Origin: Microbispora sp. H13382
GTDB taxonomy: Bacteria; Actinomycetota; Actinomycetes; Streptosporangiales; Streptosporangiaceae
DNA: 64,000 bases
Reading direction: 5' to 3'
NCBI RefSeq assembly: GCF_014161445.1
Contig: NZ_JABBXA010000002.1
Coordinates: 542,351-606,350 of the forward strand
Every line of letters begins with the position of its first letter. Within the stretch, counting starts at the first letter, position 1. A program made the position numbers and the translations under genes. Positions 1-64,000 of this stretch are shown here, piece by piece. A model generated the notes under the pieces. The model was not told where the DNA came from. It did not search any database and saw nothing but the letters and a program-made list of their open reading frames with translations.

Positions 1-104
1 GAGAAACGCGGGAGACGGGAAACCCGGAGGACGAGAAAACCGGGAGAACGGCGGACGCGCCGCCCGCGATCGGCGCGGCCGAGGGGCCCGAGTGGACCGC
101 GGGG

Positions 105-455
105 TCAGCCGATGGTGAAGGCGGGCCAGTTGAGGAGGGCGAGCAGCCTCCGCAGCGCCGGCGTGGCGTTGTGCAGCCGGATCGGCCGGCCCAGGGGCAT
201 GTCGGACAGCAGGGCCAGGGCGCGCAGGCCGTAGAGGTCGATGAACTGGAGTTCGGCGACGTCCACGGTTCCCGTTCCGGGCCTCGTCCACTGCCTGTGG
301 AGGGTGTCGGCGATCGCGTCGCCGTTGGTGAGATCGATCTGCCCGATCAGCCGTACGGAGCCGTCGTCGGAGGTGCGTACGACCAGTTGCTTGTCGAGAT
401 AGAGCAGGTTCTTCTTGTGCAGCGCGGATTCGAACGACCCATTGATGGTCATCAT
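105..455 (-). CDS. STAS-domain protein (anti-sigma factor antagonist-like)
   Basis: A 116-residue single STAS domain resembling SpoIIAA/RsbV anti-anti-sigma factors, which bind anti-sigma kinases and release sigma factors. The beta/alpha pattern is visible: a conserved 'QIDLTNGDAIADTL' strand-helix, then 'VDVAELQFIDLYGLRALALL'. In classical members that second motif reads D-S-S/T-G and its serine is phosphorylated by the partner kinase. Here it is D-L-Y-G, so the usual phospho-acceptor is missing. The start is the first of two consecutive ATGs, chosen because an AGGAAGG site lies just upstream. No anti-sigma kinase gene is adjacent, so the partner is unknown. The protein may work without phospho-control or be a general STAS partner. 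Confidence 0.8.
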   Translation of the reverse strand: MMTINGSFESALHKKNLLYLDKQLVVRTSDDGSVRLIGQIDLTNGDAIADTLHRQWTRPGTGTVDVAELQFIDLYGLRALALLSDMPLGRPIRLHNATPALRRLLALLNWPAFTIG

Positions 456-655
456 GTCGGAGCCGCCTTCCTGTAGAGGGGCAGCCACCTCCGAGCATCA
501 CCGTCGCTGCTCGCCCATGTCAACCGAAGCGGGGTCCCCCCACCTACCCCGCCGATCACCGGCCCGCCGTCGCACGGCCCGCGGCCTGCGCCGATGCCTG
601 TCGGGCCGTACGGCGGGGCAGTGACGTATCTCACGTTTATCGCCCGGGCGACATT

Positions 656-1513
656 TCAGGGCTTGTGGGCGACGGCACCGACGAACGTGTGGTAGGTGAT
701 GCCGCGATCGACGAACTCGCCGGGATCCGGCCGCCACTCGGCGAGCGGCACCAGACCGGGTTCGAGGAGCGGCAGGTCGCCGAAGTAGGCGAGGATCTCG
801 TCGCGGGTGCGCCACCGGCCCGTGCCGAGGTTCTCGTTGAACAGCTTCTCGGCCGACGTGGCCTGCGCCGACACCTCGGGCATCGCGGGCCCCGGGTTGT
901 GGAAATGGGACAGCGCCAGATAGCTGCCGGAGGGCAGGGCCGAGCGGAAGCGGGCGGCGATGCCCTGGGGGTCCTCGTGGTCGTTGACGTGATGCAGGAT
1001 CGCGAACAGCAGCAGGGCCACGGGCTGGTCGAAGTCGATGAGCGCCCCGACCGAGGGGTGGTTCAGGATCGACTCCGGGTCGCGGATGTCGGCCTCGACG
1101 ACCGTGGTGCTCCCGTTCGTGGCGAGCAGCGCCCGGCCGTGCGCGAGCACGATCGGGTCGTTGTCGACGTAGACGACCCGCGCCTCCGGGGCGACCTCCT
1201 GGGCCACCTCGTGGACGTTGCCCTGGGTCGGCAGACCCGAGCCGATGTCGAGGAACTGCCGGATGCCCGCCTCGGCCGCGAGATAGCGGACGACGCGCCG
1301 GAGGAAGGCGCGGTTCGCGCGGCCCGCCGCGGGAGCGTCCGGCGCGATCTTCAACGTCGCCTCGCCCACCTGCCGGTCGATGGCGAAGTTGTCCTTCCCG
1401 CCGAGGAAGAAGTCGTAGACACGGGCGATGCTCGGTTTGCTCGTGTCGATCCTGGTCCCCGCCTGCTCGTTGTCCGCCGGGGCACCGCTCACGTGCTGGT
1501 CGTCGTCAGCCAT
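656..1513 (-). CDS. SAM-dependent methyltransferase (DUF574/Methyltransf_19-like)
   Basis: A 285-residue class I methyltransferase of a type very abundant in filamentous actinomycetes. The N-terminus carries the family's 'SIARVYDFFLGGKDNF' signature. Motif I is 'FLDIGSGLPTQGNVH' and the acidic end of strand 2 is 'VVYVDNDPIV', which binds the SAM ribose. The motif IV region is 'VALLLFAILHHVND'. The ATG start sits behind AGGACGG. An upstream extension of the same frame was rejected because it is low-complexity and lacks a ribosome site. Substrates are unknown for most of the family, and nothing nearby suggests one here. The gene stands alone on the minus strand, about 200 bp upstream of the STAS gene. 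Confidence 0.85.
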   Translation of the reverse strand: MADDDQHVSGAPADNEQAGTRIDTSKPSIARVYDFFLGGKDNFAIDRQVGEATLKIAPDAPAAGRANRAFLRRVVRYLAAEAGIRQFLDIGSGLPTQGNVHEVAQEVAPEARVVYVDNDPIVLAHGRALLATNGSTTVVEADIRDPESILNHPSVGALIDFDQPVALLLFAILHHVNDHEDPQGIAARFRSALPSGSYLALSHFHNPGPAMPEVSAQATSAEKLFNENLGTGRWRTRDEILAYFGDLPLLEPGLVPLAEWRPDPGEFVDRGITYHTFVGAVAHKP

Positions 1514-1773
1514 GATCCGTCCTGCTCCCTCGCTGTACCGGTCCCAGATCGCGATCATGGTAAGGCCGTCGAGGGCCGAGAGGGAGATGTTTGCGATAAC
1601 TGGCATGAACAGGTCGGTCAACGGACGAGGCCGGGCGCATCGGGCCGGCCGGGTGTCGGCAGGGTCGGCAAGGATCGGCAGGGGTGGGTCAGCCCGGGTC
1701 GATTGGGTCGGTCGGGTTGGCCGGGTCGGCCGCCGGGCGGCCGTCGAGAGGACGGCCGCCCGCGATCGCCGGA

Positions 1774-2277
1774 TCAGACGCTGACGCCGACCCCGCCGCG
1801 TGTCTGCGCGCCGTACCGCTCCAGCTCCTTGGCCAGGTCCAGCGGCCTGATCTGGGTGCGCCCTGCCAGGGTCTCCTCGGTGAGCAGGTGCGCGGGCACC
1901 AGCCAGGAGACCTCGAACTCCAGCCCGTCCGGGTCCTTCGCGTAGAGGGCCTTGGTGGTGGAGTGGTCGGAGGCGCCGACCAGGGCGTTCATCTCCGTCA
2001 GCGTGGTCGCGATCCGCTGCAGCTCGGCGAGCGTGTCCACCTCCCACGCGAGGTGGTAGAGGCCGACCGTCGCGCGCCCGGCGGACGACGGCCCCGCCTG
2101 CGTCCCGATCTGGAACAGCCCGAGGTCGTGGTCGTTCGTGGACCCCTCGGCCTGCAGGAACGCGGCCCCCGGGAACGCCTGCACGACGCGGAACCCGAGG
2201 GCTTCCTGGTAGAAGGCCACGCTGCGGGAGACGTCCCGCACGTACAGCACGGCGTGGTTGAGTCGCTGGACCGGCAT
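1774..2277 (-). CDS. VOC-superfamily (glyoxalase/extradiol dioxygenase-like) protein
   Basis: A 167-residue vicinal-oxygen-chelate protein with two babbab modules. The opening 'LNHAVLYVRDVSRSVAFYQEALGF' is the classical VOC start and contains the first metal-ligand histidine. A second histidine lies in 'GLYHLAWEVDT', and the glutamate of 'DPDGLEFEVSW' completes the usual ligand set. The fold resembles catechol-2,3-dioxygenase-like enzymes, but the specific reaction cannot be assigned. The ATG has a GGGAGGGC site. The gene is divergent from the small ORF at 2474, with about 200 bp between them. Confidence 0.85.
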   Translation of the reverse strand: MPVQRLNHAVLYVRDVSRSVAFYQEALGFRVVQAFPGAAFLQAEGSTNDHDLGLFQIGTQAGPSSAGRATVGLYHLAWEVDTLAELQRIATTLTEMNALVGASDHSTTKALYAKDPDGLEFEVSWLVPAHLLTEETLAGRTQIRPLDLAKELERYGAQTRGGVGVSV

Positions 2278-2473
2278 TACGCCCTCCCGAAAAGTTGAAC
2301 TCTCAAGTAATTGTACCTCGCCGGGTCTCCCGGAAACTGTCGGTGCCAGGTCGTACGGTGGCGAGCGGGCAGAGCCGCCAGGGGGTGGCGAGCCGCCCGC
2401 CGGCGTTCCGTACGGCGCCGGAGTGGGCGGTCAGGTAGCGGTGCCGGCGTCGAGGCCGGCGAAGGGGGGCGTC

Positions 2474-2686
2474 ATGATCGTCGACAGGGCGACGCGGGAG
2501 CGTGAGGACAACCTGGTCCTGTTCCGGGCGGTGCACGAGGTAGCCGTCCGTCATGCCGGTGCGCCCTACCACCAGGTGATCGCGGCGCTGACCTCCAATC
2601 TGCCCGGCACGCCCCGGCTGGCGGCCGACGAACTGCGGCGCATCGCCGAGGAGATCAGCCTCGGCCGCGACCCCTCGGGCCTGTGA
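2474..2686 (+). CDS. Small hypothetical protein, possibly truncated by an in-frame stop
   Basis: A 70-residue acidic, helical protein of unknown function, beginning 'MIVDRATREREDNLVLFRAV'. The ATG has a strong purine-rich site (AAGGGGGGC). The frame stays open after the TGA for another 60 codons and ends at a TAG that shares the CTAG of the opposing ROK gene's stop codon. This suggests the ancestral gene ran from 2474 to 2869 (about 131 residues) and suffered a nonsense change, or that this is a naturally short variant. No family was recognised. Confidence 0.55.
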   Translation: MIVDRATREREDNLVLFRAVHEVAVRHAGAPYHQVIAALTSNLPGTPRLAADELRRIAEEISLGRDPSGL

Positions 2687-2869
2687 CCCTCCGACCGCCC
2701 GGATGGAGGTCACCGGTACGACCGTCATCTGGAGCGGTTTTCACGACGGTTGTCGGACGGCCGGTGGGATCTGAGCGCGCTCGGGCCCTGCGTCTTCGAG
2801 CGCGGGCAGTACGAGGCCGCGCTGCGGGCCACTCAGCGGGCCACTCAGCGGGACGGTGGCGCTCACTAG
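2687..2869 (+). other. In-frame coding-like continuation beyond the stop of the 2474 ORF
   Basis: Sixty sense codons follow the TGA at 2684-2686 without another stop, ending in TAG at 2867-2869. The conceptual peptide is protein-like in its second half, including 'DLSALGPCVFERGQYEAAL'. Roughly 78% of codons end in G or C. There is no convincing internal start. It is either the lost C-terminus of the upstream gene or chance open frame in GC-rich DNA. Confidence 0.35.
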
Positions 2870-4443
2870 CCCTGCAGAAGGGCTGCGGGGTCGGCCATGA
2901 CCTGCTCGATCACCTGGCCGGCCGCGCCGAGGGCGGCGGCCTCGGCGCCGAGCCGTGAGACGACCACGGGCGGTATGGCGCCGCGCATCTGCCCGAGGTG
3001 GGCCTTCAGCGTGTCGGCGACCGTGTGGCCGATCCAGGGGAAGAGCGGTGCGTAGATCCCGCCGAGGACGATCGCGTCGGGGTCCACCAGGTTGACCGCC
3101 GACGACAGGGCCACGCCGAGCGCCCACGCCGCCCGCTCGCACGCGGCGCGCGCGTTCTCGTCGCCCTCCCGGAGCCGGGAAAGCACCCATGACAGGCCCT
3201 GCTGCGCGGGAAGGAGCATCTCCGGCGAGGGCGACGCGGACGTCATCGCCGCCTCCGCCCAGGTCGTACGGCCAAGGTGCGCCGGCGGCCCGTCGTCGTC
3301 CGTGACCCCTGCCCCGCCGCCGTCCGGCACGCCGCCCATCGCGCCCGGTTCGCTGTCGGTGGGCACGGCGGAGGTCGCGCCTGCCTCGCCGTCCACCGGG
3401 GCACCTGCTTTGGCATCGTCCGGCACGTCGGGCATTGCCCCGGCTTCGGCGTCGTCCGGCACGCCGGGCGTTGCCCCGGCTCCGCCGTCGGGCGGCACGG
3501 GGGACGGCGCGTGCTCCTCACCGGTCGCGTGGTCCGTGCCTTCGCGCGGCTCTTCGGCCCGCACCTCCCCGGACGCCCCCGCCTGACGCGTGCCGGCGGC
3601 GGGACCGATCGACGCGGCGGCGCCGCGGACGGCGGTCAGGAGGGCGTCCTGCCCGGCGTACTGTTCGAGGCAGCCGCGGCCACCGCAGCGGCACGGCGGG
3701 CCGCCGGGGGAGACGACGACGTGCCCGAGCTCGCCGGCCAGGCCGTGCGCCCCCCGGAAGAGCCGGCCGCGGACCACGAGACCGGCTCCGATGCCGATCT
3801 CTCCCGACACGTGCAGGAAATCGGGCAGCCCGGATCCGAACCACAGCTCGCCGAGCGCGGCCAGGTTGGCCTCGTTCTCCACGCGTACGGGGAAGGGGAA
3901 CCGCAGGAGCGAGGCCAGCGGCACGTCGCGCCAGCCGAGGTTCGGCGCGTTGTGGACGACCCCGCTGGTCATGTCTACAGGACCCGGGACCGCCAGCACG
4001 CCGCCGACCACCCGCAGGCCTTTCTCCACAGCTTCGTCCACAATCGTGGCGGCCAAATCCCCAAGTCGCGCGATCACGTCCACAGGGGCCGCGGCCCGGT
4101 TGTCCACAGCCTGTGTACGGCGCAGCCGTACCGTCCGGGCGAGATCGACCACGCACACCGCGAGGTAGTCGACGTTGACCTCGAGCCCGAGGGCGGCGAC
4201 GCGCTGCCCGCTGATCCGGATCTCGACCCCGGGCCTGCCGCGCTCTCCGTCGCGCACGGTCCCGGTCTCCACCACGAGCCCGCCCTCGATGAGGTCGCCG
4301 ACGAGCTTGGACACCGTCGTCTTGGTCAGGCCGGTGATCTCGGCCAGGGCGGCGCGCGTCACCGACCCCCGGGCGCCGACCGCGCCGAGGACGAGCGCCA
4401 GGTTCCGGGCGCGCATCGCGTCATGCCGCAGGGCCTGCGTCAT
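2866..4443 (-). CDS. ROK-family transcriptional repressor (XylR-like) with repetitive insertion
   Basis: A 525-residue repressor with an N-terminal winged helix-turn-helix (about residues 8-75, including 'LTKTTVSKLVGDLIEGGLV') and a C-terminal sugar-kinase-like ROK domain. The ROK zinc motif is visible as 'CRCGGRGCLEQYAG' near residues 250-262. ROK regulators are normally about 400 residues. The excess is a Gly/Ala/Asp/Pro-rich insertion at about residues 284-400, built from degenerate units such as 'PDDAEAGAMPDV'. The start is an internal ATG behind GAGGAGGTGCG. The gene is divergent from xylA-xylB with a palindrome in the shared promoter, so it most likely represses xylose catabolism and is released by xylose. 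That role is inferred from context and family. Confidence 0.9.
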   Translation of the reverse strand: MTQALRHDAMRARNLALVLGAVGARGSVTRAALAEITGLTKTTVSKLVGDLIEGGLVVETGTVRDGERGRPGVEIRISGQRVAALGLEVNVDYLAVCVVDLARTVRLRRTQAVDNRAAAPVDVIARLGDLAATIVDEAVEKGLRVVGGVLAVPGPVDMTSGVVHNAPNLGWRDVPLASLLRFPFPVRVENEANLAALGELWFGSGLPDFLHVSGEIGIGAGLVVRGRLFRGAHGLAGELGHVVVSPGGPPCRCGGRGCLEQYAGQDALLTAVRGAAASIGPAAGTRQAGASGEVRAEEPREGTDHATGEEHAPSPVPPDGGAGATPGVPDDAEAGAMPDVPDDAKAGAPVDGEAGATSAVPTDSEPGAMGGVPDGGGAGVTDDDGPPAHLGRTTWAEAAMTSASPSPEMLLPAQQGLSWVLSRLREGDENARAACERAAWALGVALSSAVNLVDPDAIVLGGIYAPLFPWIGHTVADTLKAHLGQMRGAIPPVVVSRLGAEAAALGAAGQVIEQVMADPAALLQG

Positions 4444-4581
4444 CGCACCTCCTCGCCCGTGTTCCGCCCCACCCGCAACGCGGGTGTCATCGCGCTCCAT
4501 CACGTGTGTCCCGTCTCACACCCTGTGGCCCGCGCCATCACATCCTCCACTGCGGGACGTTGATAACACCGACACACCCTC

Positions 4582-4611
4582 TTGACCGTACGGCTTGTCA
4601 CGTCCGATATT
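4582..4611 (+). promoter_or_regulatory. Candidate promoter of xylA
   Basis: TTGACC at 4582-4587 and GATATT at 4606-4611 are separated by 18 bp, close to the housekeeping sigma-70 consensus. The -10 element runs directly into the palindrome at 4611-4631, so a bound repressor would block transcription. This was read by eye only. Confidence 0.5.
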
Positions 4612-4631
4612 TAGTCCACAACATAGACTAA
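4611..4631. promoter_or_regulatory. Palindromic operator for the ROK repressor
   Basis: Perfect inverted repeat TTAGTC ... GACTAA with a 9-bp centre, in the ROK-xylA divergent region and just upstream of the xylA ribosome site. AT-rich TTAG/CTAA-armed palindromes are typical XylR/ROK operators. Its position overlapping the promoter end supports repression of xylAB, and probably also autoregulation. Confidence 0.65.
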
Positions 4632-4645
4632 TTCGGAGGCGATTC

Positions 4646-5791
4646 ATGTACACCCCCACTCCCGAGGACCGATTCACGTTCGGGCTGTGGACCGTCGGCT
4701 GGCAGGCGCGCGACCAGTTCGGCGACGCGTCCCGGGCCCCGCTGGACCCGGTCGAGAGCGTCCACCGCCTGGCCGAGCTCGGCGCGTACGGTGTGACCTT
4801 CCACGACGACGACCTCCTCGCGGTGGAGCCGGACCGGGCCAAGGCGATCGAGAACCTCAAGAAGGCGCTGGCCGACACCGGCATGAAGGTGCCGATGGCC
4901 ACCACCAACCTGTTCACCCACCCGATCTTCAAGGACGGCGGGTTCACCAGCAACGACCGCGAGGTCCGGCGCTACGCGCTGCGCAAGGTGATGCGCAACA
5001 TCGACCTCGCCGCCGAGCTTGGCGCGAAGACGTACGTGTGCTGGGGCGGCCGTGAGGGCGCCGAGTCCGAGGCCGCCAAGGACGTGCGGGTCGCGCTCGA
5101 CCGCTACAAGGAGGGCTTCGACCTCCTCTGCCAGTACGTGATCGACAAGGGCTACGACATCCGCTTCGCCGTCGAGCCCAAGCCGAACGAGCCGCGCGGC
5201 GACATCCTGCTCCCGACGATCGGGCACGCCCTGGCGTTCATCAACTCGCTGGAGCACCCCGAGATGGTGGGCCTCAACCCCGAGACCGGCCACGAGCAGA
5301 TGGCCGGGATGAACTTCGTGCACGGCATCGCCCAGGCGCTGTGGCACGGCAAGCTGTTCCACATCGACCTCAACGGCCAGCACGGCCCGCGGTTCGACCA
5401 GGACCTCATCTTCGGCCACGGCGACGTGAAGAACGCGTTCTTCCTCGTCGACCTGCTGGAGAACGGCGGCTACGACGGCCCGCGCCACTTCGACTACAAG
5501 CCGCTGCGCACCGAGGACAAGGAGGACGTCTGGGACTCGGCCGCGGCCAACATGCGGACCTACCTCATCTTCAAGGAGAAGTCGAAGGCCTACCGCGCCG
5601 ACCCCGAGGTGCAGGCGGCGCTGGAGGCCAGCAAGTGCAACGAGCTGGCCCAGCCGACCCTCGCCGCGGGCGAGACCTACGAGGACATCCTCGCCGAGTC
5701 GATCGACGTGGACGCGGTGGCGGAGCGCGGCTACCACTTCACCCGGCTGAACCAGCTCGCGATTGAGCACCTCCTCGGCGTCCGCGGCTGA
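4646..5791 (+). CDS. xylA: Xylose isomerase
   Basis: A 381-residue TIM-barrel enzyme converting D-xylose to D-xylulose, the first step of bacterial xylose use; Mg2+/Co2+ dependent. Conserved landmarks include 'GVTFHDDDL' with the catalytic histidine, '[11 protein letters not shown]' with metal-ligand glutamate, '[13 protein letters not shown]' and '[15 protein letters not shown]'. Length fits class I actinobacterial enzymes (about 385-390 residues). ATG was chosen over an upstream in-frame TTG because GGAGGCG precedes it and the upstream segment would translate the operator. xylB follows after 28 bp, so the two form an operon. Confidence 0.97.
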
Positions 5792-5819
5792 GCGGTTCAG
5801 TGAGAGCGGAGTAACGACT

Positions 5820-7190
5820 GTGACGCTGGTCGCGGGGGTCGACTCGTCGACCCAGAGCTGCAAGGTCGTCATCCGGGACGCGGAGAGCGGGGCCCTCGTG
5901 CGCGAGGGCCGCGCTCCCCACCCCGACGGCACGGAGGTCCATCCTGACCACTGGTGGAGCGCGCTGCAGAGCGCGATCGAGCAGGCGGGAGGCCTGGCGG
6001 ACGTCGCCGCCGTCAGCGTGGGCGCGCAGCAGCACGGCATGGTCTGCCTCGACGAGGACGGCGAGGTGGTCCGGCCCGCACTGCTGTGGAACGACACCCG
6101 CTCGGCCGGGGCGGCGGCCGACCTGGTCGCCGAGCTGGGCGGCCCGAAGGTGTGGGCCGAGGCCGTCGGCAGCGTCCCGGTGGCGTCCTTCACGGTGACC
6201 AAGCTCCGCTGGCTCGCCCGGAACGAGCCCGACAACGCGCGCCGTACGCGGTCGGTGTGCCTGCCGCACGACTGGCTCACCTGGCGGCTGGCCGGCCGGC
6301 CCGGCACGATCACGACGGACCGGGGCGACGCCTCCGGCACCGGTTACTGGTCGCCCGCGACCGGGGAGTACCGCACGGACCTGCTCGAACTCGCCATGGG
6401 CAGGGTGCCGGAACTGCCCCGCGTGCTCGGTCCCGCCGAACAGGCGGGGACGGCCGAGCAGGGCGGCGCGCTGCTCGCGCCCGGCACGGGCGACAACATG
6501 GCGGCGGCGCTCGGCGTCGGCATGCGGCCCGGTGACGTGGTCGTGTCCATCGGCACCTCGGGCACGGCATTCGCCGTCGCCGAGGCGCCGTCCGCCGACC
6601 CCTCCGGGGCGGTCGCCGGGTTCGCGGACGCCACCGGGCACTACCTCCCGCTGGTCTGCACGCTGAACGCGGCGCGGGTGCTGGACGCGGCGGCCCGGAT
6701 GCTCCGGGTCACGCCCCAGGAGCTGAGCGACCTGGCTCTGCGGGCCCCTGCCGGTGCGGACGGGCTGGTCCTCGTGCCGTACCTGGAAGGGGAGCGCACC
6801 CCGAACCGGCCCGACGCCACCGGTTCGCTGCACGGCCTGCGCCTGGGCAACTCCACCCCGGAGCACCTGGCCCGGGCCGCGGTGGAGGGCATGCTCTGCG
6901 GGCTCGCCGACGCGCTGGACGCCCTCGGCCTCGAACCGCGGCGCGTGCTGCTCATCGGCGGCGGCGCCCGCTCGGAGGCCGTGCGCCGCATCGCGCCGAC
7001 CGTCTTCGGGCGTCCGGTGCTCGTGCCCACCCCCGGCGAGTACGTCGCGGACGGCGCGGCCAAGCAGGCCGCCTGGCTGCTGTCCGGGGAACCGGAACCG
7101 CCGGTGTGGGACACCGGTGCCACCGAGCGGTACGAGGCCGACCCCACCTCCGGCCTGCGTGAGCGATACCACGAGGCCGCGCAGGAGTGA
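5820..7190 (+). CDS. xylB: Xylulokinase
   Basis: A 456-residue FGGY-family kinase phosphorylating D-xylulose to D-xylulose 5-phosphate for the pentose phosphate pathway. The N-terminal phosphate loop is '[17 protein letters not shown]'. '[17 protein letters not shown]' carries the substrate-binding motif and '[13 protein letters not shown]' plus '[16 protein letters not shown]' form the ATP-binding C-lobe. The GTG at 5820 is used because the residues in front of it do not resemble the family. It is co-transcribed with xylA and followed by a near-perfect hairpin. Confidence 0.95.
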
Positions 7191-7194
7191 CGTC

Positions 7195-7235
7195 CAGGGT
7201 GGGGTCCCCGGGGAGACCCCGGGGACCCCACCCTG
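7195..7235 (+). terminator. Strong hairpin terminator after xylB
   Basis: Perfect inverted repeat with 19-bp arms (7195-7213 and 7217-7235) and a 3-nt AGA loop, starting 4 bp after the xylB stop. There is no T-run, as is common for actinomycete terminators. Confidence 0.8.
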
Positions 7236-7316
7236 AGACGACCCTGACCCCTTCTCGGGGGGATCTACGCGTTGTCCCGGATGTTAGGAACGGGCCGCAC
7301 GCGGGATTCTCTCCTT

Positions 7317-7964
7317 ATGGTCAAGAGGCTTTACCCCCTGCTCGCCGGCGGCGGCATCCTGCTCGCGGTCGTCACCGTGGTGACGGCGCAGGTGGGCGGG
7401 GATGCCTCCCTGAACCCCGTCTCCATGACGATCAGCCAGTACGCCGCCCGCGACGAGGGCGGCGCCATCGAGACGGCCATGGCCGTTCTCGGGCTGGCCT
7501 CGCTCGCACTGCTGGCCGGGATGCGCGCGCTCGGCGCGCCGGTGGACGGCTGGCCCGCCCGCCTGATCGGCCTGTGGAGCGTCTCGCTCATCGGCGCCGC
7601 CGTGGTCCCGTCGGGCACGGCCTGGCAGGGGGACGTCCACGGCGTCCTGTCGGCGGTGGCCTTCGTGAGTGTGCCCGCCGCCGCGATCCAGTTGGTGGGC
7701 CGCCTGGGACAGGACGAGCGGTGGAAGGCCGCCGCCCGGCCGCTGGAGTGGCTGGCGCTCGCCTCCGGCCTCGGCCTGGCGGTCATCACGTACGTCGCGC
7801 TGCCCGGCCACGGCGTCATGATCGGCCTGGTGGAGCGCCTGCTCCTGACCGCCGAGGTGGCCGTCCTCGGAGTGCTCGCCGTACGGCTCGCGCAGCTCGC
7901 CTGGGGGCCGTGGCTGAGAGAGCGCGCCGCCGGTCGGCGCGCCGGCTTCCTCGTCCACCGCTGA
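7317..7964 (+). CDS. DUF998-like membrane protein
   Basis: A 215-residue integral membrane protein with about six predicted helices, starting 'LLAGGGILLAVVTVVTA'. The loop 'NPVSMTISQYAARDEGG' after the first helix resembles the conserved 'SHTISELGA'-type loop of DUF998 proteins. Function is unknown. The ATG has no obvious Shine-Dalgarno site and may be translated from a short leader. It is monocistronic between two hairpins. Confidence 0.75.
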   Translation: MVKRLYPLLAGGGILLAVVTVVTAQVGGDASLNPVSMTISQYAARDEGGAIETAMAVLGLASLALLAGMRALGAPVDGWPARLIGLWSVSLIGAAVVPSGTAWQGDVHGVLSAVAFVSVPAAAIQLVGRLGQDERWKAAARPLEWLALASGLGLAVITYVALPGHGVMIGLVERLLLTAEVAVLGVLAVRLAQLAWGPWLRERAAGRRAGFLVHR

Positions 7965-7980
7965 CGGATGGGGAGGGACA

Positions 7981-8021
7981 CACCGGGCCGCGCGGGCGCG
8001 GGGGCGCCGCGCGGCCCGGTG
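7981..8021. terminator. Bidirectional terminator hairpin
   Basis: Perfect 15-bp GC-rich arms (7981-7995 and 8007-8021) around an 11-nt loop, placed between the convergent DUF998-like gene and the PLP-enzyme gene. Confidence 0.75.
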
Positions 8022-8064
8022 TTGTGCTGCCTGGTGCGGCTCGGGGTTGTGGAAGCAGGGCAGG

Positions 8065-9090
8065 TCAGGGCTCGCCGAGCAGGTCGCGCAGGCGCTCGGC
8101 GTACGGCCGCCAGCCGAGGCCCTTGCCCGCCGCCCAGGCGTCGTCGTGGCAGGTCGCGAGATGACGCTCGCCCGCGTCGCCGATCACGCTGACCACCTCG
8201 CCGCGCTCGCCCCGGTCGCGCATCCGGGTGATCAGTTCGAGGGCCGCCCACAGGTTCGTCCCCGTGGCGGGGCCGACCGCGAGCCCGGTCACCTGCCGGA
8301 CGTAGCGGGCGGCGGCCACGCTCGCCGCGTCGGGCACGGGGACGACCAGGTCGACGAGCGCGGGGTCGAAGGCGGGCTCCATCCGCGGCCGGCCGACGCC
8401 CTCGATGCGGCTGGGCATGCCCGTGGCGTAGTCCGGGGCGCCGGTGGCCCAGCCGGGGAAGTAGGCGGAGTTCTCCGGATCGGCCACGGCCAGCCTCCCC
8501 GGCAGGTCGTGACCCCGCAGGCGCCGGCCGATCGCGGCGGACGTGGCGCCGGTGCCCGCCCCGACCACGATCCAGCGGGGGCAGCCGTCCAGCTGCCCGA
8601 ACAGCTCGTCGGCCAGGCTCGCGCCACGCCAGTCGACCACGGCGGCCGAGCGGTAGTGATCGAGGTAGTGACCGCCGATCTCGTCGGACAGGCGGGCGGC
8701 CTCCTCGTACACGGCGAGCGGAGGATCGACGTACCGGCAGGTGCCGCCCAGCCGCTCGACACCGGCCCCGGACGACTTCTTCGGCATCACCGCGATGTAC
8801 GGCAGGCCGAGCAGCCGGGCGAACCAGGCCTCGGCGACCGCCATGGGACCGCCGGTGGCGTCAACCACGGTCGTCCCCTCGGTGATCCGCCCGGAGGTGA
8901 TCGCCTGGGCGAACAGTGCGCGGGCCAGCCGGTGCTTGAGACCCCCGGTGGGCTGCGCCGACTCGTCCTTCAGCCGCAGCCGCACTTCCCACTCCGAGGG
9001 CGTCGGGAGCTCGCGGAGCGGCGTCGTGCCCGCCTGAACCCGCTCCCGGTCGAGGAGCGCGACGGCTTCGGCCGCCCACCTGCTGATCAT
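8065..9090 (-). CDS. PLP-dependent cysteine-synthase-family enzyme
   Basis: A 341-residue fold-type II PLP enzyme. The Schiff-base lysine is in 'DESAQPTGGLKHRLA', equivalent to the 'NPTGSVKDR' motif of CysK. The asparagine-loop equivalent is 'VVDATGGPMAVAEAWFAR', and the phosphate-binding glycine loop is 'VVGAGTGATSAAIGRRL'. The C-terminus holds 'VSVIGDAGERHLA', typical of O-acetylserine sulfhydrylase relatives. It belongs to a divergent branch (Asn-loop and lysine-motif differences), so substrate and product are uncertain. The stop of the conservon GTPase lies 27 bp upstream, so it may be the last gene of that operon. Confidence 0.8.
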   Translation of the reverse strand: MISRWAAEAVALLDRERVQAGTTPLRELPTPSEWEVRLRLKDESAQPTGGLKHRLARALFAQAITSGRITEGTTVVDATGGPMAVAEAWFARLLGLPYIAVMPKKSSGAGVERLGGTCRYVDPPLAVYEEAARLSDEIGGHYLDHYRSAAVVDWRGASLADELFGQLDGCPRWIVVGAGTGATSAAIGRRLRGHDLPGRLAVADPENSAYFPGWATGAPDYATGMPSRIEGVGRPRMEPAFDPALVDLVVPVPDAASVAAARYVRQVTGLAVGPATGTNLWAALELITRMRDRGERGEVVSVIGDAGERHLATCHDDAWAAGKGLGWRPYAERLRDLLGEP

Positions 9091-9117
9091 GTTCGCACTC
9101 CCGGCCCGCCGGGCTGA

Positions 9118-9693
9118 TCAGCGTTGTGCGGCCGTCAGCATCTTGAGCGCGTGCTCCACGAGCGTGACGAGCACGACCTTGGCCGAGGCGCGGCGCCGTA
9201 CGTCGCAGAGCAGGACGGGGACCTCGGGATCGAGGTCGAGGGCGATCCGCACGTCGTCGGGCTCGTGGCGATCGGCGCCGTCGAAGCAGTTCACGGCGAC
9301 GATGAACGGCGTGCCGCGCTGCTCGAAGTAGTCGATCGACGGGAAGCAGTCGGTCAGCCTGCGGGTGTCGGCCAGCACGACCGCCCCGAGCGCGCCGTAG
9401 GACAACTCGTCCCACATGAACCAGAAGCGCTCCTGTCCGGGGGTGCCGAACAGGTAGACCACGAGCCCTTCCCTGATGGTGATGCGGCCGAAGTCCATGG
9501 CCACGGTCGTGGTCGTCTTGCCTTCCACGCCGTCGGTGTCGTCGACGCCGACGCCGCGATCGGACAGCACCTCCTCGGTGCGCAGGGGGCGAATCTCGCT
9601 GATCGCGCCGACCAGCGTGGTCTTGCCGACGCCGAAGCCGCCGGCCACCAATATCTTGAGGGCGACCGGCTCCTCAGAGGGCGCGAAGGCCAT
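9118..9693 (-). CDS. cvnD: Conservon GTP/ATP-binding protein
   Basis: A 191-residue small P-loop GTPase of the CvnD type. Walker A is 'VAGGFGVGKTTLV', the switch I/T region is 'EGKTTTTVAMDFG', the G3 motif is 'LFGTPGQERFWFMW', and the base-recognition region is 'VAVNCFDGA'. In characterised Cvn systems (CvnA9-D9 and CvnA1-D1 of Streptomyces) the kinase-like protein, roadblock protein, DUF742 protein and GTPase form a membrane-associated complex loosely compared to eukaryotic G-protein coupling. It overlaps the DUF742 gene by 20 bp, indicating translational coupling. Confidence 0.92.
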   Translation of the reverse strand: MAFAPSEEPVALKILVAGGFGVGKTTLVGAISEIRPLRTEEVLSDRGVGVDDTDGVEGKTTTTVAMDFGRITIREGLVVYLFGTPGQERFWFMWDELSYGALGAVVLADTRRLTDCFPSIDYFEQRGTPFIVAVNCFDGADRHEPDDVRIALDLDPEVPVLLCDVRRRASAKVVLVTLVEHALKMLTAAQR

Positions 9694-10039
9694 TGATCAC
9701 TTCCTTGAGAATGCGCTCGCTTGGCAGCGGCGCCACCTTGCCCGGAGCCCGTACGTCGACGAGCCCGAGGTCGTGCAGATCCCCGATCAGAACCCGGACC
9801 ACGCCCAGGGGCAGATCGATGTCGGACGCGATGTCCGCCACCGACGCGCCGCGGCGCGCGAGCTCAAGGATCCGCCGCTGCTCGGGGCCCATGCCGGGGA
9901 CGTCCCTCGGTGAGCCCGAGGTGGTCACCATGGTGATCAGGTCGAGCTTGGCCCCGGAGTGCCGTGCCCGGCCCCCCGTCAGCGCGTAGGGCCGGACCAA
10001 CGGTCCGGCCTCCTCGTCCATCCACTGGGGTCCCGTCAT
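9674..10039 (-). CDS. cvnC: Conservon DUF742 protein
   Basis: A 121-residue DUF742 protein. It opens with 'DEEAGPLVRPYALTGGRARHS', the family's hallmark, followed by a winged-helix-like segment 'EQRRILELARRGASVADIASDIDLPLGVVRVLIGDL'. The GVVRVLI(G/S)DL motif is characteristic. It is thought to act as adaptor between the sensor-kinase-like protein and the GTPase. The start is the internal ATG of 'MTGPQW', in line with relatives. It sits between cvnB and cvnD with minimal spacing. Confidence 0.92.
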   Translation of the reverse strand: MTGPQWMDEEAGPLVRPYALTGGRARHSGAKLDLITMVTTSGSPRDVPGMGPEQRRILELARRGASVADIASDIDLPLGVVRVLIGDLHDLGLVDVRAPGKVAPLPSERILKEVINGLRAL

Positions 10040-10052
10040 GTGGCCGCCAATC

Positions 10053-10460
10053 TCATGGGGCAATTCGCCGCGGGTTGGTGGAAATGTGCTGCCCCACCCG
10101 CTTGACCAGCATCGCCATCTCGTACGCGATGTGCCCCACGTCGGCGTCGGAGGCGGCCAGGACGGCGAGGCAGGTGCCCTGTCCCGCGGCCGTGACGAAC
10201 AGGAACGCGGCCTCCATCTCCACGATGGTCTGCCTGACCTCGCCCCCGCCGAAGTGCCGTCCGGCGCCCCGCGCCAGGCTCTGGAAGCCGGCCGCGACCG
10301 CGGACAGGTGTTCCGCGTCCTCCCGGCTCAGCCCCTGGGAGGCTCCCACGACGAGGCCGTCGGTGGAGAGGATCACCGCCTGGCGGACGGCGGCGACCCT
10401 GCTGATGAGATCGTCGAGCAGCCAGTTCAGTTCGCCGGTCGACGTCGCTTTGCCGGTCAT
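10053..10460 (-). CDS. cvnB: Conservon roadblock/LC7 protein
   Basis: A 135-residue roadblock/LC7 domain protein. Landmarks are 'LNWLLDDLISRVAAVRQAVILSTDGLVVGAS', 'AEHLSAVAAGFQSLARGAGRHF' and the C-terminal 'VGHIAYEMAMLVKRVGQHI'. MglB-like roadblock proteins act as GTPase-activating or scaffold partners of small GTPases, and in conservons the likely partner is CvnD. The start overlaps the kinase stop by 4 bp (ATGA), so it is translationally coupled. Confidence 0.92.
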   Translation of the reverse strand: MTGKATSTGELNWLLDDLISRVAAVRQAVILSTDGLVVGASQGLSREDAEHLSAVAAGFQSLARGAGRHFGGGEVRQTIVEMEAAFLFVTAAGQGTCLAVLAASDADVGHIAYEMAMLVKRVGQHISTNPRRIAP

Positions 10461-13207
10461 TCGTCACCCTTTTCGCCGTGCGTGTTGTGTTCGTGGTGGC
10501 CGGGTGCGGCCACACCCGGCCGATCGGAGTCCTCCCGGCCCCGCAGCGCACCGCGCTGGAAGGCGCTGAACATCGCCCTCGCCTCCTCGGGCGACCGCTC
10601 CTCCACGGTCGGGGCGGACAGCGGCTGCCTCTGCGGGGACTGCGCCTGCTGGGGTTGCTGGGATGGGGCCTGCTGATACTCAGGGCGAAGCTGCGGGGCG
10701 ATGTTGGCCTGGCGAACCCTGCGCGGCAGGCCGGCGTGGGTGCCGCTGGAGACGGATCCTCCGGACCGCTTCGTGCTCGTCCGCTGCGCCAGGCCGTTCG
10801 CCGCCACCCCGGCGGCCGCCGGCTCGGGGGCGGGCGAAAGCGCAGGCGAAACCGCGGGCGGAACAAAGGGCGAGACCGAGGGCGGAACGCTGGGCGCGGC
10901 CGGGCGCGGACTCTCGAAGCCGGAGCCGAACGACCGTGGGGAGAGGTCGTCGCGCGTCGCGGAGGGCACGGCCTCGGTCCGCAGGGCGGCCGGCGTGAAG
11001 AACGGGGACGGCTCGGACGCGCTCGGACGCTCCTCCCGGTCCTCCGTCTCCCCGCGAAGGTCCTCCGTCTCCCCGCGAAGGTCCTCCGTCTCCCCGCGAA
11101 GGCCCACCGTCTCCCCACGGGGACCCACCGGAACGTCCCCGGCGACCTCTCCGGCGATCGTGCGGATCTCCCGGGGGTCGTGGGACGGGCGGCCCAGCCC
11201 CAGGTCGGCGTCGAACGTCTCACCGAGCGACACGTCGGTGTCGTCACCACCGGAGGCAAGCGCGAACTTGGCGTGGGCGCCGCGGCCGGCCGGGCCCGCC
11301 AGCGCCGCGGGCGAGCCCTCCTCCACCATCAGGGCCCGGGGGATGAGCACGATGGCGGTCGTCCCGCCGTACGGCGAGCCCCGCAGGACCACGCCGATCT
11401 CGTGGCGGGCGGCGAGCTGGCCGACGACGAAGAGCCCGAGCCGGTCGCTGTCCGCCAGGTCGAACTCCGGCGGGTCGGCCAGCCGTGCGTTGATCTCGTC
11501 GTACTCCTGGGGCAGCAGGCCGAGACCACGGTCCTCGATCTCCACGGCGAGCCCGTTGGCGACGATCTCCCCGCGCACCTCCACCTTCGTCTGCGGGGGC
11601 GAGAAGATCGTGGCGTTCTCCACCAGCTCGGCGATCAGGTGCACCACGTCGGCCACGGTCGCGCCGGCGATGGCGGCGTCCGGCATCGGGGCCATCGAGA
11701 CGCGGGTGTAGTCCTCGACCTCGGAGGTCGCCGCGCGGACCACGTCGATGAGCGGCACCGGCTTGCGCCAGGACCGTCCGGGGGCGGAGCCGGACAGGAT
11801 GATCAGGCTCTCCGCGTGGCGGCGCATGCGGGTGGTCAGGTGGTCGAGCCGGAACAGGTCCTCCAGGCTCTCGGGGTCCTCGGCGCGGCGCTGCATCGTG
11901 TCGAGCAGCGTGAGCTGGCGGTGCAGCAGGGTCTGCTTGCGGCGGGCCAGGTTGAGGAAGACCTGGCTGACGCCGCGGCGGAGGGCGGCCTGGCCGACGG
12001 CGGCCTCCACTGCCGTGCGCTGGACGGAGCTGAACGCGTGCGCGACGTCCTCGACCTCGTTGGCCCCCGTCGCCTTGATCGGGGGCGCCTCGGCCTCGAC
12101 GTCGACGTCCTCGCCCCGCCGCAGCTTCTCGACGACCTGCGGCAGCCGTACGTCGGCGAGTTCGAGCGCGGCGTCGCGCAGGCCGGCGAGGTCGCGGGCG
12201 AGACGACGGCCGAAGCGGACGGAGAAGATGATCGTGGCGACGATGACCACGAGCCCGAGGCCGCCGGCGATCAGGATGCGGAGCATGATCGCGGTGGCGA
12301 CCGACGTGGCGGAGCCGCTGAGCGCGTCCGAGGCCTTGATCCGGGCCGAGTCGAGCCTGACGATCAGCTGGTCGACGGTCGCCGACCACCTCTCGGCGTC
12401 CGCGGGCAGCGGCCCGCCGGAACGCACCTGGTCGACGATCTGGTTCTCCAGGGCGGTGAACCGGTCGAACAGCGGCGAGGTGAGCACCTGCTCGTACGGC
12501 GCCCGCATCTCCCCGCTGAGGACCGGCCGGTTCTTGCCGTAGAGGAACCGCCGGGTGGCGACCCATTCGCTGAAGGCGTTCTGCTCCTGGGCCGTCATCC
12601 TGCCGCTGGCGAGCGCGCCGCGTACGAGGGCGTCCTCACGAGTGATCATCTCGTGCGCGTTGCCCATTCCCTGCATCGCGCTGGCCACCTGGAAGGTGGG
12701 CAGGTCGGGCACGGAGACGAGCCGTTCGTACACCGCGAACAGGTCGTCCATGATCGCGTTGTACGACGTGATCGCGGTCAGCCTGTCGACCCTGCCGAGC
12801 GTGACGGACTCCCTGACCGACGGCAGGCGGTCGAGGGAGGACAGCAGGTCGTCCAACGGCGCCACGAGCTCGTCGCTCATGGCGTCGCGGGTCGCCCCGT
12901 CGTCGGCGGACTTCCTGAACCTGTCCACGGCGGCGGTGGTCTTGGCCTGCTGGGTGGTGAGCGCGGTGGAGCCGGTCTGGCCGCTGCTCAGCACGCCGGC
13001 GGTCAGCGCGCGCTCGGCCTGGATCTGGGTGCCGAGGTCGGTGGAGGTCACCCCGATGGTGTCGTACAGCGTCTTCGAGTTGAGGAGGACGAGGCCATCG
13101 CCAACCGTGAGCTTTAGGGCAAACCCCCACATAGCACTCAACATGAGCAATGGCAGGAGCAGCAACGAGAAGATCTTGAACCGAATCGACCGGTTTCTTG
13201 AACCCAT
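10457..13207 (-). CDS. cvnA: Conservon sensor histidine kinase-like protein
   Basis: A 916-residue membrane kinase heading the cvn operon. It has one N-terminal membrane helix (about 11-33) and an extracellular region of about 270 residues with the helical character of nitrate/nitrite-sensing (NIT) domains. A second helix lies at about 303-330, then a HAMP-like linker, the 'RLDHLTTRMRRHAE' dimerisation helix and a GHKL ATPase domain (N box 'HLIAELVENATIFSPP', G1 'IEDRGLGL', G2 'GLFVVGQLAARHEIG'). The last 270 residues are disordered and contain three identical 7-residue repeats (RGETEDL-type). The ATG behind GCAGGAG was chosen; the upstream open frame is not protein-like. It is divergent from an SDR gene. 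Confidence 0.9.
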   Translation of the reverse strand: MGSRNRSIRFKIFSLLLLPLLMLSAMWGFALKLTVGDGLVLLNSKTLYDTIGVTSTDLGTQIQAERALTAGVLSSGQTGSTALTTQQAKTTAAVDRFRKSADDGATRDAMSDELVAPLDDLLSSLDRLPSVRESVTLGRVDRLTAITSYNAIMDDLFAVYERLVSVPDLPTFQVASAMQGMGNAHEMITREDALVRGALASGRMTAQEQNAFSEWVATRRFLYGKNRPVLSGEMRAPYEQVLTSPLFDRFTALENQIVDQVRSGGPLPADAERWSATVDQLIVRLDSARIKASDALSGSATSVATAIMLRILIAGGLGLVVIVATIIFSVRFGRRLARDLAGLRDAALELADVRLPQVVEKLRRGEDVDVEAEAPPIKATGANEVEDVAHAFSSVQRTAVEAAVGQAALRRGVSQVFLNLARRKQTLLHRQLTLLDTMQRRAEDPESLEDLFRLDHLTTRMRRHAESLIILSGSAPGRSWRKPVPLIDVVRAATSEVEDYTRVSMAPMPDAAIAGATVADVVHLIAELVENATIFSPPQTKVEVRGEIVANGLAVEIEDRGLGLLPQEYDEINARLADPPEFDLADSDRLGLFVVGQLAARHEIGVVLRGSPYGGTTAIVLIPRALMVEEGSPAALAGPAGRGAHAKFALASGGDDTDVSLGETFDADLGLGRPSHDPREIRTIAGEVAGDVPVGPRGETVGLRGETEDLRGETEDLRGETEDREERPSASEPSPFFTPAALRTEAVPSATRDDLSPRSFGSGFESPRPAAPSVPPSVSPFVPPAVSPALSPAPEPAAAGVAANGLAQRTSTKRSGGSVSSGTHAGLPRRVRQANIAPQLRPEYQQAPSQQPQQAQSPQRQPLSAPTVEERSPEEARAMFSAFQRGALRGREDSDRPGVAAPGHHEHNTHGEKGDE
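11040..11102. repeat. Three perfect 21-bp tandem repeats inside cvnA
   Basis: Copies lie at 11040-11060, 11061-11081 and 11082-11102, followed by a degenerate fourth copy to about 11123. Each encodes 7 residues of the kinase's disordered tail, so copy changes stay in frame. Confidence 0.9.
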
Positions 13208-13318
13208 GGCCACTCCTGCAGTGCTGGAGGCTCGCGCCGCATTTATGGGGGAATGCACCTCCGGAAGATCGCACAGAAGGCTAGCACCGATACAGTGCTG
13301 GCGCAGTGGGAGGTTTCG

Positions 13319-14131
13319 ATGATTACTGTGATCACTGGGGCCGGTGCCGGAATCGGCGCAGCTTCTGCCCTTGATCTCGCCCGGCGAGGTCATCAAATCG
13401 TGCTCGTCGGACGCACCCAGGAGAAGCTCCGCGCCGTCGCCGACCGCGCGGAGCAGGCCGGTGGCAGCCGTCCGGACACGCTCGTCGCGGATTTCTCCTC
13501 CCTCGACCAGGTGCGCCGGCTGGCGGCCGAGTTGCTGGCGCGGTACGAGCGCATCGACGTGCTGATCAACAACGCCGGCGTCATGACACCCGACCGCCGC
13601 ACCACCGTGGACGGCAACGAGTGGATGATGCAGGTCAACCACCTGGCGCCGTTCCTGCTGACGAACCTGCTTCTCGACCGGCTCACGGCGTCGTCCGCCC
13701 GTGTCGTCACCACGTCGTCCCGGGCCGCGACCACGGGCCGCCTCGACCCCGCCGACCTGTCCAGGGAGCGGCGGCGCTGGAACGGCTGGCTGCAGTACGG
13801 CGACTCCAAGCAGGCCAACGCGCTGTTCACGGTGTCACTCGCCGAGCGCGGCCTGGCCGCCACGTGCCTGCACCCGGGCGTCCTGAAGACCGGCTTCGCG
13901 GAGGGCACGTTCTTCATGAAGGTGGTGTGGCATCTGCCCGGAGTGGGCGAGCCGGTCGAGGCCGGGGCGGCGCGGATCGTCCACCTCGCCACCCACCCCG
14001 ACGGCGTCGATCATCCGGGCCGGTACTTCGTGAAGAACGCTCCCGTACGGGCGCCGGAGAAGATGTCCGACCCCGCCCTCGCCGCCGCCCTGTGGGACGC
14101 GAGCCGCGCCGCCACCGGCCTGACTCCCTGA
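13319..14131 (+). CDS. Short-chain dehydrogenase/reductase
   Basis: A 270-residue classical SDR. The Rossmann nucleotide motif is 'VITGAGAGIGAASALDLAR', the structural motif is 'VLINNAGVM', the catalytic serine region is 'RVVTTSSRAAT', and the active-site pair is in 'YGDSKQANA' (Y-x3-K). The arginine after strand 2 ('LVGRTQEKL') suggests NADP(H). The arrangement is close to retinol-dehydrogenase/WW-domain-oxidoreductase-like SDRs, but the substrate is unknown. The ATG behind GGGAGG at 13319 was chosen. It is divergent from the conservon with a 111-bp shared promoter region. Confidence 0.88.
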   Translation: MITVITGAGAGIGAASALDLARRGHQIVLVGRTQEKLRAVADRAEQAGGSRPDTLVADFSSLDQVRRLAAELLARYERIDVLINNAGVMTPDRRTTVDGNEWMMQVNHLAPFLLTNLLLDRLTASSARVVTTSSRAATTGRLDPADLSRERRRWNGWLQYGDSKQANALFTVSLAERGLAATCLHPGVLKTGFAEGTFFMKVVWHLPGVGEPVEAGAARIVHLATHPDGVDHPGRYFVKNAPVRAPEKMSDPALAAALWDASRAATGLTP

Positions 14132-14209
14132 AGGGGCGGCGAAGAGTTCGGGCACTGTTCGCCCGCGGTTGCGCCGACGCTCACGGACGGGTGACTAGGG
14201 TCCGGCCGC

Positions 14210-15253
14210 ATGACCGTGACCGCTCCCGCCCGCCCCTCCGGTGTGGCCGTCGCCCGCGACCCGCTGCTGGACAACGCCAAGTTCCTCGCCATCGTGCTCG
14301 TCGTTTCCGGGCATCTCATCGAGGAGCTGAGGGACGTCCCGGCGGCGCACGCGCTCTACTTCTTCGTCTATCTCTTCCACATGCCGCTCTTCATCGTCGT
14401 CAGCGGCTATTTGTCCCGAAATTTCACGTTTTCTCCTGGTAAGGCGCGCAAGCTCATCAGCGGCCTCGCGGTGCCGTACGTCATCTTCGAAGTGGCCTAC
14501 TCGCTGCCCCGCTTCTTCCTGTACGGCAAGCTCGAAATCAGCCTGCTCGACCCGTACTACCTGACCTGGTTCTTGATGTCGCTGTTCCTGTGGCGGCTGT
14601 CCACGCCGGTCTGGCAGCAGTTGCGGCACCCTCTGGCGGTCGCGGTCGGGCTGTGCCTGCTGTCGGGCACCAGCGCCCTGCCCGACGAGCTGTCGATGAA
14701 CCGGACGTTCGGCCTGCTGCCCTTCTACGTGCTCGGCCTTATGCTCACGCCCGAGCACCTCGACCGCCTCCGTGGGCGGCGGGCGAGGATCGCGGGCGCG
14801 GCCGTGCTCGCGACGGTGCTCGCCGGGGCGTTCGCCGTCCACACGCTCGTGCCGACGGAGTGGATCCGCTGGCGTCACTCCAACCACCAGATCGGCGTGG
14901 ACGACCTGACCGGCACGCTGATCAGGCTCGGCATGCTGGCGGTGGGCGCACTGCTGGTGACGGCGTTCCTCGCGATCACCCCGAGCCGCCGCACCTGGTT
15001 CACGGGCCTCGGCGCCGCCACGATGTACGCCTATCTGCTGCACGGGTTCGCGGTGAAGGTGTCCGAGCGCTTCCATGACGCCCTCGTCAACCCGCTCGGC
15101 GTGGCCGCCATGGAGGCCCTCGGAGCCGTCCTCGCGACCCTGCTCTGCACGTCCCCGGTGCGCAGGGCGTTTCGATGGGCGGTGGAGCCCGACGTCTCCT
15201 GGGCCTTCACGAGACTGCGCCGGCCGGTGAAGAGGGAGCCCGCCGCGACGTAG
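14210..15253 (+). CDS. Membrane acyltransferase (Acyltransferase_3 family)
   Basis: A 347-residue polytopic protein with about ten helices. The start 'LLDNAKFLAIVLVVSGHLIEEL' matches the family's first helix with its catalytic-type histidine, followed by 'FFVYLFHMPLFIVVSGYLSRN'. These enzymes acetylate or succinylate extracellular or lipid-linked sugars (OafA/YrhL relatives). The branch resembles 'fucose 4-O-acetylase-like' proteins. It lies about 80 bp downstream of the SDR and could be co-expressed. Substrate unknown. Confidence 0.85.
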   Translation: MTVTAPARPSGVAVARDPLLDNAKFLAIVLVVSGHLIEELRDVPAAHALYFFVYLFHMPLFIVVSGYLSRNFTFSPGKARKLISGLAVPYVIFEVAYSLPRFFLYGKLEISLLDPYYLTWFLMSLFLWRLSTPVWQQLRHPLAVAVGLCLLSGTSALPDELSMNRTFGLLPFYVLGLMLTPEHLDRLRGRRARIAGAAVLATVLAGAFAVHTLVPTEWIRWRHSNHQIGVDDLTGTLIRLGMLAVGALLVTAFLAITPSRRTWFTGLGAATMYAYLLHGFAVKVSERFHDALVNPLGVAAMEALGAVLATLLCTSPVRRAFRWAVEPDVSWAFTRLRRPVKREPAAT

Positions 15254-15416
15254 TGGAACTTTGCACGACGATCCTCCGTTGGCCGAAGTGATGGTGCAGA
15301 GTTGGGCGAATCGCACATCCGGCGGGACGAGCCACCGAAAACGGCTCTGTCACGGCACGGTGATACGGGGTAACGTGCGCATTCGCGGTGCAGCCAGGAG
15401 CGGTGGAAACGACGGG

Positions 15417-15626
15417 GTGACGCGGGTGGTCGGCAGACAGGGCAGGGTCACGGGCAAGATCGGGCCCGGCCTCGTCGGCGAGGTGATGGTGCCCATCCGC
15501 GGGGGTGTCGAGGCGTTCTACGCCTATCCGAGCATTCCGGACGAGGAGATCCCGGTGGGATCGATCGTCGTCGTCGTGGAGTATTCGCCCCCGCGCACCG
15601 TCTACGTCGCTCGTGCGGTCGTCTGA
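15417..15626 (+). CDS. Small NfeD-like OB-fold protein upstream of flotillin
   Basis: A 69-residue beta-rich protein: 'GRQGRVTGKIGPGLVGEVMVP' followed by 'IPVGSIVVVVEYSPPRTVYVARAVV'. The Gly/Val-rich pattern matches the short OB-fold of NfeD-type proteins, which are regularly encoded next to SPFH/flotillin genes and act on or anchor them. Start choice is uncertain: GTG 15417 is taken, while another GTG 9 bp downstream is possible. It ends 44 bp before the flotillin gene, in the same operon. Confidence 0.65.
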   Translation: MTRVVGRQGRVTGKIGPGLVGEVMVPIRGGVEAFYAYPSIPDEEIPVGSIVVVVEYSPPRTVYVARAVV

Positions 15627-15670
15627 CTCGCTCCCTCGCTCTTATCTCCCCCCACTACACGGAGGCTCCC

Positions 15671-17176
15671 ATGTCCCCGGAGATCCTGGTCGTGGGCGGT
15701 GTGGCCGTTGTCGCCCTCATCGTCCTCATCCTCCTGTTCAAGGCCATCTGGCGGGTGGCCGAGCCCAACGAGGCGCTCATCATCTCGGGCCTCGGCGCCC
15801 ACACGAAGAACGAGCTGGCCGACAGTCTCGGCTTCAAGATCGTGACCGGCAAGGGCACCGCGGTGCTGCCCGGCTTCCAGACCGCCCGGCGGCTGCGGCT
15901 CGACAGCCGGGCCACGAACCTGCAGGTCAACTGCGTGACGCAGCAGGGCATCCCGGTCCAGGTGCGCGGCGTCATCATCTACAAGGTGGGTGACGACTTC
16001 ACCAGCATCGCGAACGCGGCGCGGCGCTTCCTCGACCAGCAGGACTCGATGAACGGCGCCATCCACGAGCTGTTCACCGGTCACCTGCGCTCGATCATCG
16101 GCAACCTGACCGTCGAGGACCTCATCCTCAACCGCGAGCGGCTCACCAGCGAGACCCGCAGCTCCGCGGCCGACGAGATGAGCAAGCTCGGCCTGGTGGT
16201 CGACTCGCTGCAGATCCAGGAGATCGAGGACGAGACCGGCTACATCACGAACCTCGGCAAGCCGCACGCCGCGAAGATCGCCGCCGCCGCGCGCATCGCC
16301 GAGGCGCAGCGCGACCAGGAGGCCACCGAGGCCGAGCAGGTCGCGGCCGCCAAGAAGGCCTCCGCCATCCGCGAGTCGCAGATCCAGCAGGCCGGCTACC
16401 AGGCGGAGGTGGACCAGGCGTCGGCCAAGGCCCGGCAGGCCGGCCCGCTGTCGGAGGCCACCGCGCGCCAGGAGGTCGTCGTCCAGGAGACCAGGGCCGC
16501 GGAGCTGGAGGCCCAGCTCGCCGAGCAGCGGCTCCAGTCGCAGGTTCGCAAGCCCGCCGACGCCAAGGCGTACGAGACCGTCACGCTGTCCCAGGCGGAG
16601 CGCGACGCCCGCATCGCCCAGGCCGAGGCGGAGGCCAGGGAGACCGAGCTGCGCGCCGCGGCCCAGGCGTCCCAGGTGAAGCAGGCGGCGGCGGCCGACG
16701 CCGAGTCGGTGCGGCTGCGCGGCGAGGCCGCCGCGTCGGCGACCAAGGCGACCGGTCTGGGCGAGGCGGAGGCCGCCAAGGCGCGGGGTCTCGCGGAGGC
16801 CGAGGCGGCCAGGGCGAAGGGTCTCGCGGAGGCGGAGGCCGCCAAGGCCAAGGGTCTGGCCGAGGCCGACGCGATCAGGGCCCGGTCCGAGGCGCTGCGG
16901 GAGAACCAGGAGGCCGTCATCGCCCAGCAGCTCGCCGAGAACTGGCCGCAGATCGTGGAGGCCGGCGCGAAGGCCTTCGGCAACGTCGACCACATGGTGG
17001 TGCTCAACGGCGCCCAGGGCATCGAGGAGATGCTGGCCAAGGCGCTCACGCTCGGCGGCACCGGCCTCGGCCTGGCCCGCTCCCTGCTGGCCGGCGGCTC
17101 CCCGGCCGAGAAGGACGGCGCGAGCGTGAACGGCGCCGAGCCGGCCACGAAGAACGCCATCGACACCACGCCCTGA
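15671..17176 (+). CDS. Flotillin/SPFH-domain membrane scaffold protein
   Basis: A 501-residue flotillin. The N-terminal hydrophobic helix is at about 7-27, the SPFH/band-7 domain at about 30-210 ('VAEPNEALIISGLG', 'VQVRGVIIYKVGDDF', 'LGLVVDSLQIQEIED'), then a long Glu/Ala-rich coiled coil (about 210-420). The coiled coil ends in tandem 11-residue units of the type GLAEAEAAKAK encoded at about 16757-16880. The C-terminal 'HMVVLNGAQGIEEMLAKAL' is the usual flotillin tail. Bacterial flotillins organise membrane microdomains. The ATG has a GGAGG site. It is in an operon with the NfeD-like protein and followed by a perfect hairpin. Confidence 0.93.
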   Translation: MSPEILVVGGVAVVALIVLILLFKAIWRVAEPNEALIISGLGAHTKNELADSLGFKIVTGKGTAVLPGFQTARRLRLDSRATNLQVNCVTQQGIPVQVRGVIIYKVGDDFTSIANAARRFLDQQDSMNGAIHELFTGHLRSIIGNLTVEDLILNRERLTSETRSSAADEMSKLGLVVDSLQIQEIEDETGYITNLGKPHAAKIAAAARIAEAQRDQEATEAEQVAAAKKASAIRESQIQQAGYQAEVDQASAKARQAGPLSEATARQEVVVQETRAAELEAQLAEQRLQSQVRKPADAKAYETVTLSQAERDARIAQAEAEARETELRAAAQASQVKQAAAADAESVRLRGEAAASATKATGLGEAEAAKARGLAEAEAARAKGLAEAEAAKAKGLAEADAIRARSEALRENQEAVIAQQLAENWPQIVEAGAKAFGNVDHMVVLNGAQGIEEMLAKALTLGGTGLGLARSLLAGGSPAEKDGASVNGAEPATKNAIDTTP

Positions 17177-17189
17177 CCCTCACGGCCCG

Positions 17190-17223
17190 CGTTCGTCCCC
17201 GTCCCATCGGACGGGGACGAACG
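17190..17223. terminator. Terminator hairpin after the flotillin gene
   Basis: Perfect 15-bp arms (17190-17204 and 17209-17223) with a 4-nt loop, between the flotillin stop and the convergent ATPase remnant, so it can serve both strands. Confidence 0.8.
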
Positions 17224-17240
17224 TCTCGCGTACGCCGGGG

Positions 17241-18140
17241 TCATTCGTCGTAGAGGTCGTCGAGATCCACCAGGTGGACGTCATCCCTACGGTTGCCTCC
17301 GCGAGAAGATCGGCCGCGAAGCCGGATTCGCTGAAGACGGCGTACTGCGCGGCGGAGACGTCGATCTTGCTGATGGAGCGCATACGCTCTCTGATCTTCT
17401 CCAGTCGTCGCAGATCGTGCCCACTGCGCGGCTCCGCGGTGCATTTGGCCTCGCCCAGGAGCCGGACCGTGATCCGGTCTCCGCGTGGAGAGGACTCAGG
17501 GTCCAGCATCGGTGGCTGATCCGAGGGTCCCCTCGCAGCAGCCGGTCATGCTCCTGGAACAGCATGGACGCGGGATTCAGCACGGTTGCGACCACCCACT
17601 CGTCCAGGTCGCCCGGAGAGTGGAACCCCGAGGTGGGATACACGGCTTCGGACAGCATCCGGTAACCCGGCACTCCTCCCACTATGGCGTGCAGCCGGAG
17701 GGCTGTGGGCCGATGTGTGGCGTTCCAGAACCGGGCGGCGACACGGTGGTCGAAGGGCCGGATCAGCCTGCTGAGCGCTGCTCTTCCATACAGCGGCTTG
17801 TCCCCGGAGAGCAGGTTTGCCATCAGGGAGAAGGCGGACCCGCACAACACGATGCGAACGGTGCCACGCCGGTCGCGTTTGTAGCGATCGAAGGTGTTCT
17901 GGATGTACGACGACAGGGCGGGCGTTCCGGAGAGCAGGTACGAGTACTCGTCGATGACCATGAGGGCCGGCCTGCCGGTCTCCGTGGAGCGCCGGGTCAT
18001 CTGCTCCACCGCAGCCTCGATCGCGGACTTCCAGTCCTCGAACCTCAGCGGCACGGCCAGGCCGAGCCATTCGGCCAAAGACGCGGCGAAACTGTCCAAC
18101 GCCTGGCGGCGCCGCTCGCGGTCAGCGGCGGGATCAGCGG
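17241..18140 (-). pseudogene. Decayed DUF234-type AAA ATPase
   Basis: Remnant of an archaeal/actinobacterial-type AAA ATPase with a C-terminal DUF234 nuclease-like domain. The first frame gives the Walker B segment 'PALMVIDEYSYLLSGTPAL', 'IVLCGSAFSLMANLLSGDK' and 'AIVGGVPGYRMLSEAV'. Near 17510-17530 the frame shifts and homology jumps directly to the end of DUF234 ('ITVRLLGEAKCTAE', 'AVFSESGFAADLLAEA'), so the middle of that domain is deleted. A further shift restores the terminal 'VHLVDLDDLYDE' before the stop at 17241. The Walker A N-terminus is absent, and the fragment begins where the upstream MFS gene ends. The stretch looks less GC-rich than its neighbours, which would fit acquired DNA. 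Non-functional. Confidence 0.85.
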
Positions 18141-18143
18141 GCG

Positions 18144-19664
18144 TCAGTCGAACGACAACTCGGTCGTACGGCGGGGCATGAGCAGCAGCGCGGCGACGCT
18201 GAGCACGGCCACGATGACGAGCGCGAGGAAGATGTGGTGGACGGCGTCGTACAGCGCGCCCCGGACGAAGGAGGCGGCGGCCGAATGGGCCTGCGCGCCC
18301 TGCGCCTTCAGCACCAGGCTCGTGGCGTCGAGGCTGTCCGGCAGTTGTCCCGCGACGCCGGCGGGCGGGTGGGCGAAGCGGTCCGACAGGGTCGCGTTGG
18401 AGATGGCGCCGAGCACCGCGGCCCCGACCGTGCTGCCGATCGAGCGGAAGAACATGTTGGTCGCGGTCACCACGCCGCGGCGCTCCCAGCCGACGACCGA
18501 CTGCACGGCGACCATCGTGGGGCTGGCCGACAGGCCGAGGCCGACGCCGACGACGAAACAGGCGGCCGCGACCTGCCAGATCATCGCGTTCTGCCCGAGC
18601 AGCGCGCACAGCACGGTGCCGGCCACCACCACGACGATGCCGATCAGCGCGGTGTCGCGGAACCCGATCCGCATGTAGAAGCGGCCGGAGAACGTCGCCG
18701 CGAGAGGCCAGCCGACGGTGAGCGCGGCCAGCGCGAAGCCCGCCACCAGCGCGCCGATGCCCAGCACGCCCTGCGCGTACGTCGGGACGTACGAGGTGAG
18801 CCCGATGGTGAGGGCGCCGATGCCGAGGGAGGTCAGGTTGCCACCGGTCAGCGTGCGGCGGCGGAAGACCCACAGCGGCAGCACCGGCTCGGCCGCGCGG
18901 CGCTCCACGAGCACGAAGGCGACGATCATGAGCACGCCCGCCGCGAAGATCAGCAGGCTGGGCGCGGAGCCCCAGTCCCAGGCGACGCCGCCCTCCAGCA
19001 GGCCGAGGATTAGCAGCGAGGAGCCGCCGGTCAGCAGCGCGGCGCCCGTGTAGTCGATCCGGTGGGAGCCCCGCTTCACCTGCTCCTTGAACCGGCGTGC
19101 GAGCATCCAGGCGGCCACCGCGCCGAGCGGCAGGTTGATGAAGAAGATCCAGCGCCAGGAGACGTACTCGGAGAAGACACCGCCGAGCGTCGGGCCGACG
19201 ACGGCCGACATGCCCCACACGCTGGCGAGGTAGCCCTGGACGCGGGCCCGTTCCTCGACCGTGTAGAGGTCGCCGGCCATCGTCATGCTGATCGGCTGCA
19301 CCGCCCCGGCGCCGATGCCCTGGATCGCCCGGAAGGCGATCAGCGCGGGCATGCTCCAGGCGATCCCGCACAGCACCGACCCGAGCAGGAACGCCCCGAT
19401 GCCGAAGAACATCACCGGTTTGCGCCCGAACACGTCGGCGAGCTTGCCGTAGATGGGGACGGTCACGGCCTGCGTGAGCAGGTAGATCGAGAAAAGCCAG
19501 GGGAACTGGGAGAACCCGCCGAGGTCGGTGACGACCGAGGGCACCGCGGTCGCGATGATCGTGCTGTCCAGCGCCACCAGAGCGGTGCAGAGCATGATGG
19601 CGCCGAGCACGGGACCGCGTTCTGACCGCAGGCCGATGCCCTTCGATGCCGTCGTCGTGGTCAC
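18144..19664 (-). CDS. MFS multidrug exporter (DHA2/EmrB-QacA family)
   Basis: A 506-residue, 14-helix drug/proton antiporter. Motif A is 'GKLADVFGRKPVMF', motif C-like 'GPTLGGVFSEYVSWRWIFFINLPLG' is diagnostic of DHA2 exporters, and motif D1-like 'ALDSTIIATAVPSV' lies in helix 1. The GTG start at 19664 was chosen because AGGGGAG precedes it; the longer ATG frame would overlap the upstream hairpin. Substrates cannot be predicted. A hairpin (19700-19729) lies in its leader. Confidence 0.9.
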   Translation of the reverse strand: MTTTTASKGIGLRSERGPVLGAIMLCTALVALDSTIIATAVPSVVTDLGGFSQFPWLFSIYLLTQAVTVPIYGKLADVFGRKPVMFFGIGAFLLGSVLCGIAWSMPALIAFRAIQGIGAGAVQPISMTMAGDLYTVEERARVQGYLASVWGMSAVVGPTLGGVFSEYVSWRWIFFINLPLGAVAAWMLARRFKEQVKRGSHRIDYTGAALLTGGSSLLILGLLEGGVAWDWGSAPSLLIFAAGVLMIVAFVLVERRAAEPVLPLWVFRRRTLTGGNLTSLGIGALTIGLTSYVPTYAQGVLGIGALVAGFALAALTVGWPLAATFSGRFYMRIGFRDTALIGIVVVVAGTVLCALLGQNAMIWQVAAACFVVGVGLGLSASPTMVAVQSVVGWERRGVVTATNMFFRSIGSTVGAAVLGAISNATLSDRFAHPPAGVAGQLPDSLDATSLVLKAQGAQAHSAAASFVRGALYDAVHHIFLALVIVAVLSVAALLLMPRRTTELSFD

Positions 19665-19699
19665 GTGGAAGGCTCCCCTGAACGTTCGTGCACGTACGC

Positions 19700-19729
19700 G
19701 GGACCTTCCCACGTGAGCGGGAAGGTCCC
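19700..19729. terminator. Hairpin between the two-component operon and the MFS gene
   Basis: Perfect 11-bp arms (GGGACCTTCCC / GGGAAGGTCCC) with an 8-nt loop. It lies 63 bp after the response-regulator stop and 36 bp before the MFS start, so it is probably a terminator for the regulator operon. An operator or attenuator for the exporter is an alternative. Confidence 0.6.
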
Positions 19730-19791
19730 GGAACAGGGCAACTATCGCAAACCGCCCGGCATTCCTTGTCGTCGCCGGGCAGGATCACGCG

Positions 19792-20451
19792 TCAGCCGCG
19801 GCGCTGGGTCTCCTCCAGGTAGCGCAGGACGGCCGTGACCCTGCGGTCCGCCCGGTCGGTGGGCGCCAGGTCGAGTTTGGCGAAGATGCTGCGGATGTGC
19901 TTGTGGACGGCGCCTCCACTGATGAACAGCCGCTCGGAGATGGCGGTGTTGCCCAGTCCCTCGGCCATCAGGGCGAGCACGTCGCGTTCCCGGGCGGTCA
20001 GCCGTTCCAGCCCGCTGTCGGAGCGGGTGCGCGTGAGCAGCTGTGCCACGACCTCGGGGTCGATGGCCGTGCCCCCGGCGGCCACCCGGTGCAGGGCGTC
20101 GAGGAACTCGCCGACGCGGCCGACTCTCTCCTTGAGCAGATATCCGAGCCGGTCGGTTCCGGCGGCGAGCAGTTCGGTGGCGAACGCCTGCTCGACGTAG
20201 GCGGACAGCACGAGCACCGCCAGGCCGGGCTGACGGCGCCTGGCCTCCACCGCGGCGGCGATGCCCTCGGCGGTGTGGGTCGGAGGCATCCGGACGTCGA
20301 CGATGGCCACATCGGGCCGGTGGGCGTCGACGGCCGCCAGGAAGGTGTCCGGGGAGTCGGTCGTGGCCACCACGTCCAGGGACTCCGCGCGCAGCAGCAG
20401 CGCGACCCCCTCACGCAGCAGGGGGTCGTCCTCGGCTATCACGATCCGCAC
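19792..20451 (-). CDS. NarL/LuxR-family response regulator
   Basis: A 219-residue response regulator. The receiver domain (about 1-120) has the acidic pocket 'IAEDD' and phospho-aspartate in 'VAIVDVRMPP', with the conserved lysine in 'GYLLKERV'. The C-terminal LuxR HTH (about 152-215) reads 'LTARERDVLALMAEGLGNTAISERLFISGGAVHKHIRSIF'. The GTG start overlaps the 3' end of the histidine-kinase gene by 13 bp, so they form a coupled two-component pair. Likely targets include the adjacent exporter or CPBP gene, by proximity only. Confidence 0.92.
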   Translation of the reverse strand: MRIVIAEDDPLLREGVALLLRAESLDVVATTDSPDTFLAAVDAHRPDVAIVDVRMPPTHTAEGIAAAVEARRRQPGLAVLVLSAYVEQAFATELLAAGTDRLGYLLKERVGRVGEFLDALHRVAAGGTAIDPEVVAQLLTRTRSDSGLERLTARERDVLALMAEGLGNTAISERLFISGGAVHKHIRSIFAKLDLAPTDRADRRVTAVLRYLEETQRRG

Positions 20452-21722
20452 GGCAACTCCACGTCGAGGGTGGTCGGCCCACCAGGTGGGCTGGTCAGGG
20501 TGAGACGCCCGTCGTGCGCCTCGATCCGGCTGCGCATGCCGGTGAGCCCGGAGCCGTGCCGTTCGTCCGCGCCGCCGACGCCGTCGTCCTCGATCCGCAG
20601 GGACAACCGGCCGCCCGCACGCCGTACGGTCACCGTGGCGTGCCGGGCCCGGCTGTGCCTGGAGATGTTGGTGAGCGCCTCGGCGCTCACGAAGTAGGCG
20701 GTGGCCTCGATGGACGCGGCGCACCTGCCGAGCGCGTCGACGTCCACCCGGCAGGGCACCCCGCAGTTCGCCGCGAGCCCGGCGAGCGCGTCGGCGAGCC
20801 CCCGGTCGGCCAGCACGGGCGGCAGGATGCTGCGCACGACCGTACGGAGCTCCGCCAGCGCCTGCTCGGCGGTCTCCTGGGCGCGTTCGAGCATGTCCTC
20901 GGCGCCCGGCCGGTTCTGCGCCAGCGCGCGGCGGGCCGCGCCGAGCAGCACGGTGACGGCGACCAGCCTGTTCTGCGCCCCGTCGTGCAGTGAGCGTTCG
21001 ATCCGCCGCAACTCCGCGGCGTGGGCGTCCAGCGCCGCCGCGCGGGTGGCCGACAGCTGTGCGATGCGCAGAGACAGGTCCATGTCCGCGGTGGGCGCCA
21101 GGAGCCGGCGTCCCGGCCACGCCTGCAACCGGGCCATTCCGGTCCCGAGGGCCAGGAAGCAGACGGCCAGCCCCACGCCGAGGAGCGCGACCGCCCACGC
21201 GTCGGCGTCGTCGTGCACGTCCCAGAACACCATGGTCGGGGCGGGGTCCTGCACGGGCAGCGCCCGCCACCACATCGGGTACGTGATGTCCTGCACGGCG
21301 TCCACCACCAGGGTCAACGCCGCCAGGCCGAGGAACAGGCCGAGCGTGGCGTGCACGAGGAGCCAGCACAGCTCCCGCCGTACGGCCGGATCGGCGAGGG
21401 CGGCGCGTACGCCGGCCGGTGCGGGTCCCAGACCGACGATCTCCGGTCCCCAGCGGGACAACCGGCCGCGCTCCCGCTCGGCTACGGACCGTACGACACG
21501 CGGCACGGTGGGCGCCAGGAGCAGGCCCAGACCGATCACGCAGGTGAGCGCGACCAGGACGAGCCACAACAGACCGGCGAGCGCCAGCAGCGCGGTGCCG
21601 AGACCGCCGACGAGGTGTTCGAAGGCGTCGAAGAGACCACGGGCGCGTGCGGCGACACCCCTCCGGCCGTCTTGCCGGCCGTCTCGCCGGGTGCCTGCCG
21701 GCTTCCGCTGGCGCGCCGCCAT
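20439..21722 (-). CDS. NarL-type sensor histidine kinase with putative-sensor region
   Basis: A 427-residue membrane kinase. Four predicted helices lie in the first 200 residues, in the 'putative sensor' arrangement. The HisKA_3 dimerisation box is 'ELRRIERSLHDGAQNRLVAV', in which H of 'LHDGAQ' is the phospho-acceptor. The ATPase domain follows: 'AYFVSAEALTNISRHSRA' (N box), 'IEDDGVGG' and 'GSGLTGMRSRIEAHDG'. The ATG at 21722 lies behind GAGGGGGTG. It is the first gene of the operon with the LuxR regulator. The signal is unknown. Confidence 0.92.
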   Translation of the reverse strand: MAARQRKPAGTRRDGRQDGRRGVAARARGLFDAFEHLVGGLGTALLALAGLLWLVLVALTCVIGLGLLLAPTVPRVVRSVAERERGRLSRWGPEIVGLGPAPAGVRAALADPAVRRELCWLLVHATLGLFLGLAALTLVVDAVQDITYPMWWRALPVQDPAPTMVFWDVHDDADAWAVALLGVGLAVCFLALGTGMARLQAWPGRRLLAPTADMDLSLRIAQLSATRAAALDAHAAELRRIERSLHDGAQNRLVAVTVLLGAARRALAQNRPGAEDMLERAQETAEQALAELRTVVRSILPPVLADRGLADALAGLAANCGVPCRVDVDALGRCAASIEATAYFVSAEALTNISRHSRARHATVTVRRAGGRLSLRIEDDGVGGADERHGSGLTGMRSRIEAHDGRLTLTSPPGGPTTLDVELPCGS

Positions 21723-21776
21723 GATGCACACCCCCTCGGGCTGACGAGCTTAGATCATCTTTTTCACAGCGGTTGT

Positions 21777-22706
21777 TCAACGCTGCGGGGCGAGCTCCGG
21801 CGCGGGTTCCTCGGCCGGACGGTAACCGAGGCGGCCGCGGGTCGCGATGAGCACCAGGACCGCCGCCGTGGTGGCCGCGAGCAGGGTGACATGGCTCGCG
21901 TGCTCGGGGGTGTCGATCGTCGGGAACATGTCCGAGTAGACGATCGACATGAAGTTGTTGACGCTGACGTGCAGCAGCATGACCAGCGGCAGGCTCTGGC
22001 CGGTCCGGTTGAACACCCAGGTGACGACCACGCTGAAGACGGTGGCGAAGGCGATGAACTCGCCGATCCTCATCCAGGTGACGTCCGGCCACCCGCCCCA
22101 CTGGCTCAGGAACAGCGGCAGGTGCCAGACGCCCCACAGCGGGCCGAGGATGGCGGTGGCGCCCAGCGGGCCGAACTTCCGCTGCATGCGGGGCAGGGCG
22201 AAGTCACGCCAGCCGGGCTCTTCGGCCAGACCCGTGGTGACCATCTGGAGCACCAGGCTGGGCACGTAGGCGACCAGCGCGGCGACGGGCGGCATGTGGA
22301 AGTCTTCGCCGGAGAGCGCGAAACCGGTGACGACGATGGTGGCGGGGACGCCGAGGGCGGTCACGAGGTACCAGGCCCAGCCGACCCGCCACTTGGTCAT
22401 CCGCTTGACCCACCGGCGGACGCCCTCTCTGCCGTCCGCGACCCTGGTCACGATGTACGCGGCGAAGATGGGGCCGAGGTAGGCGCCGGGGAGGACGCCG
22501 GAGAACTGGGTCGTACCCAGCAGCGAGGGGAAGTCGAAGTCCCAGACCCCCAGGCCGTTGTTCGAAAGGACGTAGGGTAACCAGGCCGCCCAGCTCATGA
22601 GGTTGGCCAGGACGAAGAAACTGATCAGCGGGCGGCGGCGGATGAAGCCCCGGATCCCGGTCTCGCCCGTGTGGTGCCCGGCCAGCGGCCGGCTGTCGAC
22701 TGCCAT
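21777..22706 (-). CDS. CPBP-family intramembrane metalloprotease
   Basis: A 309-residue polytopic protein of the CPBP/ABI (CAAX protease and bacteriocin-processing) family. The catalytic motifs are visible as 'GLAEEPGWRDFALPRMQ' (E-E-x3-R), 'GPLWGVWHLPLFL' (conserved histidine) and 'LLHVSVNNFMSIVYSD' (H-x3-N). About eight helices. The ATG at 22706 has an AGGAGA site. It ends 54 bp upstream of the two-component kinase start and could be part of the same operon. Roles in the family range from self-immunity to membrane-protein turnover; none can be assigned here. Confidence 0.9.
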   Translation of the reverse strand: MAVDSRPLAGHHTGETGIRGFIRRRPLISFFVLANLMSWAAWLPYVLSNNGLGVWDFDFPSLLGTTQFSGVLPGAYLGPIFAAYIVTRVADGREGVRRWVKRMTKWRVGWAWYLVTALGVPATIVVTGFALSGEDFHMPPVAALVAYVPSLVLQMVTTGLAEEPGWRDFALPRMQRKFGPLGATAILGPLWGVWHLPLFLSQWGGWPDVTWMRIGEFIAFATVFSVVVTWVFNRTGQSLPLVMLLHVSVNNFMSIVYSDMFPTIDTPEHASHVTLLAATTAAVLVLIATRGRLGYRPAEEPAPELAPQR

Positions 22707-22856
22707 TTCATTCTCTCCTGTGGGAGCGCTCGACTGACAGTGATCAGCACACCAGCCGCGGGCCCTCCCGGTCGCTCCCGCGTGCTGCCCAATGGAGGTA
22801 CAGCCAGGGGTACCAAGCGGAGAACGACCAGGTCGGAGTGGGGTCGGGAGCATGCC

Positions 22857-22902
22857 GGAGGAGGTCGTCCAGGGCCGCGACGGGCCCTCGACGACCTCCT
22901 CC
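22857..22902. terminator. Terminator hairpin after the CgeB/GT2 gene
   Basis: Perfect 13-bp arms (22857-22869 and 22890-22902) enclosing a smaller GGGCC/GGCCC hairpin. It lies just downstream of the glycosyltransferase stop on the minus strand. Confidence 0.7.
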
Positions 22903-22920
22903 TCCCACAGGAGCGCGGGT

Positions 22921-24999
22921 TCAGATGAGAACGTGCGCCTCGGGGTTGCCGGCGAAGCAGAACTGGGCGTTGCGGGTCAGCTTGTAGTCCGCCGCCTGCC
23001 AGGTGTGGGCGGTGGCGTCCGAGCCGCGCATGTAGATGAAGTTGTACCGGTCGGACGAGTAGATCCGGACACCCTCCTCCTTGCAGCGCCGTACGAGCCG
23101 GGTGTCCTCGCCCGCGTTGACCGCCTCGAACGGGAACGCCCGCAGCAGGTCGGTCTTGGCCAGGATCGTCGCCCCCTGGATGAGGTGGGCGTAGCGGTGC
23201 TCCAGCCCGGGCAGGCGGAAGATCGTGACGTCCTGCTCGGGGAAGTACGTGTAGTGGGCGCCCTTGCCGACCATCTCGGCGTCGGCGAAGTCGAAGGAGC
23301 GGACCAGGTCGGACAAGTAGTGCTCGCCGTAGATGTTGTCGTCGTCCATCTTGGAGATCAGCTCGCCCTCGGCGTGGGCGATGCCGTGGTTGAGCACCTC
23401 GCCGAGCGTCCAGGACGGGTCGGCGGTCAGCACCTTCACGGCCGGGATGCCCGCCGCGAGGGCCTTGTCGCGCACGACCGCCGGGTCCTCCGACAGGCCG
23501 TGCATGACCAGCACCAGCTCCAGGTTGCGGTGCCGCTGCCGCGCGACCTGGCTGATCGCGTGTTCGAGCTGGCCCGCGCGGTTGGTCGGCAGCACCACGG
23601 AGATCGACCGCGACCGGGGGGCGACCGGCAGGCCGAGGTCGGTGAGGATCTGGTCGACCCGGTGGGAGAACAGGTGCTTGTCGAACACCTCACGCATCGC
23701 CAGGTGCCCCTGGCGCGCCCGCAGCTCGGGGCTGTTGATCAGGTAGATCGCCCGGTTGTACGCCTCCTCCTGGGAGTGCGCGACCGGGATGAGCGGCCCG
23801 AACGTCTCCTCGATGGCCCGAGACCACCCCGACAGCACCGTGGTCGAGCAGGCCGACAGCTCGAAGACCCGGCGCGCGCACATGGTCGGCGAGTCGATCA
23901 CCGAGTTCACGTTCAGGAATACCTTGTACATCTTGTACGCGGCCAGCATCTGCTCGTACGGCAGCTCGCCGACGATGTGCGGGCGGTACTCCTCCGGCCA
24001 GGCGTACTTGTCGGCCACGGAGGCGTTCCTGGCGTAGATGTGCAGCCCGAGCGGACGTACGGGCGCGAGGATCGTCTCCATCTGCTCGCGCCGCTCGGGG
24101 TGCTTGTCGCGGAAGTACATCCCGGCGAAGACGACGTCGTACGGCCGGCCCTGCTTGGTCTGGATCGGGTTGTGGATCCGGGGCTGGGCGGCGAACTGCA
24201 GCACACCGACACGGTCATGACCCAGAACCTCGCGATATTTCGGGATCATGTCGCCGTCGCACGTGTACACGTGGTCGAACAGCTTGGCCGTCTCGATGAA
24301 GAAGTCGAAGTTGGGCGGGTCCTCCTTGTTCCAGAAGACCGTGGGGATGCCCTCCTCGCGGCACCAGGCGATGAGGTCGCGCAGCTCCTGCTTGGGCGCG
24401 TTGGTCCCGGTCATCTGGTAGCGCCAGCGGCCCTGGTTGCCGTGCCAGGCCGACTCGCAGAACAGCATCTCCGGCCGCTTCTCGGCGAAGATCTCCCGCC
24501 AGTCCTGCAGGCCGAACTCGATCTGGTCCCACTCGTACCTGAACGCCATGCGGGAGAAGTCGTCGAGGATCACCGCGACGCGCATGTCCGGCCGTACGAC
24601 CGGGCCGTCGGGCCACTTGAGGCCCGGGATCTTGACCTCGGGGCCGCGCGCCTCGGCCTCTGCGGCGACCTCGATCGCGGACGGCGGCGCCTTCGGCGCC
24701 TTCCTGCCGTCCTTCATGGCCTTGCTGAGGTCGCGCGGCAGCCGGACGATCTTCTTGGGCTTCGACGCGTTCGTGAGCACCTGCGCGACCCGGTACGGCT
24801 TCTGGGTCTGGGTGGCCTGCAGCCTCCACAGGGCGTAGTCGGCACGGGCCTCCTGGTAGGCGAGCCGGTTCTCCAGGTCGCGGATCCGCTGCTCGTACTG
24901 CTCGACGTGCTTGCGCTCCTCGGGCAGCCAGTTCACCGGCCCCAGTCGCTGGAAACGCGGGCCTTCCGAAGCCTCAGGAGTCTCGTCGGTCTCAGCCAT
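22921..24999 (-). CDS. Bifunctional glycosyltransferase: CgeB-like GT-B plus GT2
   Basis: A 692-residue two-domain protein. Residues about 25-65 form a charged coiled coil ('ERKHVEQYEQRIRDLENRLAYQEA'). The middle (about 130-470) resembles CgeB/spore-maturation glycosyltransferases: 'MLFCESAWHGNQGRW', 'GIPTVFWNKEDPPNFDFF', 'YDVVFAGMYFRDKHPERR', 'SPTMCARRVFELSACSTTVLSG'. The last 200 residues are a GT-A/GT2 domain opening 'SISVVLPTNRAGQLEHAISQV' with the metal-binding DxD as 'ISKMDDDNIYGEHY'. The start is the ATG behind AAGGGGGCG. It sits downstream of the UDP-GlcNAc epimerase gene on the same strand, so it most likely builds a ManNAc- or ManNAcA-containing surface polymer. Linkages unknown. 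Confidence 0.88.
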   Translation of the reverse strand: MAETDETPEASEGPRFQRLGPVNWLPEERKHVEQYEQRIRDLENRLAYQEARADYALWRLQATQTQKPYRVAQVLTNASKPKKIVRLPRDLSKAMKDGRKAPKAPPSAIEVAAEAEARGPEVKIPGLKWPDGPVVRPDMRVAVILDDFSRMAFRYEWDQIEFGLQDWREIFAEKRPEMLFCESAWHGNQGRWRYQMTGTNAPKQELRDLIAWCREEGIPTVFWNKEDPPNFDFFIETAKLFDHVYTCDGDMIPKYREVLGHDRVGVLQFAAQPRIHNPIQTKQGRPYDVVFAGMYFRDKHPERREQMETILAPVRPLGLHIYARNASVADKYAWPEEYRPHIVGELPYEQMLAAYKMYKVFLNVNSVIDSPTMCARRVFELSACSTTVLSGWSRAIEETFGPLIPVAHSQEEAYNRAIYLINSPELRARQGHLAMREVFDKHLFSHRVDQILTDLGLPVAPRSRSISVVLPTNRAGQLEHAISQVARQRHRNLELVLVMHGLSEDPAVVRDKALAAGIPAVKVLTADPSWTLGEVLNHGIAHAEGELISKMDDDNIYGEHYLSDLVRSFDFADAEMVGKGAHYTYFPEQDVTIFRLPGLEHRYAHLIQGATILAKTDLLRAFPFEAVNAGEDTRLVRRCKEEGVRIYSSDRYNFIYMRGSDATAHTWQAADYKLTRNAQFCFAGNPEAHVLI

Positions 25000-25149
25000 G
25001 TTTCGCCCCCTTGAGGACCATGAGAGTGAGGAGCTTGACAAAGGCCCAATGGTAGGGCCGTTACCCGTACCTTTGTGTCCTTTTGTCCCCACACCCCCCA
25101 CAACACCACCAGCGTGATCTTGTAGTGCGTCGGACGGCGTGTCTGCGAC

Positions 25150-26283
25150 CTATCGCGAGCTCACGCGGGACTGGGCGGCGGGGGAGAGGCTGTCGCCGCG
25201 GAGCCAGGCCTCGATGACGCGGGCGATCCGCGGCCCGGCCGCGCCGTCCCACAGCGGCGGCAGCTCGCCGCTCGGCGTGGTCGCGCCGTCCGCCAGCGCC
25301 TTGGACGCCGCGGCGGGCAGCGAGGCGGGCGTGACGAGCCGGTTGGTGCCGTGGGTCACGGTGATCGGCCGCTCGGTGTTGGGCCGTACGGTCAGGCAGG
25401 GGACGCCCAGCATGGTCGTCTCCTCCTGCACGCCGCCCGAGTCGGTCACCACGAGGGCGGCGCCCCTGACCAGGGACAGGAAGTCCACATACCCGAGCGG
25501 GTCCACGATCTTCAGATGCGGCCTGTCCACGAGCCCGGCCTCCGCGAGCCGCTGCCGGCCGCGGGGGTGGAGCGGGACGACGACGGGCACCTGCTCGGCC
25601 ACGCCGAGCACCGCGTCGACCAGCTCGCGGGCCGCCTGCGGGTCGTCGACGTTCGCCGGGCGGTGCAGCGTGGCGACCGCGTACCTGCCCTCGATCCCCA
25701 GGCGCTCCTGGACGGGCGCGGGGTCGAGCTTCGGCAGCGCCGCGAACAGGCTGTCGATCATCGGGTTGCCGACGAGGTGCACCTTCGCCGGGTCCACGCC
25801 CTCGTTGGAGAGGTGGGAAAGCGCCTCCGGCGAGGTGGCGAACAGCAGGTCCGACAGCGCGTCGGTGACGACCCGGTTGACCTCCTCCGGCATCTCCCGG
25901 TCGAAGGAGCGCAGGCCCGCCTCCACGTGCGCGGTCGGCACGTGCAGCTTGGCACAGACGAGGATCGCCGCCAGCGTCGAGTTCACGTCGCCGTACACCA
26001 CCACGAGCGCCGGGCGGTGTTCGAGCACGACGTCCTCCAGCCCCGTGAGCAGGGCGGCCGTCTGCCGGGCGTGGGTGCCGCTGCCGACGCCGAGGTTCGC
26101 GACCGGCTCGGGCAGGCCGAGGTCGGCGAAGAACACGTCCGACATCAGCGCGTCGTAGTGCTGGCCCGTGTGGATGATGCCCTGCCGGATGCCGAGCTCG
26201 GCCAACCCCTTGACGACCGGGGCCGCCTTGACGAAGTTGGGCCGTGCGCCCAGTACGTGCAGGACGAGGGGGTTGTCTCTCAT
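25150..26283 (-). CDS. wecB: UDP-N-acetylglucosamine 2-epimerase (non-hydrolysing)
   Basis: A 377-residue GT-B-fold epimerase interconverting UDP-GlcNAc and UDP-ManNAc. Family motifs: 'LGARPNFVKAAPVVKGL', 'TGQHYDALMSDVFF', 'VYGDVNSTLAAILVCAKL', 'AHVEAGLRSFDREMPEEVNR' and 'VVTDSGGVQEETTMLGVPCLTVRPNTERP'. The aspartate and glutamates used in catalysis by the E. coli enzyme lie in conserved positions of these segments. The start has a GCGAGG site. It is divergent from a GT4 gene by 62 bp and pairs functionally with the UDP-ManNAc dehydrogenase at 28112. Confidence 0.95.
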   Translation of the reverse strand: MRDNPLVLHVLGARPNFVKAAPVVKGLAELGIRQGIIHTGQHYDALMSDVFFADLGLPEPVANLGVGSGTHARQTAALLTGLEDVVLEHRPALVVVYGDVNSTLAAILVCAKLHVPTAHVEAGLRSFDREMPEEVNRVVTDALSDLLFATSPEALSHLSNEGVDPAKVHLVGNPMIDSLFAALPKLDPAPVQERLGIEGRYAVATLHRPANVDDPQAARELVDAVLGVAEQVPVVVPLHPRGRQRLAEAGLVDRPHLKIVDPLGYVDFLSLVRGAALVVTDSGGVQEETTMLGVPCLTVRPNTERPITVTHGTNRLVTPASLPAAASKALADGATTPSGELPPLWDGAAGPRIARVIEAWLRGDSLSPAAQSRVSSR

Positions 26284-26345
26284 CTACCTCGCCTTTCGCC
26301 TTTTCTTCGACCTTGGACAAACGTTGCCTATGGTACGGTCGCGCC

Positions 26346-28013
26346 GTGGAATCCGAGGCCAACAAGCCCGTGAAGGCCGTGTCCGCCGCGTCCGCGAAGG
26401 CCGGCCTCGGCGGCTTCCTCCGGGGGTTCGCGAGGAACCCGGTCCTCGTCTCCCGGATCGTCGCGAGCAAGGTCAAGTCCGACCCCATGCGGGTGGCCCA
26501 GGCCGCCGCCGACGCGATACCGCCCGGGATGCGTCCGGTCGTCGGCCGCGTCGCCTGGCCCGCGGCCAGGTTCGTGAAGGTCAGGACCCGCAAGATCCTG
26601 CAGCGAGCGGCCAAGGGCCCGCTGCGGGACGCCAAGGCCCACTTCGACGACGGCCGGCTCACCGAGGCGGTCCAGGTGCTCCAGCCGCACGCCCGGTGGC
26701 CGTTCGTCCGCCGGAGGATGGCCTACTACGTGGGCGAGAAGGCCGCGCTCGGGCCGAACCCGATCCCGCCCAAGGCCAAGATCATCATGGGTGACCGGAT
26801 GCCCGGCCGGGTGCTCCACATGGTCACCAACGCCCTGCCGTACACGCAGGCGGGCTACACCGTGCGCACCCACCGCATCGTCACCGCGCAGAAGGTGGCG
26901 GGGCTCGACCCCCACGTCGTGACGAGCTGGGGCTGGCCCATGCTCCAGGGGCACACCGACGCCGAGCCGTACGAGGAGATCGACGGGATCCCCTACTACC
27001 GGCTGCTGCCCAAGGACGAGGTGCCCTTCGAGAGCCAGGGGCGGATGATCCGCGGCGCCGCGGACGTGTCGGAACTGGTCAGGACCCTCCGCCCGCAGGT
27101 CCTGCACGCGGCGACCGACCACCGCAACGGCTCGGTCGCGCTCGCCGTGCGCGAGCGGACGAACACGCCCTTCGTGTACGAGGTGCGCGGCTTCCTGGAG
27201 GAGACCTGGGTCTCCCGCGACCCCGCCCGAGTCGGCAGCGAGCGGCACAGGATGCAGCGTGACCGCGAGGCGCAGATCATGCGCGAGGCCGACGCGGTCG
27301 TCACGCTCGCCGAGACGATGGCCGCCGAGATCGTGGAGCGCGGCGTGCCCAGGGAGCGCATCTTCCTCGCGCCCAACGCCGTGGACGACTCCCTGCTGAC
27401 GGCCGACTACGACGGCGACACGTTCCGCGAGCGGTTCGGGATCGGCCGGGACGAGATCGTCGTGGGCTCGGTGTCGAGCATCGTCGCCTACGAGGGCTTC
27501 GCCACGCTGCTGAGCGCCGCCGCGCTGCTGCACGACTCGGGAACGCCGGTGAAGGTCCTGCTCGTCGGCGACGGGGCCGAACGGCCCGCGCTGCTCGAAC
27601 AGGTCGAACGGCTCGGCCTGAAGGACGCGATCCTGCCCGGCCGGGTGGGCCCGGACGAGGCCCTGCAGGCCCAGGCGGCCATCGACATCTTCGTCTGCCC
27701 GCGTGAGGACCTGCGGGTCTGCCGCCTCGTCACGCCGCTGAAGCCGGTCGAGGCGATGGCGCTCGGCAAGCCGGTCGTGCTGAGCGACCTACCCGCGCTC
27801 TCGGAGCTCGTCGGCGGCGAGGGGGCCGGTCTGCTGGTGCCGCCGGGGGACCCGGCCGAGCTGGCGAAGGCGCTGGCCGCCCTGCGCGACGATCCGGAGC
27901 GCCGCCGTGCCATGGGTGAGGCCGGCAAGGCCGAGGTCGCGGCGCACCGGACCTGGAGCAGCCTGGCCCGCACCTACCAAGGGATCTACCAGTCCGTGAC
28001 CGAAGCTCGATGA
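26346..28013 (+). CDS. GT4-family glycosyltransferase with N-terminal extension
   Basis: A 555-residue GT-B retaining glycosyltransferase. The first 150 residues are a basic helical extension without clear homology. The acceptor lobe begins 'GRVLHMVTNALPYTQAGYTVRTH'. The donor lobe includes 'EIVVGSVSSIVAYEGFATLLSAAALL', 'VKVLLVGDGAERPALLEQ', 'LPGRVGPDEALQAQAAIDIFVCPR' and the nucleotide-sugar motif 'LKPVEAMALGKPVVLSDLPALSELV'. The GTG start is adjacent to a possible TACGGT -10 element, leaving a very short leader. It precedes wecC in the polysaccharide locus. Donor and acceptor unknown. Confidence 0.9.
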   Translation: MESEANKPVKAVSAASAKAGLGGFLRGFARNPVLVSRIVASKVKSDPMRVAQAAADAIPPGMRPVVGRVAWPAARFVKVRTRKILQRAAKGPLRDAKAHFDDGRLTEAVQVLQPHARWPFVRRRMAYYVGEKAALGPNPIPPKAKIIMGDRMPGRVLHMVTNALPYTQAGYTVRTHRIVTAQKVAGLDPHVVTSWGWPMLQGHTDAEPYEEIDGIPYYRLLPKDEVPFESQGRMIRGAADVSELVRTLRPQVLHAATDHRNGSVALAVRERTNTPFVYEVRGFLEETWVSRDPARVGSERHRMQRDREAQIMREADAVVTLAETMAAEIVERGVPRERIFLAPNAVDDSLLTADYDGDTFRERFGIGRDEIVVGSVSSIVAYEGFATLLSAAALLHDSGTPVKVLLVGDGAERPALLEQVERLGLKDAILPGRVGPDEALQAQAAIDIFVCPREDLRVCRLVTPLKPVEAMALGKPVVLSDLPALSELVGGEGAGLLVPPGDPAELAKALAALRDDPERRRAMGEAGKAEVAAHRTWSSLARTYQGIYQSVTEAR

Positions 28014-28111
28014 ACAGCAGGAAGTCCGATGTGTTGCATCAGGCATGCTTGGTGCCGAGTTGAGATAACCTTTGCCACCATGAAGTGTTGTTTCCGCCCT
28101 CAGGCCACATC

Positions 28112-29374
28112 GTGACAGCCTTCGATCTGACGATCATCGGGCTGGGGTACGTGGGCATGCCGCTGGCCAAGGAGGCCACGGCGGCGGGCCTGCGGGTGGC
28201 CGGTCTGGACGTCGACCCCCGCAAGGTCGACGCGCTCAACGCCGGCCGCTCCTACATCGACGACCTGACCGACGCCGATCTCGACGCGATGCTCTCCGGC
28301 GGCTTCACGGCCATGCTGGACGCGTCCGTGCTGTCGCGGTCGCGCACGATCGTCATCTGCGTCCCGACGCCGCTGGACGAGGACCACCGTCCCGACCTGT
28401 CGGCCGTCGAGGGCGCCACCAGGACCGTCGCAGAACACCTTCAGGCGGGCACGCTCGTCGTGCTGGAGTCCACCACGTGGCCCGGCACCACCGACGAGCT
28501 GGCGCGGCCGATCCTGGAGCAGTCCGGGCTGGTGGCGGGCGAGGACTTCCACCTGGCGTTCTCGCCGGAGCGGATCGACCCGGGCAACCCGAAGTTCGGC
28601 CTGCGCAACACTCCCAAGGTCGTCGGCGGCTACACCCCCGCGTGCAAGGAGCGGGCCGTCGCCTTCTACTCCCAGTTCGTCGAGCGGGTCGTGCCGGTCA
28701 GCGGCACCCGCGAGGCGGAGATGGCCAAGCTGCTGGAGAACACCTACCGGCACGTGAACATCGCCCTCGTCAACGAGATGGCGATCTTCTGCGACGAGCT
28801 CGGCGTGAACCTGTGGGAGGCCATCGAGGCGGCCTCGACCAAGCCGTTCGGCTTCCAGAAGTTCCTGCCCGGCCCCGGCGTCGGCGGGCACTGCATCCCC
28901 GTCGACCCGTCGTACCTGTCGTACACGGTGCGCAAGCTCGGCTATCCGTTCCGGTTCGTCGAACTGGCCCAGGAGATCAACGAGCGGATGCCGTCGTACG
29001 TGGTGGCCCGCGTGCAGCGGCTGCTCAACCGGGCCCGTAAGCCGGTGAACGGCTCGCGCGTGCTGCTCCTCGGCGTGACGTACAAGCCCGACATCGCCGA
29101 CGAGCGGGAGACGCCCGCGATCCCGGTGGCCGAGGCGCTGCTGGAGCTGGGCGCCGAGTTGTCGTTCTGCGACCCGTACGTCAAGAAGTGGTCGGTCGAG
29201 GGCACGCCGGTCCCCCGCGAGGAGGACCTGGCCGAGGCCGTGGCCGCCGCCGACGTGGTGGTCCTGCTGCAGCAGCATTCGGCCTTCGACCTTGACGTGG
29301 TGGAGGAGCGAGCCTCTCTCGTGCTGGACACTCGCGGCGTGCTCGCCACGAGTGAACGCGTCGAGCGGTTGTAG
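28112..29374 (+). CDS. wecC: UDP-N-acetyl-D-mannosamine dehydrogenase (UDP-sugar dehydrogenase family)
   Basis: A 420-residue UDP-sugar 6-dehydrogenase oxidising, most likely, UDP-ManNAc to UDP-ManNAcA with two NAD+. The NAD-binding start is 'LTIIGLGYVGMPLAKEA'. 'HLAFSPERIDPGNPKFGLRNTPKVVGG' and 'AEMAKLLENTYRHVNIALVNEM' match the WecC/NAG-UDP-dehydrogenase subgroup. The catalytic cysteine is in 'GPGVGGHCIPVDP'. 'LLLGVTYKPDIADERETPAIPV' starts the C-terminal domain. Assignment to ManNAc rather than GlcNAc or Glc is supported by wecB nearby. The next glycosyltransferase starts 14 bp after its stop. Confidence 0.92.
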   Translation: MTAFDLTIIGLGYVGMPLAKEATAAGLRVAGLDVDPRKVDALNAGRSYIDDLTDADLDAMLSGGFTAMLDASVLSRSRTIVICVPTPLDEDHRPDLSAVEGATRTVAEHLQAGTLVVLESTTWPGTTDELARPILEQSGLVAGEDFHLAFSPERIDPGNPKFGLRNTPKVVGGYTPACKERAVAFYSQFVERVVPVSGTREAEMAKLLENTYRHVNIALVNEMAIFCDELGVNLWEAIEAASTKPFGFQKFLPGPGVGGHCIPVDPSYLSYTVRKLGYPFRFVELAQEINERMPSYVVARVQRLLNRARKPVNGSRVLLLGVTYKPDIADERETPAIPVAEALLELGAELSFCDPYVKKWSVEGTPVPREEDLAEAVAAADVVVLLQQHSAFDLDVVEERASLVLDTRGVLATSERVERL

Positions 29375-29388
29375 GAAGGGTCCCGCGC

Positions 29389-30477
29389 GTGCACGTGCTC
29401 GTCATGACGGTGGTGCATCACCCCGAGGACGCCCGGATCCTGCACCGGCAGATCCGCGCGCTCGTCGACGCCGGTCATGAGGTCACGTATGCCGCGCCGT
29501 ACACCGCCCGCGGGGTCGTGCCGCGTTCGTTCGTGACGGGCGTGGACCTGCCCAGGGCCGCCGAGCGGCGCCGCCTGGCGGCGGTGCGGGCGGCCCGCAA
29601 GCTGTTCAAGAGCATGCGCGGCAAGGTCGACCTGGCCCTCATCCACGACCCCGAGCTGCTGTTCGCGGTCGCCGGGGTGCGCGGGCGCCCGCCGGTCGTC
29701 TGGGACGTCCACGAGGACACCCCCGCGACGCTGTCGCTCAAGCCGTGGCTGCCGGCGTTCCTGCGCCCGCCGACGCGGTTCCTCGCCCGGCTGCTCGAAA
29801 CCACCGCCGAGCGCCGGCTGCACCTGCTGCTGGCCGAGACGGCGTACGCGGGCCGGTTCAAACAGGAGCACCTCGTGGTGCCGAACGAGACGTGGGTGCC
29901 CGACAGGGTCAGCCCGCCCGGAGACGACCGCGTGGTCTATCTCGGCTGGCTGTCGGAGGCCCGGGGCGTCCAGGAGGCCGTCGAGGTGGCCCGACTGCTC
30001 CAGCCGCACCGCGTGGCCGTGGAGCTCATCGGCTACGCCGACCCGCAGAGCCGGCCCCTGCTGAACGAGGCCGTCGGCCAGGGCCTGCTGGAATGGCGCG
30101 ACTTCATGCCGAACGACGAGGCGCTCAAGCGGCTCGACGGCGCGCTCGCGGGGCTCTCGCTGCTGCACGACGAGCCCAACTATCGCCACTCGATGCCCAC
30201 GAAGATCGTGGAGTACATGGCGCACGGCATCCCGGTCATCACCACCCCCTCGCCGCGGGCCGTGGAGCTCGTCGAGCGCTACCAGTGCGGCCTGGTCGTC
30301 CCCTGGCAGGACGCCCAGGCGGTGGCGCGGGCGGTGCTGCAGCTCAGGGACAACCCCTTCGAACGGCACGGGACCGGCGGCCGGGGCTACGCCGCCGCGC
30401 GGGCACACCACCACTGGCCCAACTCCGCACGCCGGTTCGTCGCGCAGTTGGAGGCCTGGGCCGGCGTCAAGAGCTGA
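29389..30477 (+). CDS. GT4-family glycosyltransferase
   Basis: A 362-residue GT-B glycosyltransferase. It opens 'VLVMTVVHHPEDARILHRQIRALVDAGHEVTYAAP', typical of exopolysaccharide and teichoic-type transferases. 'LIHDPELLFAVAG' and 'VVWDVHEDTPATLSLKPWL' complete the acceptor lobe. The donor lobe shows 'VVYLGWLSEARGVQEAVEVARLL' and 'RHSMPTKIVEYMAHGIPVITTP'. The GTG start has AGGAAGGG. It is tightly coupled to wecC (14 bp), so it is a strong candidate for transferring ManNAcA or an adjacent sugar. Confidence 0.9.
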   Translation: MHVLVMTVVHHPEDARILHRQIRALVDAGHEVTYAAPYTARGVVPRSFVTGVDLPRAAERRRLAAVRAARKLFKSMRGKVDLALIHDPELLFAVAGVRGRPPVVWDVHEDTPATLSLKPWLPAFLRPPTRFLARLLETTAERRLHLLLAETAYAGRFKQEHLVVPNETWVPDRVSPPGDDRVVYLGWLSEARGVQEAVEVARLLQPHRVAVELIGYADPQSRPLLNEAVGQGLLEWRDFMPNDEALKRLDGALAGLSLLHDEPNYRHSMPTKIVEYMAHGIPVITTPSPRAVELVERYQCGLVVPWQDAQAVARAVLQLRDNPFERHGTGGRGYAAARAHHHWPNSARRFVAQLEAWAGVKS

Positions 30478-30590
30478 ACACGCGGTGAACACCGCCCCGG
30501 GCGGCCGTCGACGGCGACCGGGCAGTGCGACATCCGGGTAGGCTGGGCACCAGCAAGATCATTTGAACGACGGGCGGTAGTGTCCTGAAA

Positions 30591-32417
30591 GTGCGCTGGC
30601 TCACTCTGATCCTCGGCGTGGCGATCCTCGCCGGTGTCGCATCAGTGGTGATCGTCTTCCGCGACGGGAACACCGGGTCCGGCACCGCCAGCGCCGGGCA
30701 GACCGCCCCAGCGACCCCGGCGCTCGGGTCGCCGACGCACAGCGAGTTCACCGACCCCTGCGGGACGTTCGAGACCGCGGCGACCACGCCCTACGCCGTG
30801 AGCGGCTACTGGCTGATCCCCACCTCCGATCCCTGCACCTGGCGGCGTCAGCTGGAGGCCATCCACCGGCTCGGCGGGGACACGGTCGTACGCCTCGGGT
30901 TCGGCCTGTCACCGCGCGAGACCGACGACGCGGGCCAGGTCCTGGAGGCGTCGACCCCCGAGGGGAAGGACCCCAAGCCCGACGGCAGGTACGCCCGCTG
31001 CGCCGAGAACGGGCTCACCTGCGTGCAGGCGGCGGACAAGGACATCAAGGCCGCCAATCCCGGCAACGAGATCACCGGGACGTACGTCTACCGCACCGAC
31101 GAGCGGTTCGGTCCCGGCATCCTCCGCTGCCCGCAGATGGAGCACGAGATCGTCGTGGGGGACGCCGTCTTCTTCCGGCTCCTCGCGCCCGAGGACGGTT
31201 CGGACGACCCCACCTGCGACTTCACCACCCAGGGACGCGGCTATCACCTGATCCTCGTCTCCGCGGGCGCCAAGGACAGCCTCACCGAGCTGCTCGGCCT
31301 CGGCGACCGGTTCGGCATCAAGGTCTTCCCCGCCCTGCCGCTCGCTCCGCGCGACCCCGAGGAGTCCACCCGGGCCGACCCCCGGCACATCGGCACGCTC
31401 ACCACGCTGACCCGGCGGATCCTGCAGGACTACGGCGACCGCTTCAACGGCCGCGAGTCGCTGGGCGGCGTCTACCAGCCGTTCGAACTGCAACTGCGGG
31501 ACTGGCCCGACCCGAGCAAGGTCCAGACGCTCCAGGTGTACGCCGAGCAGCACCTGATCGTCGAGCAGGAACTGCCGGACAAACCGATCCTGGTGAGCCC
31601 GTACATCGACAGCCGCAGACGGGTGAAGTACACCTCCACGCCCAGCCAGGTGGCCCAGGGCTTCAAGGCCCTCGCGCGCACCGGGGTGGAGATCATCGCC
31701 CCGCAGGACGGCCGGGGCACGGGCAAGGTCGGCCTGTTCTGGCCGAACTGGAAGAACAAGCCGGTGGACGACGCACTCAAGCCGGTCGTCGGCGAGAGCA
31801 CGTACGCCACGGCCTACTACGGCAGCACCCGGGACTACTACCGGGCGATGTCGCTGGCCAGGCAGGAGCTGGTCCAGGAGGGCGCCCAGGTCGAGCTGTG
31901 GGCCAACGTGGAGGCGTTCGAGCCCTCGACCTCGACCGAGACCTGCGGCCGTCAGGGCACTCGCGGGCGCACGGACAAGCCCAGGCTCGACACGCAGGTG
32001 ACGCTCGCCGCGCCGTACGTGTCGAAGATCATCTCGTACATGTGGAGCGACTTCTTCACCTGCGGCTCGCCGTCGCTGGCGGAGGAGATCGCGGCCGACT
32101 GGAACCGCCCGATCCCCATCGAGGCGCAGCGGCACGCGCGGCAGATCCAGGACGGCCTGGAGATCCGCGGCTACCACCTCGGCTCGGCCAAGGTCACGCT
32201 GAGCTGGCCGGACCTGGACACCCCCCGGGTCGTCGACTCGGCCACGGTCGGCTGGCACGACGCCACGCCGATCCCGGGGCTGCCGGCGGGCACGGAGCAG
32301 ATCTGGATCCCGGTCGACTGGGCCACGGTCCCCGAAGACGTGTGGATCCGCGTGGAGGTCACCTCCGCCGACGGCAGGAAGTCCGCCGAGCCGGTCTACT
32401 ACCACAACACCCGCTGA
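30591..32417 (+). CDS. Exported DUF4434-like (TIM-barrel glycosidase-type) protein
   Basis: A 608-residue protein with an N-terminal membrane helix or signal anchor ('LTLILGVAILAGVASVVIVF'). A Thr/Ala/Gly-rich linker follows, then a large extracytoplasmic domain. The segments 'VSGYWLIPTSDPCTWRRQLEAIHRLGGDTVVRLGFG', 'RESLGGVYQPFELQLRDWPD' and 'GVEIIAPQDGRGTGKVGLFWP' match, from memory, the DUF4434/DUF5109 glycosidase-like barrel. The C-terminal ~80 residues ('SAKVTLSWPDLDTPRVVDSATVGWHDATPIPGLPAG') look like a beta-sandwich. It follows the glycosyltransferase cluster and may trim or bind the surface polysaccharide. The GTG start is at the beginning of the hydrophobic segment. Confidence 0.7.
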   Translation: MRWLTLILGVAILAGVASVVIVFRDGNTGSGTASAGQTAPATPALGSPTHSEFTDPCGTFETAATTPYAVSGYWLIPTSDPCTWRRQLEAIHRLGGDTVVRLGFGLSPRETDDAGQVLEASTPEGKDPKPDGRYARCAENGLTCVQAADKDIKAANPGNEITGTYVYRTDERFGPGILRCPQMEHEIVVGDAVFFRLLAPEDGSDDPTCDFTTQGRGYHLILVSAGAKDSLTELLGLGDRFGIKVFPALPLAPRDPEESTRADPRHIGTLTTLTRRILQDYGDRFNGRESLGGVYQPFELQLRDWPDPSKVQTLQVYAEQHLIVEQELPDKPILVSPYIDSRRRVKYTSTPSQVAQGFKALARTGVEIIAPQDGRGTGKVGLFWPNWKNKPVDDALKPVVGESTYATAYYGSTRDYYRAMSLARQELVQEGAQVELWANVEAFEPSTSTETCGRQGTRGRTDKPRLDTQVTLAAPYVSKIISYMWSDFFTCGSPSLAEEIAADWNRPIPIEAQRHARQIQDGLEIRGYHLGSAKVTLSWPDLDTPRVVDSATVGWHDATPIPGLPAGTEQIWIPVDWATVPEDVWIRVEVTSADGRKSAEPVYYHNTR

Positions 32418-32662
32418 GCGGTCCTCTCCCGCCGGGCTGCGAACCGGACGTTCCCCGCCCGTTCCCGGGCCCGGCAATGTCGGCGCAAGGAACGGACAAT
32501 GCCGCGGCGGGGCGTCCGCGCGGCCGGTCCCGCCCGCTGATCTCCTTGCCTGCGCCGCCCGGCGGATCTTGCCGCCCGGGCGGAGCGACCACAGGCCGGT
32601 GCACGCCGGCTTCGAGGTGCCCGTCGCATCAGGGCATTGGACGATCGACAAGGAGACCGCCC

Positions 32663-33244
32663 ATGAACCGACTCCGTCACCTGCCCGCCGGTCTCACGGC
32701 GGGTGCGCTGGTGGCCGCGATGGCCCTGGCGGCCCCCGCGGCCACAGCCCAGGCCGCGAGCGAGCGTGCGACCGTCGTCACCGCGCTCGGCTACGACAGC
32801 ACGGGCTGGACGTACCGCCAGGTGCCCGCCACGACCCAGGTGCCGGGCTTCGCCGCACGGGGATTCGACGACAGCGCCTGGCCGACGGGACAGGCGGGCT
32901 TCGGCACCACGAACGGCACCTGCTCGTGGAACAACCAGGCCAGTGTCAAGACGCCGTGGGCGGTCAACACGGACCTCCTGGTGCGGCACTGGATTCACCT
33001 GCCGCGCGACGCGCAGCAGGTGCGCATCCAGGGCACGGTGGACAACGACGCGCAGGTCTACTTCAACGGTCACCTCCTGCAGAGCGTCACGAGCGGCAGG
33101 TGCGCCGCGGGGGCGATCGACGTCGTCGTGCCCGTGACCGATCTGGACTGCTGCAACCTGCTGGCCGTCCGCGCCCACGACGCCGGCGTGGCGGCCTACC
33201 TGAACCTCCGGGTGACCTACGTCAAGCCCACACAGGCGCTCTGA
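32663..33244 (+). CDS. Secreted galactose-binding-like beta-sandwich protein
   Basis: A 193-residue exported protein. The signal peptide (about 1-34) ends in the typical 'ATAQAAS' cleavage region. The mature part resembles the jelly-roll domain of glycosidases and PA14/F5-F8-like modules: 'AARGFDDSAWPTGQAGFGTT', 'VRHWIHLPRDAQQVRIQGTVDNDAQVYFNGHLL', 'DVVVPVTDLDCCNLLAVRAHDAGVAAYLNLRVTYV'. Two pairs of cysteines could form disulfides. Probably sugar-binding; no catalytic motif. It has an AAGGAG site. Alone, about 245 bp after the DUF4434-like gene. Confidence 0.7.
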   Translation: MNRLRHLPAGLTAGALVAAMALAAPAATAQAASERATVVTALGYDSTGWTYRQVPATTQVPGFAARGFDDSAWPTGQAGFGTTNGTCSWNNQASVKTPWAVNTDLLVRHWIHLPRDAQQVRIQGTVDNDAQVYFNGHLLQSVTSGRCAAGAIDVVVPVTDLDCCNLLAVRAHDAGVAAYLNLRVTYVKPTQAL

Positions 33245-33259
33245 CGTTCCCGGCGGCAC

Positions 33260-33293
33260 GTCGCCCGGCGCCGCCCGCGCCGCGCCGGGCGAC
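33260..33293. terminator. Terminator hairpin after the secreted beta-sandwich gene
   Basis: Perfect 12-bp arms (33260-33271, 33282-33293) around a 10-nt loop, 16 bp after the stop. Confidence 0.65.
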
Positions 33294-33422
33294 CCGCGGG
33301 GACACTCTGGGACGCCCGGGGACGTCAGGGGACGGACATCCCGGTTCAGGGGGCGCACGGCGGTCGTGCCGCGTCCTGGCGGACGGCCCGAGTTGCGGCC
33401 CGCGTCCTGTAGCGTGCTGGGC

Positions 33423-34079
33423 ATGATCCCGCGTATCCCCGTCAGCGTGGATCTCGTCGTGCTCACCGTCAGGTCCCAGCAGCTCAGCGCCCTCGTCTGG
33501 CGGCGCGACAGGCCACCGTACGAAGGCCGGTGGGCGCTTTCCGGCGGTTTCATCAAGCTGGAGGAGGACCTGCCCGCCGCGGCGGCCCGCGTGCTGGCCG
33601 AACGGGCCGGCCTTCCCGGCGCGCCGGTCCACCTGGAGCAACTCCAGACCTACGGCTACCCGGACCGCGATCCGCGCCAGCGGGTCGTCAGCGTGGCCTA
33701 CCTGGGCCTCGCCCCCGACCTGCCCGCGTCCACCGAGGCCCACATGAGCTGGCAGCCGGTGGCGGAGCTGACCGAGATGGCCTTCGACCACCGCAGGATC
33801 ATGCTCGACGGCGTGGAGCGGGCCAGGGGCAAGCTCGAGTACACCTCGCTCGGGGCCGCCTTCTGCCCGCCCGAGTTCACCGTCGCGGAGCTGCGCCGCG
33901 TCTACGAGATCGTCTGGGGACGGCCGCTGGACCCGCGCAACTTCCACCGTAAGGTCACCAAGACGGAGGGCTTCCTGGTGCCCACCGGGCGCACCACGAC
34001 CCGGGACGGCGGCCGTCCCGCCATGCTCTACCGTCGCGGCCCGGCCGTGCTGTTGCACCCGCCCATGCTCCGCACCTGA
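33423..34079 (+). CDS. NUDIX-fold transcriptional regulator (NrtR-like)
   Basis: A 218-residue protein with an N-terminal NUDIX fold and a C-terminal winged helix ('AAFCPPEFTVAELRRVYEIVWGRPLDPRNFHRKVTKTEGFLVPTG'), the architecture of NrtR-type regulators that sense ADP-ribose or related nucleotides. The NUDIX box 'GGFIKLEEDLPAAAARVLAERAGL' keeps G-x5-E and one Glu, but REU is RVL and the second metal Glu is Arg. Pyrophosphatase activity is therefore probably lost and the fold serves as a ligand sensor. No NAD-biosynthesis genes are adjacent, so the regulon lies elsewhere or the ligand differs. The start is the internal ATG. Confidence 0.82.
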   Translation: MIPRIPVSVDLVVLTVRSQQLSALVWRRDRPPYEGRWALSGGFIKLEEDLPAAAARVLAERAGLPGAPVHLEQLQTYGYPDRDPRQRVVSVAYLGLAPDLPASTEAHMSWQPVAELTEMAFDHRRIMLDGVERARGKLEYTSLGAAFCPPEFTVAELRRVYEIVWGRPLDPRNFHRKVTKTEGFLVPTGRTTTRDGGRPAMLYRRGPAVLLHPPMLRT

Positions 34080-34107
34080 CACCTGACACCTGACACCTGA
34101 CACCGGA
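34073..34107. repeat. Tandem 7-bp repeat over a stop codon
   Basis: Four perfect copies of CACCTGA (34073-34100) plus a variant CACCGGA. The TGA of the first copy is the stop codon of the NUDIX gene. Confidence 0.9.
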
Positions 34108-34194
34108 CGCCTGCGGACGCCGGAAAGCGCTCATATCGGGACGTCAGCGCAGAAGGTGCGCCTCACAGCGATCTTTCAGGATATATTCCGGCCT

Positions 34195-35409
34195 ATGCTG
34201 GCTGCGGCCCCCCGCATCCCCGATGCGCCGGCCAACCTCCCCGGACCGTCCCGGCTGCGCGTTCTCGACCTTCTGCGGTTCTGCGCGGCCCTCGGCGTCG
34301 TCCTGTTCCACTTCGGCGAGACGCGCGCCTGGGGCACGCCCAACGCCTTCCCCGCGCTGAGCGCGGTGACCATGTTCGGCGTGTACGGCGTGCGCCTGTT
34401 CTTCCTGATCAGCGGATTCGTGATCCTGATGAGCGCCTGGGGCCGCACCCCCGGTCACTTCGCGGCGTCGCGCATCGCCCGGCTGTACCCGGCGTACTGG
34501 GCGAGCGTGCTCGTCATGGGCGGCCTGGCCGTCGGGGGACTGATCACCGACCACCGGCCGAGCCTCACCGAGCTGCTGGCCAACATGACCATGCTCCAGC
34601 ACGGCTTCCGCGTACGCGACCTGGAGATCGTCTACTGGACGCTGTGGCAGGAGCTGGTCTTCTACGCCCTCATCGCGTGCCTCGCGGCCGTGGGGATCAC
34701 CTACCGCCGGTGCCTGGCGTTCATGGGGGCATGGGTGATCCTGCTGGCGATCGCCGACCGGGCGGACGCCGACCTGCTGCAGCAGCTGCTCGTCCCGTTC
34801 AGCGCGCCGTACTTCATCGCGGGGATGGCGCTCTATCTCATCCACCGCTTCGGCGGGTCGCTGTTCCCCTGGCTGTTCGTGGCCGTGGGCTGGGCGCTCG
34901 GGCTCTACACGGCACTCGACGGGGAACCGACGGCGGTCCGGAGATACGGGCAGGCGCTGGGCTCGGCGCTCGTGGTGGGCGTGATCTCGCTGATCTTCCT
35001 GGTGATGATCCTCGTGGCGGTCGGCGTGTTCGACCGGCTCGACTGGCGGTGGCTCACCTTCCTCGGCACGCTGACCTACCCGCTCTACCTCTTCCACCAC
35101 CACGTCGGGTTCCTGCTGATCCAGTGGCTCCACCCCGCGCTGGGCAACCGCCTCACGCTCCCGCTGGCCGTGGTCGGGGTGCTCGTGGTCGCGTACGGCG
35201 TGCACCGGCTGGTCGAGCGGCCCCTGCAATCGCGGATGCGCGCGGCTCTGGACCGCTCGCTCACGGCCGACGCCGCCCGCGTCCCCCTGGCCGAGACGGC
35301 GGCGGCCTCTCCCATGCCCCCGATGCCCGCGCCGATGCCCCCGACGATGCCCCCGCCGCCGTACGCGGAGACGGCGCCCGGAGCCGGCTACTTGCCGCGC
35401 GGCGGGTAG
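34195..35409 (+). CDS. Membrane acyltransferase (OafA/YrhL type)
   Basis: A 404-residue Acyltransferase_3 protein. It starts 'RLRVLDLLRFCAALGVVLFHFGE', with the catalytic histidine in 'LFHFG' as in OafA, then 'FGVYGVRLFFLISGFVILMSAWG' and 'FAASRIARLYPAYWASVLV'. About ten helices end with 'YPLYLFHHHVGFLLIQWL'. The C-terminal tail is a Pro/Met-rich repeat. It probably O-acylates a surface sugar. Its last 22 bp overlap the 3' end of the convergent deacetylase gene. The ATG at 34195 was preferred over a short upstream extension. Confidence 0.85.
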   Translation: MLAAAPRIPDAPANLPGPSRLRVLDLLRFCAALGVVLFHFGETRAWGTPNAFPALSAVTMFGVYGVRLFFLISGFVILMSAWGRTPGHFAASRIARLYPAYWASVLVMGGLAVGGLITDHRPSLTELLANMTMLQHGFRVRDLEIVYWTLWQELVFYALIACLAAVGITYRRCLAFMGAWVILLAIADRADADLLQQLLVPFSAPYFIAGMALYLIHRFGGSLFPWLFVAVGWALGLYTALDGEPTAVRRYGQALGSALVVGVISLIFLVMILVAVGVFDRLDWRWLTFLGTLTYPLYLFHHHVGFLLIQWLHPALGNRLTLPLAVVGVLVVAYGVHRLVERPLQSRMRAALDRSLTADAARVPLAETAAASPMPPMPAPMPPTMPPPPYAETAPGAGYLPRGG

Positions 35410-36161
35410 ATCTCGCCGGGACGCAGCTTGCGGCCCTGGAGCAGGGTCGTCAGCGTGACCAACTTGTAGTTCTCCTTCTCCAGCGCGGCGAGCACGCCCG
35501 GCATGACCTTGACCGTCTCGGGGACGATGTCGTGCAGCAGGATGACACCGTTGCGCTTGGCGAGCTTCAGCGTGCGTTCGGCGATCACCTTGGTGTCGCG
35601 GGCCTGCCAGTCGAGCGTGGACCCCGTCCACAGGATCTGCGGCAGCCCCAGGTCGACCATGAGACCGGAGACCCGGGAGTCGGTCGCGCCGTTCGGCGGG
35701 CGCATGTACTCGGGCCTCTTGCCGATCGTCTGGTAGATGACCTCCGAGGTGGTCGAGACCTCGTCGAACACCTCGCCGTCGGACAGCTTGGTGAGCGAGG
35801 GGTGGGTCCAGGTGTGGTTGCCGATGTCGTGACCCTCCTCGTAGATCCGCCTGGTGAGCTCGGGCCGGTAGGCCACCTTCCTGCCGAGCAGGAAGAAGGT
35901 GGCCTTCGCCTTGTGCTTCTTCAGCGTGTCGAGCAACGCGGGGGTGTAGTGCCACGGACCGTCGTCGAAGGTGAGGGCGATGCACTTGTACCGGGCGCAG
36001 TAGGGCTCGGTCTTCGTCTTCGTCTCGGCCTGCTTCGCCTCGGCCCGGGTCACGGCCGCCGTCTTCGTGGTGGCGGCGGTCGCGGATCCGGTCGGGGTGG
36101 GGACGACGCTCACGCCGGCTGCGCAGATACCGGCCATTACGATTCTTACTTTCCGCCACAT
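35388..36161 (-). CDS. Secreted polysaccharide deacetylase (NodB domain)
   Basis: A 257-residue exported CE4 enzyme that would remove N-acetyl groups from peptidoglycan, chitin-like or other surface glycans. The signal peptide is at about 1-30. Motif 1 is 'ALTFDDGPWHYTPALLDTL' (catalytic base Asp and metal Asp), motif 2 'HDIGNHTWTHPSL' (metal-binding H-x3-H), motif 3 'MRPPNGATDSRV', and motif 5 'GVILLHDIVPETV' (catalytic His). All essential metal ligands are present. Convergent overlap with the acyltransferase; the kinase-GH6 gene is 36 bp upstream on the same strand, so co-transcription is likely. Confidence 0.92.
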   Translation of the reverse strand: MWRKVRIVMAGICAAGVSVVPTPTGSATAATTKTAAVTRAEAKQAETKTKTEPYCARYKCIALTFDDGPWHYTPALLDTLKKHKAKATFFLLGRKVAYRPELTRRIYEEGHDIGNHTWTHPSLTKLSDGEVFDEVSTTSEVIYQTIGKRPEYMRPPNGATDSRVSGLMVDLGLPQILWTGSTLDWQARDTKVIAERTLKLAKRNGVILLHDIVPETVKVMPGVLAALEKENYKLVTLTTLLQGRKLRPGEIYPPRGK

Positions 36162-36197
36162 GTCGCGGGATCTTAGTGAAAACCGGCGAGATGGTCA

Positions 36198-38354
36198 TCA
36201 AAGCGGCGGAACGGCGTCCTTTGCCCGCTGCAGGGCGAGCTCCGGCCACCACGCGCCGCCGTACGGGGTGACGGTGCCGTACACCGGGTCCTCGGCGCCG
36301 CCCTCTCCCCGGGTGCAGCGGTCGTCGGACATGCCGACCGGCCGCACCCACAGGTACGCGTCCACGAGCGGGCTGCCGGTCCGGGTGGTCGGCCGCACGC
36401 CGACGCCACGCCCCGGCGGGTTGCACCAGACCTCGGGGTCCTTGTACCTGCCCGCCGGCGGGTTCCACTCGCCCCTGCCGTTCCTGCTGGTGTCGATCAC
36501 GAAGTGGGGGAGCCCGGCCGTTCCCGCGTCCGTACCGGCGTCGGAGCACGTGGCGGCGCCCGCGGACACGGACTTCACACAGGCGGCCAGGCGGGTGCCG
36601 TACGCGATGAGCCGGTCGGTTCTCTGATATCCGGCGGCGTTCAGATAGAAGCCGTCGGCCCCGGCGATCCCGGCCTTCACCAGCCGCGCGGCCGCGACCT
36701 CGGGGGACGGCCAGCCGTCCAGGCTGCCGTCGAGGTAGACGGCGGTGTTCGGCAGCGCGCCGAGCCGCTCGACCGCCGAGGCGAGCATGCGCAGTCTGGC
36801 TTTCTGATCGTCGGCGTCGCCGAGGGAACAGTCGGGCGAAGCGGGCAACTCGGCGAGGCTGTTGGGCTCCAGCACGAACACCGCGCTCCGGTCGCCGACG
36901 GACGACGCGATCGCGTCGATCCACGCGAGATACTCCGCCGAATCCGCCGCGCCGCCCTCGTTGCACGCCCGCAGCGGGATGTGGTCGGTGACGAAGACCG
37001 GCACCGCGCCCAGCCGCGCCGCCGCTTCCACCGTGGCACTCGTCGTACTGGCCGCCTGCGCCGCGTCGATCTGTCCCAGCCACACGGCCCTCGGCGCGGC
37101 GGCCAGCTTCCGGATCAACGCGGCGTCCGCGGCCCGGCCGGCCGTCTCCAGGGCCGACGCCTGTGTGGCCTCGTCGCCGGTCGGGCTCGCGTAGAGCCGT
37201 ACGGCCTGCCCCCGGAGCGGATTGCCGCCGGCCGGAGCGCCGGCGGTCGCGGGTGAGACCTGCCCTCCACCCGGCGTCCGCCCTCCGCCCGATGCCTGGT
37301 GCCCGCCCGACGAGGCCGACTGGACGGCGACGACGACCCCGGCCGTGACCAGGACGGCCGCGGCGGCGGTCGCGATCCCCAGGCGTGATCCGGACCATCG
37401 CCTCGTCCGGGTGTCCGCGCCGGGCGTCCCGGCACCGGCCCGTGTCCCGTCCGGTGCTGCGACCGCGGCCGCCGTGCCCAGCCGCGAGACCTCGGGCGCG
37501 GTGCCCCGCCACGCGGCCTCGGGCGCGGGGGTGACGGGCTCGTGACCGGTCAGCATCTCGACCAGCCGCTGCGCGGTGGGGCGGTGGACCGGGTCCTTCG
37601 CCAGCGCGAGCTCGACGATCGACCGAAGCCGGGGGTCGAGGCCGGAGATGTGCGGAGGCTCGTGCAGCACCCGGTAGAGGATGCCCGGGATCGACTCCCC
37701 GCTGAACGGCGCCCGGCCCGAGGCGGTGTAGGCGACCAGGGCGCCCCAGGCGAAGATGTCGGACGCCGGGGTGAGGCGGTCGCCCTTCGCCTGCTCCGGC
37801 GACATGAAGGACGGCGTTCCCGCGACGATGCCGCTGATGTCCGCCGTGGTGTCGGTGACCTGGGCGATGCCGAAGTCGATGACCTTGGGGCCGACCGGCG
37901 ACAGCAGCACGTTCGACGGCTTGAGGTCGCGGTGGATCACCCCCGCGCTGTGGATCGCCTGCAGCGCCACGGCCACGTTGACCGCCACCGCCTCCAGGCT
38001 CGACCCCGACAGCGGCCCTCGCTCCCGCACGACCTCCTGAAGCGTGGGCCCGGGGACGTATTCGGTGGCGAGGTAGGCGGTCTCGCCGTCCAGCCCCGCG
38101 CCGAGGACGGCGGCGGTGCAGAAACGCGCCACCCGCTGCGCGGCGGCGACCTCGCGCCGGAACCGGCGGAGGAAGCCGGGGTCGGCCGCCCACTGTGGAT
38201 GGATCACCTTGACCGCCGCGTCGCGGCCCTCGGCGTCCCGGCCGAGGTAGACCACGCCCATGCCGCCCTGACCGAGCCTGCCGAGGATGCGGAACGGCCC
38301 GATTCGCCGGGGATCGCCGTCCCGAGGTCCTTCGCCCTCCGCGCCGCTCGTCAT
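36198..38354 (-). CDS. Transmembrane Ser/Thr protein kinase fused to a GH6 cellulase-like ectodomain
   Basis: A 718-residue receptor-like kinase. Residues about 18-270 are a PknB-type kinase with 'GRLGQGGMGVVYLG' (glycine loop), 'AAVKVI' (lysine), 'VIHRDLKPSNVLL' (catalytic loop, about 138-147), 'VIDFGIAQ' and 'GTPSFMSPEQ', so it should be active. A Pro/Ala/Gly linker leads to one membrane helix (about 325-346) and another Gly-rich linker. Residues about 383-718 are a glycoside hydrolase family 6 fold: 'RAVWLGQ', 'AEYLAWIDAIASSV', 'AVYLDGSLDGWPSP', 'FVIDTSRNGRGEW', 'VWCNPPGRGVGVRPT', 'DAYLWVRPVG'. Where GH6 enzymes have R-D-C and E-P-D, this protein has R-A463-C and E-P-N498, so the main catalytic acids look replaced. 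The ectodomain is probably a sensor of cello-oligosaccharides or another beta-glucan. Start ATG behind GAGGAG. Confidence 0.88.
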   Translation of the reverse strand: MTSGAEGEGPRDGDPRRIGPFRILGRLGQGGMGVVYLGRDAEGRDAAVKVIHPQWAADPGFLRRFRREVAAAQRVARFCTAAVLGAGLDGETAYLATEYVPGPTLQEVVRERGPLSGSSLEAVAVNVAVALQAIHSAGVIHRDLKPSNVLLSPVGPKVIDFGIAQVTDTTADISGIVAGTPSFMSPEQAKGDRLTPASDIFAWGALVAYTASGRAPFSGESIPGILYRVLHEPPHISGLDPRLRSIVELALAKDPVHRPTAQRLVEMLTGHEPVTPAPEAAWRGTAPEVSRLGTAAAVAAPDGTRAGAGTPGADTRTRRWSGSRLGIATAAAAVLVTAGVVVAVQSASSGGHQASGGGRTPGGGQVSPATAGAPAGGNPLRGQAVRLYASPTGDEATQASALETAGRAADAALIRKLAAAPRAVWLGQIDAAQAASTTSATVEAAARLGAVPVFVTDHIPLRACNEGGAADSAEYLAWIDAIASSVGDRSAVFVLEPNSLAELPASPDCSLGDADDQKARLRMLASAVERLGALPNTAVYLDGSLDGWPSPEVAAARLVKAGIAGADGFYLNAAGYQRTDRLIAYGTRLAACVKSVSAGAATCSDAGTDAGTAGLPHFVIDTSRNGRGEWNPPAGRYKDPEVWCNPPGRGVGVRPTTRTGSPLVDAYLWVRPVGMSDDRCTRGEGGAEDPVYGTVTPYGGAWWPELALQRAKDAVPPL

Positions 38355-38495
38355 GTTCTCCTCGATCGCCCGGTTACCGCGTGATCCTAACCAGGCGCTC
38401 CTTCCGCCGACCAGGCGGCGTACAGCGGGCGTCAAGGGACTTGAAAGCGTCGCGGCGCAGACTGCGTGCAACGACGCAGGAAAGGAACCCCAGCC

Positions 38496-38972
38496 ATGAC
38501 CCTCACCCGCTCCCTGGCCGGAATCACGCTCGCGGCCGGCATTCTGGCCCTCGCCCCGATCGCCACCGCCACGGCCGCCCAGGCCGCCCCGGCCAAGCCC
38601 TGGGGCCCCTACTACGCGGCCGGGTCGAAGGCCAAGACGAGCGGCTCGCTGACCGCCGCGGCCAAGAACGACCCGAGCCTGCCCGCGCCGTACGTGAAGG
38701 TCGCCGGCAGCGTCACCAGCCTGAACCGCAAGGCGTCCACCTGCGGCTGGGCCCTGTTCCGCGTCAGCTACTTCGACTCCGCCAACCAGCCGCACCTGGC
38801 GTACCGCAACTACCGCACCTGCTCCTACGGAGCGAAGAAGCAGTTCGCCTTCACCATCAAGAACGTCGGCGAGGTCGAGCTCAAGGTCTGCTCCGAGGCC
38901 AAGGCCGCCAAGCCGTCCCTCAACTGCCAGTACGCCGGCACCTGGAAGACGCTGTACGCGTACTACAAGTAG
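38496..38972 (+). CDS. Small secreted cysteine-containing protein
   Basis: A 158-residue exported protein with a clear signal peptide ('LAGITLAAGILALAPIATATAAQA'). The mature domain is basic and beta-rich, with four cysteines ('STCGWALFRVSYFDSANQPH', 'YRTCSYGAKKQFAF', 'ELKVCSEAKA', 'SLNCQYAG') that could form two disulfides. No family was recognised. The ATG has AAGGAA. It is divergent from the kinase-GH6 gene with about 140 bp between, so it could be a target or ligand of that pathway; this is proximity only. Confidence 0.75.
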   Translation: MTLTRSLAGITLAAGILALAPIATATAAQAAPAKPWGPYYAAGSKAKTSGSLTAAAKNDPSLPAPYVKVAGSVTSLNRKASTCGWALFRVSYFDSANQPHLAYRNYRTCSYGAKKQFAFTIKNVGEVELKVCSEAKAAKPSLNCQYAGTWKTLYAYYK

Positions 38973-39042
38973 GGACGCGTGAGCGGTCCGCAGGGGGCGT
39001 ACGGGGTGCCGCCGGAACAGGCGAATCTCCTATCGTTAGGGC

Positions 39043-40101
39043 ATGCCTCGATTCCGCTCGATCCTCGACACCATGCCGGCCTACAAGCCCGGCAAGGCCG
39101 TGGTCTCCCCGGACGGCCGGTCCTACAAGCTGTCCTCCAACGAGAGCCCCTTCGGGCCCCTGCCGTCGGTGGTGGAGGCGATCGCGCGGGCGGCCACGGA
39201 GATCCACCGTTATCCCGACCCCGGTGCGGTCCGGCTTACCGAGACGCTCGCCGAACGGTTCGGGGTGCCCTACGACCACGTCGCGCTCGGCGCCGGATCG
39301 GTGGCGGTCGCCCAGCAGATCCTCGAAGCGGTCGGTGAGCCCGGCGCCGACGTGGTCTACGCCTGGCGCTCCTTCGAGGCCTACCCGCTGCTGGTCGGCC
39401 TCTCGGGCGCCAACGCCGTCGAGGTGCCGCTGCGCGACGAGACGCACGACCTCGACGCGATGGCCGAGGCCATCACGCCCGAGACGCGCCTGGTCTTCGT
39501 GTGCAACCCCAACAACCCGACCGGGACGGCGAACCGGACCGAGGAGCTCGTGCGCTTCCTCGACCGCGTGCCGGAGAACGTCACCGTCGTCCTCGACGAG
39601 GCCTACCGGGAGTACGTCAGGGACGTGGACGTGCCCGACGGCCTCACGCTCTACCGCGACCGTCCCAACGTCGCCGTCCTGCGCACGTTCTCCAAGGCGT
39701 ACGGCCTCGCGGGGCTGCGGGTCGGCTACCTGATCGGGCACGAGCCCGTCGCCGCCGCCGTCCGGAAGACGCTGCTGCCCTTCGCGGTCAACCACCTCGC
39801 GCAGGCCGCCGCGATCGCGTCCCTGCAGGCGGAGGACGAGTTGCAGGAGCGGGTCGAGAACGTGGTCAAGGAGCGCGCCCGCGTCCGGGAGACGCTGCTG
39901 TCGCAGGGCTGGACCGTCCCGCCCACCGAGGCCAACTTCGTCTGGTTGCGCCTCGGCGAGCGCACGATGGAGTTCGCCGGCGAGTGCGCGGCCGTGGGCG
40001 TCGCGGTGCGCCCGTTCGAGGGCGAGGGGGCCCGGATCTCCATCGGCGACCCCGAGTCCAACGACGTCTTCCTCGCCGCCGCCGCGGAGTTCAGGCGCTG
40101 A
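39043..40101 (+). CDS. HisC-like PLP aminotransferase
   Basis: A 352-residue fold-type I aminotransferase of the histidinol-phosphate/aromatic aminotransferase group. Landmarks are '[39 protein letters not shown]', '[15 protein letters not shown]', '[15 protein letters not shown]', the PLP-Asp/Tyr '[15 protein letters not shown]', the Schiff-base lysine '[19 protein letters not shown]' and '[14 protein letters not shown]'. It is isolated from any his operon. Many actinomycetes carry such stand-alone HisC paralogues, some annotated as aromatic aminotransferase (Pat), so the in vivo substrate is uncertain. The start has only a weak ribosome site. Confidence 0.88.
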
Positions 40102-40212
40102 CACGGGCGCCGGGCCGCTCACCGGTCTCTACTGCGTCCGCGACCCGGAGAAGCTGTCCCGCATCGGAGCCGAGGCCCGGCTAACCCTGCGCTGAGTCGG
40201 TGGGAACGGGTC

Positions 40213-40683
40213 CTAGCGAGCGGGGTAGTACTGCCGGACGAGCGCGTTCGTGCTCTCCCCTATCTGGTCGAGACCGGCTCCGAGCTCGACCAGGATCCGC
40301 GACGCCCCACTCTCGCCGTCGCGGATGAGCCCGAGCAGGATGTGCTCGGTGCCGATGCGGTCGTGGCCGAGCCGTACGGACTCCTGGTTCGCCGACTCGA
40401 GGAGCTTGCCACCCGACGGGCTGAACGGAATGGGCTCACCCGGATTCGGAGCCGCCTGGCCTTGCCCGATGATCTCCTTGACCCGCAGGCGCACATCCTC
40501 GAGGGTCAGGCCCAGGCCCTTGAGCACCGCGCTCTTGAGTACCTGGGCGCCGATGCCCTCGTCCTCACGGATCAGACCGAGGAGAACGTGCTCGGTGCCG
40601 ATGGACGGGTGGCTGAACATCCTGGCCTCCTCCTGGGCCAGGATGACGACGCGTCGCGCTCGGTTGGTGAATTTCTCGTACAT
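40213..40683 (-). CDS. Stand-alone Clp N-terminal domain protein
   Basis: A 156-residue protein consisting of the double Clp-N (ClpC/ClpA N-terminal) repeat only. Repeat 1 is 'YEKFTNRARRVVILAQEEARMFSHPSIGTEHVLLGLIREDEG' and repeat 2 'LLESANQESVRLGHDRIGTEHILLGLIRDGESGASRIL'. There is no AAA module. Such proteins may act as adaptors or antagonists that compete for Clp substrates or adaptors (compare plant ClpT and stand-alone ClpC-N paralogues). The ATG behind GAGGAGCGG was chosen over a longer frame. Monocistronic. Confidence 0.9.
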   Translation of the reverse strand: MYEKFTNRARRVVILAQEEARMFSHPSIGTEHVLLGLIREDEGIGAQVLKSAVLKGLGLTLEDVRLRVKEIIGQGQAAPNPGEPIPFSPSGGKLLESANQESVRLGHDRIGTEHILLGLIRDGESGASRILVELGAGLDQIGESTNALVRQYYPAR

Positions 40684-40824
40684 ACCGCCGCTCCTCGCAA
40701 TGCAGTTCAGTGAACCCATTCGGGTCCGGCGGACGTCGTCCGCCGTGATGACTGAATTGCCCTGTGACGGTAGTGGATCTCGGTAAAACTCGCAGGCGCG
40801 CGGCCGGCGGGCGCTATGGGGCGT

Positions 40825-41790
40825 TCACGGTTCGGAGGCCGGCTGCGCGGCCGGATGGCTCCCGGCACCCGCGGGGGTCTCCTGCTCCGCAGGCCTCCCA
40901 TCCACCCGGTTGCGGCGCTCGGTGGAGACCACCAGCGCGACCCCCGCGACGATCAGGCCTCCCGCGACGAGCATGGCCGCGGTGACCGGTTCCGACAGGA
41001 TCGCCGCTCCGAGGATCACCGCCACCACCGGGTTCACGTACGCGTAGGTGGACACGAGCGAGATCGGCGCGTGGCCGAGCAGCCAGATGTACGAGGTGAA
41101 GCCGACCAGGGAGCCCACCAGCACCAGGTAGGCCAGGGCCGCCCACGACTGCCCGCTCACCGAGGCGAGATGCAGACGCTCGCCCTGCGCGGCGCCCATG
41201 ACGAGCAGCGCGGCGCCGCCCACCGCCATCTCGATCGTGCTGGCCACGAACGGGTTGGCCGGCATCGGGATCCGCGGGGACAGGAACGACCCCAGCGACC
41301 ACGACACCGAGCCCAGCAGCACCACGGTGATGCCTGCCCCGCTGCCCGACGCGTTGCCGCCGTGCAGTGAGAGGAAGGCGACGCCGGCGAAGCCGACCAG
41401 CACCCCGGCCAGCGTCAGCACGTGCGGCCGGTCGCGGAAGACCGTCCTGAGCACGATCAGCCACAGCGGGGTCGAGGCGACGAGCAGCGCGGCCAGGCCG
41501 CTGGAGATGTGCTGCTCGGCCACGGCGACCATGCCGTTGCCCCCGGCGAGGAGCAGGAGCCCGACGAGCGCGGCGCCGCCGAACTCCTGCCATCTCATCC
41601 TGAACGGCACGGCCCTGACGAGCAGGACCCCGCCGAGGACCAGCGCCGCCGCGACGAAACGGAGACCACCGCTCGTCATCGGCGGAAGGGTCCGGATGGC
41701 GATGGCGATGCCGAGGTACGTCGAGCCCCACACCACGTACACGGCCGCCAAGGCCAACCACACCCGTACGTCATGACCGTTCCGTTCCAT
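40825..41790 (-). CDS. EamA-family (DMT) transporter
   Basis: A 321-residue ten-helix drug/metabolite transporter with two EamA halves. It starts 'VWLALAAVYVVWGSTYLGIAIAI', the YedA/RhaT-like signature, with the second half 'GITVVLLGSVSWSLGSFLSPRIP' and 'PISLVSTYAYVNPVVAVILGAAILSEPVT'. A hydrophilic Pro/Ala tail of about 30 residues ends the protein. Substrate unknown; relatives export amino acids or metabolites. The neighbouring regulator gene starts about 1.4 kb upstream on the same strand and ends 36 bp before this gene, so they may be an operon. Confidence 0.88.
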   Translation of the reverse strand: MERNGHDVRVWLALAAVYVVWGSTYLGIAIAIRTLPPMTSGGLRFVAAALVLGGVLLVRAVPFRMRWQEFGGAALVGLLLLAGGNGMVAVAEQHISSGLAALLVASTPLWLIVLRTVFRDRPHVLTLAGVLVGFAGVAFLSLHGGNASGSGAGITVVLLGSVSWSLGSFLSPRIPMPANPFVASTIEMAVGGAALLVMGAAQGERLHLASVSGQSWAALAYLVLVGSLVGFTSYIWLLGHAPISLVSTYAYVNPVVAVILGAAILSEPVTAAMLVAGGLIVAGVALVVSTERRNRVDGRPAEQETPAGAGSHPAAQPASEP

Positions 41791-41826
41791 GGGTCATGAC
41801 GATAGAGCGTCGCTTCCGGACGCTGA

Positions 41827-43173
41827 TTACCGGTTCAGCTTCTCCACGATGAGCCGGTAGAGCTGACGCGGCCGGCCCGGCTGGGGAGTGCGGTTCGGCG
41901 GAAGCGGCCACGCGAGTCCCTCGTCAACCAGCGTGCGCAGCAACCGCCTGGCCGTACGCGGGGTCACCCCGAGCATGCGCCCGGCGCCCTCCGCGTCCAC
42001 GACCGTGTCCCCACCCTCCAGCTTGGCGGCCAGGCGCGCCAGCACCTCGACCCCCTTGGGCTTGATCGGCCCGCCGGGCTGGGGCGGCATCCGGGGCGGC
42101 GGCACCAGTGCGCGGCCCTCCCTGTCCACCGCGAAGCCCTGCGGCTGCTTGCCGCCCTGGGTGCGGGCGAGCGCGCCCCTCGCGTGTGTCTCGGCCTCGT
42201 GCGTGGTGCGGCCCATCCCCACACCCACCTCGACGGCCAGGCCCAGCTCCTCGCGGATCCTGGCGGCGAACGGCAGGATCCGGAACCCGTCGGTGGCCGC
42301 CGCGATCGAGCCCTTGGTGGCCACCACCAGGTAGCTGTGGTCGTCGATCGGCCACACGCTCGCGTTGATCCGGTTGGCCTCCTGCACGAGCAGGCGGTGC
42401 AGCGACAGCCGCAGCTCGTCACGCCAGTAGCGCGGCGCGGCCCGCCGAACCGGTTCGCGTAGCGTCGGCACCTCGACCAGCACCACCGTGAGCTGCGACT
42501 CCTCCAGCCGGTGGCGTGCGCCGAGCAGCGCCGCCGTGTGCAGCGCCGTGCGTACGGCCGCGGAGGTCGGCCGTATCGGCACCACCGGCACCCCGGCGGA
42601 TGTCAGCCGGTCGGCCACGCCCTGGACGCAGGTGAGCGCGCCCGTCGTGGCCCCCTGGCGGAGCAGCCGCTCGTGAAAGGCCGTGATCGTGCCGACCGGG
42701 CCCGGCTCGTCCCGGCTGTGCACCTCTCCGGAGGAGAGGTTGAGGTCCGCGTACGCCTCGTCGATCTCCGGCCGGCCGAGCACGTCGACGCTCACCCGGC
42801 GCGGATCGATTCGCTCATCCAGCGCGGCCCGCGCGATCGCCGCCACGATCGCGGCCCCGCCGAGCTGCACGTGCGTCGCGGGCATCGTCAGCACCCCGGC
42901 CCGCCGCGCGAGCTCGAAGGGCACCGGGCTCGCGAACAGACACGCGTCCACACCCGGACCGAGCCGGGTCACCTTGTCCGCCGCCTCCTGCTCGTCTCGG
43001 TACGCGGCGGCGACCAGCCGGCAGGGCACCGGGGCAGCCGAGTGCCCCATGAGCATCACCCGCTCGACCAGATCGTGCGACCCCACCACGCCGATGGTGA
43101 GGTCGGGTGTCACCGTGCCCAGACGTGACCCGCGCGCAGTGTCTTCCGTGCGCTCGACCAATGTTCGTCCCAT
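41827..43173 (-). CDS. Large transcriptional-regulator-like protein with GGDEF/cyclase-like fold and C-terminal wHTH
   Basis: A 448-residue cytoplasmic protein. The N-terminal part ('TIGVVGSHDLVERVMLMG', 'ACLFASPVPFELARRAGVLTMPATHV') resembles a PAS-less Rossmann-like sensor. The middle, 'VWPIDDHSYLVVATKGSI' and 'GLAVEVGVGMGRTTHEAETHARGAL', has the layout of nucleotide-cyclase/GTP-cyclohydrolase III-like folds, but no intact GGDEF motif. The C-terminus 'GGDTVVDAEGAGRMLGVTPRTARRLLRTLVDEGLAW' is a helix-turn-helix. The name of this family is not certain to me. The ATG at 43173 has a GAGGG site. It lies 160 bp downstream of murA on the same strand. Confidence 0.6.
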   Translation of the reverse strand: MGRTLVERTEDTARGSRLGTVTPDLTIGVVGSHDLVERVMLMGHSAAPVPCRLVAAAYRDEQEAADKVTRLGPGVDACLFASPVPFELARRAGVLTMPATHVQLGGAAIVAAIARAALDERIDPRRVSVDVLGRPEIDEAYADLNLSSGEVHSRDEPGPVGTITAFHERLLRQGATTGALTCVQGVADRLTSAGVPVVPIRPTSAAVRTALHTAALLGARHRLEESQLTVVLVEVPTLREPVRRAAPRYWRDELRLSLHRLLVQEANRINASVWPIDDHSYLVVATKGSIAAATDGFRILPFAARIREELGLAVEVGVGMGRTTHEAETHARGALARTQGGKQPQGFAVDREGRALVPPPRMPPQPGGPIKPKGVEVLARLAAKLEGGDTVVDAEGAGRMLGVTPRTARRLLRTLVDEGLAWPLPPNRTPQPGRPRQLYRLIVEKLNR

Positions 43174-43333
43174 CCCACGTCGCCCTCGTTGTTGTGGCTT
43201 CTCTTTGGAACGATCGCTGGTTAAGGCCGTAATGTCACGCCCAGATTTACCGGAATACCATTCTGGGTAGTCCCGGCGGTTCCGTAATTCGGAAGGTCTC
43301 TCCTGGTCAGGGCATTAGTAAAGGTTTCCGGAC

Positions 43334-44611
43334 TCAGTCCCCGTCCGAAGTGGAAATTTCACGCACCACATCTGCCCCGAGTGCCTGCATACGCTGGGCG
43401 AGCGCGGCGTGCCCACGGTCGATGAGATATCCGGACCCGATGGTCGTCTCACCCTCCGCGGCGAGACCGGCGAGCACGAGGGCGATTCCCGACCGCAGGT
43501 CGTGGGCCGTCACGTCGGTGCCGCGCAGCGGAGTCGGGCCGTGCACGACCGCCCGGCTGCCCTCGACTTCGACGTTCGCGCTCATCTTGTTCAGCTCGCC
43601 CGCCAGTGCGAAGCGGCCGTCGAAGATGCGCTCGTGGATGTAGCTGGAGCCCTCCGCGAGGCAGGCGACGGTCATCAGCGGCGACTGCAGGTCGGTCGCG
43701 AAGCCGGGGTAGGTGTCGGTGATGACGTTGATCGGGCGCAGCGGGCGGTTGCGGCGCACCTGCAGTACGGCGCCGTGCTGCTCGAATTCGACGCCCATCT
43801 GCTCCAGCTTCCACCGAACCACGCCGAGGTGCTCCAGCGATGCGCCGACCAGGCTCACGTCGCCGCCCGTGATCGCCGCGGCCATCGCGAACACGCCCGC
43901 GTCGAGCCGGTCCGGCATGACCGTGTGCTCGACCGCGGTCAGCTCGTCCACGCCCTCGACCGTGATGAAGCCCGTGCCGCCGCCGCGGATACGCGCGCCC
44001 ATCCGGCTCAGCATCGTGATGACGTCGAGCACCTCGGGTTCGAGGGCCGCGTTCTCGATGACGGTGGTGCCCCGCGCCAGCGCGGCGGCCATGATCAGGT
44101 TCTCGGTGCCGGTGTGCGACGGGGTGTCGAGGTAGAGCGGAGCGCCGACCAGGCCGCCGGCCTTGATGTGGATGACCGACTCGCCCTCGTCCACCATCGC
44201 GCCCAGGCGCTTGTAGCCCAGGTAGTGGAAGTCGAGGTTGCGGCTGCCGAGGTTGCACCCGCCGATGCCCTCGATGATCGCCTCGCCGAGGCGGTGGAGC
44301 AGCGCGGGGACGAACAGCACCGACCCCCGGAACCGGCGGGCGATTTCCGCGGGCAGGACCGGGCTGGTCAGGCGGGAGGCGTCGATGACGAGCGTCCGCT
44401 CGCTCTCGTGGAACTCCACCTTCGCGCCCACGGCCTGGGCGAGTTCGACGGCCCGGCGCACGTCCTCGATGACGGGCACGTTCCGGAGCACCGTGCGGCC
44501 CTCGGACGCGAGCAGCGCCGCCCCGATCATGGGCAGTACGGCGTTCTTCGCGCCCTGGATGAAGGCGGTTCCACGCAGTACATTGCCACCGCGCACGCGG
44601 TAACGGACCAT
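43334..44611 (-). CDS. murA: UDP-N-acetylglucosamine 1-carboxyvinyltransferase (MurA family)
   Basis: A 425-residue EPT-fold enzyme adding enolpyruvate from PEP to UDP-GlcNAc, the committed step of peptidoglycan precursor synthesis. The substrate pair K-N is in 'IQGAKNAVLPMIGAALL'. The fosfomycin-target cysteine is in 'IGGCNLGSRNLDFH' (E. coli Cys115 equivalent), the general-base aspartate in 'YPGFATDLQSPLM', and arginines in 'HDLRSGIALVLAGLAAEG' and 'LIDRGHAALAQRM'. Several core segments ('RFRGSVLFVPALLHRLG', 'SHTGTENLIMAAALARG') differ from standard MurA, suggesting a divergent paralogue. The start has AGGAG. Confidence 0.88.
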   Translation of the reverse strand: MVRYRVRGGNVLRGTAFIQGAKNAVLPMIGAALLASEGRTVLRNVPVIEDVRRAVELAQAVGAKVEFHESERTLVIDASRLTSPVLPAEIARRFRGSVLFVPALLHRLGEAIIEGIGGCNLGSRNLDFHYLGYKRLGAMVDEGESVIHIKAGGLVGAPLYLDTPSHTGTENLIMAAALARGTTVIENAALEPEVLDVITMLSRMGARIRGGGTGFITVEGVDELTAVEHTVMPDRLDAGVFAMAAAITGGDVSLVGASLEHLGVVRWKLEQMGVEFEQHGAVLQVRRNRPLRPINVITDTYPGFATDLQSPLMTVACLAEGSSYIHERIFDGRFALAGELNKMSANVEVEGSRAVVHGPTPLRGTDVTAHDLRSGIALVLAGLAAEGETTIGSGYLIDRGHAALAQRMQALGADVVREISTSDGD

Positions 44612-44714
44612 GGGTTCGACTCCTATGTATGGGGGAAAGGCGGGGGACTCCCGTCAGCCGGCGGCCGAGTCGTCGGCGAGGACGATCGGCCTAGAGTAGC
44701 CGCTGTGCCGGGAG

Positions 44715-44740
44715 TTTCGGGGGTGGAACTACCCCCGGAA
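44715..44740. terminator. Terminator hairpin between purC and murA
   Basis: GGGGGT/ACCCCC arms extended by a C-G pair, one G-T wobble and two A-T pairs, with a 6-nt loop. It lies about 50 bp downstream of purC on the minus strand. Confidence 0.5.
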
Positions 44741-44788
44741 CACGCGGGGGAACGGGTCACTTGAGACTACTTGTGTGACCTGTGTGAT

Positions 44789-45637
44789 TCAGCCGCGGAA
44801 GCGCTCTCCGGTGAGCCGTTCGTACGCCTCGACGTAGCGGCTGCGGGTGCGCTCGACGATCTCGTCGGGCAGCGGCGGGGGCGCCTCGCCGGACGACCTG
44901 TCCCAGCCCGACTCGGGGGACAGCAGCCAGTCTCTGACGAACTGCTTGTCGAACGACGGCTGGGAGCGGCCCGGCTCCCACTGGTCGAGGGGCCAGAAGC
45001 GGGAGGAGTCCGGCGTCAGCACCTCGTCTCCCAGCGTCAGCACGCCGTCGGCGTCGAAACCCAGCTCGATTTTGGTGTCGGCCAGAATGATGCCGCGTTC
45101 CAATGCGATCTCGGCCCCGCGGCTGTAGACGTCGAGGGTGATCCGGCGCAGCCGCTCGGCCACGTCCCCGCCGACCTCCGCCACGACCTCGTCGTACGTC
45201 ATGGGCTCGTCGTGCTCGCCCATCGGGGCCTTGGAAGACGGTGTGAAGATCGGCTCGGGCAGCCGCGAGCCGTCGGTGAGCCCTTCCGGGAGCCGCACGC
45301 CGGAGACGACGCCCTCCCTGCGGTAGTCCACCAGGCCCGAGCCGGTGAGGTAGCCGCGCGCCACGCACTCGACCGGCACCATCCGCAGTCTGCGGCACAG
45401 CACTCCGCGACCGGCGAACTCCGCCGGGACGTCGGTCGAGACCACGTGGTGCGGAACGACGTCCTTGAGCTGCTCGAACCACCACAGCGACAACCGGGTG
45501 AGGATCTCTCCCTTGTCGGGGATGCCGGGTTCGAGCACGTAGTCGAAGGCCGAAATGCGGTCGGACGCGACCATCAGCAGCAGCCCGTCGGGCATCTCGT
45601 AGAGGTCGCGTACCTTGCCGGAGTGCAGGTGCTTCAC
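44789..45637 (-). CDS. purC: Phosphoribosylaminoimidazole-succinocarboxamide synthase
   Basis: A 282-residue SAICAR synthase (purine pathway, ATP-dependent ligation of aspartate to CAIR). Conserved: 'HSGKVRDLYEMPDGLLLMVASDRISAFDYVL', 'PDKGEILTRLSLWWFEQL', 'VPVECVARGYLTGSGLVDYRREG', 'LADTKIELGFDADG' and 'TPDSSRFWPLDQWEPGRSQPSFDKQFVRDWL'. The GTG start gives a protein about 15 residues shorter at the N-terminus than many actinobacterial homologues, but no in-frame start lies upstream. purD lies 55 bp upstream on the same strand: a purD-purC operon. Confidence 0.95.
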   Translation of the reverse strand: MKHLHSGKVRDLYEMPDGLLLMVASDRISAFDYVLEPGIPDKGEILTRLSLWWFEQLKDVVPHHVVSTDVPAEFAGRGVLCRRLRMVPVECVARGYLTGSGLVDYRREGVVSGVRLPEGLTDGSRLPEPIFTPSSKAPMGEHDEPMTYDEVVAEVGGDVAERLRRITLDVYSRGAEIALERGIILADTKIELGFDADGVLTLGDEVLTPDSSRFWPLDQWEPGRSQPSFDKQFVRDWLLSPESGWDRSSGEAPPPLPDEIVERTRSRYVEAYERLTGERFRG

Positions 45638-45692
45638 AGTCCCATCTTCCCAGCTCTCCCACCCGTGTTGAGCAGGGGGGAGAGCCGGGGTG

Positions 45693-46934
45693 TCAGGACG
45701 ACGCGGCGGCGAGCGCGATGTCGGAGCGGTGGTGGGAGCCGCGCAGCGTGATCTGCTCCAGGGCCTCGTACGCCCGCGCCCTGGCCTGGGCGACGTCCGC
45801 GCCCGTGCCGACCACGTTGAGGACCCGTCCGCCGTTGGACACCAGCCGGTTCTCCGCGTCGAGGGACGTGCCCGCGTGCAGCGCGTACGCGCCCTCGACC
45901 GTGACCGGCAGCCCCGCGATCGGGTCGCCCTTCACCGGGTCGGCCGGGTAGTTCTCCGCGGCGAGCACCACGGTCACGGCGGCGCCGTCACGCCACCGCA
46001 GCGGCGGGTGCCCGGCGAGCGTGCCGGTCGCGCACGCCAGCAGCAGCCCGCCGAGCGGGGTCTCCAGCCGGTCGAGCACGACCTGGGTCTCCGGGTCGCC
46101 GAACCGCGCGTTGAACTCGATCACCCGGGGACCGGCCGAGGTCAGCGCCAGCCCGGCGTACAGCACTCCCGCGTACGGCATGCCGCGCCGGGACATCTCG
46201 GCCACGGTCGGGCGCACGATCTCTTCCATGACCCGCTCGGACAGGTCCTCGGGCGCCCAGGACAGGGGGGTGTAGGCCCCCATGCCGCCGGTGTTGGGGC
46301 CCTTGTCGCCGTCGTAGGCCCGCTTGAAATCCTGGGCCGGCTGCAGCGCCACGGCGTCCGTGCCGTCGCACAGCGCGAACAGCGACACCTCGGGGCCGTC
46401 GAGGTACTCCTCGATGACGACCCGCCCGCACGCCCTGGCGTGCTCCAGGGCCTCCTCGCGGCTGTCGGTCACGACCACGCCCTTGCCCGCGGCCAGGCCG
46501 TCGTCCTTCACGACGTACGGCGCGCCGAACGCGTCGAGCGCCGCCGCGGCCTCGTCCTCCGTGGTGCAGGTGTACGCGCGCGCGGTCGGCACTCCGGCGG
46601 CGGTCATCACGTCCTTCGCGAACGCCTTGGATCCCTCGATCTCCGCCGCCCGCGCCGACGGCCCGAAGCAGGCGATCCCGGCCTCCCTGACGGCGTCGGC
46701 GACGCCGGCGACCAGCGGCGCCTCGGGACCGATCACGACGAGGTCGGCGCCCAGCCGCTCCGCGAGCGCGGTCACCGCCGCGCCGTCGGTCGCCGTGACC
46801 TGGTGCAGGGTGGCCACGTCGGCGATGCCGGCGTTGCCGGGAGCACAGTGGACCTCTTCGACGGCGGGGTCGAGCCGCAGGGCCCGGCACAGAGCGTGCT
46901 CGCGGCCCCCGGAACCGATGACAAGTACGCGCAC
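45693..46934 (-). CDS. purD: Phosphoribosylamine--glycine ligase
   Basis: A 413-residue ATP-grasp enzyme making GAR from phosphoribosylamine and glycine. N-domain '[17 protein letters not shown]' and '[21 protein letters not shown]'; ATP-grasp '[29 protein letters not shown]', '[17 protein letters not shown]', '[20 protein letters not shown]' and '[17 protein letters not shown]' with the Mg2+-ligand glutamate and asparagine. The GTG at 46934 is the family-consistent start; the longer open frame upstream is not coding-like. First gene of the purDC pair. Confidence 0.96.
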
Positions 46935-47232
46935 CCGTCCATTGTCGCAGTGTTTCCCGCCTCGCTTCGCTCGGCTGCTCGGGCGCCTTGAGGTCACCTC
47001 AGTCCAGACCACGGTCGCGCCCCTCGCGGCTCCCGCGGGCGCCTCAGGGTTGTCTTGAGTGGGGTGGTTCAAGTGGGGATACACACCGATGGCTAGTTTG
47101 CTCGGGTTGTTTTTGGCAAGAAGTGCATGATCGACGGCACTTGACGCGGGTACTCTGGAAAAGCCGCCGAGCGGCAATGTGGTAAGTTAGCCAGGCTTCA
47201 CGCTGTCTCGTGGCGATTGGAGGTGGTCTGGG

Positions 47233-47343
47233 ATGAATTCTGGTGATCCCGTCAGTACGTGCTCGCGCACGTACGTCGTGCGCATTCCCGACCACTCCGA
47301 AACTGAAGCCCGAGGGGCAGCTCACGCCTGTATGAAGGGGTGA
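47233..47343 (+). CDS. Small ORF upstream of corA (possible leader or small protein)
   Basis: Thirty-six codons from ATG to TGA with a good ribosome site (TTGGAGG, 9 bp before the ATG). The peptide starts 'MNSGDPVSTCSRTYVVRIPD' and ends '...HACMKG'; it is not hydrophobic. It terminates 48 bp before corA. A perfect 8-bp hairpin lies within it (47255-47274), so translation could affect mRNA structure ahead of corA. No homologue is recalled; it could be a leader peptide or a free small protein. Confidence 0.4.
   Translation: MNSGDPVSTCSRTYVVRIPDHSETEARGAAHACMKG
47255..47274. promoter_or_regulatory. Perfect inverted repeat in the corA leader
   Basis: GTACGTGC and GCACGTAC separated by TCGC. As RNA it forms an 8-bp stem-loop; as DNA it could be an operator. 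Located inside the small ORF, 118 bp before corA. Confidence 0.5.
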
Positions 47344-47391
47344 CATCACGTCGCGCGTAGAGCGTGCCGGCTCGGGCGGGAAGGGACCGCC

Positions 47392-48510
47392 ATGCGCTCC
47401 TCTCTGCTCTTTCCCCGCATCAACAGGCACACCCGTGTGCTGCCCACGCACATCGGCGCCGCGTCGATGAACGCCGAGCCCGTCGTCCGCTGCGTGCCGC
47501 CGAGCAACTCGCTCGTCGAGTTCGGCGCCTATGTCGCAGGCAAGAAGGTCGCCGCCGGTGGCATACCGGAGGCCGTGCGGCTGGTCCGCGAGCACAACGA
47601 GGCCAACGAGATGCCCGACGCGTACGTCTGGGTCGGTCTGCACGAGCCCGCCGCGCCCGAGGTCGAGTGGCTGGCGGAGGTGTTCGGCCTGCACCCGCTC
47701 GCCGTCGAGGACGCCATCAAGGCCCACCAGCGGCCCAAGGTGGAGCGGTACGGCGACTCGCTGTTCGTGGTGCTCAAGACCGTCGAGTTCCTCGACCACG
47801 AGGTGTCGACGGCGAGCAGCGAGATCATCGGCACCGGCGAGATCATGGCGTTCGTCGGGCCCGACTTCGTGGTGACCGTACGGCACGGCCGCTACTGCCC
47901 GCTGGGCGAGATCCGCGAGAAGCTCGAGTCGAAGCAGAAGCTGATCAACCGCGGCCCGACGGGTGTCCTGCACGCCATCGCCGACCACGTCGTGGACAGG
48001 TACCTGCAGGTGGCCGACCTCATGCAGGCCGAGCTCGAAGAGGTCGAGGCGGCCGTCTTCGCCGAGGTCAGCTCCCGCGACATCAACAGGATCTACCAGC
48101 TCAAGCGCGAGATGCTGGAGCTCAAGCGGGCGGTCGGACCGCTCCAGACCCCCTTCAACGCCCTTCCCCAGCGGCGCAGCATCCCCTCCGAGATGCGTGA
48201 GTACTTCCGCGACGTCGGCGACCACCTGTCCCGCGTGTGCGAGCAGGTCCAGGCGTCCAACGAGCTGTCCGACTCGATCCTCCAGGCCGCGCTGGCGCGC
48301 TCCAACGCCCTCGCGAACGAGGACATGCGCAAGATCTCCTCATGGGTGGCGATCATCTCGGTCCCCACGATGATCGCCGGGATCTACGGGATGAACTTCG
48401 ACCACATGCCCGAGATCAAGTCCGTGTACGGCTACCCCGTCGTGCTCGGCGTGATGGTCGTCGCGTGCACGCTCCTGCACCGCGCCTTCCGCCGTAACGG
48501 CTGGCTCTGA
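47392..48510 (+). CDS. corA: CorA-family Mg2+/Co2+ transporter
   Basis: A 372-residue CorA channel. A large N-terminal cytoplasmic domain ('DAYVWVGLHEPAAPEVEWLAEVFGLHPLAVEDAIKAHQRPKVERYGDSLFVVLKTV') is followed by long stalk helices and two C-terminal membrane helices. The signature selectivity loop is 'IAGIYGMNFDHMPE' (Y-G-M-N) between them. The basic C-terminal end 'RRNGWL' is typical. The ATG has GGGAAGGG. Regulation may involve the unusual leader upstream. Confidence 0.95.
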   Translation: MRSSLLFPRINRHTRVLPTHIGAASMNAEPVVRCVPPSNSLVEFGAYVAGKKVAAGGIPEAVRLVREHNEANEMPDAYVWVGLHEPAAPEVEWLAEVFGLHPLAVEDAIKAHQRPKVERYGDSLFVVLKTVEFLDHEVSTASSEIIGTGEIMAFVGPDFVVTVRHGRYCPLGEIREKLESKQKLINRGPTGVLHAIADHVVDRYLQVADLMQAELEEVEAAVFAEVSSRDINRIYQLKREMLELKRAVGPLQTPFNALPQRRSIPSEMREYFRDVGDHLSRVCEQVQASNELSDSILQAALARSNALANEDMRKISSWVAIISVPTMIAGIYGMNFDHMPEIKSVYGYPVVLGVMVVACTLLHRAFRRNGWL

Positions 48511-48524
48511 CCGCCCTTCCCCCG

Positions 48525-48577
48525 GGGACGCGCCCGGAGGCGTGCCGTCAGCCTCGGCCGCCGCCCACGCGCGTCCC
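48525..48577. terminator. Possible terminator stem downstream of corA
   Basis: GGGACGCGC (48525-48533) pairs with GCGCGTCCC (48569-48577) around a long 35-nt loop, in the gap between convergent corA and the wrbA remnant. Confidence 0.35.
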
Positions 48578-48638
48578 GGTGGGCGTCTCCCCCTCTCCAG
48601 GACGCGCCTGTGCCGGATCAGGCATCGGCAAGTGCCGA

Positions 48639-49056
48639 TCAGGCGGCGCGGCCGCCCTTCAGCAAGGCCGCGGTGCGGGCGACGCGGCGGGCCTGGTGAC
48701 GGGCCGCCTGCAAGGACACCTCGCCGGGTGCGCCCTCACCGGACACGTGAGAGGTGCCGTACGGATTGCCTGACTTGAACTGGACGGGGTCGGTGTAGCC
48801 GGGGGGCACGATGACGCCGCCCCAGTGGTAGAACGTGTTCCCCAACGCCAGGAGGGTGGATTCCTGTCCGCCGTGGGCGGTGCTGGAGGCGGTGAAGGCC
48901 GAGTACACCTTGTCCGCGAGCTTGCCCTGGTACCACAGGGGGCCGCAGCCGCACGTGTGCGCCGGTCTTCTCCGCGCCCTCGGCGGCGGCTCGCGCCAAG
49001 GCGTGCACGGTGCCCGTGGCACTGTAGTAAATGATCGCGACGTTCACGGGCTCCAT
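48639..49056 (-). pseudogene. wrbA-like NAD(P)H:quinone oxidoreductase with internal deletion
   Basis: The N-terminus is an intact flavodoxin-like start ('VNVAIIYYSATGTVHALARAAAEGAEKTGAHVRL', FMN-phosphate loop included). It then jumps, with a frame change, to the second half of WrbA: 'WYQGKLADKVYSAFTASSTAHGGQESTLLALGNTFYHWGGVIVPPGYTDP' and 'NPYGTSHVSGEGAPGEVSLQAARHQARRVA'. About 65 residues, including the central flavin-binding 'GTPTRYGN' loop, are missing between them, near 48950. WrbA proteins are about 200 residues. The remainder cannot make a functional flavoprotein. The start retains a GGAGAGG site, and a promoter resembling that of the divergent ECF41-type sigma gene lies upstream. Confidence 0.88.
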
Positions 49057-49095
49057 GATCGGTTTCCTCTCCACCGGGGTCGGTCTCAGCGGTAC

Positions 49096-49122
49096 GACGA
49101 CACACCCCCTCGCTATGTGAGG
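49096..49122 (-). promoter_or_regulatory. Candidate ECF41-type promoter facing the wrbA remnant
   Basis: On the minus strand: CCTCACA (complement of 49116-49122), 16 bp, then CGTC (complement of 49096-49099). It matches five of seven bases of the reported ECF41 -35 TGTCACA and the full CGTC -10. The -10 is 40 bp before the pseudogene start. Confidence 0.55.
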
Positions 49123-49133
49123 CGACGCCGCGA

Positions 49134-49160
49134 CCTCACAGTTGGGCCGGACGTCTCGTC
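49134..49160 (+). promoter_or_regulatory. Candidate autoregulatory promoter of the ECF41-type sigma gene
   Basis: CCTCACA (49134-49140), 16-bp spacer, CGTC (49157-49160). Identical elements and spacing occur on the opposite strand facing the wrbA remnant. The -10 is 44 bp before the sigma-factor start. Confidence 0.6.
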
Positions 49161-49204
49161 GAACCCAGTGAGGACGGATGCGACCAAGGGGGGCCGGAGA
49201 CACC

Positions 49205-50131
49205 ATGACGATCCAGTCCGAGCCGGAAGGGCTCGACCCGAGCCTGGGCGTGATCATGAACGAGCGGCGCAGGCTGATCAACCTCGCGTATCGGCTCCTC
49301 GGCTCCCTGGCCGACGCCGAGGACGTCGTGCAGGAGACCTACGCCCGCTGGTACGCCATGTCGCGGCAGCGGCAGGAGGCCGTCGAGTCCCCCGGCGGCT
49401 GGCTGACGACGGTCGCCAGTCGCATCTGCCTCGACCTGCTCGGCTCGGCACGGGCCCGGCGGGAGCGCTACGTGGGGGAATGGATTCCCGAGCCGCTGCC
49501 CGAGCCCGCGGAGTGGACCGACGGGCGGCCGGGCATCACCGCCGACCCGGCCGACCGGGTCACCCTGGACGAGTCGGTCAGTATGGCGTTCCTCGTCGTG
49601 CTCGACTCGATGACCCCGGCCGAGCGGGTCGCGTTCGTCCTGCACGACGTCTTCCGCTACTCCTTCGCCGAGGTGGCCGAGATCGTCGGCCGCACCCCGG
49701 CGGCCTGCCGCCAGCTGGCCTCCTCGGCCCGCCGCCGCATCCGTGACGCACAGGCCCCCGCGACCCCGGCGGCCCGGCGCGCCGGCATCGTGAGGGACTT
49801 CAAGCAGGCGTGGGAGGCCGGGGACATCGACGCCCTCATCGGCCTTCTCGCCCCCGGCGCCACGGCGACCGGCGACGGCGGCGGACTCGTCGGCGCCGAG
49901 CCCCGTCCGGTCGAGGGCGCCGAGCGGATCGCCCGGTTCTTCGTGGATCGGGCCAGTGCGGTGCCCGGGGTGACGATCCTGGAGTGCACGGTCAACGGCC
50001 AGCCCGGTCTGGTGGCCCGGCAGGAGGGCGTCACCGTGTCGGTGATGGCGTTCGATATCGCAGGCGACCGGATCACGCACATCTGGGCGATCCTCAACCC
50101 CGACAAGCTCCGGCCGTGGACGACGCGCTGA
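49205..50131 (+). CDS. ECF41-type (SigJ-like) RNA polymerase sigma factor
   Basis: A 308-residue ECF sigma factor with a C-terminal SnoaL/NTF2-like extension. Sigma-2: 'RRLINLAYRLLGSLADAEDVVQETYARWYAM'. Sigma-4: 'RVAFVLHDVFRYSFAEVAEIVGRTPAACRQLASSARRRI'. The extension (about 195-308) includes 'DFKQAWEAGDIDALIGLLAPGATATGDGGG' and 'NPDKLRPW', the 'NPxKL' tail motif that tunes activity in ECF41 members. These sigmas lack a dedicated anti-sigma factor; the tail does that job. ECF41 genes usually neighbour a target redox enzyme, and here that neighbour is the broken wrbA. ATG 49205 was chosen. Confidence 0.92.
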   Translation: MTIQSEPEGLDPSLGVIMNERRRLINLAYRLLGSLADAEDVVQETYARWYAMSRQRQEAVESPGGWLTTVASRICLDLLGSARARRERYVGEWIPEPLPEPAEWTDGRPGITADPADRVTLDESVSMAFLVVLDSMTPAERVAFVLHDVFRYSFAEVAEIVGRTPAACRQLASSARRRIRDAQAPATPAARRAGIVRDFKQAWEAGDIDALIGLLAPGATATGDGGGLVGAEPRPVEGAERIARFFVDRASAVPGVTILECTVNGQPGLVARQEGVTVSVMAFDIAGDRITHIWAILNPDKLRPWTTR

Positions 50132-50276
50132 CAACCAGCGGTATTCGCCTCAACACGTACGCTTCATGACCGCAATCATGAGCAATCGGTCATTGCGGTA
50201 TGTCAGATGATGTTGTTAGGTGGGGGGAGCGGGCCGCTCGACACATCGACCGTTTCCACTCTCGCAGGAGCGTGTC

Positions 50277-51473
50277 ATGACAGAGGCGACACCCCGGTTG
50301 GCGACTTTCCCCCTGGCGCGCGAACGTGCCTTCGATCCACCGGACGAACTGGCGCGCCGCCGCGACGAGGCGCCGGTCCAGCGGATGACGTACGCGGACG
50401 GGCACGAGGGCTGGCTGGTGACCGGCTACGCCGAGGCACGCGCGATCCTGGCCGACAACCGCTTCAGCACCCGCCCCGAACTGCTGCACTCGCCGATCCC
50501 CCAGCGCGGCGAGTTCAACAAGGAGCCGCTGACCCCGGGGTTCTTCCTGCGCATGGATCCCCCCGAGCACACCCGCTACCGCCGCCTCCTGACCGGCCAG
50601 TTCACCGTACGGCGGATGAAGCAGCTCGAACCGAGGATTCACGAGATCACCGAGAGCCGGCTCGACGCGATGGAGCGCGAGGGCGCCCCCTCCGACCTCG
50701 TCGAGTCCTTCGCACTGCCCATCCCCTCGCTGGTGATCTGCGAGATGCTCGGCGTGCCGTACGAGGACCGGGAGAAGTTCCAGCGCGACTCGGCGGTGCT
50801 GGTGAACCTGGACTCGTCGATGGAGGACGTCCGGGCGGCGGTGCAGGATCTGCTCTCCTACCTGCACGGCCTCGTCGCGTTGAAGGCGAAGGAGCCGGAC
50901 GACGACATGCTGAGCGGTCTGGTCATGGGCGGGGAGCTGACGACCGAGGAGCTCGGCGGCGTGGCGCTGCTGCTGCTCATCGCAGGGCACGAGACGACCG
51001 CGAACATGCTCGGCCTCGGCACGTTCGCGCTGCTGACCAACCCCGGACAGCTCGCCGTCGTGCGGGACGACCCGGCCGCCGTCGACAACGCGGTGGAGGA
51101 ACTGCTGCGCCACCTCAGCATCGTGCACATAGGGCCGACCCGTACGGCCCTGGAGGACGTGGAGATCGGCGGCGCCCTGATCAGGGCGGGCGAGTCGGTG
51201 ACGCTGTCCCTGGGGGCGGCGAACCGCGATCCCGGGCGGTTCGAGGGCGGTGACAACCTCGACGTGACCCGGCCGGCGCACGGGCACCTGAGCTTCGGGC
51301 ACGGCATCCACCAGTGCCTGGGCCAGCAACTCGCCCGGATCGAGATGCGCATCGCCTATCCCGCTCTGCTGCGCCGCTTCCCCAACCTGCGCCTGGCCGT
51401 GCCGGCGCGGGAGGTGCCGCTGCGGTCCAAAATGGCGATCTACGGTGTGCACCGCCTGCCGGTGCTCTGGTGA
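50277..51473 (+). CDS. Cytochrome P450 (actinobacterial class I, CYP105-like)
   Basis: A 398-residue soluble P450. Motifs: I-helix oxygen-activation 'LLLIAGHETTANML', K-helix 'EELLRHLSIVHIGPTR' (E-x-x-R equivalent: EELLR), and the heme-binding loop 'LSFGHGIHQCLGQQLARIEMRI' with the axial cysteine. 'FFLRMDPPEHTRYRRLLTGQFTVRRM' is the conserved C-helix region. The ATG has GCAGGAG. The [3Fe-4S] ferredoxin gene starts 20 bp after its stop, forming the usual actinomycete electron-transfer pair. Substrate unknown; no biosynthetic cluster adjoins. Confidence 0.95.
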   Translation: MTEATPRLATFPLARERAFDPPDELARRRDEAPVQRMTYADGHEGWLVTGYAEARAILADNRFSTRPELLHSPIPQRGEFNKEPLTPGFFLRMDPPEHTRYRRLLTGQFTVRRMKQLEPRIHEITESRLDAMEREGAPSDLVESFALPIPSLVICEMLGVPYEDREKFQRDSAVLVNLDSSMEDVRAAVQDLLSYLHGLVALKAKEPDDDMLSGLVMGGELTTEELGGVALLLLIAGHETTANMLGLGTFALLTNPGQLAVVRDDPAAVDNAVEELLRHLSIVHIGPTRTALEDVEIGGALIRAGESVTLSLGAANRDPGRFEGGDNLDVTRPAHGHLSFGHGIHQCLGQQLARIEMRIAYPALLRRFPNLRLAVPAREVPLRSKMAIYGVHRLPVLW

Positions 51474-51493
51474 GGAAAGTCGCTGGGGGAACG

Positions 51494-51688
51494 ATGAAGA
51501 TCAAGGCGGACGCCGGCCGGTGTGTCGGTGCGGGGATGTGCGCGCTCACGCTGCCCCAGGTGTTCGACCAGAGCGAGGACGACGGGACGGTCGTGGTGCT
51601 CGACGCCGAGCCCCCGGCCGCCCTCGGGCCCGCCGTGAACAGGGCCGTCCAGCTCTGCCCGTCCGGCGCGCTCTCCGTGGAGGAGTGA
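51494..51688 (+). CDS. [3Fe-4S] ferredoxin partner of the P450
   Basis: A 64-residue ferredoxin. Cysteine pattern: C-V-G-A-G-M-C near the N-terminus and C-P near the C-terminus ('AVQLCPSGALSVEE'). The middle cysteine of a 4Fe motif is replaced by Ala/Gly, as in [3Fe-4S] P450 ferredoxins. It delivers electrons to the P450 encoded immediately upstream. Confidence 0.93.
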   Translation: MKIKADAGRCVGAGMCALTLPQVFDQSEDDGTVVVLDAEPPAALGPAVNRAVQLCPSGALSVEE

Positions 51689-51808
51689 CCGTGGAGGAGT
51701 GAACGCGCGCGACACGCCGGCCCGGGTGACGCTCAGCGACTTGACGCGCACGGTCCGATGCTGTTGGCTGGTAATCGGCTGTGCAAGCCATTCTTGTGGG
51801 TGACCCTG

Positions 51809-51846
51809 GAGCCCCGTCCCGGCCGTCGAAGGCCCGGGCGGGGCTC
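51809..51846. terminator. Bidirectional terminator between ferredoxin and GDPD genes
   Basis: Fourteen-bp arms (51809-51822 and 51833-51846) pairing with one G-T wobble and one end mismatch, 10-nt loop, between two convergent genes. Confidence 0.6.
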
Positions 51847-51876
51847 TTCCCCTGTCCGGCCGCGGAGGGCTGGGCC

Positions 51877-52803
51877 TCAGGCTCCCACTGTCCTCAGCGG
51901 GGTCACGGGATCGGGCAGCGACAGGCCGCGGGCCTTCCACAGGCGGCGCATGCGGTCGGGGTAGTCGGTGACGATGCCGGCCACGCCCATGTCGATCAGG
52001 CGGGCGGCCTCGTCGGGCTCGTTGACCGTCCACACCACGACCGGCAGGCCCTGCCGGGCCGCCCCGGCCATCAGCGCCTCGTCGACGAGCACGCGGTCGG
52101 GGGACAGCGTCGTCGCCCCCACCGCCGCGGCCGCCGCCGCGAGGTCGCCGCCGGCCTCGCCGAGGCGGATGCCGTTCATCCAGGCGGGAGTCATCGTGTC
52201 GCGCTCGACCAGGGCGTAGCGCCGCTCGACCATCGGCCTGGCGATCTCCAGGACGCGCCAGTCGAAGCTGAGCAGGGACGCCCTCGACAGCCGGTCGTGC
52301 CGGTCGAGTTCGTGCACGACCTCCTCGACGAACCGGCGCGGGTCGGCGCACAGGTCGGGACGGGTGGGATCGGACTTCAGCTCGACGTGGAGGCGCACGT
52401 GATCCGCGCCGAGCGCGCCGATCAGGCCGAGCACCGCTCCGAGCGTCGGCATCCGGGTGTCCGGCAGCGGCACCTGCGTGAGCGCGAAGCGGTCGTCCGG
52501 CCGCTCCGGCAGGCGTACGCCGACGTCGAGGGTCCGCAACTGGGGCAGTGCGAGCGCGATGATCGGCTTGCCGACGTAGGGGAACATCTCGTCCCCCGGC
52601 GCGGCCATCCCGGTGTCGGCGCTGGTCACCGGGGACACGTGCAGGTCGTGGGTGAGCACGAGCTGCCCGTCCGCGGACATGGCGACGTCGAACTCCAGCG
52701 CGTCGACCCCCAGCTCCAGCGCGAAGGCCAGGCCGGGCAGGGTGTTCTCGGGCCTCAGGCCCCGGGCTCCACGATGCCCGTGCAGCTCAACGTATCCATG
52801 CAC
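51877..52803 (-). CDS. Glycerophosphodiester phosphodiesterase
   Basis: A 308-residue GDPD TIM-barrel hydrolysing glycerophosphodiesters to glycerol 3-phosphate and alcohol. The catalytic signature is 'GHRGARGLRPENTLPGLAFALELGVDALEFDVAMSADGQLVLTHD', with both histidines and the metal-binding Glu/Asp. 'HVELKSDP' supplies another metal glutamate and 'VVVWTVNEPDEAARLIDMGVAGIVTDYPD' is the standard C-terminal motif. No signal peptide, so likely cytoplasmic. GTG start. Alone on its strand between the ferredoxin and purA genes. Confidence 0.93.
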   Translation of the reverse strand: MHGYVELHGHRGARGLRPENTLPGLAFALELGVDALEFDVAMSADGQLVLTHDLHVSPVTSADTGMAAPGDEMFPYVGKPIIALALPQLRTLDVGVRLPERPDDRFALTQVPLPDTRMPTLGAVLGLIGALGADHVRLHVELKSDPTRPDLCADPRRFVEEVVHELDRHDRLSRASLLSFDWRVLEIARPMVERRYALVERDTMTPAWMNGIRLGEAGGDLAAAAAAVGATTLSPDRVLVDEALMAGAARQGLPVVVWTVNEPDEAARLIDMGVAGIVTDYPDRMRRLWKARGLSLPDPVTPLRTVGA

Positions 52804-52876
52804 AGCGGCGTACCTTACCGCCTCGCCCGTCCGCGGCCCGGAACCCTCCGATTCCGGGCGCGTACGCCACGAATCA

Positions 52877-54160
52877 TCAGATGAGGGAACGGATCTGGAT
52901 GGTCTGGGTCCGGCCCGGGCCGACGCCGATGGCGGAGATCGGGGCGCCGCTCATCTCCTCCAGCGCCCTGACGTACGCCTGCGCGTTCGGCGGCAGGTCG
53001 TCGAACGTCTTGGCGCTGGTGATGTCCTCCTGCCAGCCGGGCAGCTCCTCGTAGACCGGCGTGGCGTGGTGGAACTCGGTCTGCGTCATCGGGATCTCGT
53101 CGTGGCGGACGCCGTCGACGTCGTAGGCGACGCAGACCGGGATCCGCTCCAGCCCGGACAGCACGTCGAGCTTGGTCAGGAAGAAGTCGGTCACGCCGTT
53201 GATCCGGGTGGCGTACCGCGCGATGACCGCGTCGAACCAGCCGCAGCGGCGGTTGCGGCCGGTGGTCACGCCGTACTCGCCGCCGGTCTGGCGCAGCCAG
53301 TCGCCCTGCTCGTCCAGCAGTTCGGTCGGGAACGGCCCGGAGCCCACACGGGTCGTGTACGCCTTCAGGATGCCGATGATCCTGGTCAGGCGGGTCGGCG
53401 GGATGCCCGAGCCGGCGCAGGCGCCGCCCGAGGTGGGCGAGCTGGAGGTGACGAAGGGGTAGGTGCCGTGGTCGATGTCGAGCAGCGTGCCCTGCCCGCC
53501 CTCCAGCAGCACGACCTTGTCCTGGTCGAGCGCCCGCGAGAGCACGAGCGAGGTGTCGGCGATGTGCGGGCGCAGCCGCTCGGCGTAGCCGAGGTACTCC
53601 TCCAGCACCTTCGCCGGGTCGAGCCCACGGCGGTTGTAGATCTTGGTGAGGATCTGGTTCTTCTCGCCCACCGCGGCCTCGATCTTCTTGCCGAGGATGC
53701 CGGGGTCGAGCAGGTCCTGCACCCGGATGCCCATGCGGTAGATCTTGTCGCCGTACGCCGGGCCGATGCCGCGGCCGGTTGTGCCGATCTTGGCCTTGCC
53801 GAGGAAGCGCTCGCTGACCTTGTCGATGGCCTTGTGCTGCGGCATGATCAGGTGCGCGTTGGCGGAGATCAGCAGCCGCTCGCAGGAGATGCCCCGCTCG
53901 GCCAGCCCGTCGATCTCGCTCAGCAGCACGCCGGGGTCGACGACCACCCCGTTGCCGATGACCGGCACCACGTCGGGCGACAGCACACCCGTCGGGAGCA
54001 GGTGCAACGCGTACTTCTGGTCGCCGATGACGACGGTGTGGCCCGCGTTGTTGCCACCCTGGTAACGCACGACGTAGTCGACGTCACCACCCAGCAGGTC
54101 GGTGGCCTTCCCCTTGCCCTCATCGCCCCACTGGGCGCCAACGAGAACGACAGCCGGCAT
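52877..54160 (-). CDS. purA: Adenylosuccinate synthetase
   Basis: A 427-residue GTP-dependent enzyme joining IMP and aspartate, the first AMP-specific step. P-loop and catalytic base '[16 protein letters not shown]', '[17 protein letters not shown]', '[21 protein letters not shown]', '[23 protein letters not shown]', '[24 protein letters not shown]' and '[14 protein letters not shown]' all match. The ATG has a GGGAG site. Downstream of the DUF3151 gene, separated by a hairpin. Confidence 0.97.
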
Positions 54161-54186
54161 GGTCTAACTCCCGCACCAAGACGAAA

Positions 54187-54211
54187 GCCCCTGACGCAAG
54201 CGCGCAGGGGC
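54187..54211. terminator. Hairpin between the DUF3151 gene and purA
   Basis: GCCCCTG/CAGGGGC arms (54187-54193, 54205-54211) with an 11-nt loop. On the minus strand it is followed by a pyrimidine-rich run, so it can end the DUF3151 transcript or shape the purA leader. Confidence 0.5.
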
Positions 54212-54311
54212 CTCTTGCACACAGAGACTACCCGAGGGGCATGCCGCGGGTGAACGCGGTCTTAACTCGCGAGACGGGGACCGCGGCCGGGGCTCCGTGT
54301 ACGGAAGTCCG

Positions 54312-54734
54312 TCAGTGATTGGCCGTCAGCGCCTCCGCGGCGGCCGTGCTGCTGTCACGCAGGAACTGGGCGCAGCGCTCGGCCTCGTCCCTCTCGCCGA
54401 TGGCGTTCGCGGCCCGGGCGAGGGCGTTCAGGCAACGCAGGAACCCCTGGTTCGGCTCGTGCTCCCAGGGGATCGGCCCGTGGCCCTTCCAACCGGCCCG
54501 GCGGAGCTGGTCGAGCCCTCGGTGGTAGCCGGTACGCGCGAAGGCGTACGAGGTGACGGCGTGGCCCGCCGCGAAGTAGTCGTCCGCCAGGGCGCCCCAG
54601 GCCGCGGAGTAGGCGGGGAAGCGCGCGGCCACGTCGGCCGCCTTGGCACCCGACTCGAGCATCTGCCGCGCCTCGGGGTTGTCCGGCAGCAGGGTGGGCG
54701 GCGGGCCGGCAAGGAGGTTCTCGTGCGTTTCCAT
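54312..54734 (-). CDS. DUF3151 family protein
   Basis: A 140-residue actinobacterial protein of unknown function. Typical features are 'GPPPTLLPDNPEARQML', 'ARFPAYSAAWGALADDYF', 'AFARTGYHRGLDQLRRAGWKGHGPIPWEHEPNQGFLRCLNALARAA', a predicted all-helical fold resembling TPR-like bundles. The family is regularly encoded between fba and purA, as here. The internal ATG was selected. No catalytic motif. Confidence 0.88.
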   Translation of the reverse strand: METHENLLAGPPPTLLPDNPEARQMLESGAKAADVAARFPAYSAAWGALADDYFAAGHAVTSYAFARTGYHRGLDQLRRAGWKGHGPIPWEHEPNQGFLRCLNALARAANAIGERDEAERCAQFLRDSSTAAAEALTANH

Positions 54735-54888
54735 GTGGACAGTTCTACCTGCCGAACACGCACAGGGGTATGGGCCGCCCGGCGGGAACGGAGATCGATA
54801 CAAGAATGGATCTTCCGTTCCCGCCTTTTCCCTGGTCCTGCGTCCGGGGCGGGTGGCACGGTCCCCGGCCGTACGGCCGGGGAGGGCG

Positions 54889-55911
54889 TCACTTGAGCTT
54901 GGTGCCCGCGGACTTGAGCTGCTGGCACGCCTCGACGATGCGCGCGGCCATGCCGGCCTCGGCCGACTTGCCGTACGCGCGCGGGTCGTAGGCCTTCTTG
55001 TTGCCGACCTCGCCGTCGACCTTCAGCACGCCGTCGTAGTTGCGGAAGATGTGGTCCACGATCGGGCGGGTGAAGGCGTACTGCGTGTCGGTGTCGATGT
55101 TCATCTTCACCACGCCGTACGAGATCGACTCGCGGATCTCCTCCAGGGTGGAGCCGGAGCCGCCGTGGAAGACCAGCGAGAACGGCTTCTCCTTGCCGTA
55201 CTTGGCGCCGACGGCGTCCTGGATCTCCTTGAGCACGCTCGGGCGCAGCTTGACGTGGCCCGGCTTGTACACGCCGTGGACGTTGCCGAACGTGGCGGCC
55301 ACGATGTAGCGGCCGCGCTCGCCCAGGCCGAGGGTCTCGGCGACGGCCAGCGCGTCCTCCGGCGTCGTGTAGAGCTTCTCGTTGATCTCGCCGACGATGC
55401 CGTCCTCCTCACCGCCGACGACGCCGATCTCGATCTCGAGGACGACCTTGGCGGCGGCGGTCTTGTCGAGCAGCTCGGAGGCGATCTGGAGGTTCTCGTC
55501 CAGCGGCACGGCGGAGCCGTCCCACATGTGCGACTGGAACAGCGGGTCCTGGCCGCGCGCGACGCGCTCGGCGGAGATCTCCAGCAGCGGGCGGACGAAC
55601 GAGCCGAGCTTGTCCTTCGGGCAGTGGTCGGTGTGCAGCGCCACCGTCACCGGGTACTTCTCGGCGACCACGCGGGCGAACTCGGCGAACGCCACCGACC
55701 CGGTGACCATGTCCTTCACGGTGGTGCCGGAGAGGAACTCCGCGCCACCGGTCGACACCTGGATGATCCCGTCGCTTTCCGCCTCCGCGAAGCCGCGCAG
55801 CGCGGCGTGCAGGGTCTGCGACGAGGTCACGTTGATCGCCGGGTACGCGAAGCCGCCCTCTTTGGCGCGGTCGAGCATCTCGGCGTAGACCTCTGGAGTC
55901 GCGATAGGCAT
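54889..55911 (-). CDS. fbaA: Class II fructose-bisphosphate aldolase
   Basis: A 340-residue Zn2+-dependent aldolase of glycolysis/gluconeogenesis. Zinc and catalytic segments: 'VTVALHTDHCPKDKLGSFVRPLL' (His and catalytic Asp), 'VLEIEIGVVGGEEDGI', 'VAATFGNVHGVYKPG' (His), 'LVFHGGSGSTLEEI' (His and phosphate loop) and 'VKMNIDTDTQYAFTRP' (phosphate binding). The start has a near-consensus AAGGAGATGA site, fitting high expression. Divergent from the DedA gene. Confidence 0.97.
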   Translation of the reverse strand: MPIATPEVYAEMLDRAKEGGFAYPAINVTSSQTLHAALRGFAEAESDGIIQVSTGGAEFLSGTTVKDMVTGSVAFAEFARVVAEKYPVTVALHTDHCPKDKLGSFVRPLLEISAERVARGQDPLFQSHMWDGSAVPLDENLQIASELLDKTAAAKVVLEIEIGVVGGEEDGIVGEINEKLYTTPEDALAVAETLGLGERGRYIVAATFGNVHGVYKPGHVKLRPSVLKEIQDAVGAKYGKEKPFSLVFHGGSGSTLEEIRESISYGVVKMNIDTDTQYAFTRPIVDHIFRNYDGVLKVDGEVGNKKAYDPRAYGKSAEAGMAARIVEACQQLKSAGTKLK

Positions 55912-56089
55912 GCGAAGTCATCTCCTTCTGACGGTATGCGGCGTGGCAAGTATCCCGAAGGCCGGGCCGATCGGGAAAGCCGGGCCGGTTCACGGCGCCG
56001 GGAAAGCCGCGGTCATTCCGCGATTCACGGTTTTCCACAGCTCTGCCGCTTCTCAGTCTCATCTCATCGGGGACAGGTAGGCTCGCCCC

Positions 56090-56770
56090 GTGGACGTGCT
56101 CTTGGACCTTATTGACCCGAAGTGGTGGCTGAGCATGCTCGGCGCCTTCGCGACGATCGGCGTCATCGCCATCGTATTCGCAGAGACGGGGCTGCTCGTC
56201 GGGTTCTTCCTGCCCGGCGACTCGCTGCTGGTGACCGCTGGAATTTTCAGCACCGCGGCCGCGGCGCACGGATTCGGGATCGCGCCCCTGTCGCTGCCCA
56301 CCCTGCTGATCGGCGCGCCGCTGGCGGCGGTCGCGGGGGCGCAGCTGGGCCACTTCCTGGGGGCGAAGGTCGGCAGGAGGATGTTCGACAAGCCCGACTC
56401 GCGGTTGTTCAAGAGGGAGCACGTCGAGAAGGCGGAGTACTACTTCGAGAAGTTCGGCCCCGCCAAGGCCGTGGTCGCCGCGCGGTTCATGCCGATCGTC
56501 CGCACCTTCATGAACCCGGTGGCCGGCGTCCTGGAGATGGACGCGCGACGGTTCTTCGTCTGGAATGTCGTCGGCGGCGTCGTCTGGGTCGAGGCGCTGC
56601 TGCTGCTCGGTTATTTCCTGGGCAGCAAGGTCGAGGGCATCGACAGGTTCATCCTTCCCGGTGTCTTCGTCATCGTCCTGCTGTCGGTCATCCCGATCGT
56701 GCGCGAGGTGATGAAGAACCGCCGGGCCGCCACCGCCGTCCCCAAGGGCCGCCACCACGCCGACCGGTGA
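56090..56770 (+). CDS. DedA-family membrane protein
   Basis: A 226-residue DedA/SNARE-associated protein. Signature 'FAETGLLVGFFLPGDSLLVTAG' (helix 1 with G-x-x-x-P-G-D/E), 'GAPLAAVAGAQLGHFLGAKVGRRMF' and 'FEKFGPAKAVVAARFMPIVRTFMNPVAGVLEMDARRFFVWNVVGGVVW', including the functionally important arginines and aspartate/glutamate. Recent work assigns several DedA proteins to undecaprenyl-phosphate or phospholipid flipping. GTG start. Confidence 0.92.
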   Translation: MDVLLDLIDPKWWLSMLGAFATIGVIAIVFAETGLLVGFFLPGDSLLVTAGIFSTAAAAHGFGIAPLSLPTLLIGAPLAAVAGAQLGHFLGAKVGRRMFDKPDSRLFKREHVEKAEYYFEKFGPAKAVVAARFMPIVRTFMNPVAGVLEMDARRFFVWNVVGGVVWVEALLLLGYFLGSKVEGIDRFILPGVFVIVLLSVIPIVREVMKNRRAATAVPKGRHHADR

Positions 56771-56869
56771 CGTCGCTCCTCGCAGGCGGGTGACCTGCGG
56801 GAAGTGCTAACGCACAAGAAGTGACCGACGAGTACTGAGATATGCCTCACAACCGCTACTCTCCCGGTT

Positions 56870-57319
56870 GTGGGACGCCACAGGTCTGATCCCCTCGGTA
56901 TAGCCAGGCTGGCGCTGGTCGGCCTGGCGGTCGTGCTGCTGCTCGCCGTCGTCGTGATCGGCGCGAGGGCGCTGCTGTCCACGCTCGGATCGGAGGAGCC
57001 CGCGGCCGGCGCGTCCTCCACCCCGTCGGCGCAGCCCTCCGCCGAGCCTTCCGCGGAGCCCTCCGCGCCCCGCGTGCCCACCGTGCGCGTGGTGTGCCAG
57101 TCCGACCGGTGCCCCGTGTTCGTCCGGGTGCCCGGCGGCGACGTGCTCATCGACCGGGACCTGGCCCGGGGCGAGCAGGCGTCCTACTTCCAGCCCGAGC
57201 TCGACGTCGTCCTCGACGACGCGAGCACGGTTCAGGTCTTCGAGAACGGAACCGCCAGATCCCCCGGGCCGCCCGGCGAGCGGCAGGCGTTCAGTGTGAA
57301 GCGATCCCCAAGTCAGTGA
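56870..57319 (+). CDS. Membrane-anchored small protein with beta domain
   Basis: A 149-residue protein: one N-terminal membrane helix ('LALVGLAVVLLLAVVVIGARALL'), a linker with four Ser/Ala/Glu-Pro repeats (about 50-65), then an extracytoplasmic beta-rich domain 'TVRVVCQSDRCPVFVRVPGGDVLIDRDLARGEQASYFQPELDVVLDDASTVQVFENG'. The pattern resembles the DUF4115 domain at the end of RodZ-like proteins. Its last 29 bp overlap the convergent pyrE gene. Function unknown. Confidence 0.7.
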   Translation: MGRHRSDPLGIARLALVGLAVVLLLAVVVIGARALLSTLGSEEPAAGASSTPSAQPSAEPSAEPSAPRVPTVRVVCQSDRCPVFVRVPGGDVLIDRDLARGEQASYFQPELDVVLDDASTVQVFENGTARSPGPPGERQAFSVKRSPSQ

Positions 57320-57833
57320 GGGAGTAGGCGGAGCGATACGGCACACCGGTGGCGGCCAGCGCCTCGTCGCCGCCCCGGTGCACGATCGTCGCGATGCCCA
57401 CGACCTGGGCGCCGGCCTCGCGCAGCGCCTCCACGGCGGTGAGCACGGACCCGCCCGTCGTGGTCGTGTCCTCCACCGCCAGCACCCGGCGTCCGGCGAC
57501 GTCGGGGCCCTCGATCCTGCGCTGCAGGCCGTGCGCCTTGCCCGCCTTGCGCACCACGAACGCGTCGAGCGTGCGTCCGCGGGCCGCCGCGGCGTGCAGC
57601 ATCGCCGTCGCCACCGGATCGGCGCCCAGCGTGAGACCGCCGACCGCCTCGTAGCCCAGGTCCTCGGTCAGATCCAGCATCACGCGGCCCACGAGCGGCG
57701 CCGCCACCCCGTCCAGGGTGATGCGGCGCAGGTCGACGTACCAGTCGGCCTCCTTGCCGGAGGACAGCACGACCCGGCCGTGCACGATGCCCTTGTTCTT
57801 GATCTCGTCCAGCAGTCTCTCGCGGTCACTCAT
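57291..57833 (-). CDS. pyrE: Orotate phosphoribosyltransferase
   Basis: A 180-residue PRTase converting orotate and PRPP to OMP in pyrimidine synthesis. 'GRVVLSSGKEADWYVDLRRITLDG' is the N-terminal OPRT signature, 'GYEAVGGLTLGADPVATAML' binds orotate, 'VVRKAGKAHGLQRRIEG' is the flexible catalytic loop, and 'RRVLAVEDTTTTGGSVLTAVEALREAG' is the PRPP motif. An internal ATG at 57833 was chosen. Isolated from other pyr genes, as common in actinobacteria. Confidence 0.96.
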   Translation of the reverse strand: MSDRERLLDEIKNKGIVHGRVVLSSGKEADWYVDLRRITLDGVAAPLVGRVMLDLTEDLGYEAVGGLTLGADPVATAMLHAAAARGRTLDAFVVRKAGKAHGLQRRIEGPDVAGRRVLAVEDTTTTGGSVLTAVEALREAGAQVVGIATIVHRGGDEALAATGVPYRSAYSLTDLGIASH

Positions 57834-57995
57834 GAGGCTCAGCGTACGGCCGGTCACGCCGTGCGGGCCGTACGGGTCCGGCGGCCGGACGGCGGCGTGC
57901 GACGACTACGGAGAGTAAAGAGGTCTCAGCGGTTTAGCCAGGACACGGACTGCGGAATGTATCGCCGTGCAACTCATCGTAATCGCGAGGTCGCA

Positions 57996-60900
57996 ATGCG
58001 TAGAGAAGTCCGGCATACCGACATGGAACTGCTCGAGGCCGTGCGGGGAGGGGACACGGCGGCCTTCGGGACGCTCTACCGGCGGCATTCGGTCGCCGCG
58101 CGGTCGCTGGCGCGGCGGATCGCGCAGAGCGAGGACGCGGTGGAGGACCTCCTCGCCGAGACCTTCGCGAGGGTCCTGGAGGTGGTGCGGCGGGGCGACG
58201 GCCCCGCGTCCGCGTTCCGGCCCTATCTCCTCGGGTCGCTGCGTCGCTACGCCGCCACCGGAGTGGTCGACCTGGCCGACGGTGACTCCCTCTACGTGGA
58301 TCCAGAACTCGCCGGGCTGGAGCGCTCGCCGCTCGCCCGGGCGTACCGCTCGTTGCCGGAGCGCTGGCGCGCGCTGCTGTGGCACGTGGAGATCGAGGGC
58401 GGCGGTCCCGCCGACGCGGGCCCGCTGGTCGGCCTGTCGGGCAGGGCCGCGGCCGACCTCACCCGGAGGGCCCGCCGGGGCCTGCGGGAGGCGTACGTGC
58501 GGCTGCACCTGGAGGACGGTCCCCGGGCCGAGTGCCGGCCGATCGTGTCGATGATCCTTCGTTATCTCGAGAGCGGTCTGCCCAAGGGGGAGGCCGCCGC
58601 GGTCGACGCCCACGTGGCCGAGTGCATCGACTGCCGGTCGGTCTTCCTCCAGCTGGTCGATCTCACCCAGGAGTTGCGGGCCGTCGTCGGCCAGCTGGTC
58701 GCCGGGCCGGCCGTGGACGACTACCTCGCCGATCTCGCCACCGCCACCACCGCGCGCTCGCGGTCGTACGGCGGGGCACGGGCGCGGCTGGAGGCGGCCC
58801 GCCACCACGTGGGGATGGTGAAAAGCCGTGCGGACCGCCGCATGAGGAGAGTCCTGCGGGGCGCGCGGGACCGGCCCGCGGGGCGGGCGCACGCGCTGCT
58901 CCGAGAGGCGTACGGCAGGGCGCGGACGACGGCCCGGCGTCTGTACGGGAAGGCGGGCGCGCTGCCGGGGGCGGCATACGGCGGGACGCGGACGACGATC
59001 CGGCGCGTGTACGGGAAGGCCGGCGCGCTGCCGAGGGCGGCGTACGTCCGGGTGCGGGCGGCGCTGGCGCGGCTGTCGGCACTGGTGCGGAGCATGCCGA
59101 CGCCGCATCGGGCGGTGCTGGGAGGCATCGCCGTGGCCGGCCTCGCGACCGCCGCCTTCCTGCTCGTCGCCCAGCCGATGGAGACGCTGTCCGCGGGCCG
59201 CTCCGGGGAACGGGCCCTGGACCGTCCGCGGCCCGCGGACGGCGCCGCCTCTTCGCGGACCGCCGCCGGTGACACCGAATCCGCGGGGACTCCGTTTCCG
59301 TACGACCGGCCGAGGCCGCACCCGAGGACGTCCGGGAGCGCCGCCGACCAGCCGGGCGCGGGCATCGCCCTCGGCATGCCCGAGATCACCGGCAGGGCCG
59401 GCCCGGGCACCGATCGGCGGTCACCGCGCGAGGAGACCACGGGAACGCCGCCCGCCTCCGGCCACGCGGGTGAGGATCGCCCCGGCCGCGAGGGCGGAGA
59501 GCACGCGGCTGCCGGCGCAGACGGCGGGGGACGGGCGAACCGGCGTCCGGCGAGCGGCCGCCCGGTGCGGGAGCCCAGGACGGTCACGGCCCTCCCGCGC
59601 CGCGAGCAGGGTTCCGGCCACGCGGACGCTGCGCGGGGTCCGGTTCCCGAACGGCAACGGGTGCGGGGTCAGCTCTCCCGGCATCCCTACCAGGAACATC
59701 CCGAGCAGGCCCGTGCCCAGGCCGGCACCCGGGCTGAGGCGCAGGGCGGCGCGCGGGCGGGGTCGCGGCAGGAGCCGGGGGCGACTCGTGACCGGCGCGA
59801 GCCACAGGCCCGCCACGCCGCCACACGGCGCACCCCGCTCGCACGGCCGGGCGGCTCGCAGGCCGGGGAGCGTGCCCGATCGACGGGCCGGAGCGACACC
59901 GGCGCCCAGAAGGCCGCAGGCAGCCTGGGAAAGGCGAAGGGAGCAGGGAGCCCGGGGAAGGCGAAGGGAGCAGGGAGCCCGGGGAAGGCGAAGGGAGCAG
60001 GGAGCCCGGGGAAGGCGAAGGGAGCAGGGAGCCCCGGGAAGGCGAAGGAGGCGCTCGCCGTCGCCGTCGATCCGCTCGGCGCCCTGCTGCGCGGCCAGCC
60101 CGGGCTCGTCGCCGTACGGCTGCGCAACGCGGGCGACGCCGCCACCGGTGACGTCACCGCGACGGTGACCTTGCCACCCGGCGTCCGCTACCTGGACCAG
60201 GACGGGCGCGGCGGGCGGGGCCACGAGGCGAAGCCGGGCGCCCTCGGGCAGAACCACCCGCGGCAGGACGGCGTGCGGGAGGACGGCGCGGCGAGTGACA
60301 GCGCCGATCAGGAGCGCGCGGCGGGTGGGGGCGCGGACCCAGCCCAGAACGAGGCGATGCGGAACGACGCGCGGCAGGACGGCGTGCGGAAGGACGGCGC
60401 GGCGCGTGACAGCGCCGATCAGGAGCGCGCGGCGGGTAGGGGTGCGGGCGACGCGCGGACGCGGAGCGGAGCGGGCGACGGCTGGTCGTGTGAGGCGTCG
60501 GGACGTCTGGTGCGGTGTGCTCGGGGACCGCTCGCCGCCGGTGAGGTCACGGCGATCTTCCTGAAGGTGGCGGTGGCCGCGGACGCGCCCACGGGACGGG
60601 CGTTCACGGTGCGGGTGCGGGCGGGGCGGCTGGAGAGCACCGCCCAATCGACCGTGGGAGTGCGCGCCTCGGGCGCGGCGGCGCGCTTCGCCGCGGACGG
60701 CCGCCTCGCCGCCCGGGTCGTCGGCAACGTGCTCGTGGGCTCCGCCGCGTCGTCCGGCCCCTGCGGAGCCGCCTCGGGCGGCCGCGGCCGGAGCCCGGGC
60801 GTCAGCGTGCCGGTCGATCTCGACAGGGACCCCTCGACGGGCACGTCCAGTTGCGCCGATCTCGACCTGCCGGCCGGAGGCCACGTGCTGTGGGCGGGCC

Positions 60901-61508
60901 TCTACTGGGCGGGCGGCGGCCGGGGGGCGGTTCCCGCGCAGGACATCCGGGTGCGCGCTCCGGGAAGGCCCGGATACGCGACCCTGCACGCCGCCGAGGT
61001 CGCCCGGCGGGACCTGCCGAGCGGTTCCGGTTATCAGGCGTTCGCCGAGGTGACCTCTCTCGTCCGTGCGGCGGGCGGGGGCCGCTGGTGGGTCGCGGGC
61101 GCCCCGGCGCGTGCGGGTACGGTCCGGCACTCCGCCTGGGGCCTGGTGGTGATGGCCGCGGACGTGCGGCAGCCGTACACGCGGGCGGTGGTGCTGGACG
61201 CCGCGGCGGTGATCGGGAACGAGGAGAGGGCCCTGCGGCTCCCCCTCGACGGCCTCGCCCCGGACGGCGCGCCCGCGCGGATCGATCTGATGGTCTGGAA
61301 CGGCGAGGGGGTCAGGGCGGGCGTCGTCACCATGGGGGATCGTGAGGACCGGCGCGGTTCGGGCGTCCTGGGCCGCGCGGATCCCGGAGGTGTCGCGGTC
61401 GACACGCTCCACGCCCTCCTGGGACCCCACCCCGCGCTCCAACTGGCCACCAGACGCGACCCCGTCTTCTTCGGCGTCGCGGTCGTGAGCGCACGGACGT
61501 GGTCTTGA
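57996..61508 (+). CDS. ECF sigma factor fused to zinc-finger anti-sigma, membrane helix and extracytoplasmic surface domains
   Basis: A 1170-residue single polypeptide. Residues about 8-80 are sigma region 2 ('MELLEAVRGGDTAAFGTLYRRHSVAARSLARRIAQSEDAVEDLLAETFARV') and about 115-172 sigma region 4 ('SLPERWRALLWHVEIEG...LSGRAAADLTRRARRGLREAYVRLHL'). A zinc-finger anti-sigma module follows with H206-x3-C210-x2-C213 in 'VDAHVAECIDCRSVFLQL'. A helix-rich linker with 30-residue repeats (Lys/Arg/Tyr) leads to one membrane helix near 371-392. Outside the cell there is a 290-residue disordered region with four GAGSPGKAK repeats. Next comes a DUF11/CARDB-like beta domain (about 690-890) interrupted by a duplicated acidic insert. 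The terminal domain (about 905-1170) has 'VLWAGLYWAGGGRG', 'YQAFAEVTSLVRAAGGGRWWV' and 'HSAWGLVVMAADVRQPYTRAVVLDA', as in large actinomycete surface proteins. Probably a one-protein envelope-sensing transcription switch. Confidence 0.85.
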   Translation: MRREVRHTDMELLEAVRGGDTAAFGTLYRRHSVAARSLARRIAQSEDAVEDLLAETFARVLEVVRRGDGPASAFRPYLLGSLRRYAATGVVDLADGDSLYVDPELAGLERSPLARAYRSLPERWRALLWHVEIEGGGPADAGPLVGLSGRAAADLTRRARRGLREAYVRLHLEDGPRAECRPIVSMILRYLESGLPKGEAAAVDAHVAECIDCRSVFLQLVDLTQELRAVVGQLVAGPAVDDYLADLATATTARSRSYGGARARLEAARHHVGMVKSRADRRMRRVLRGARDRPAGRAHALLREAYGRARTTARRLYGKAGALPGAAYGGTRTTIRRVYGKAGALPRAAYVRVRAALARLSALVRSMPTPHRAVLGGIAVAGLATAAFLLVAQPMETLSAGRSGERALDRPRPADGAASSRTAAGDTESAGTPFPYDRPRPHPRTSGSAADQPGAGIALGMPEITGRAGPGTDRRSPREETTGTPPASGHAGEDRPGREGGEHAAAGADGGGRANRRPASGRPVREPRTVTALPRREQGSGHADAARGPVPERQRVRGQLSRHPYQEHPEQARAQAGTRAEAQGGARAGSRQEPGATRDRREPQARHAATRRTPLARPGGSQAGERARSTGRSDTGAQKAAGSLGKAKGAGSPGKAKGAGSPGKAKGAGSPGKAKGAGSPGKAKEALAVAVDPLGALLRGQPGLVAVRLRNAGDAATGDVTATVTLPPGVRYLDQDGRGGRGHEAKPGALGQNHPRQDGVREDGAASDSADQERAAGGGADPAQNEAMRNDARQDGVRKDGAARDSADQERAAGRGAGDARTRSGAGDGWSCEASGRLVRCARGPLAAGEVTAIFLKVAVAADAPTGRAFTVRVRAGRLESTAQSTVGVRASGAAARFAADGRLAARVVGNVLVGSAASSGPCGAASGGRGRSPGVSVPVDLDRDPSTGTSSCADLDLPAGGHVLWAGLYWAGGGRGAVPAQDIRVRAPGRPGYATLHAAEVARRDLPSGSGYQAFAEVTSLVRAAGGGRWWVAGAPARAGTVRHSAWGLVVMAADVRQPYTRAVVLDAAAVIGNEERALRLPLDGLAPDGAPARIDLMVWNGEGVRAGVVTMGDREDRRGSGVLGRADPGGVAVDTLHALLGPHPALQLATRRDPVFFGVAVVSARTWS
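58945..59045. repeat. Two 60-bp in-frame repeats in the fused sigma gene
   Basis: Encodes two copies of an RRxYGKAGALPxAAY-type segment, just before the membrane helix, between the anti-sigma finger and the membrane. Confidence 0.7.
59922..60050. repeat. Tandem 27-bp repeats in the fused sigma gene
   Basis: About four and a half near-identical units each coding GAGSPGKAK, a basic Pro/Gly linker in the extracytoplasmic region. Confidence 0.9.
60261..60455. repeat. Pair of ~80-bp repeats with 111-bp period in the fused sigma gene
   Basis: Copies start at 60261 and 60372 and encode RQDGVR(E/K)DGAA-type acidic sequence, differing at a few bases. They sit inside the DUF11-like domain's strand-strand loop. 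Confidence 0.85.
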
Positions 61509-61779
61509 CATCCCCTGACTGGGATGCCCGACCGTCACCGTCCGGCGTGTTCACGGGCTCCGCGGCCCGTATCCGTCCAAGGGCGGTCGTGCGATAACAA
61601 ATTGGTGGGAGGCGATACCTGGACAAACTGGTACGGTCGGCGTGAACGCTTCCGACCCCAGGGGTGTTGGCGTCCCGATCCCCCCACCAGGCGGGCGAGG
61701 GCTGAATCGCCGGGAATCAGCCTCGCGGGAACACACGCTTGACTACCCTGAGAGGGCCACGTAGGAAGGGCGGTGTCGC

Positions 61780-63291
61780 GTGGATCGCTGCGCGCTGTTC
61801 GTTGACGCCGGCTACTTGCTGGCAGACGGCGCGATGGCCGTCCATGGGACCCGCCATCGCGAGGCCGTCTCCTGGGACTATCCGAGCCTGCTGCAGTTCC
61901 TGACGACCTTGTCAAGAGAGCGGACGGGCCTGCCGCTTCTGCGCTGCTACTGGTACGAGGCGACCGTCGAGGGCCGCCGTACGCCGGAGCACGACGTGCT
62001 GGCGGACATCCCCGGGCTCAAGCTCCGTCTCGGCCGCATCCGGCCGGGCCGCAGGGAAGGCGTGGACGCCCAGGTTCACCGTGACCTCATGACGCTGGCG
62101 CGCAACAACGCGGTCTGCGACGCGGTCGTGGTCAGCGGCGACGAGGACCTCACCCAGGTGGTGAGCGACGCGCAGGACCTCGGCATCCGCGTCACCGTCA
62201 TGCAGATCGCCACCGACGGCGCATGGTCGGCGGCGCGCACCCTGCGGCAGGAGTGCGACGACCTCATCGAGATCGGGAGCGGCCATCTCCGGCCGTTCGT
62301 CACGATGCTCACCGGGGCGGACCCGAGCCCCGGCGTCGGCAACGGCCAGTCCCACGGCAACGGCCTCGTCCCCCACGGCGGAAACGGCTCGCTGTCCAAC
62401 GGGACCCACCTCAACGGTTCCCACCAGAACGGGACACCCTCGCAGGGTAGCCACGCCACCGGCCTGCACGGTGGGGCGGTGACGGGAGCGCACGGCACCC
62501 CGCCGCAGGACCACCTGAGCGCTTCCGGAGCGGCCTCGAACGCCACCCAACCGCACCCCACGGGGACACACACGGGGACACCGGGCACGGGAAGCCACAG
62601 CGCCGGGTCGCACGGCGTGGGCAGCCACGGCAGCGGCGCCCACGGCAGTGACTCCCACGGCGCCGGCTCTCAAGGCATCGGCTCCCAGGGCGCGGGCGCA
62701 CACGGGACGGGTGCACACAGCGGCGGGCGGTCCTCCGCCGCCCACGCGCGTCCGGCTCTTCCGGCGCAGCCGTCCCCGCCGGCCTACAACGGGTACTCGC
62801 CGGAGTCCCAGCAGCCGCCCGCCCAGCCCGCTCCGCCGCGCCAGGCTCAGCCGTCCGTGAGCACACCGCTGCCGGCTCCCCGGGCGTCCACCCCGCCGTC
62901 GCCGCCCCCGGGGGCACAGCCGCCGCCGAGCAGCCCGGTGCAGAGCCAGCAGTACGGCTCCGGCCACGCCGCCTACTCTCCCTCACAGCTGGGGCCGTAC
63001 ACGGGCCCGCAGCCCGCTCCGGTGCCCGTGCAGACCGGAGGCACCACGACGCTCGCCGAGGCGGTCAAGGCGGCGCACAAGGAGGGGCACGACTTCGGCG
63101 AGTCGGTCGCCCGCGACGCCCCCGCGCTGTGGCTGGAGGCCGTGCTCGCCCGCAAGCCCCGGATGCCGTCCGACCTCGAGGCCCGCCTCCTGCAGGGGTC
63201 CTCGCTGCCGATCGACTTCCTGCTGCACGACGAGGTCAGGCACGCCCTGCGCCGCGGCTTCTGGGACGCCCTCGAGCGCGCCCGCCGCTGA
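61780..63291 (+). CDS. NYN/PIN-like domain protein with His/Ser/Gly-rich linker
   Basis: A 503-residue protein. The N-terminal 170 residues are an NYN (LabA/DUF88-type) nuclease-like domain with acidic residues in 'CALFVDAGYLLADGAMAV', 'GVDAQVHRDLMTLARNNAVCDAVVVSGDEDLTQVVSDAQDLGIRVTV' (D-x2 and D-x-D acidic cluster typical of PIN-fold metal sites). A long disordered region (about 185-420) has many SHG/AHG/GSHG units, then Pro/Gln-rich sequence. The last 80 residues ('TLAEAVKAAHKEGHDFGESVARDAPALWLEAVLARKPRMPSDLEARLL') form a conserved helical domain. It may process RNA. GTG start with AGGAAGGG. Confidence 0.88.
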   Translation: MDRCALFVDAGYLLADGAMAVHGTRHREAVSWDYPSLLQFLTTLSRERTGLPLLRCYWYEATVEGRRTPEHDVLADIPGLKLRLGRIRPGRREGVDAQVHRDLMTLARNNAVCDAVVVSGDEDLTQVVSDAQDLGIRVTVMQIATDGAWSAARTLRQECDDLIEIGSGHLRPFVTMLTGADPSPGVGNGQSHGNGLVPHGGNGSLSNGTHLNGSHQNGTPSQGSHATGLHGGAVTGAHGTPPQDHLSASGAASNATQPHPTGTHTGTPGTGSHSAGSHGVGSHGSGAHGSDSHGAGSQGIGSQGAGAHGTGAHSGGRSSAAHARPALPAQPSPPAYNGYSPESQQPPAQPAPPRQAQPSVSTPLPAPRASTPPSPPPGAQPPPSSPVQSQQYGSGHAAYSPSQLGPYTGPQPAPVPVQTGGTTTLAEAVKAAHKEGHDFGESVARDAPALWLEAVLARKPRMPSDLEARLLQGSSLPIDFLLHDEVRHALRRGFWDALERARR

Positions 63292-63369
63292 CCCGGCGGC
63301 TGTCCTTGCCAGGGCGGCCCATGGCGCGGCGCACCCCGCGCCCGTACGTCAGGTCACGGCACGTGTGGC

Positions 63370-63996
63370 TCAGCCGAGGGCGTCGAAGCCGGCCCGGAGC
63401 TGGGCGACGCGTTCGGTCAGTTCGGCGACCGCGCCGTTGAGGGGCGCGTCGGCGGACTTGTCCGCCAGTTCGCGCACCCGCCGCAGCTCGTCCTCGACGG
63501 CGGTGACGCGGCCGGCCAGCTCGGCCAGTACGGAGGCGTGGTCGCCGCCGTCCGGCAACTCGTTCGACAGGCGTTCGCGCAGCAGTGCCGCCTGCTCGGA
63601 GAGCCGCCGGTTCATCGTGTAGAGCTCCACGAACACGGCGACCTTGGCGCGCAGCACCCAGGGGTCGAACGGCTTGGTGAGGTAGTCGACCGCCCCGGCG
63701 GCGTACCCACGGAAGGCGTAGTCGGGGGCGCTGTCGACCACGGTCAGGAAGATGATCGGGATGTTCCTGGTGCGCTCTCTCCGCTTGATGTGCGCGGCGG
63801 TCTCGAAGCCGTCCATGCCCGGCATGCGTACGTCGAGCAGGATGAGGGCGAAGTCGGTCGACAGGAGGGCTTTCAGCGCCTCCTCCCCGGACCGGGCCCG
63901 TATGGGCACGACGTCCAGCGAGCTGAGGATCGCCTCCAGAGCGATCAGGTTCTCCTCGCGGTCGTCGACCAGCAGGACCCTGGCGCGGTCAGCCAT
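63370..63996 (-). CDS. Stand-alone response regulator with C-terminal coiled coil
   Basis: A 208-residue protein. The receiver domain (about 5-122) has acidic pocket 'LLVDDREENL', phospho-aspartate in 'ALILLDVRMPGMDGFETA', and lysine in 'VDYLTKPFDPW'. The remainder is a charged coiled coil ('LSEQAALLRERLSN', 'VTAVEDELRRVRELADK') with no output HTH. Such regulators usually follow a hybrid kinase or act on phosphatases. The ATG lies 4 bp from the window end, so the gene is probably complete at its 5' end, but its upstream partner is outside. Confidence 0.85.
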   Translation of the reverse strand: MADRARVLLVDDREENLIALEAILSSLDVVPIRARSGEEALKALLSTDFALILLDVRMPGMDGFETAAHIKRRERTRNIPIIFLTVVDSAPDYAFRGYAAGAVDYLTKPFDPWVLRAKVAVFVELYTMNRRLSEQAALLRERLSNELPDGGDHASVLAELAGRVTAVEDELRRVRELADKSADAPLNGAVAELTERVAQLRAGFDALG

Positions 63997-64000
63997 CGAT

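Follow-up and report, generated by a model that had tools for sequence, protein, structure and literature searches.

A membrane Ser/Thr kinase of Microbispora sp. H13382 with a probably inactive GH6 cellulase domain as its putative extracellular sensor

That a glycoside hydrolase (GH) fold can serve as a polysaccharide sensor is known from the membrane anti-sigma factor RsgI6 of Clostridium thermocellum, whose GH10 domain is reported to bind polysaccharide while showing very low activity (PMC4711584). The PASTA receptor kinases (PknB, PrkC, StkP) are described as carrying an extracellular ligand-binding domain after one membrane helix and as being driven to dimerise by their ligand (PMC6213207). 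The protein considered here is encoded in a stretch of 64,000 nucleotides (hereafter the window) from the genome of Microbispora sp. H13382 (8.7 Mb, 70 contigs), and its closest precedent is RsgI6. Like RsgI6, it seems to place an extracellular GH domain (the orientation being predicted from topology) on a membrane signalling protein, whereas the GH family, the output (a Ser/Thr kinase instead of an anti-sigma factor) and the phylum are different, and 60 of the 62 kinase-GH6 fusions compared below have lost the catalytic acid. Kinase type and topology are those described for the PASTA kinases and for the beta-propeller kinase PknD (PMC6213207), but the sensor is a GH6 domain, and the window protein has neither a PASTA (Pfam) nor an NHL match. 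This domain is in turn homologous over its full length to TfCel6A (1TML) and to Cel6 of M. tuberculosis (1UOZ), with ~30% identity, but differs from both by the loss of the acid, of most of the -1 subsite and of part of the active-site loop, as well as by the fused kinase. No description of a kinase-GH6 receptor was found in the open-access literature, to which the search was confined; subscription papers, database annotations or other sources may mention one.

The open reading frame (Table 1) starts with the ATG at 38354, just 5' of which lies GAGGAG, and its stop codon ends at 36198; the plus-strand frame across the same stretch is interrupted by two stops. The GH6 domain gives a full-length match to PF01341 (covering positions 5-301 of the 305 in the profile), and its PDB sequence matches are 1up0, 1uoz, 6fao and 1tml. 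An AlphaFold2 model built from 7 sequences was weak (mean pLDDT 63, pTM 0.71); with this model Foldseek returned 23 matches at E <=0.001, all of them GH6 enzymes or scaffolds derived from them, the best being 1uoz (TM 0.62 by query). The modelling supports a GH6 fold, and nothing beyond it. The topology would make the GH6 domain extracellular, and the membrane helix between the two domains passes a 19-residue hydropathy test in 60 of the 62 fusions, the other two falling marginally below. An earlier reading of the window from sequence only had described one ORF for an intact kinase of the PknB type, a single membrane helix and the complete GH6 fold, which is confirmed by Pfam, hydropathy and motifs, and the residues it had named (A463, N498, D542, IDTSRNG at 620-626 and D677/D678) are all correct.

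Table 1. Features of the kinase-GH6 locus (positions are those of the window)
Feature	Position	Strand	Basis
Whole ORF: Ser/Thr kinase, membrane helix (TM), predicted GH6 pseudoenzyme, 718 aa	36198..38354	-	ORF and Pfam
Hanks-type kinase domain, residues 23-266	37557..38288	-	Pfam PF00069 (E 3.1e-38), motif count
Single membrane helix, ~residues 325-345	37320..37382	-	Hydropathy
GH6 domain, residues 401-684	36303..37154	-	PF01341 (E 3.5e-52), PDB sequence matches, Foldseek
Ala463 at the proposed catalytic base position (1TML D79)	36966..36968	-	Alignment to 1TML
Asn498 at the catalytic acid position (1TML D117)	36861..36863	-	Alignment to 1TML
Polysaccharide deacetylase, 36 bp downstream of kinase-GH6, perhaps co-transcribed, possible partner	35388..36161	-	PF01522 (E 1.1e-39)
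Small exported protein (signal-like start), divergent from kinase-GH6, possible partner	38466..38972	+	ORF

Judged by its motifs, the kinase is an intact RD-type Ser/Thr kinase. All hallmarks of the Hanks or PknB type are present, i.e. the glycine loop (GQGGMG), the beta-3 lysine (K49), HRDxxxxN (HRDLKPSN, 141-148), DFG (160-162), a threonine in the activation segment (T180) and an APE-like motif, and they are intact in 61 of the 62 fusions, the exception being a frame-broken second copy in the source genome. The highest NCBIfam score of the window protein was that for the AfsK kinase model (239.9, with a cut-off of 1300), and the PASTA-kinase model also remained below its cut-off (200.6 versus 450 bits). 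There is no RsgI_N match (Pfam), the N-terminal part being the kinase. The source genome contains 57 kinase-domain matches, and among the 8 other large-tailed kinases scanned with Pfam none carries a glycosidase sensor. In one of these 8, a Ser/Thr kinase (L181, 161-2347), the outer part is a family 3 solute-binding protein domain.

For the catalytic site, the 62 distinct ORFs with both domains, found in 53 genomes of the same family, were aligned with 39 stand-alone GH6 sequences, with positions numbered by 1TML (the T. fusca enzyme). Rows with an identical 100-residue core and GH6 stretches shorter than 150 aa were left out, and the frame-broken paralogue (row L006/L044) is included in the 62; the stand-alones are not a random sample, having been selected for their similarity to the query or GH6, and their activity is presumed from residues. 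D117 is described as the catalytic acid in GH6 (PMC5968413). It is retained in 38 of the 39 stand-alones (the 39th, L043, is split between frames there) versus 2 of the 62 fusions, where the position otherwise holds N (33), S (13), G (7), A (3), Q (2), K (1) or E (1). The two fusions with D117 lack D79 (L058) or D265 (L124), and D79, D117 and D265 occur together in none of the fusions, versus 38 of the 39 stand-alones. Besides Ala463 and Asn498, the window protein has D457 in place of the ring-distorting Y73, G575 for N190, R671 for K259 and M675 for E263, and its active-site loop is shortened and lacks the loop serine; D542 (D156) and D677 (D265) are still there. Over the whole alignment, 58 columns are at least 90% conserved in the stand-alones, of which 38 are so (at least 90%) in the fusions as well and 20 are lost. 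Depletion is strongest at K259, S84 (loop), N190, D117, Y73, E263 and D265, with K259 and the S84 column lost in all 62 fusions, and by alignment these most depleted columns are the catalytic centre and its loop (the loop equivalences to TrCel6A residues being our assumption).

The sequence-only reading had based its view of a dead enzyme on the loss of both base and acid, and as a trait of the fusions this holds for the acid but not for the base: D79 is kept in 42 of the 62 and lost in 20 (the window subgroup among them), which makes Ala463 a trait of that subgroup. Similarly, the late aspartate that had been said to remain does so in the window protein, but not in the fusions generally, being lost in 53 and kept in 9 (including the window); D156, the counterpart of D542, is retained in all 62. 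Loss of D79 alone is no proof of a dead enzyme, since the TrCel6A base mutant D175A is reported to keep 2-3% activity (PMC6091422). From the loss of the acid together with that of the rest of the -1 site, however, it seems very likely that the GH6 domain is catalytically dead. Against this reading, Y73 has become Asp in 36 of the 62 fusions, which puts a new carboxylate into the site, whereas at the D117 position a carboxylate is found in three fusions only (D twice, E once), each of them without D79 and/or D265. A membrane-tethered GH6 enzyme with residual or different hydrolysis (via D457, D542 or D677) might make use of Y73D, D156 or the few remaining D265 and D117 residues, and the activity left in the D175A mutant would be in its favour, but with the acid lost in 60 of the 62, K259 and the loop serine lost throughout and no carboxylate shared by the fusions where the acid had been, it is regarded as very improbable. 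An ordinary tethered cellulase is rejected on residues.

Outside the catalytic centre much of the domain is retained: cysteines 80, 125, 232 and 267 as well as W231 are present in all fusions and W162 in 97%; W41, however, is lost in 25 of the 62. D156, W162 and W231 are taken by us to be cleft residues, and the subsite served by each tryptophan is likewise presumed. In 14 pairs, dN/dS (computed, as were the gene calls, with custom scripts) was 0.15-0.52 for the GH6 part and 0.08-0.34 for the kinase part, and the former range argues that the domain is kept and not decaying. Judging from the sequences, the cellulase fold, two aromatic cleft platforms and the disulfide cysteines are kept under purifying selection. 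The intact kinase, the helix and the maintained cleft platforms together point to a receptor, and the explanation that we consider probable is a membrane receptor kinase with a GH6 pseudoenzyme as extracellular sensor of beta-glucan, which would be bound and not cut. The receptor proposed by the sequence-only reading is thereby supported, and from these features we infer its function and its ligand. A beta-1,4-glucan chain or cello-oligosaccharide would bind the remaining cleft without being cut, which could bring kinases together or alter the distance between them (the effect that peptidoglycan has on PASTA kinases), after which the kinase would autophosphorylate and its targets might adjust carbohydrate use or envelope modification.

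A dead glycosidase fold can also be a protein dock, as in the Klotho proteins. A pseudoenzyme that docks a protein or glycoprotein (e.g. the small exported protein or some secreted cellulase) and not free glycan would fit the -1 subsite being changed in all 62 fusions, and 7 of the 9 window-like loci show synteny for the exported protein. Such a dock would have no need, however, of D156, W162 and W231 (if their presumed placement in the cleft is right), which are kept at 97-100%, and in the stretches searched around the fusions that are not window-like, no homologue of the exported protein was found; protein docking is accordingly rated as quite improbable.

That the GH6 part is a decaying passenger, i.e. 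a chance fusion drifting to loss, is hardly credible. The paralogue in the same genome (L044 2219-4359, contig C44) does read in two frames inside the kinase, in that its similarity to a relative runs through kinase residues 1-233 in one frame and through the remainder in another, overlapping one (owing to a frameshift or to an error of assembly), but the dN/dS values given above, the four cysteines in all 62 fusions, the kinase motifs intact in all but this copy and the pairing of kinase-GH6 genes, in tandem or nearly so, at five loci (L045, L046, L047, L048 and L080) all speak against decay. In L046 a gene for a TetR-type regulator lies between the paired genes. The sequence-only reading had also allowed for a rare accident, with the fusion absent from any relative; this, like a chance ORF, is ruled out by the 62 distinct fusions, carried by 53 genomes.

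In a midpoint-rooted tree of the GH6 part (101 rows), the fusions form one clade (support 100/100), which is grouped with stand-alone GH6 proteins of genera g38 and g100 (97/94) whose catalytic residues are intact. This fits a single fusion event with catalytic loss in the descendants. A survey of the family gave matches at E <=1e-45 in 92 of 341 genomes, of which 70, in 12 genera, are counted as fusion carriers after subtraction of 22 in genera g38, g100 and g6 (where the fetched members are stand-alone); the kinase architecture was checked in 53 of these 70, and the other 17, all of genus g4, were assigned from their genus and the strength of the match (in three of the 17 the open frame is short, and two of these frames begin within 260 bases of a contig start). 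Each of two GH6 matches in genus g6 (G348 C1 837679 and G358 C1 5818051) contains a single in-frame TAG. The same threshold (E <=1e-45), applied to 396 sampled genomes of the phylum, gave three matching genomes, namely the source genome and two of family f20, the latter with open frames of ~400 aa, too short for a fusion. More tentatively, a cellulase may have become a receptor once, in the common ancestor of some actinomycetes of the Streptosporangiaceae type, and then have radiated by speciation and tandem duplication into glycan receptor kinases, in which the altered -1 subsites (the acid changed to N, S, G, A, K or Q, and Y73 to D or N) would give different ligand preferences and beta-glucans of plants and microbes would be read by dead enzyme copies; this scenario is put forward as a possible one.

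To our knowledge, little is known about membrane sensing of insoluble polymers by cellulolytic actinomycetes, and for many receptor kinases of bacteria a ligand is not known. In the present case the ancestry of the sensor names a candidate ligand class, intact sister enzymes provide controls and there are dozens of natural variants, so that ligand, activation and specificity are directly testable. If true, this would be a clear example of an enzyme becoming a bacterial receptor, comparable to RsgI6, which belongs to a different phylum and has a different output.

In the window an acyltransferase gene lies beyond the deacetylase, and the divergent exported protein has no Pfam or NCBIfam match. 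The order of deacetylase, acyltransferase and divergent exported protein is kept in 7 of the 9 window-like loci (the window, L071-L075 and L078); of the two exceptions, L077 (and its double L038) has a weak deacetylase match on the opposite strand, and in L076 the homologue of the exported protein is further away. Beside fusions outside this group, homologues of these three were not found in the stretches (>8 kb) searched. The earlier suggestion that the deacetylase and the exported protein belong to the pathway is thus mildly favoured by their place at the window-like loci but not by the other fusions, and the deacetylase could be a co-expressed partner in the window. Also in the window, upstream of nudix and acyltransferase genes, a 608 aa protein with a DUF4434 domain is encoded (30591-32417, plus strand).

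The deacetylase directly downstream and its conservation, together with the acyltransferase, at most window-like loci would also suit a kinase that senses a glycan of its own surface (a cellulose-like or peptidoglycan-related polymer of the hyphae) and tunes the envelope through these two enzymes. Support comes from fusions in genomes without GH48 or other GH6, and from CslZ of Streptomyces, a GH6 lipoprotein of the cslA-glxA cluster that is described as a glucanase with its catalytic Asp kept, acting on envelope and peptidoglycan (PMC9040799). Like the window protein, CslZ is a GH6 protein attached to the membrane in a filamentous actinomycete. The setting differs, however, in that PF09118 (a proxy for the oxidase GlxA, which the tip glycan of Streptomyces requires) gave no match in 8 of the 9 fusion genomes tested, with matches in 4 of 5 family f20 genomes as positive control, which disfavours the Streptomyces-type CslA/GlxA glycan as general ligand. 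Moreover, cellulase genes adjoin the fusion in genera g45 and g95, and the deacetylase and acyltransferase are confined to the window-like group in the stretches searched, so that sensing of an own surface glycan is considered unlikely. In a genome of family f20 (G619, C12 88608-89873), a GH6 match adjoins a PF09118 (GlxA-type) match, as described for cslZ-glxA, and is 45% identical to the dead domain of the window protein over the matched part.

Returning to the beta-glucan receptor, a GH48 gene lies directly 3' of kinase-GH6 on the same strand in five genomes of g45 and g95, at a distance of 290-573 bp where measured (L085, L090 and L106; for G058 and G253 the neighbour was taken from coordinates alone). 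The GH48 of L085 carries a CBM2, and the next gene there encodes a GH9-CBM3-CBM2 protein (Pfam), to which the L090 protein is 89% identical (L106 ends before this gene). This adjacency in two genera points to cellulose, and the GH48 and GH9 cellulases directly downstream would be the likely outputs there; the fusions of the five genomes group on the tree (97/71), so it is perhaps one event. Upstream of kinase-GH6 in L085, L090 and L106, and in its orientation, are genes for a LacI-like sugar-binding protein and for another Ser/Thr kinase (gene calling places a small gene of opposite orientation in between), giving a conserved cellulase cluster with two receptor-type kinases (LacI-like, kinase, kinase-GH6, GH48 and GH9; 603-11963 in L085).

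In general, GH48 is present in 59 of the 70 fusion genomes versus 140 of the 271 others (Fisher p 3e-7, with ancestry ignored), an association that is confounded by ancestry. Seven fusion genomes have neither another GH6 nor GH48 (G048, G148, G259, G260, G370, G371 and G228, with completeness of 78% for G371 and 63% for G228), and the first six of these have 1, 3, 1, 0, 0 and 1 GH5, respectively, which argues that cellulase induction is not the general role.

A single partner gene common to all fusions was not found by Pfam at 15 loci or by the neighbour calls, the chosen neighbours at these 15 loci (of which L076 is window-like) belonging to assorted families. The neighbour seen most often is a GNAT acetyltransferase gene: of the 53 fusion genes called (loci L044-L055 and L071-L130), 13 have it 11-155 bp upstream in the same orientation, and it is preceded in the same 13 loci (L045, L055, L080, L081, L083, L122 and L124-L130, in two separate tree groups) by a DUF2630 gene. 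By family these two neighbours give no hint of carbohydrate work, which counts against the beta-glucan receptor; they may be relics of the site where the kinase-GH6 gene originally lay, or may act together with it. Other neighbours are an aromatic lyase at 2 loci and an MFS protein with a response regulator at 7 loci of one group, and a leuA gene lies near kinase-GH6 in L080 and L086.
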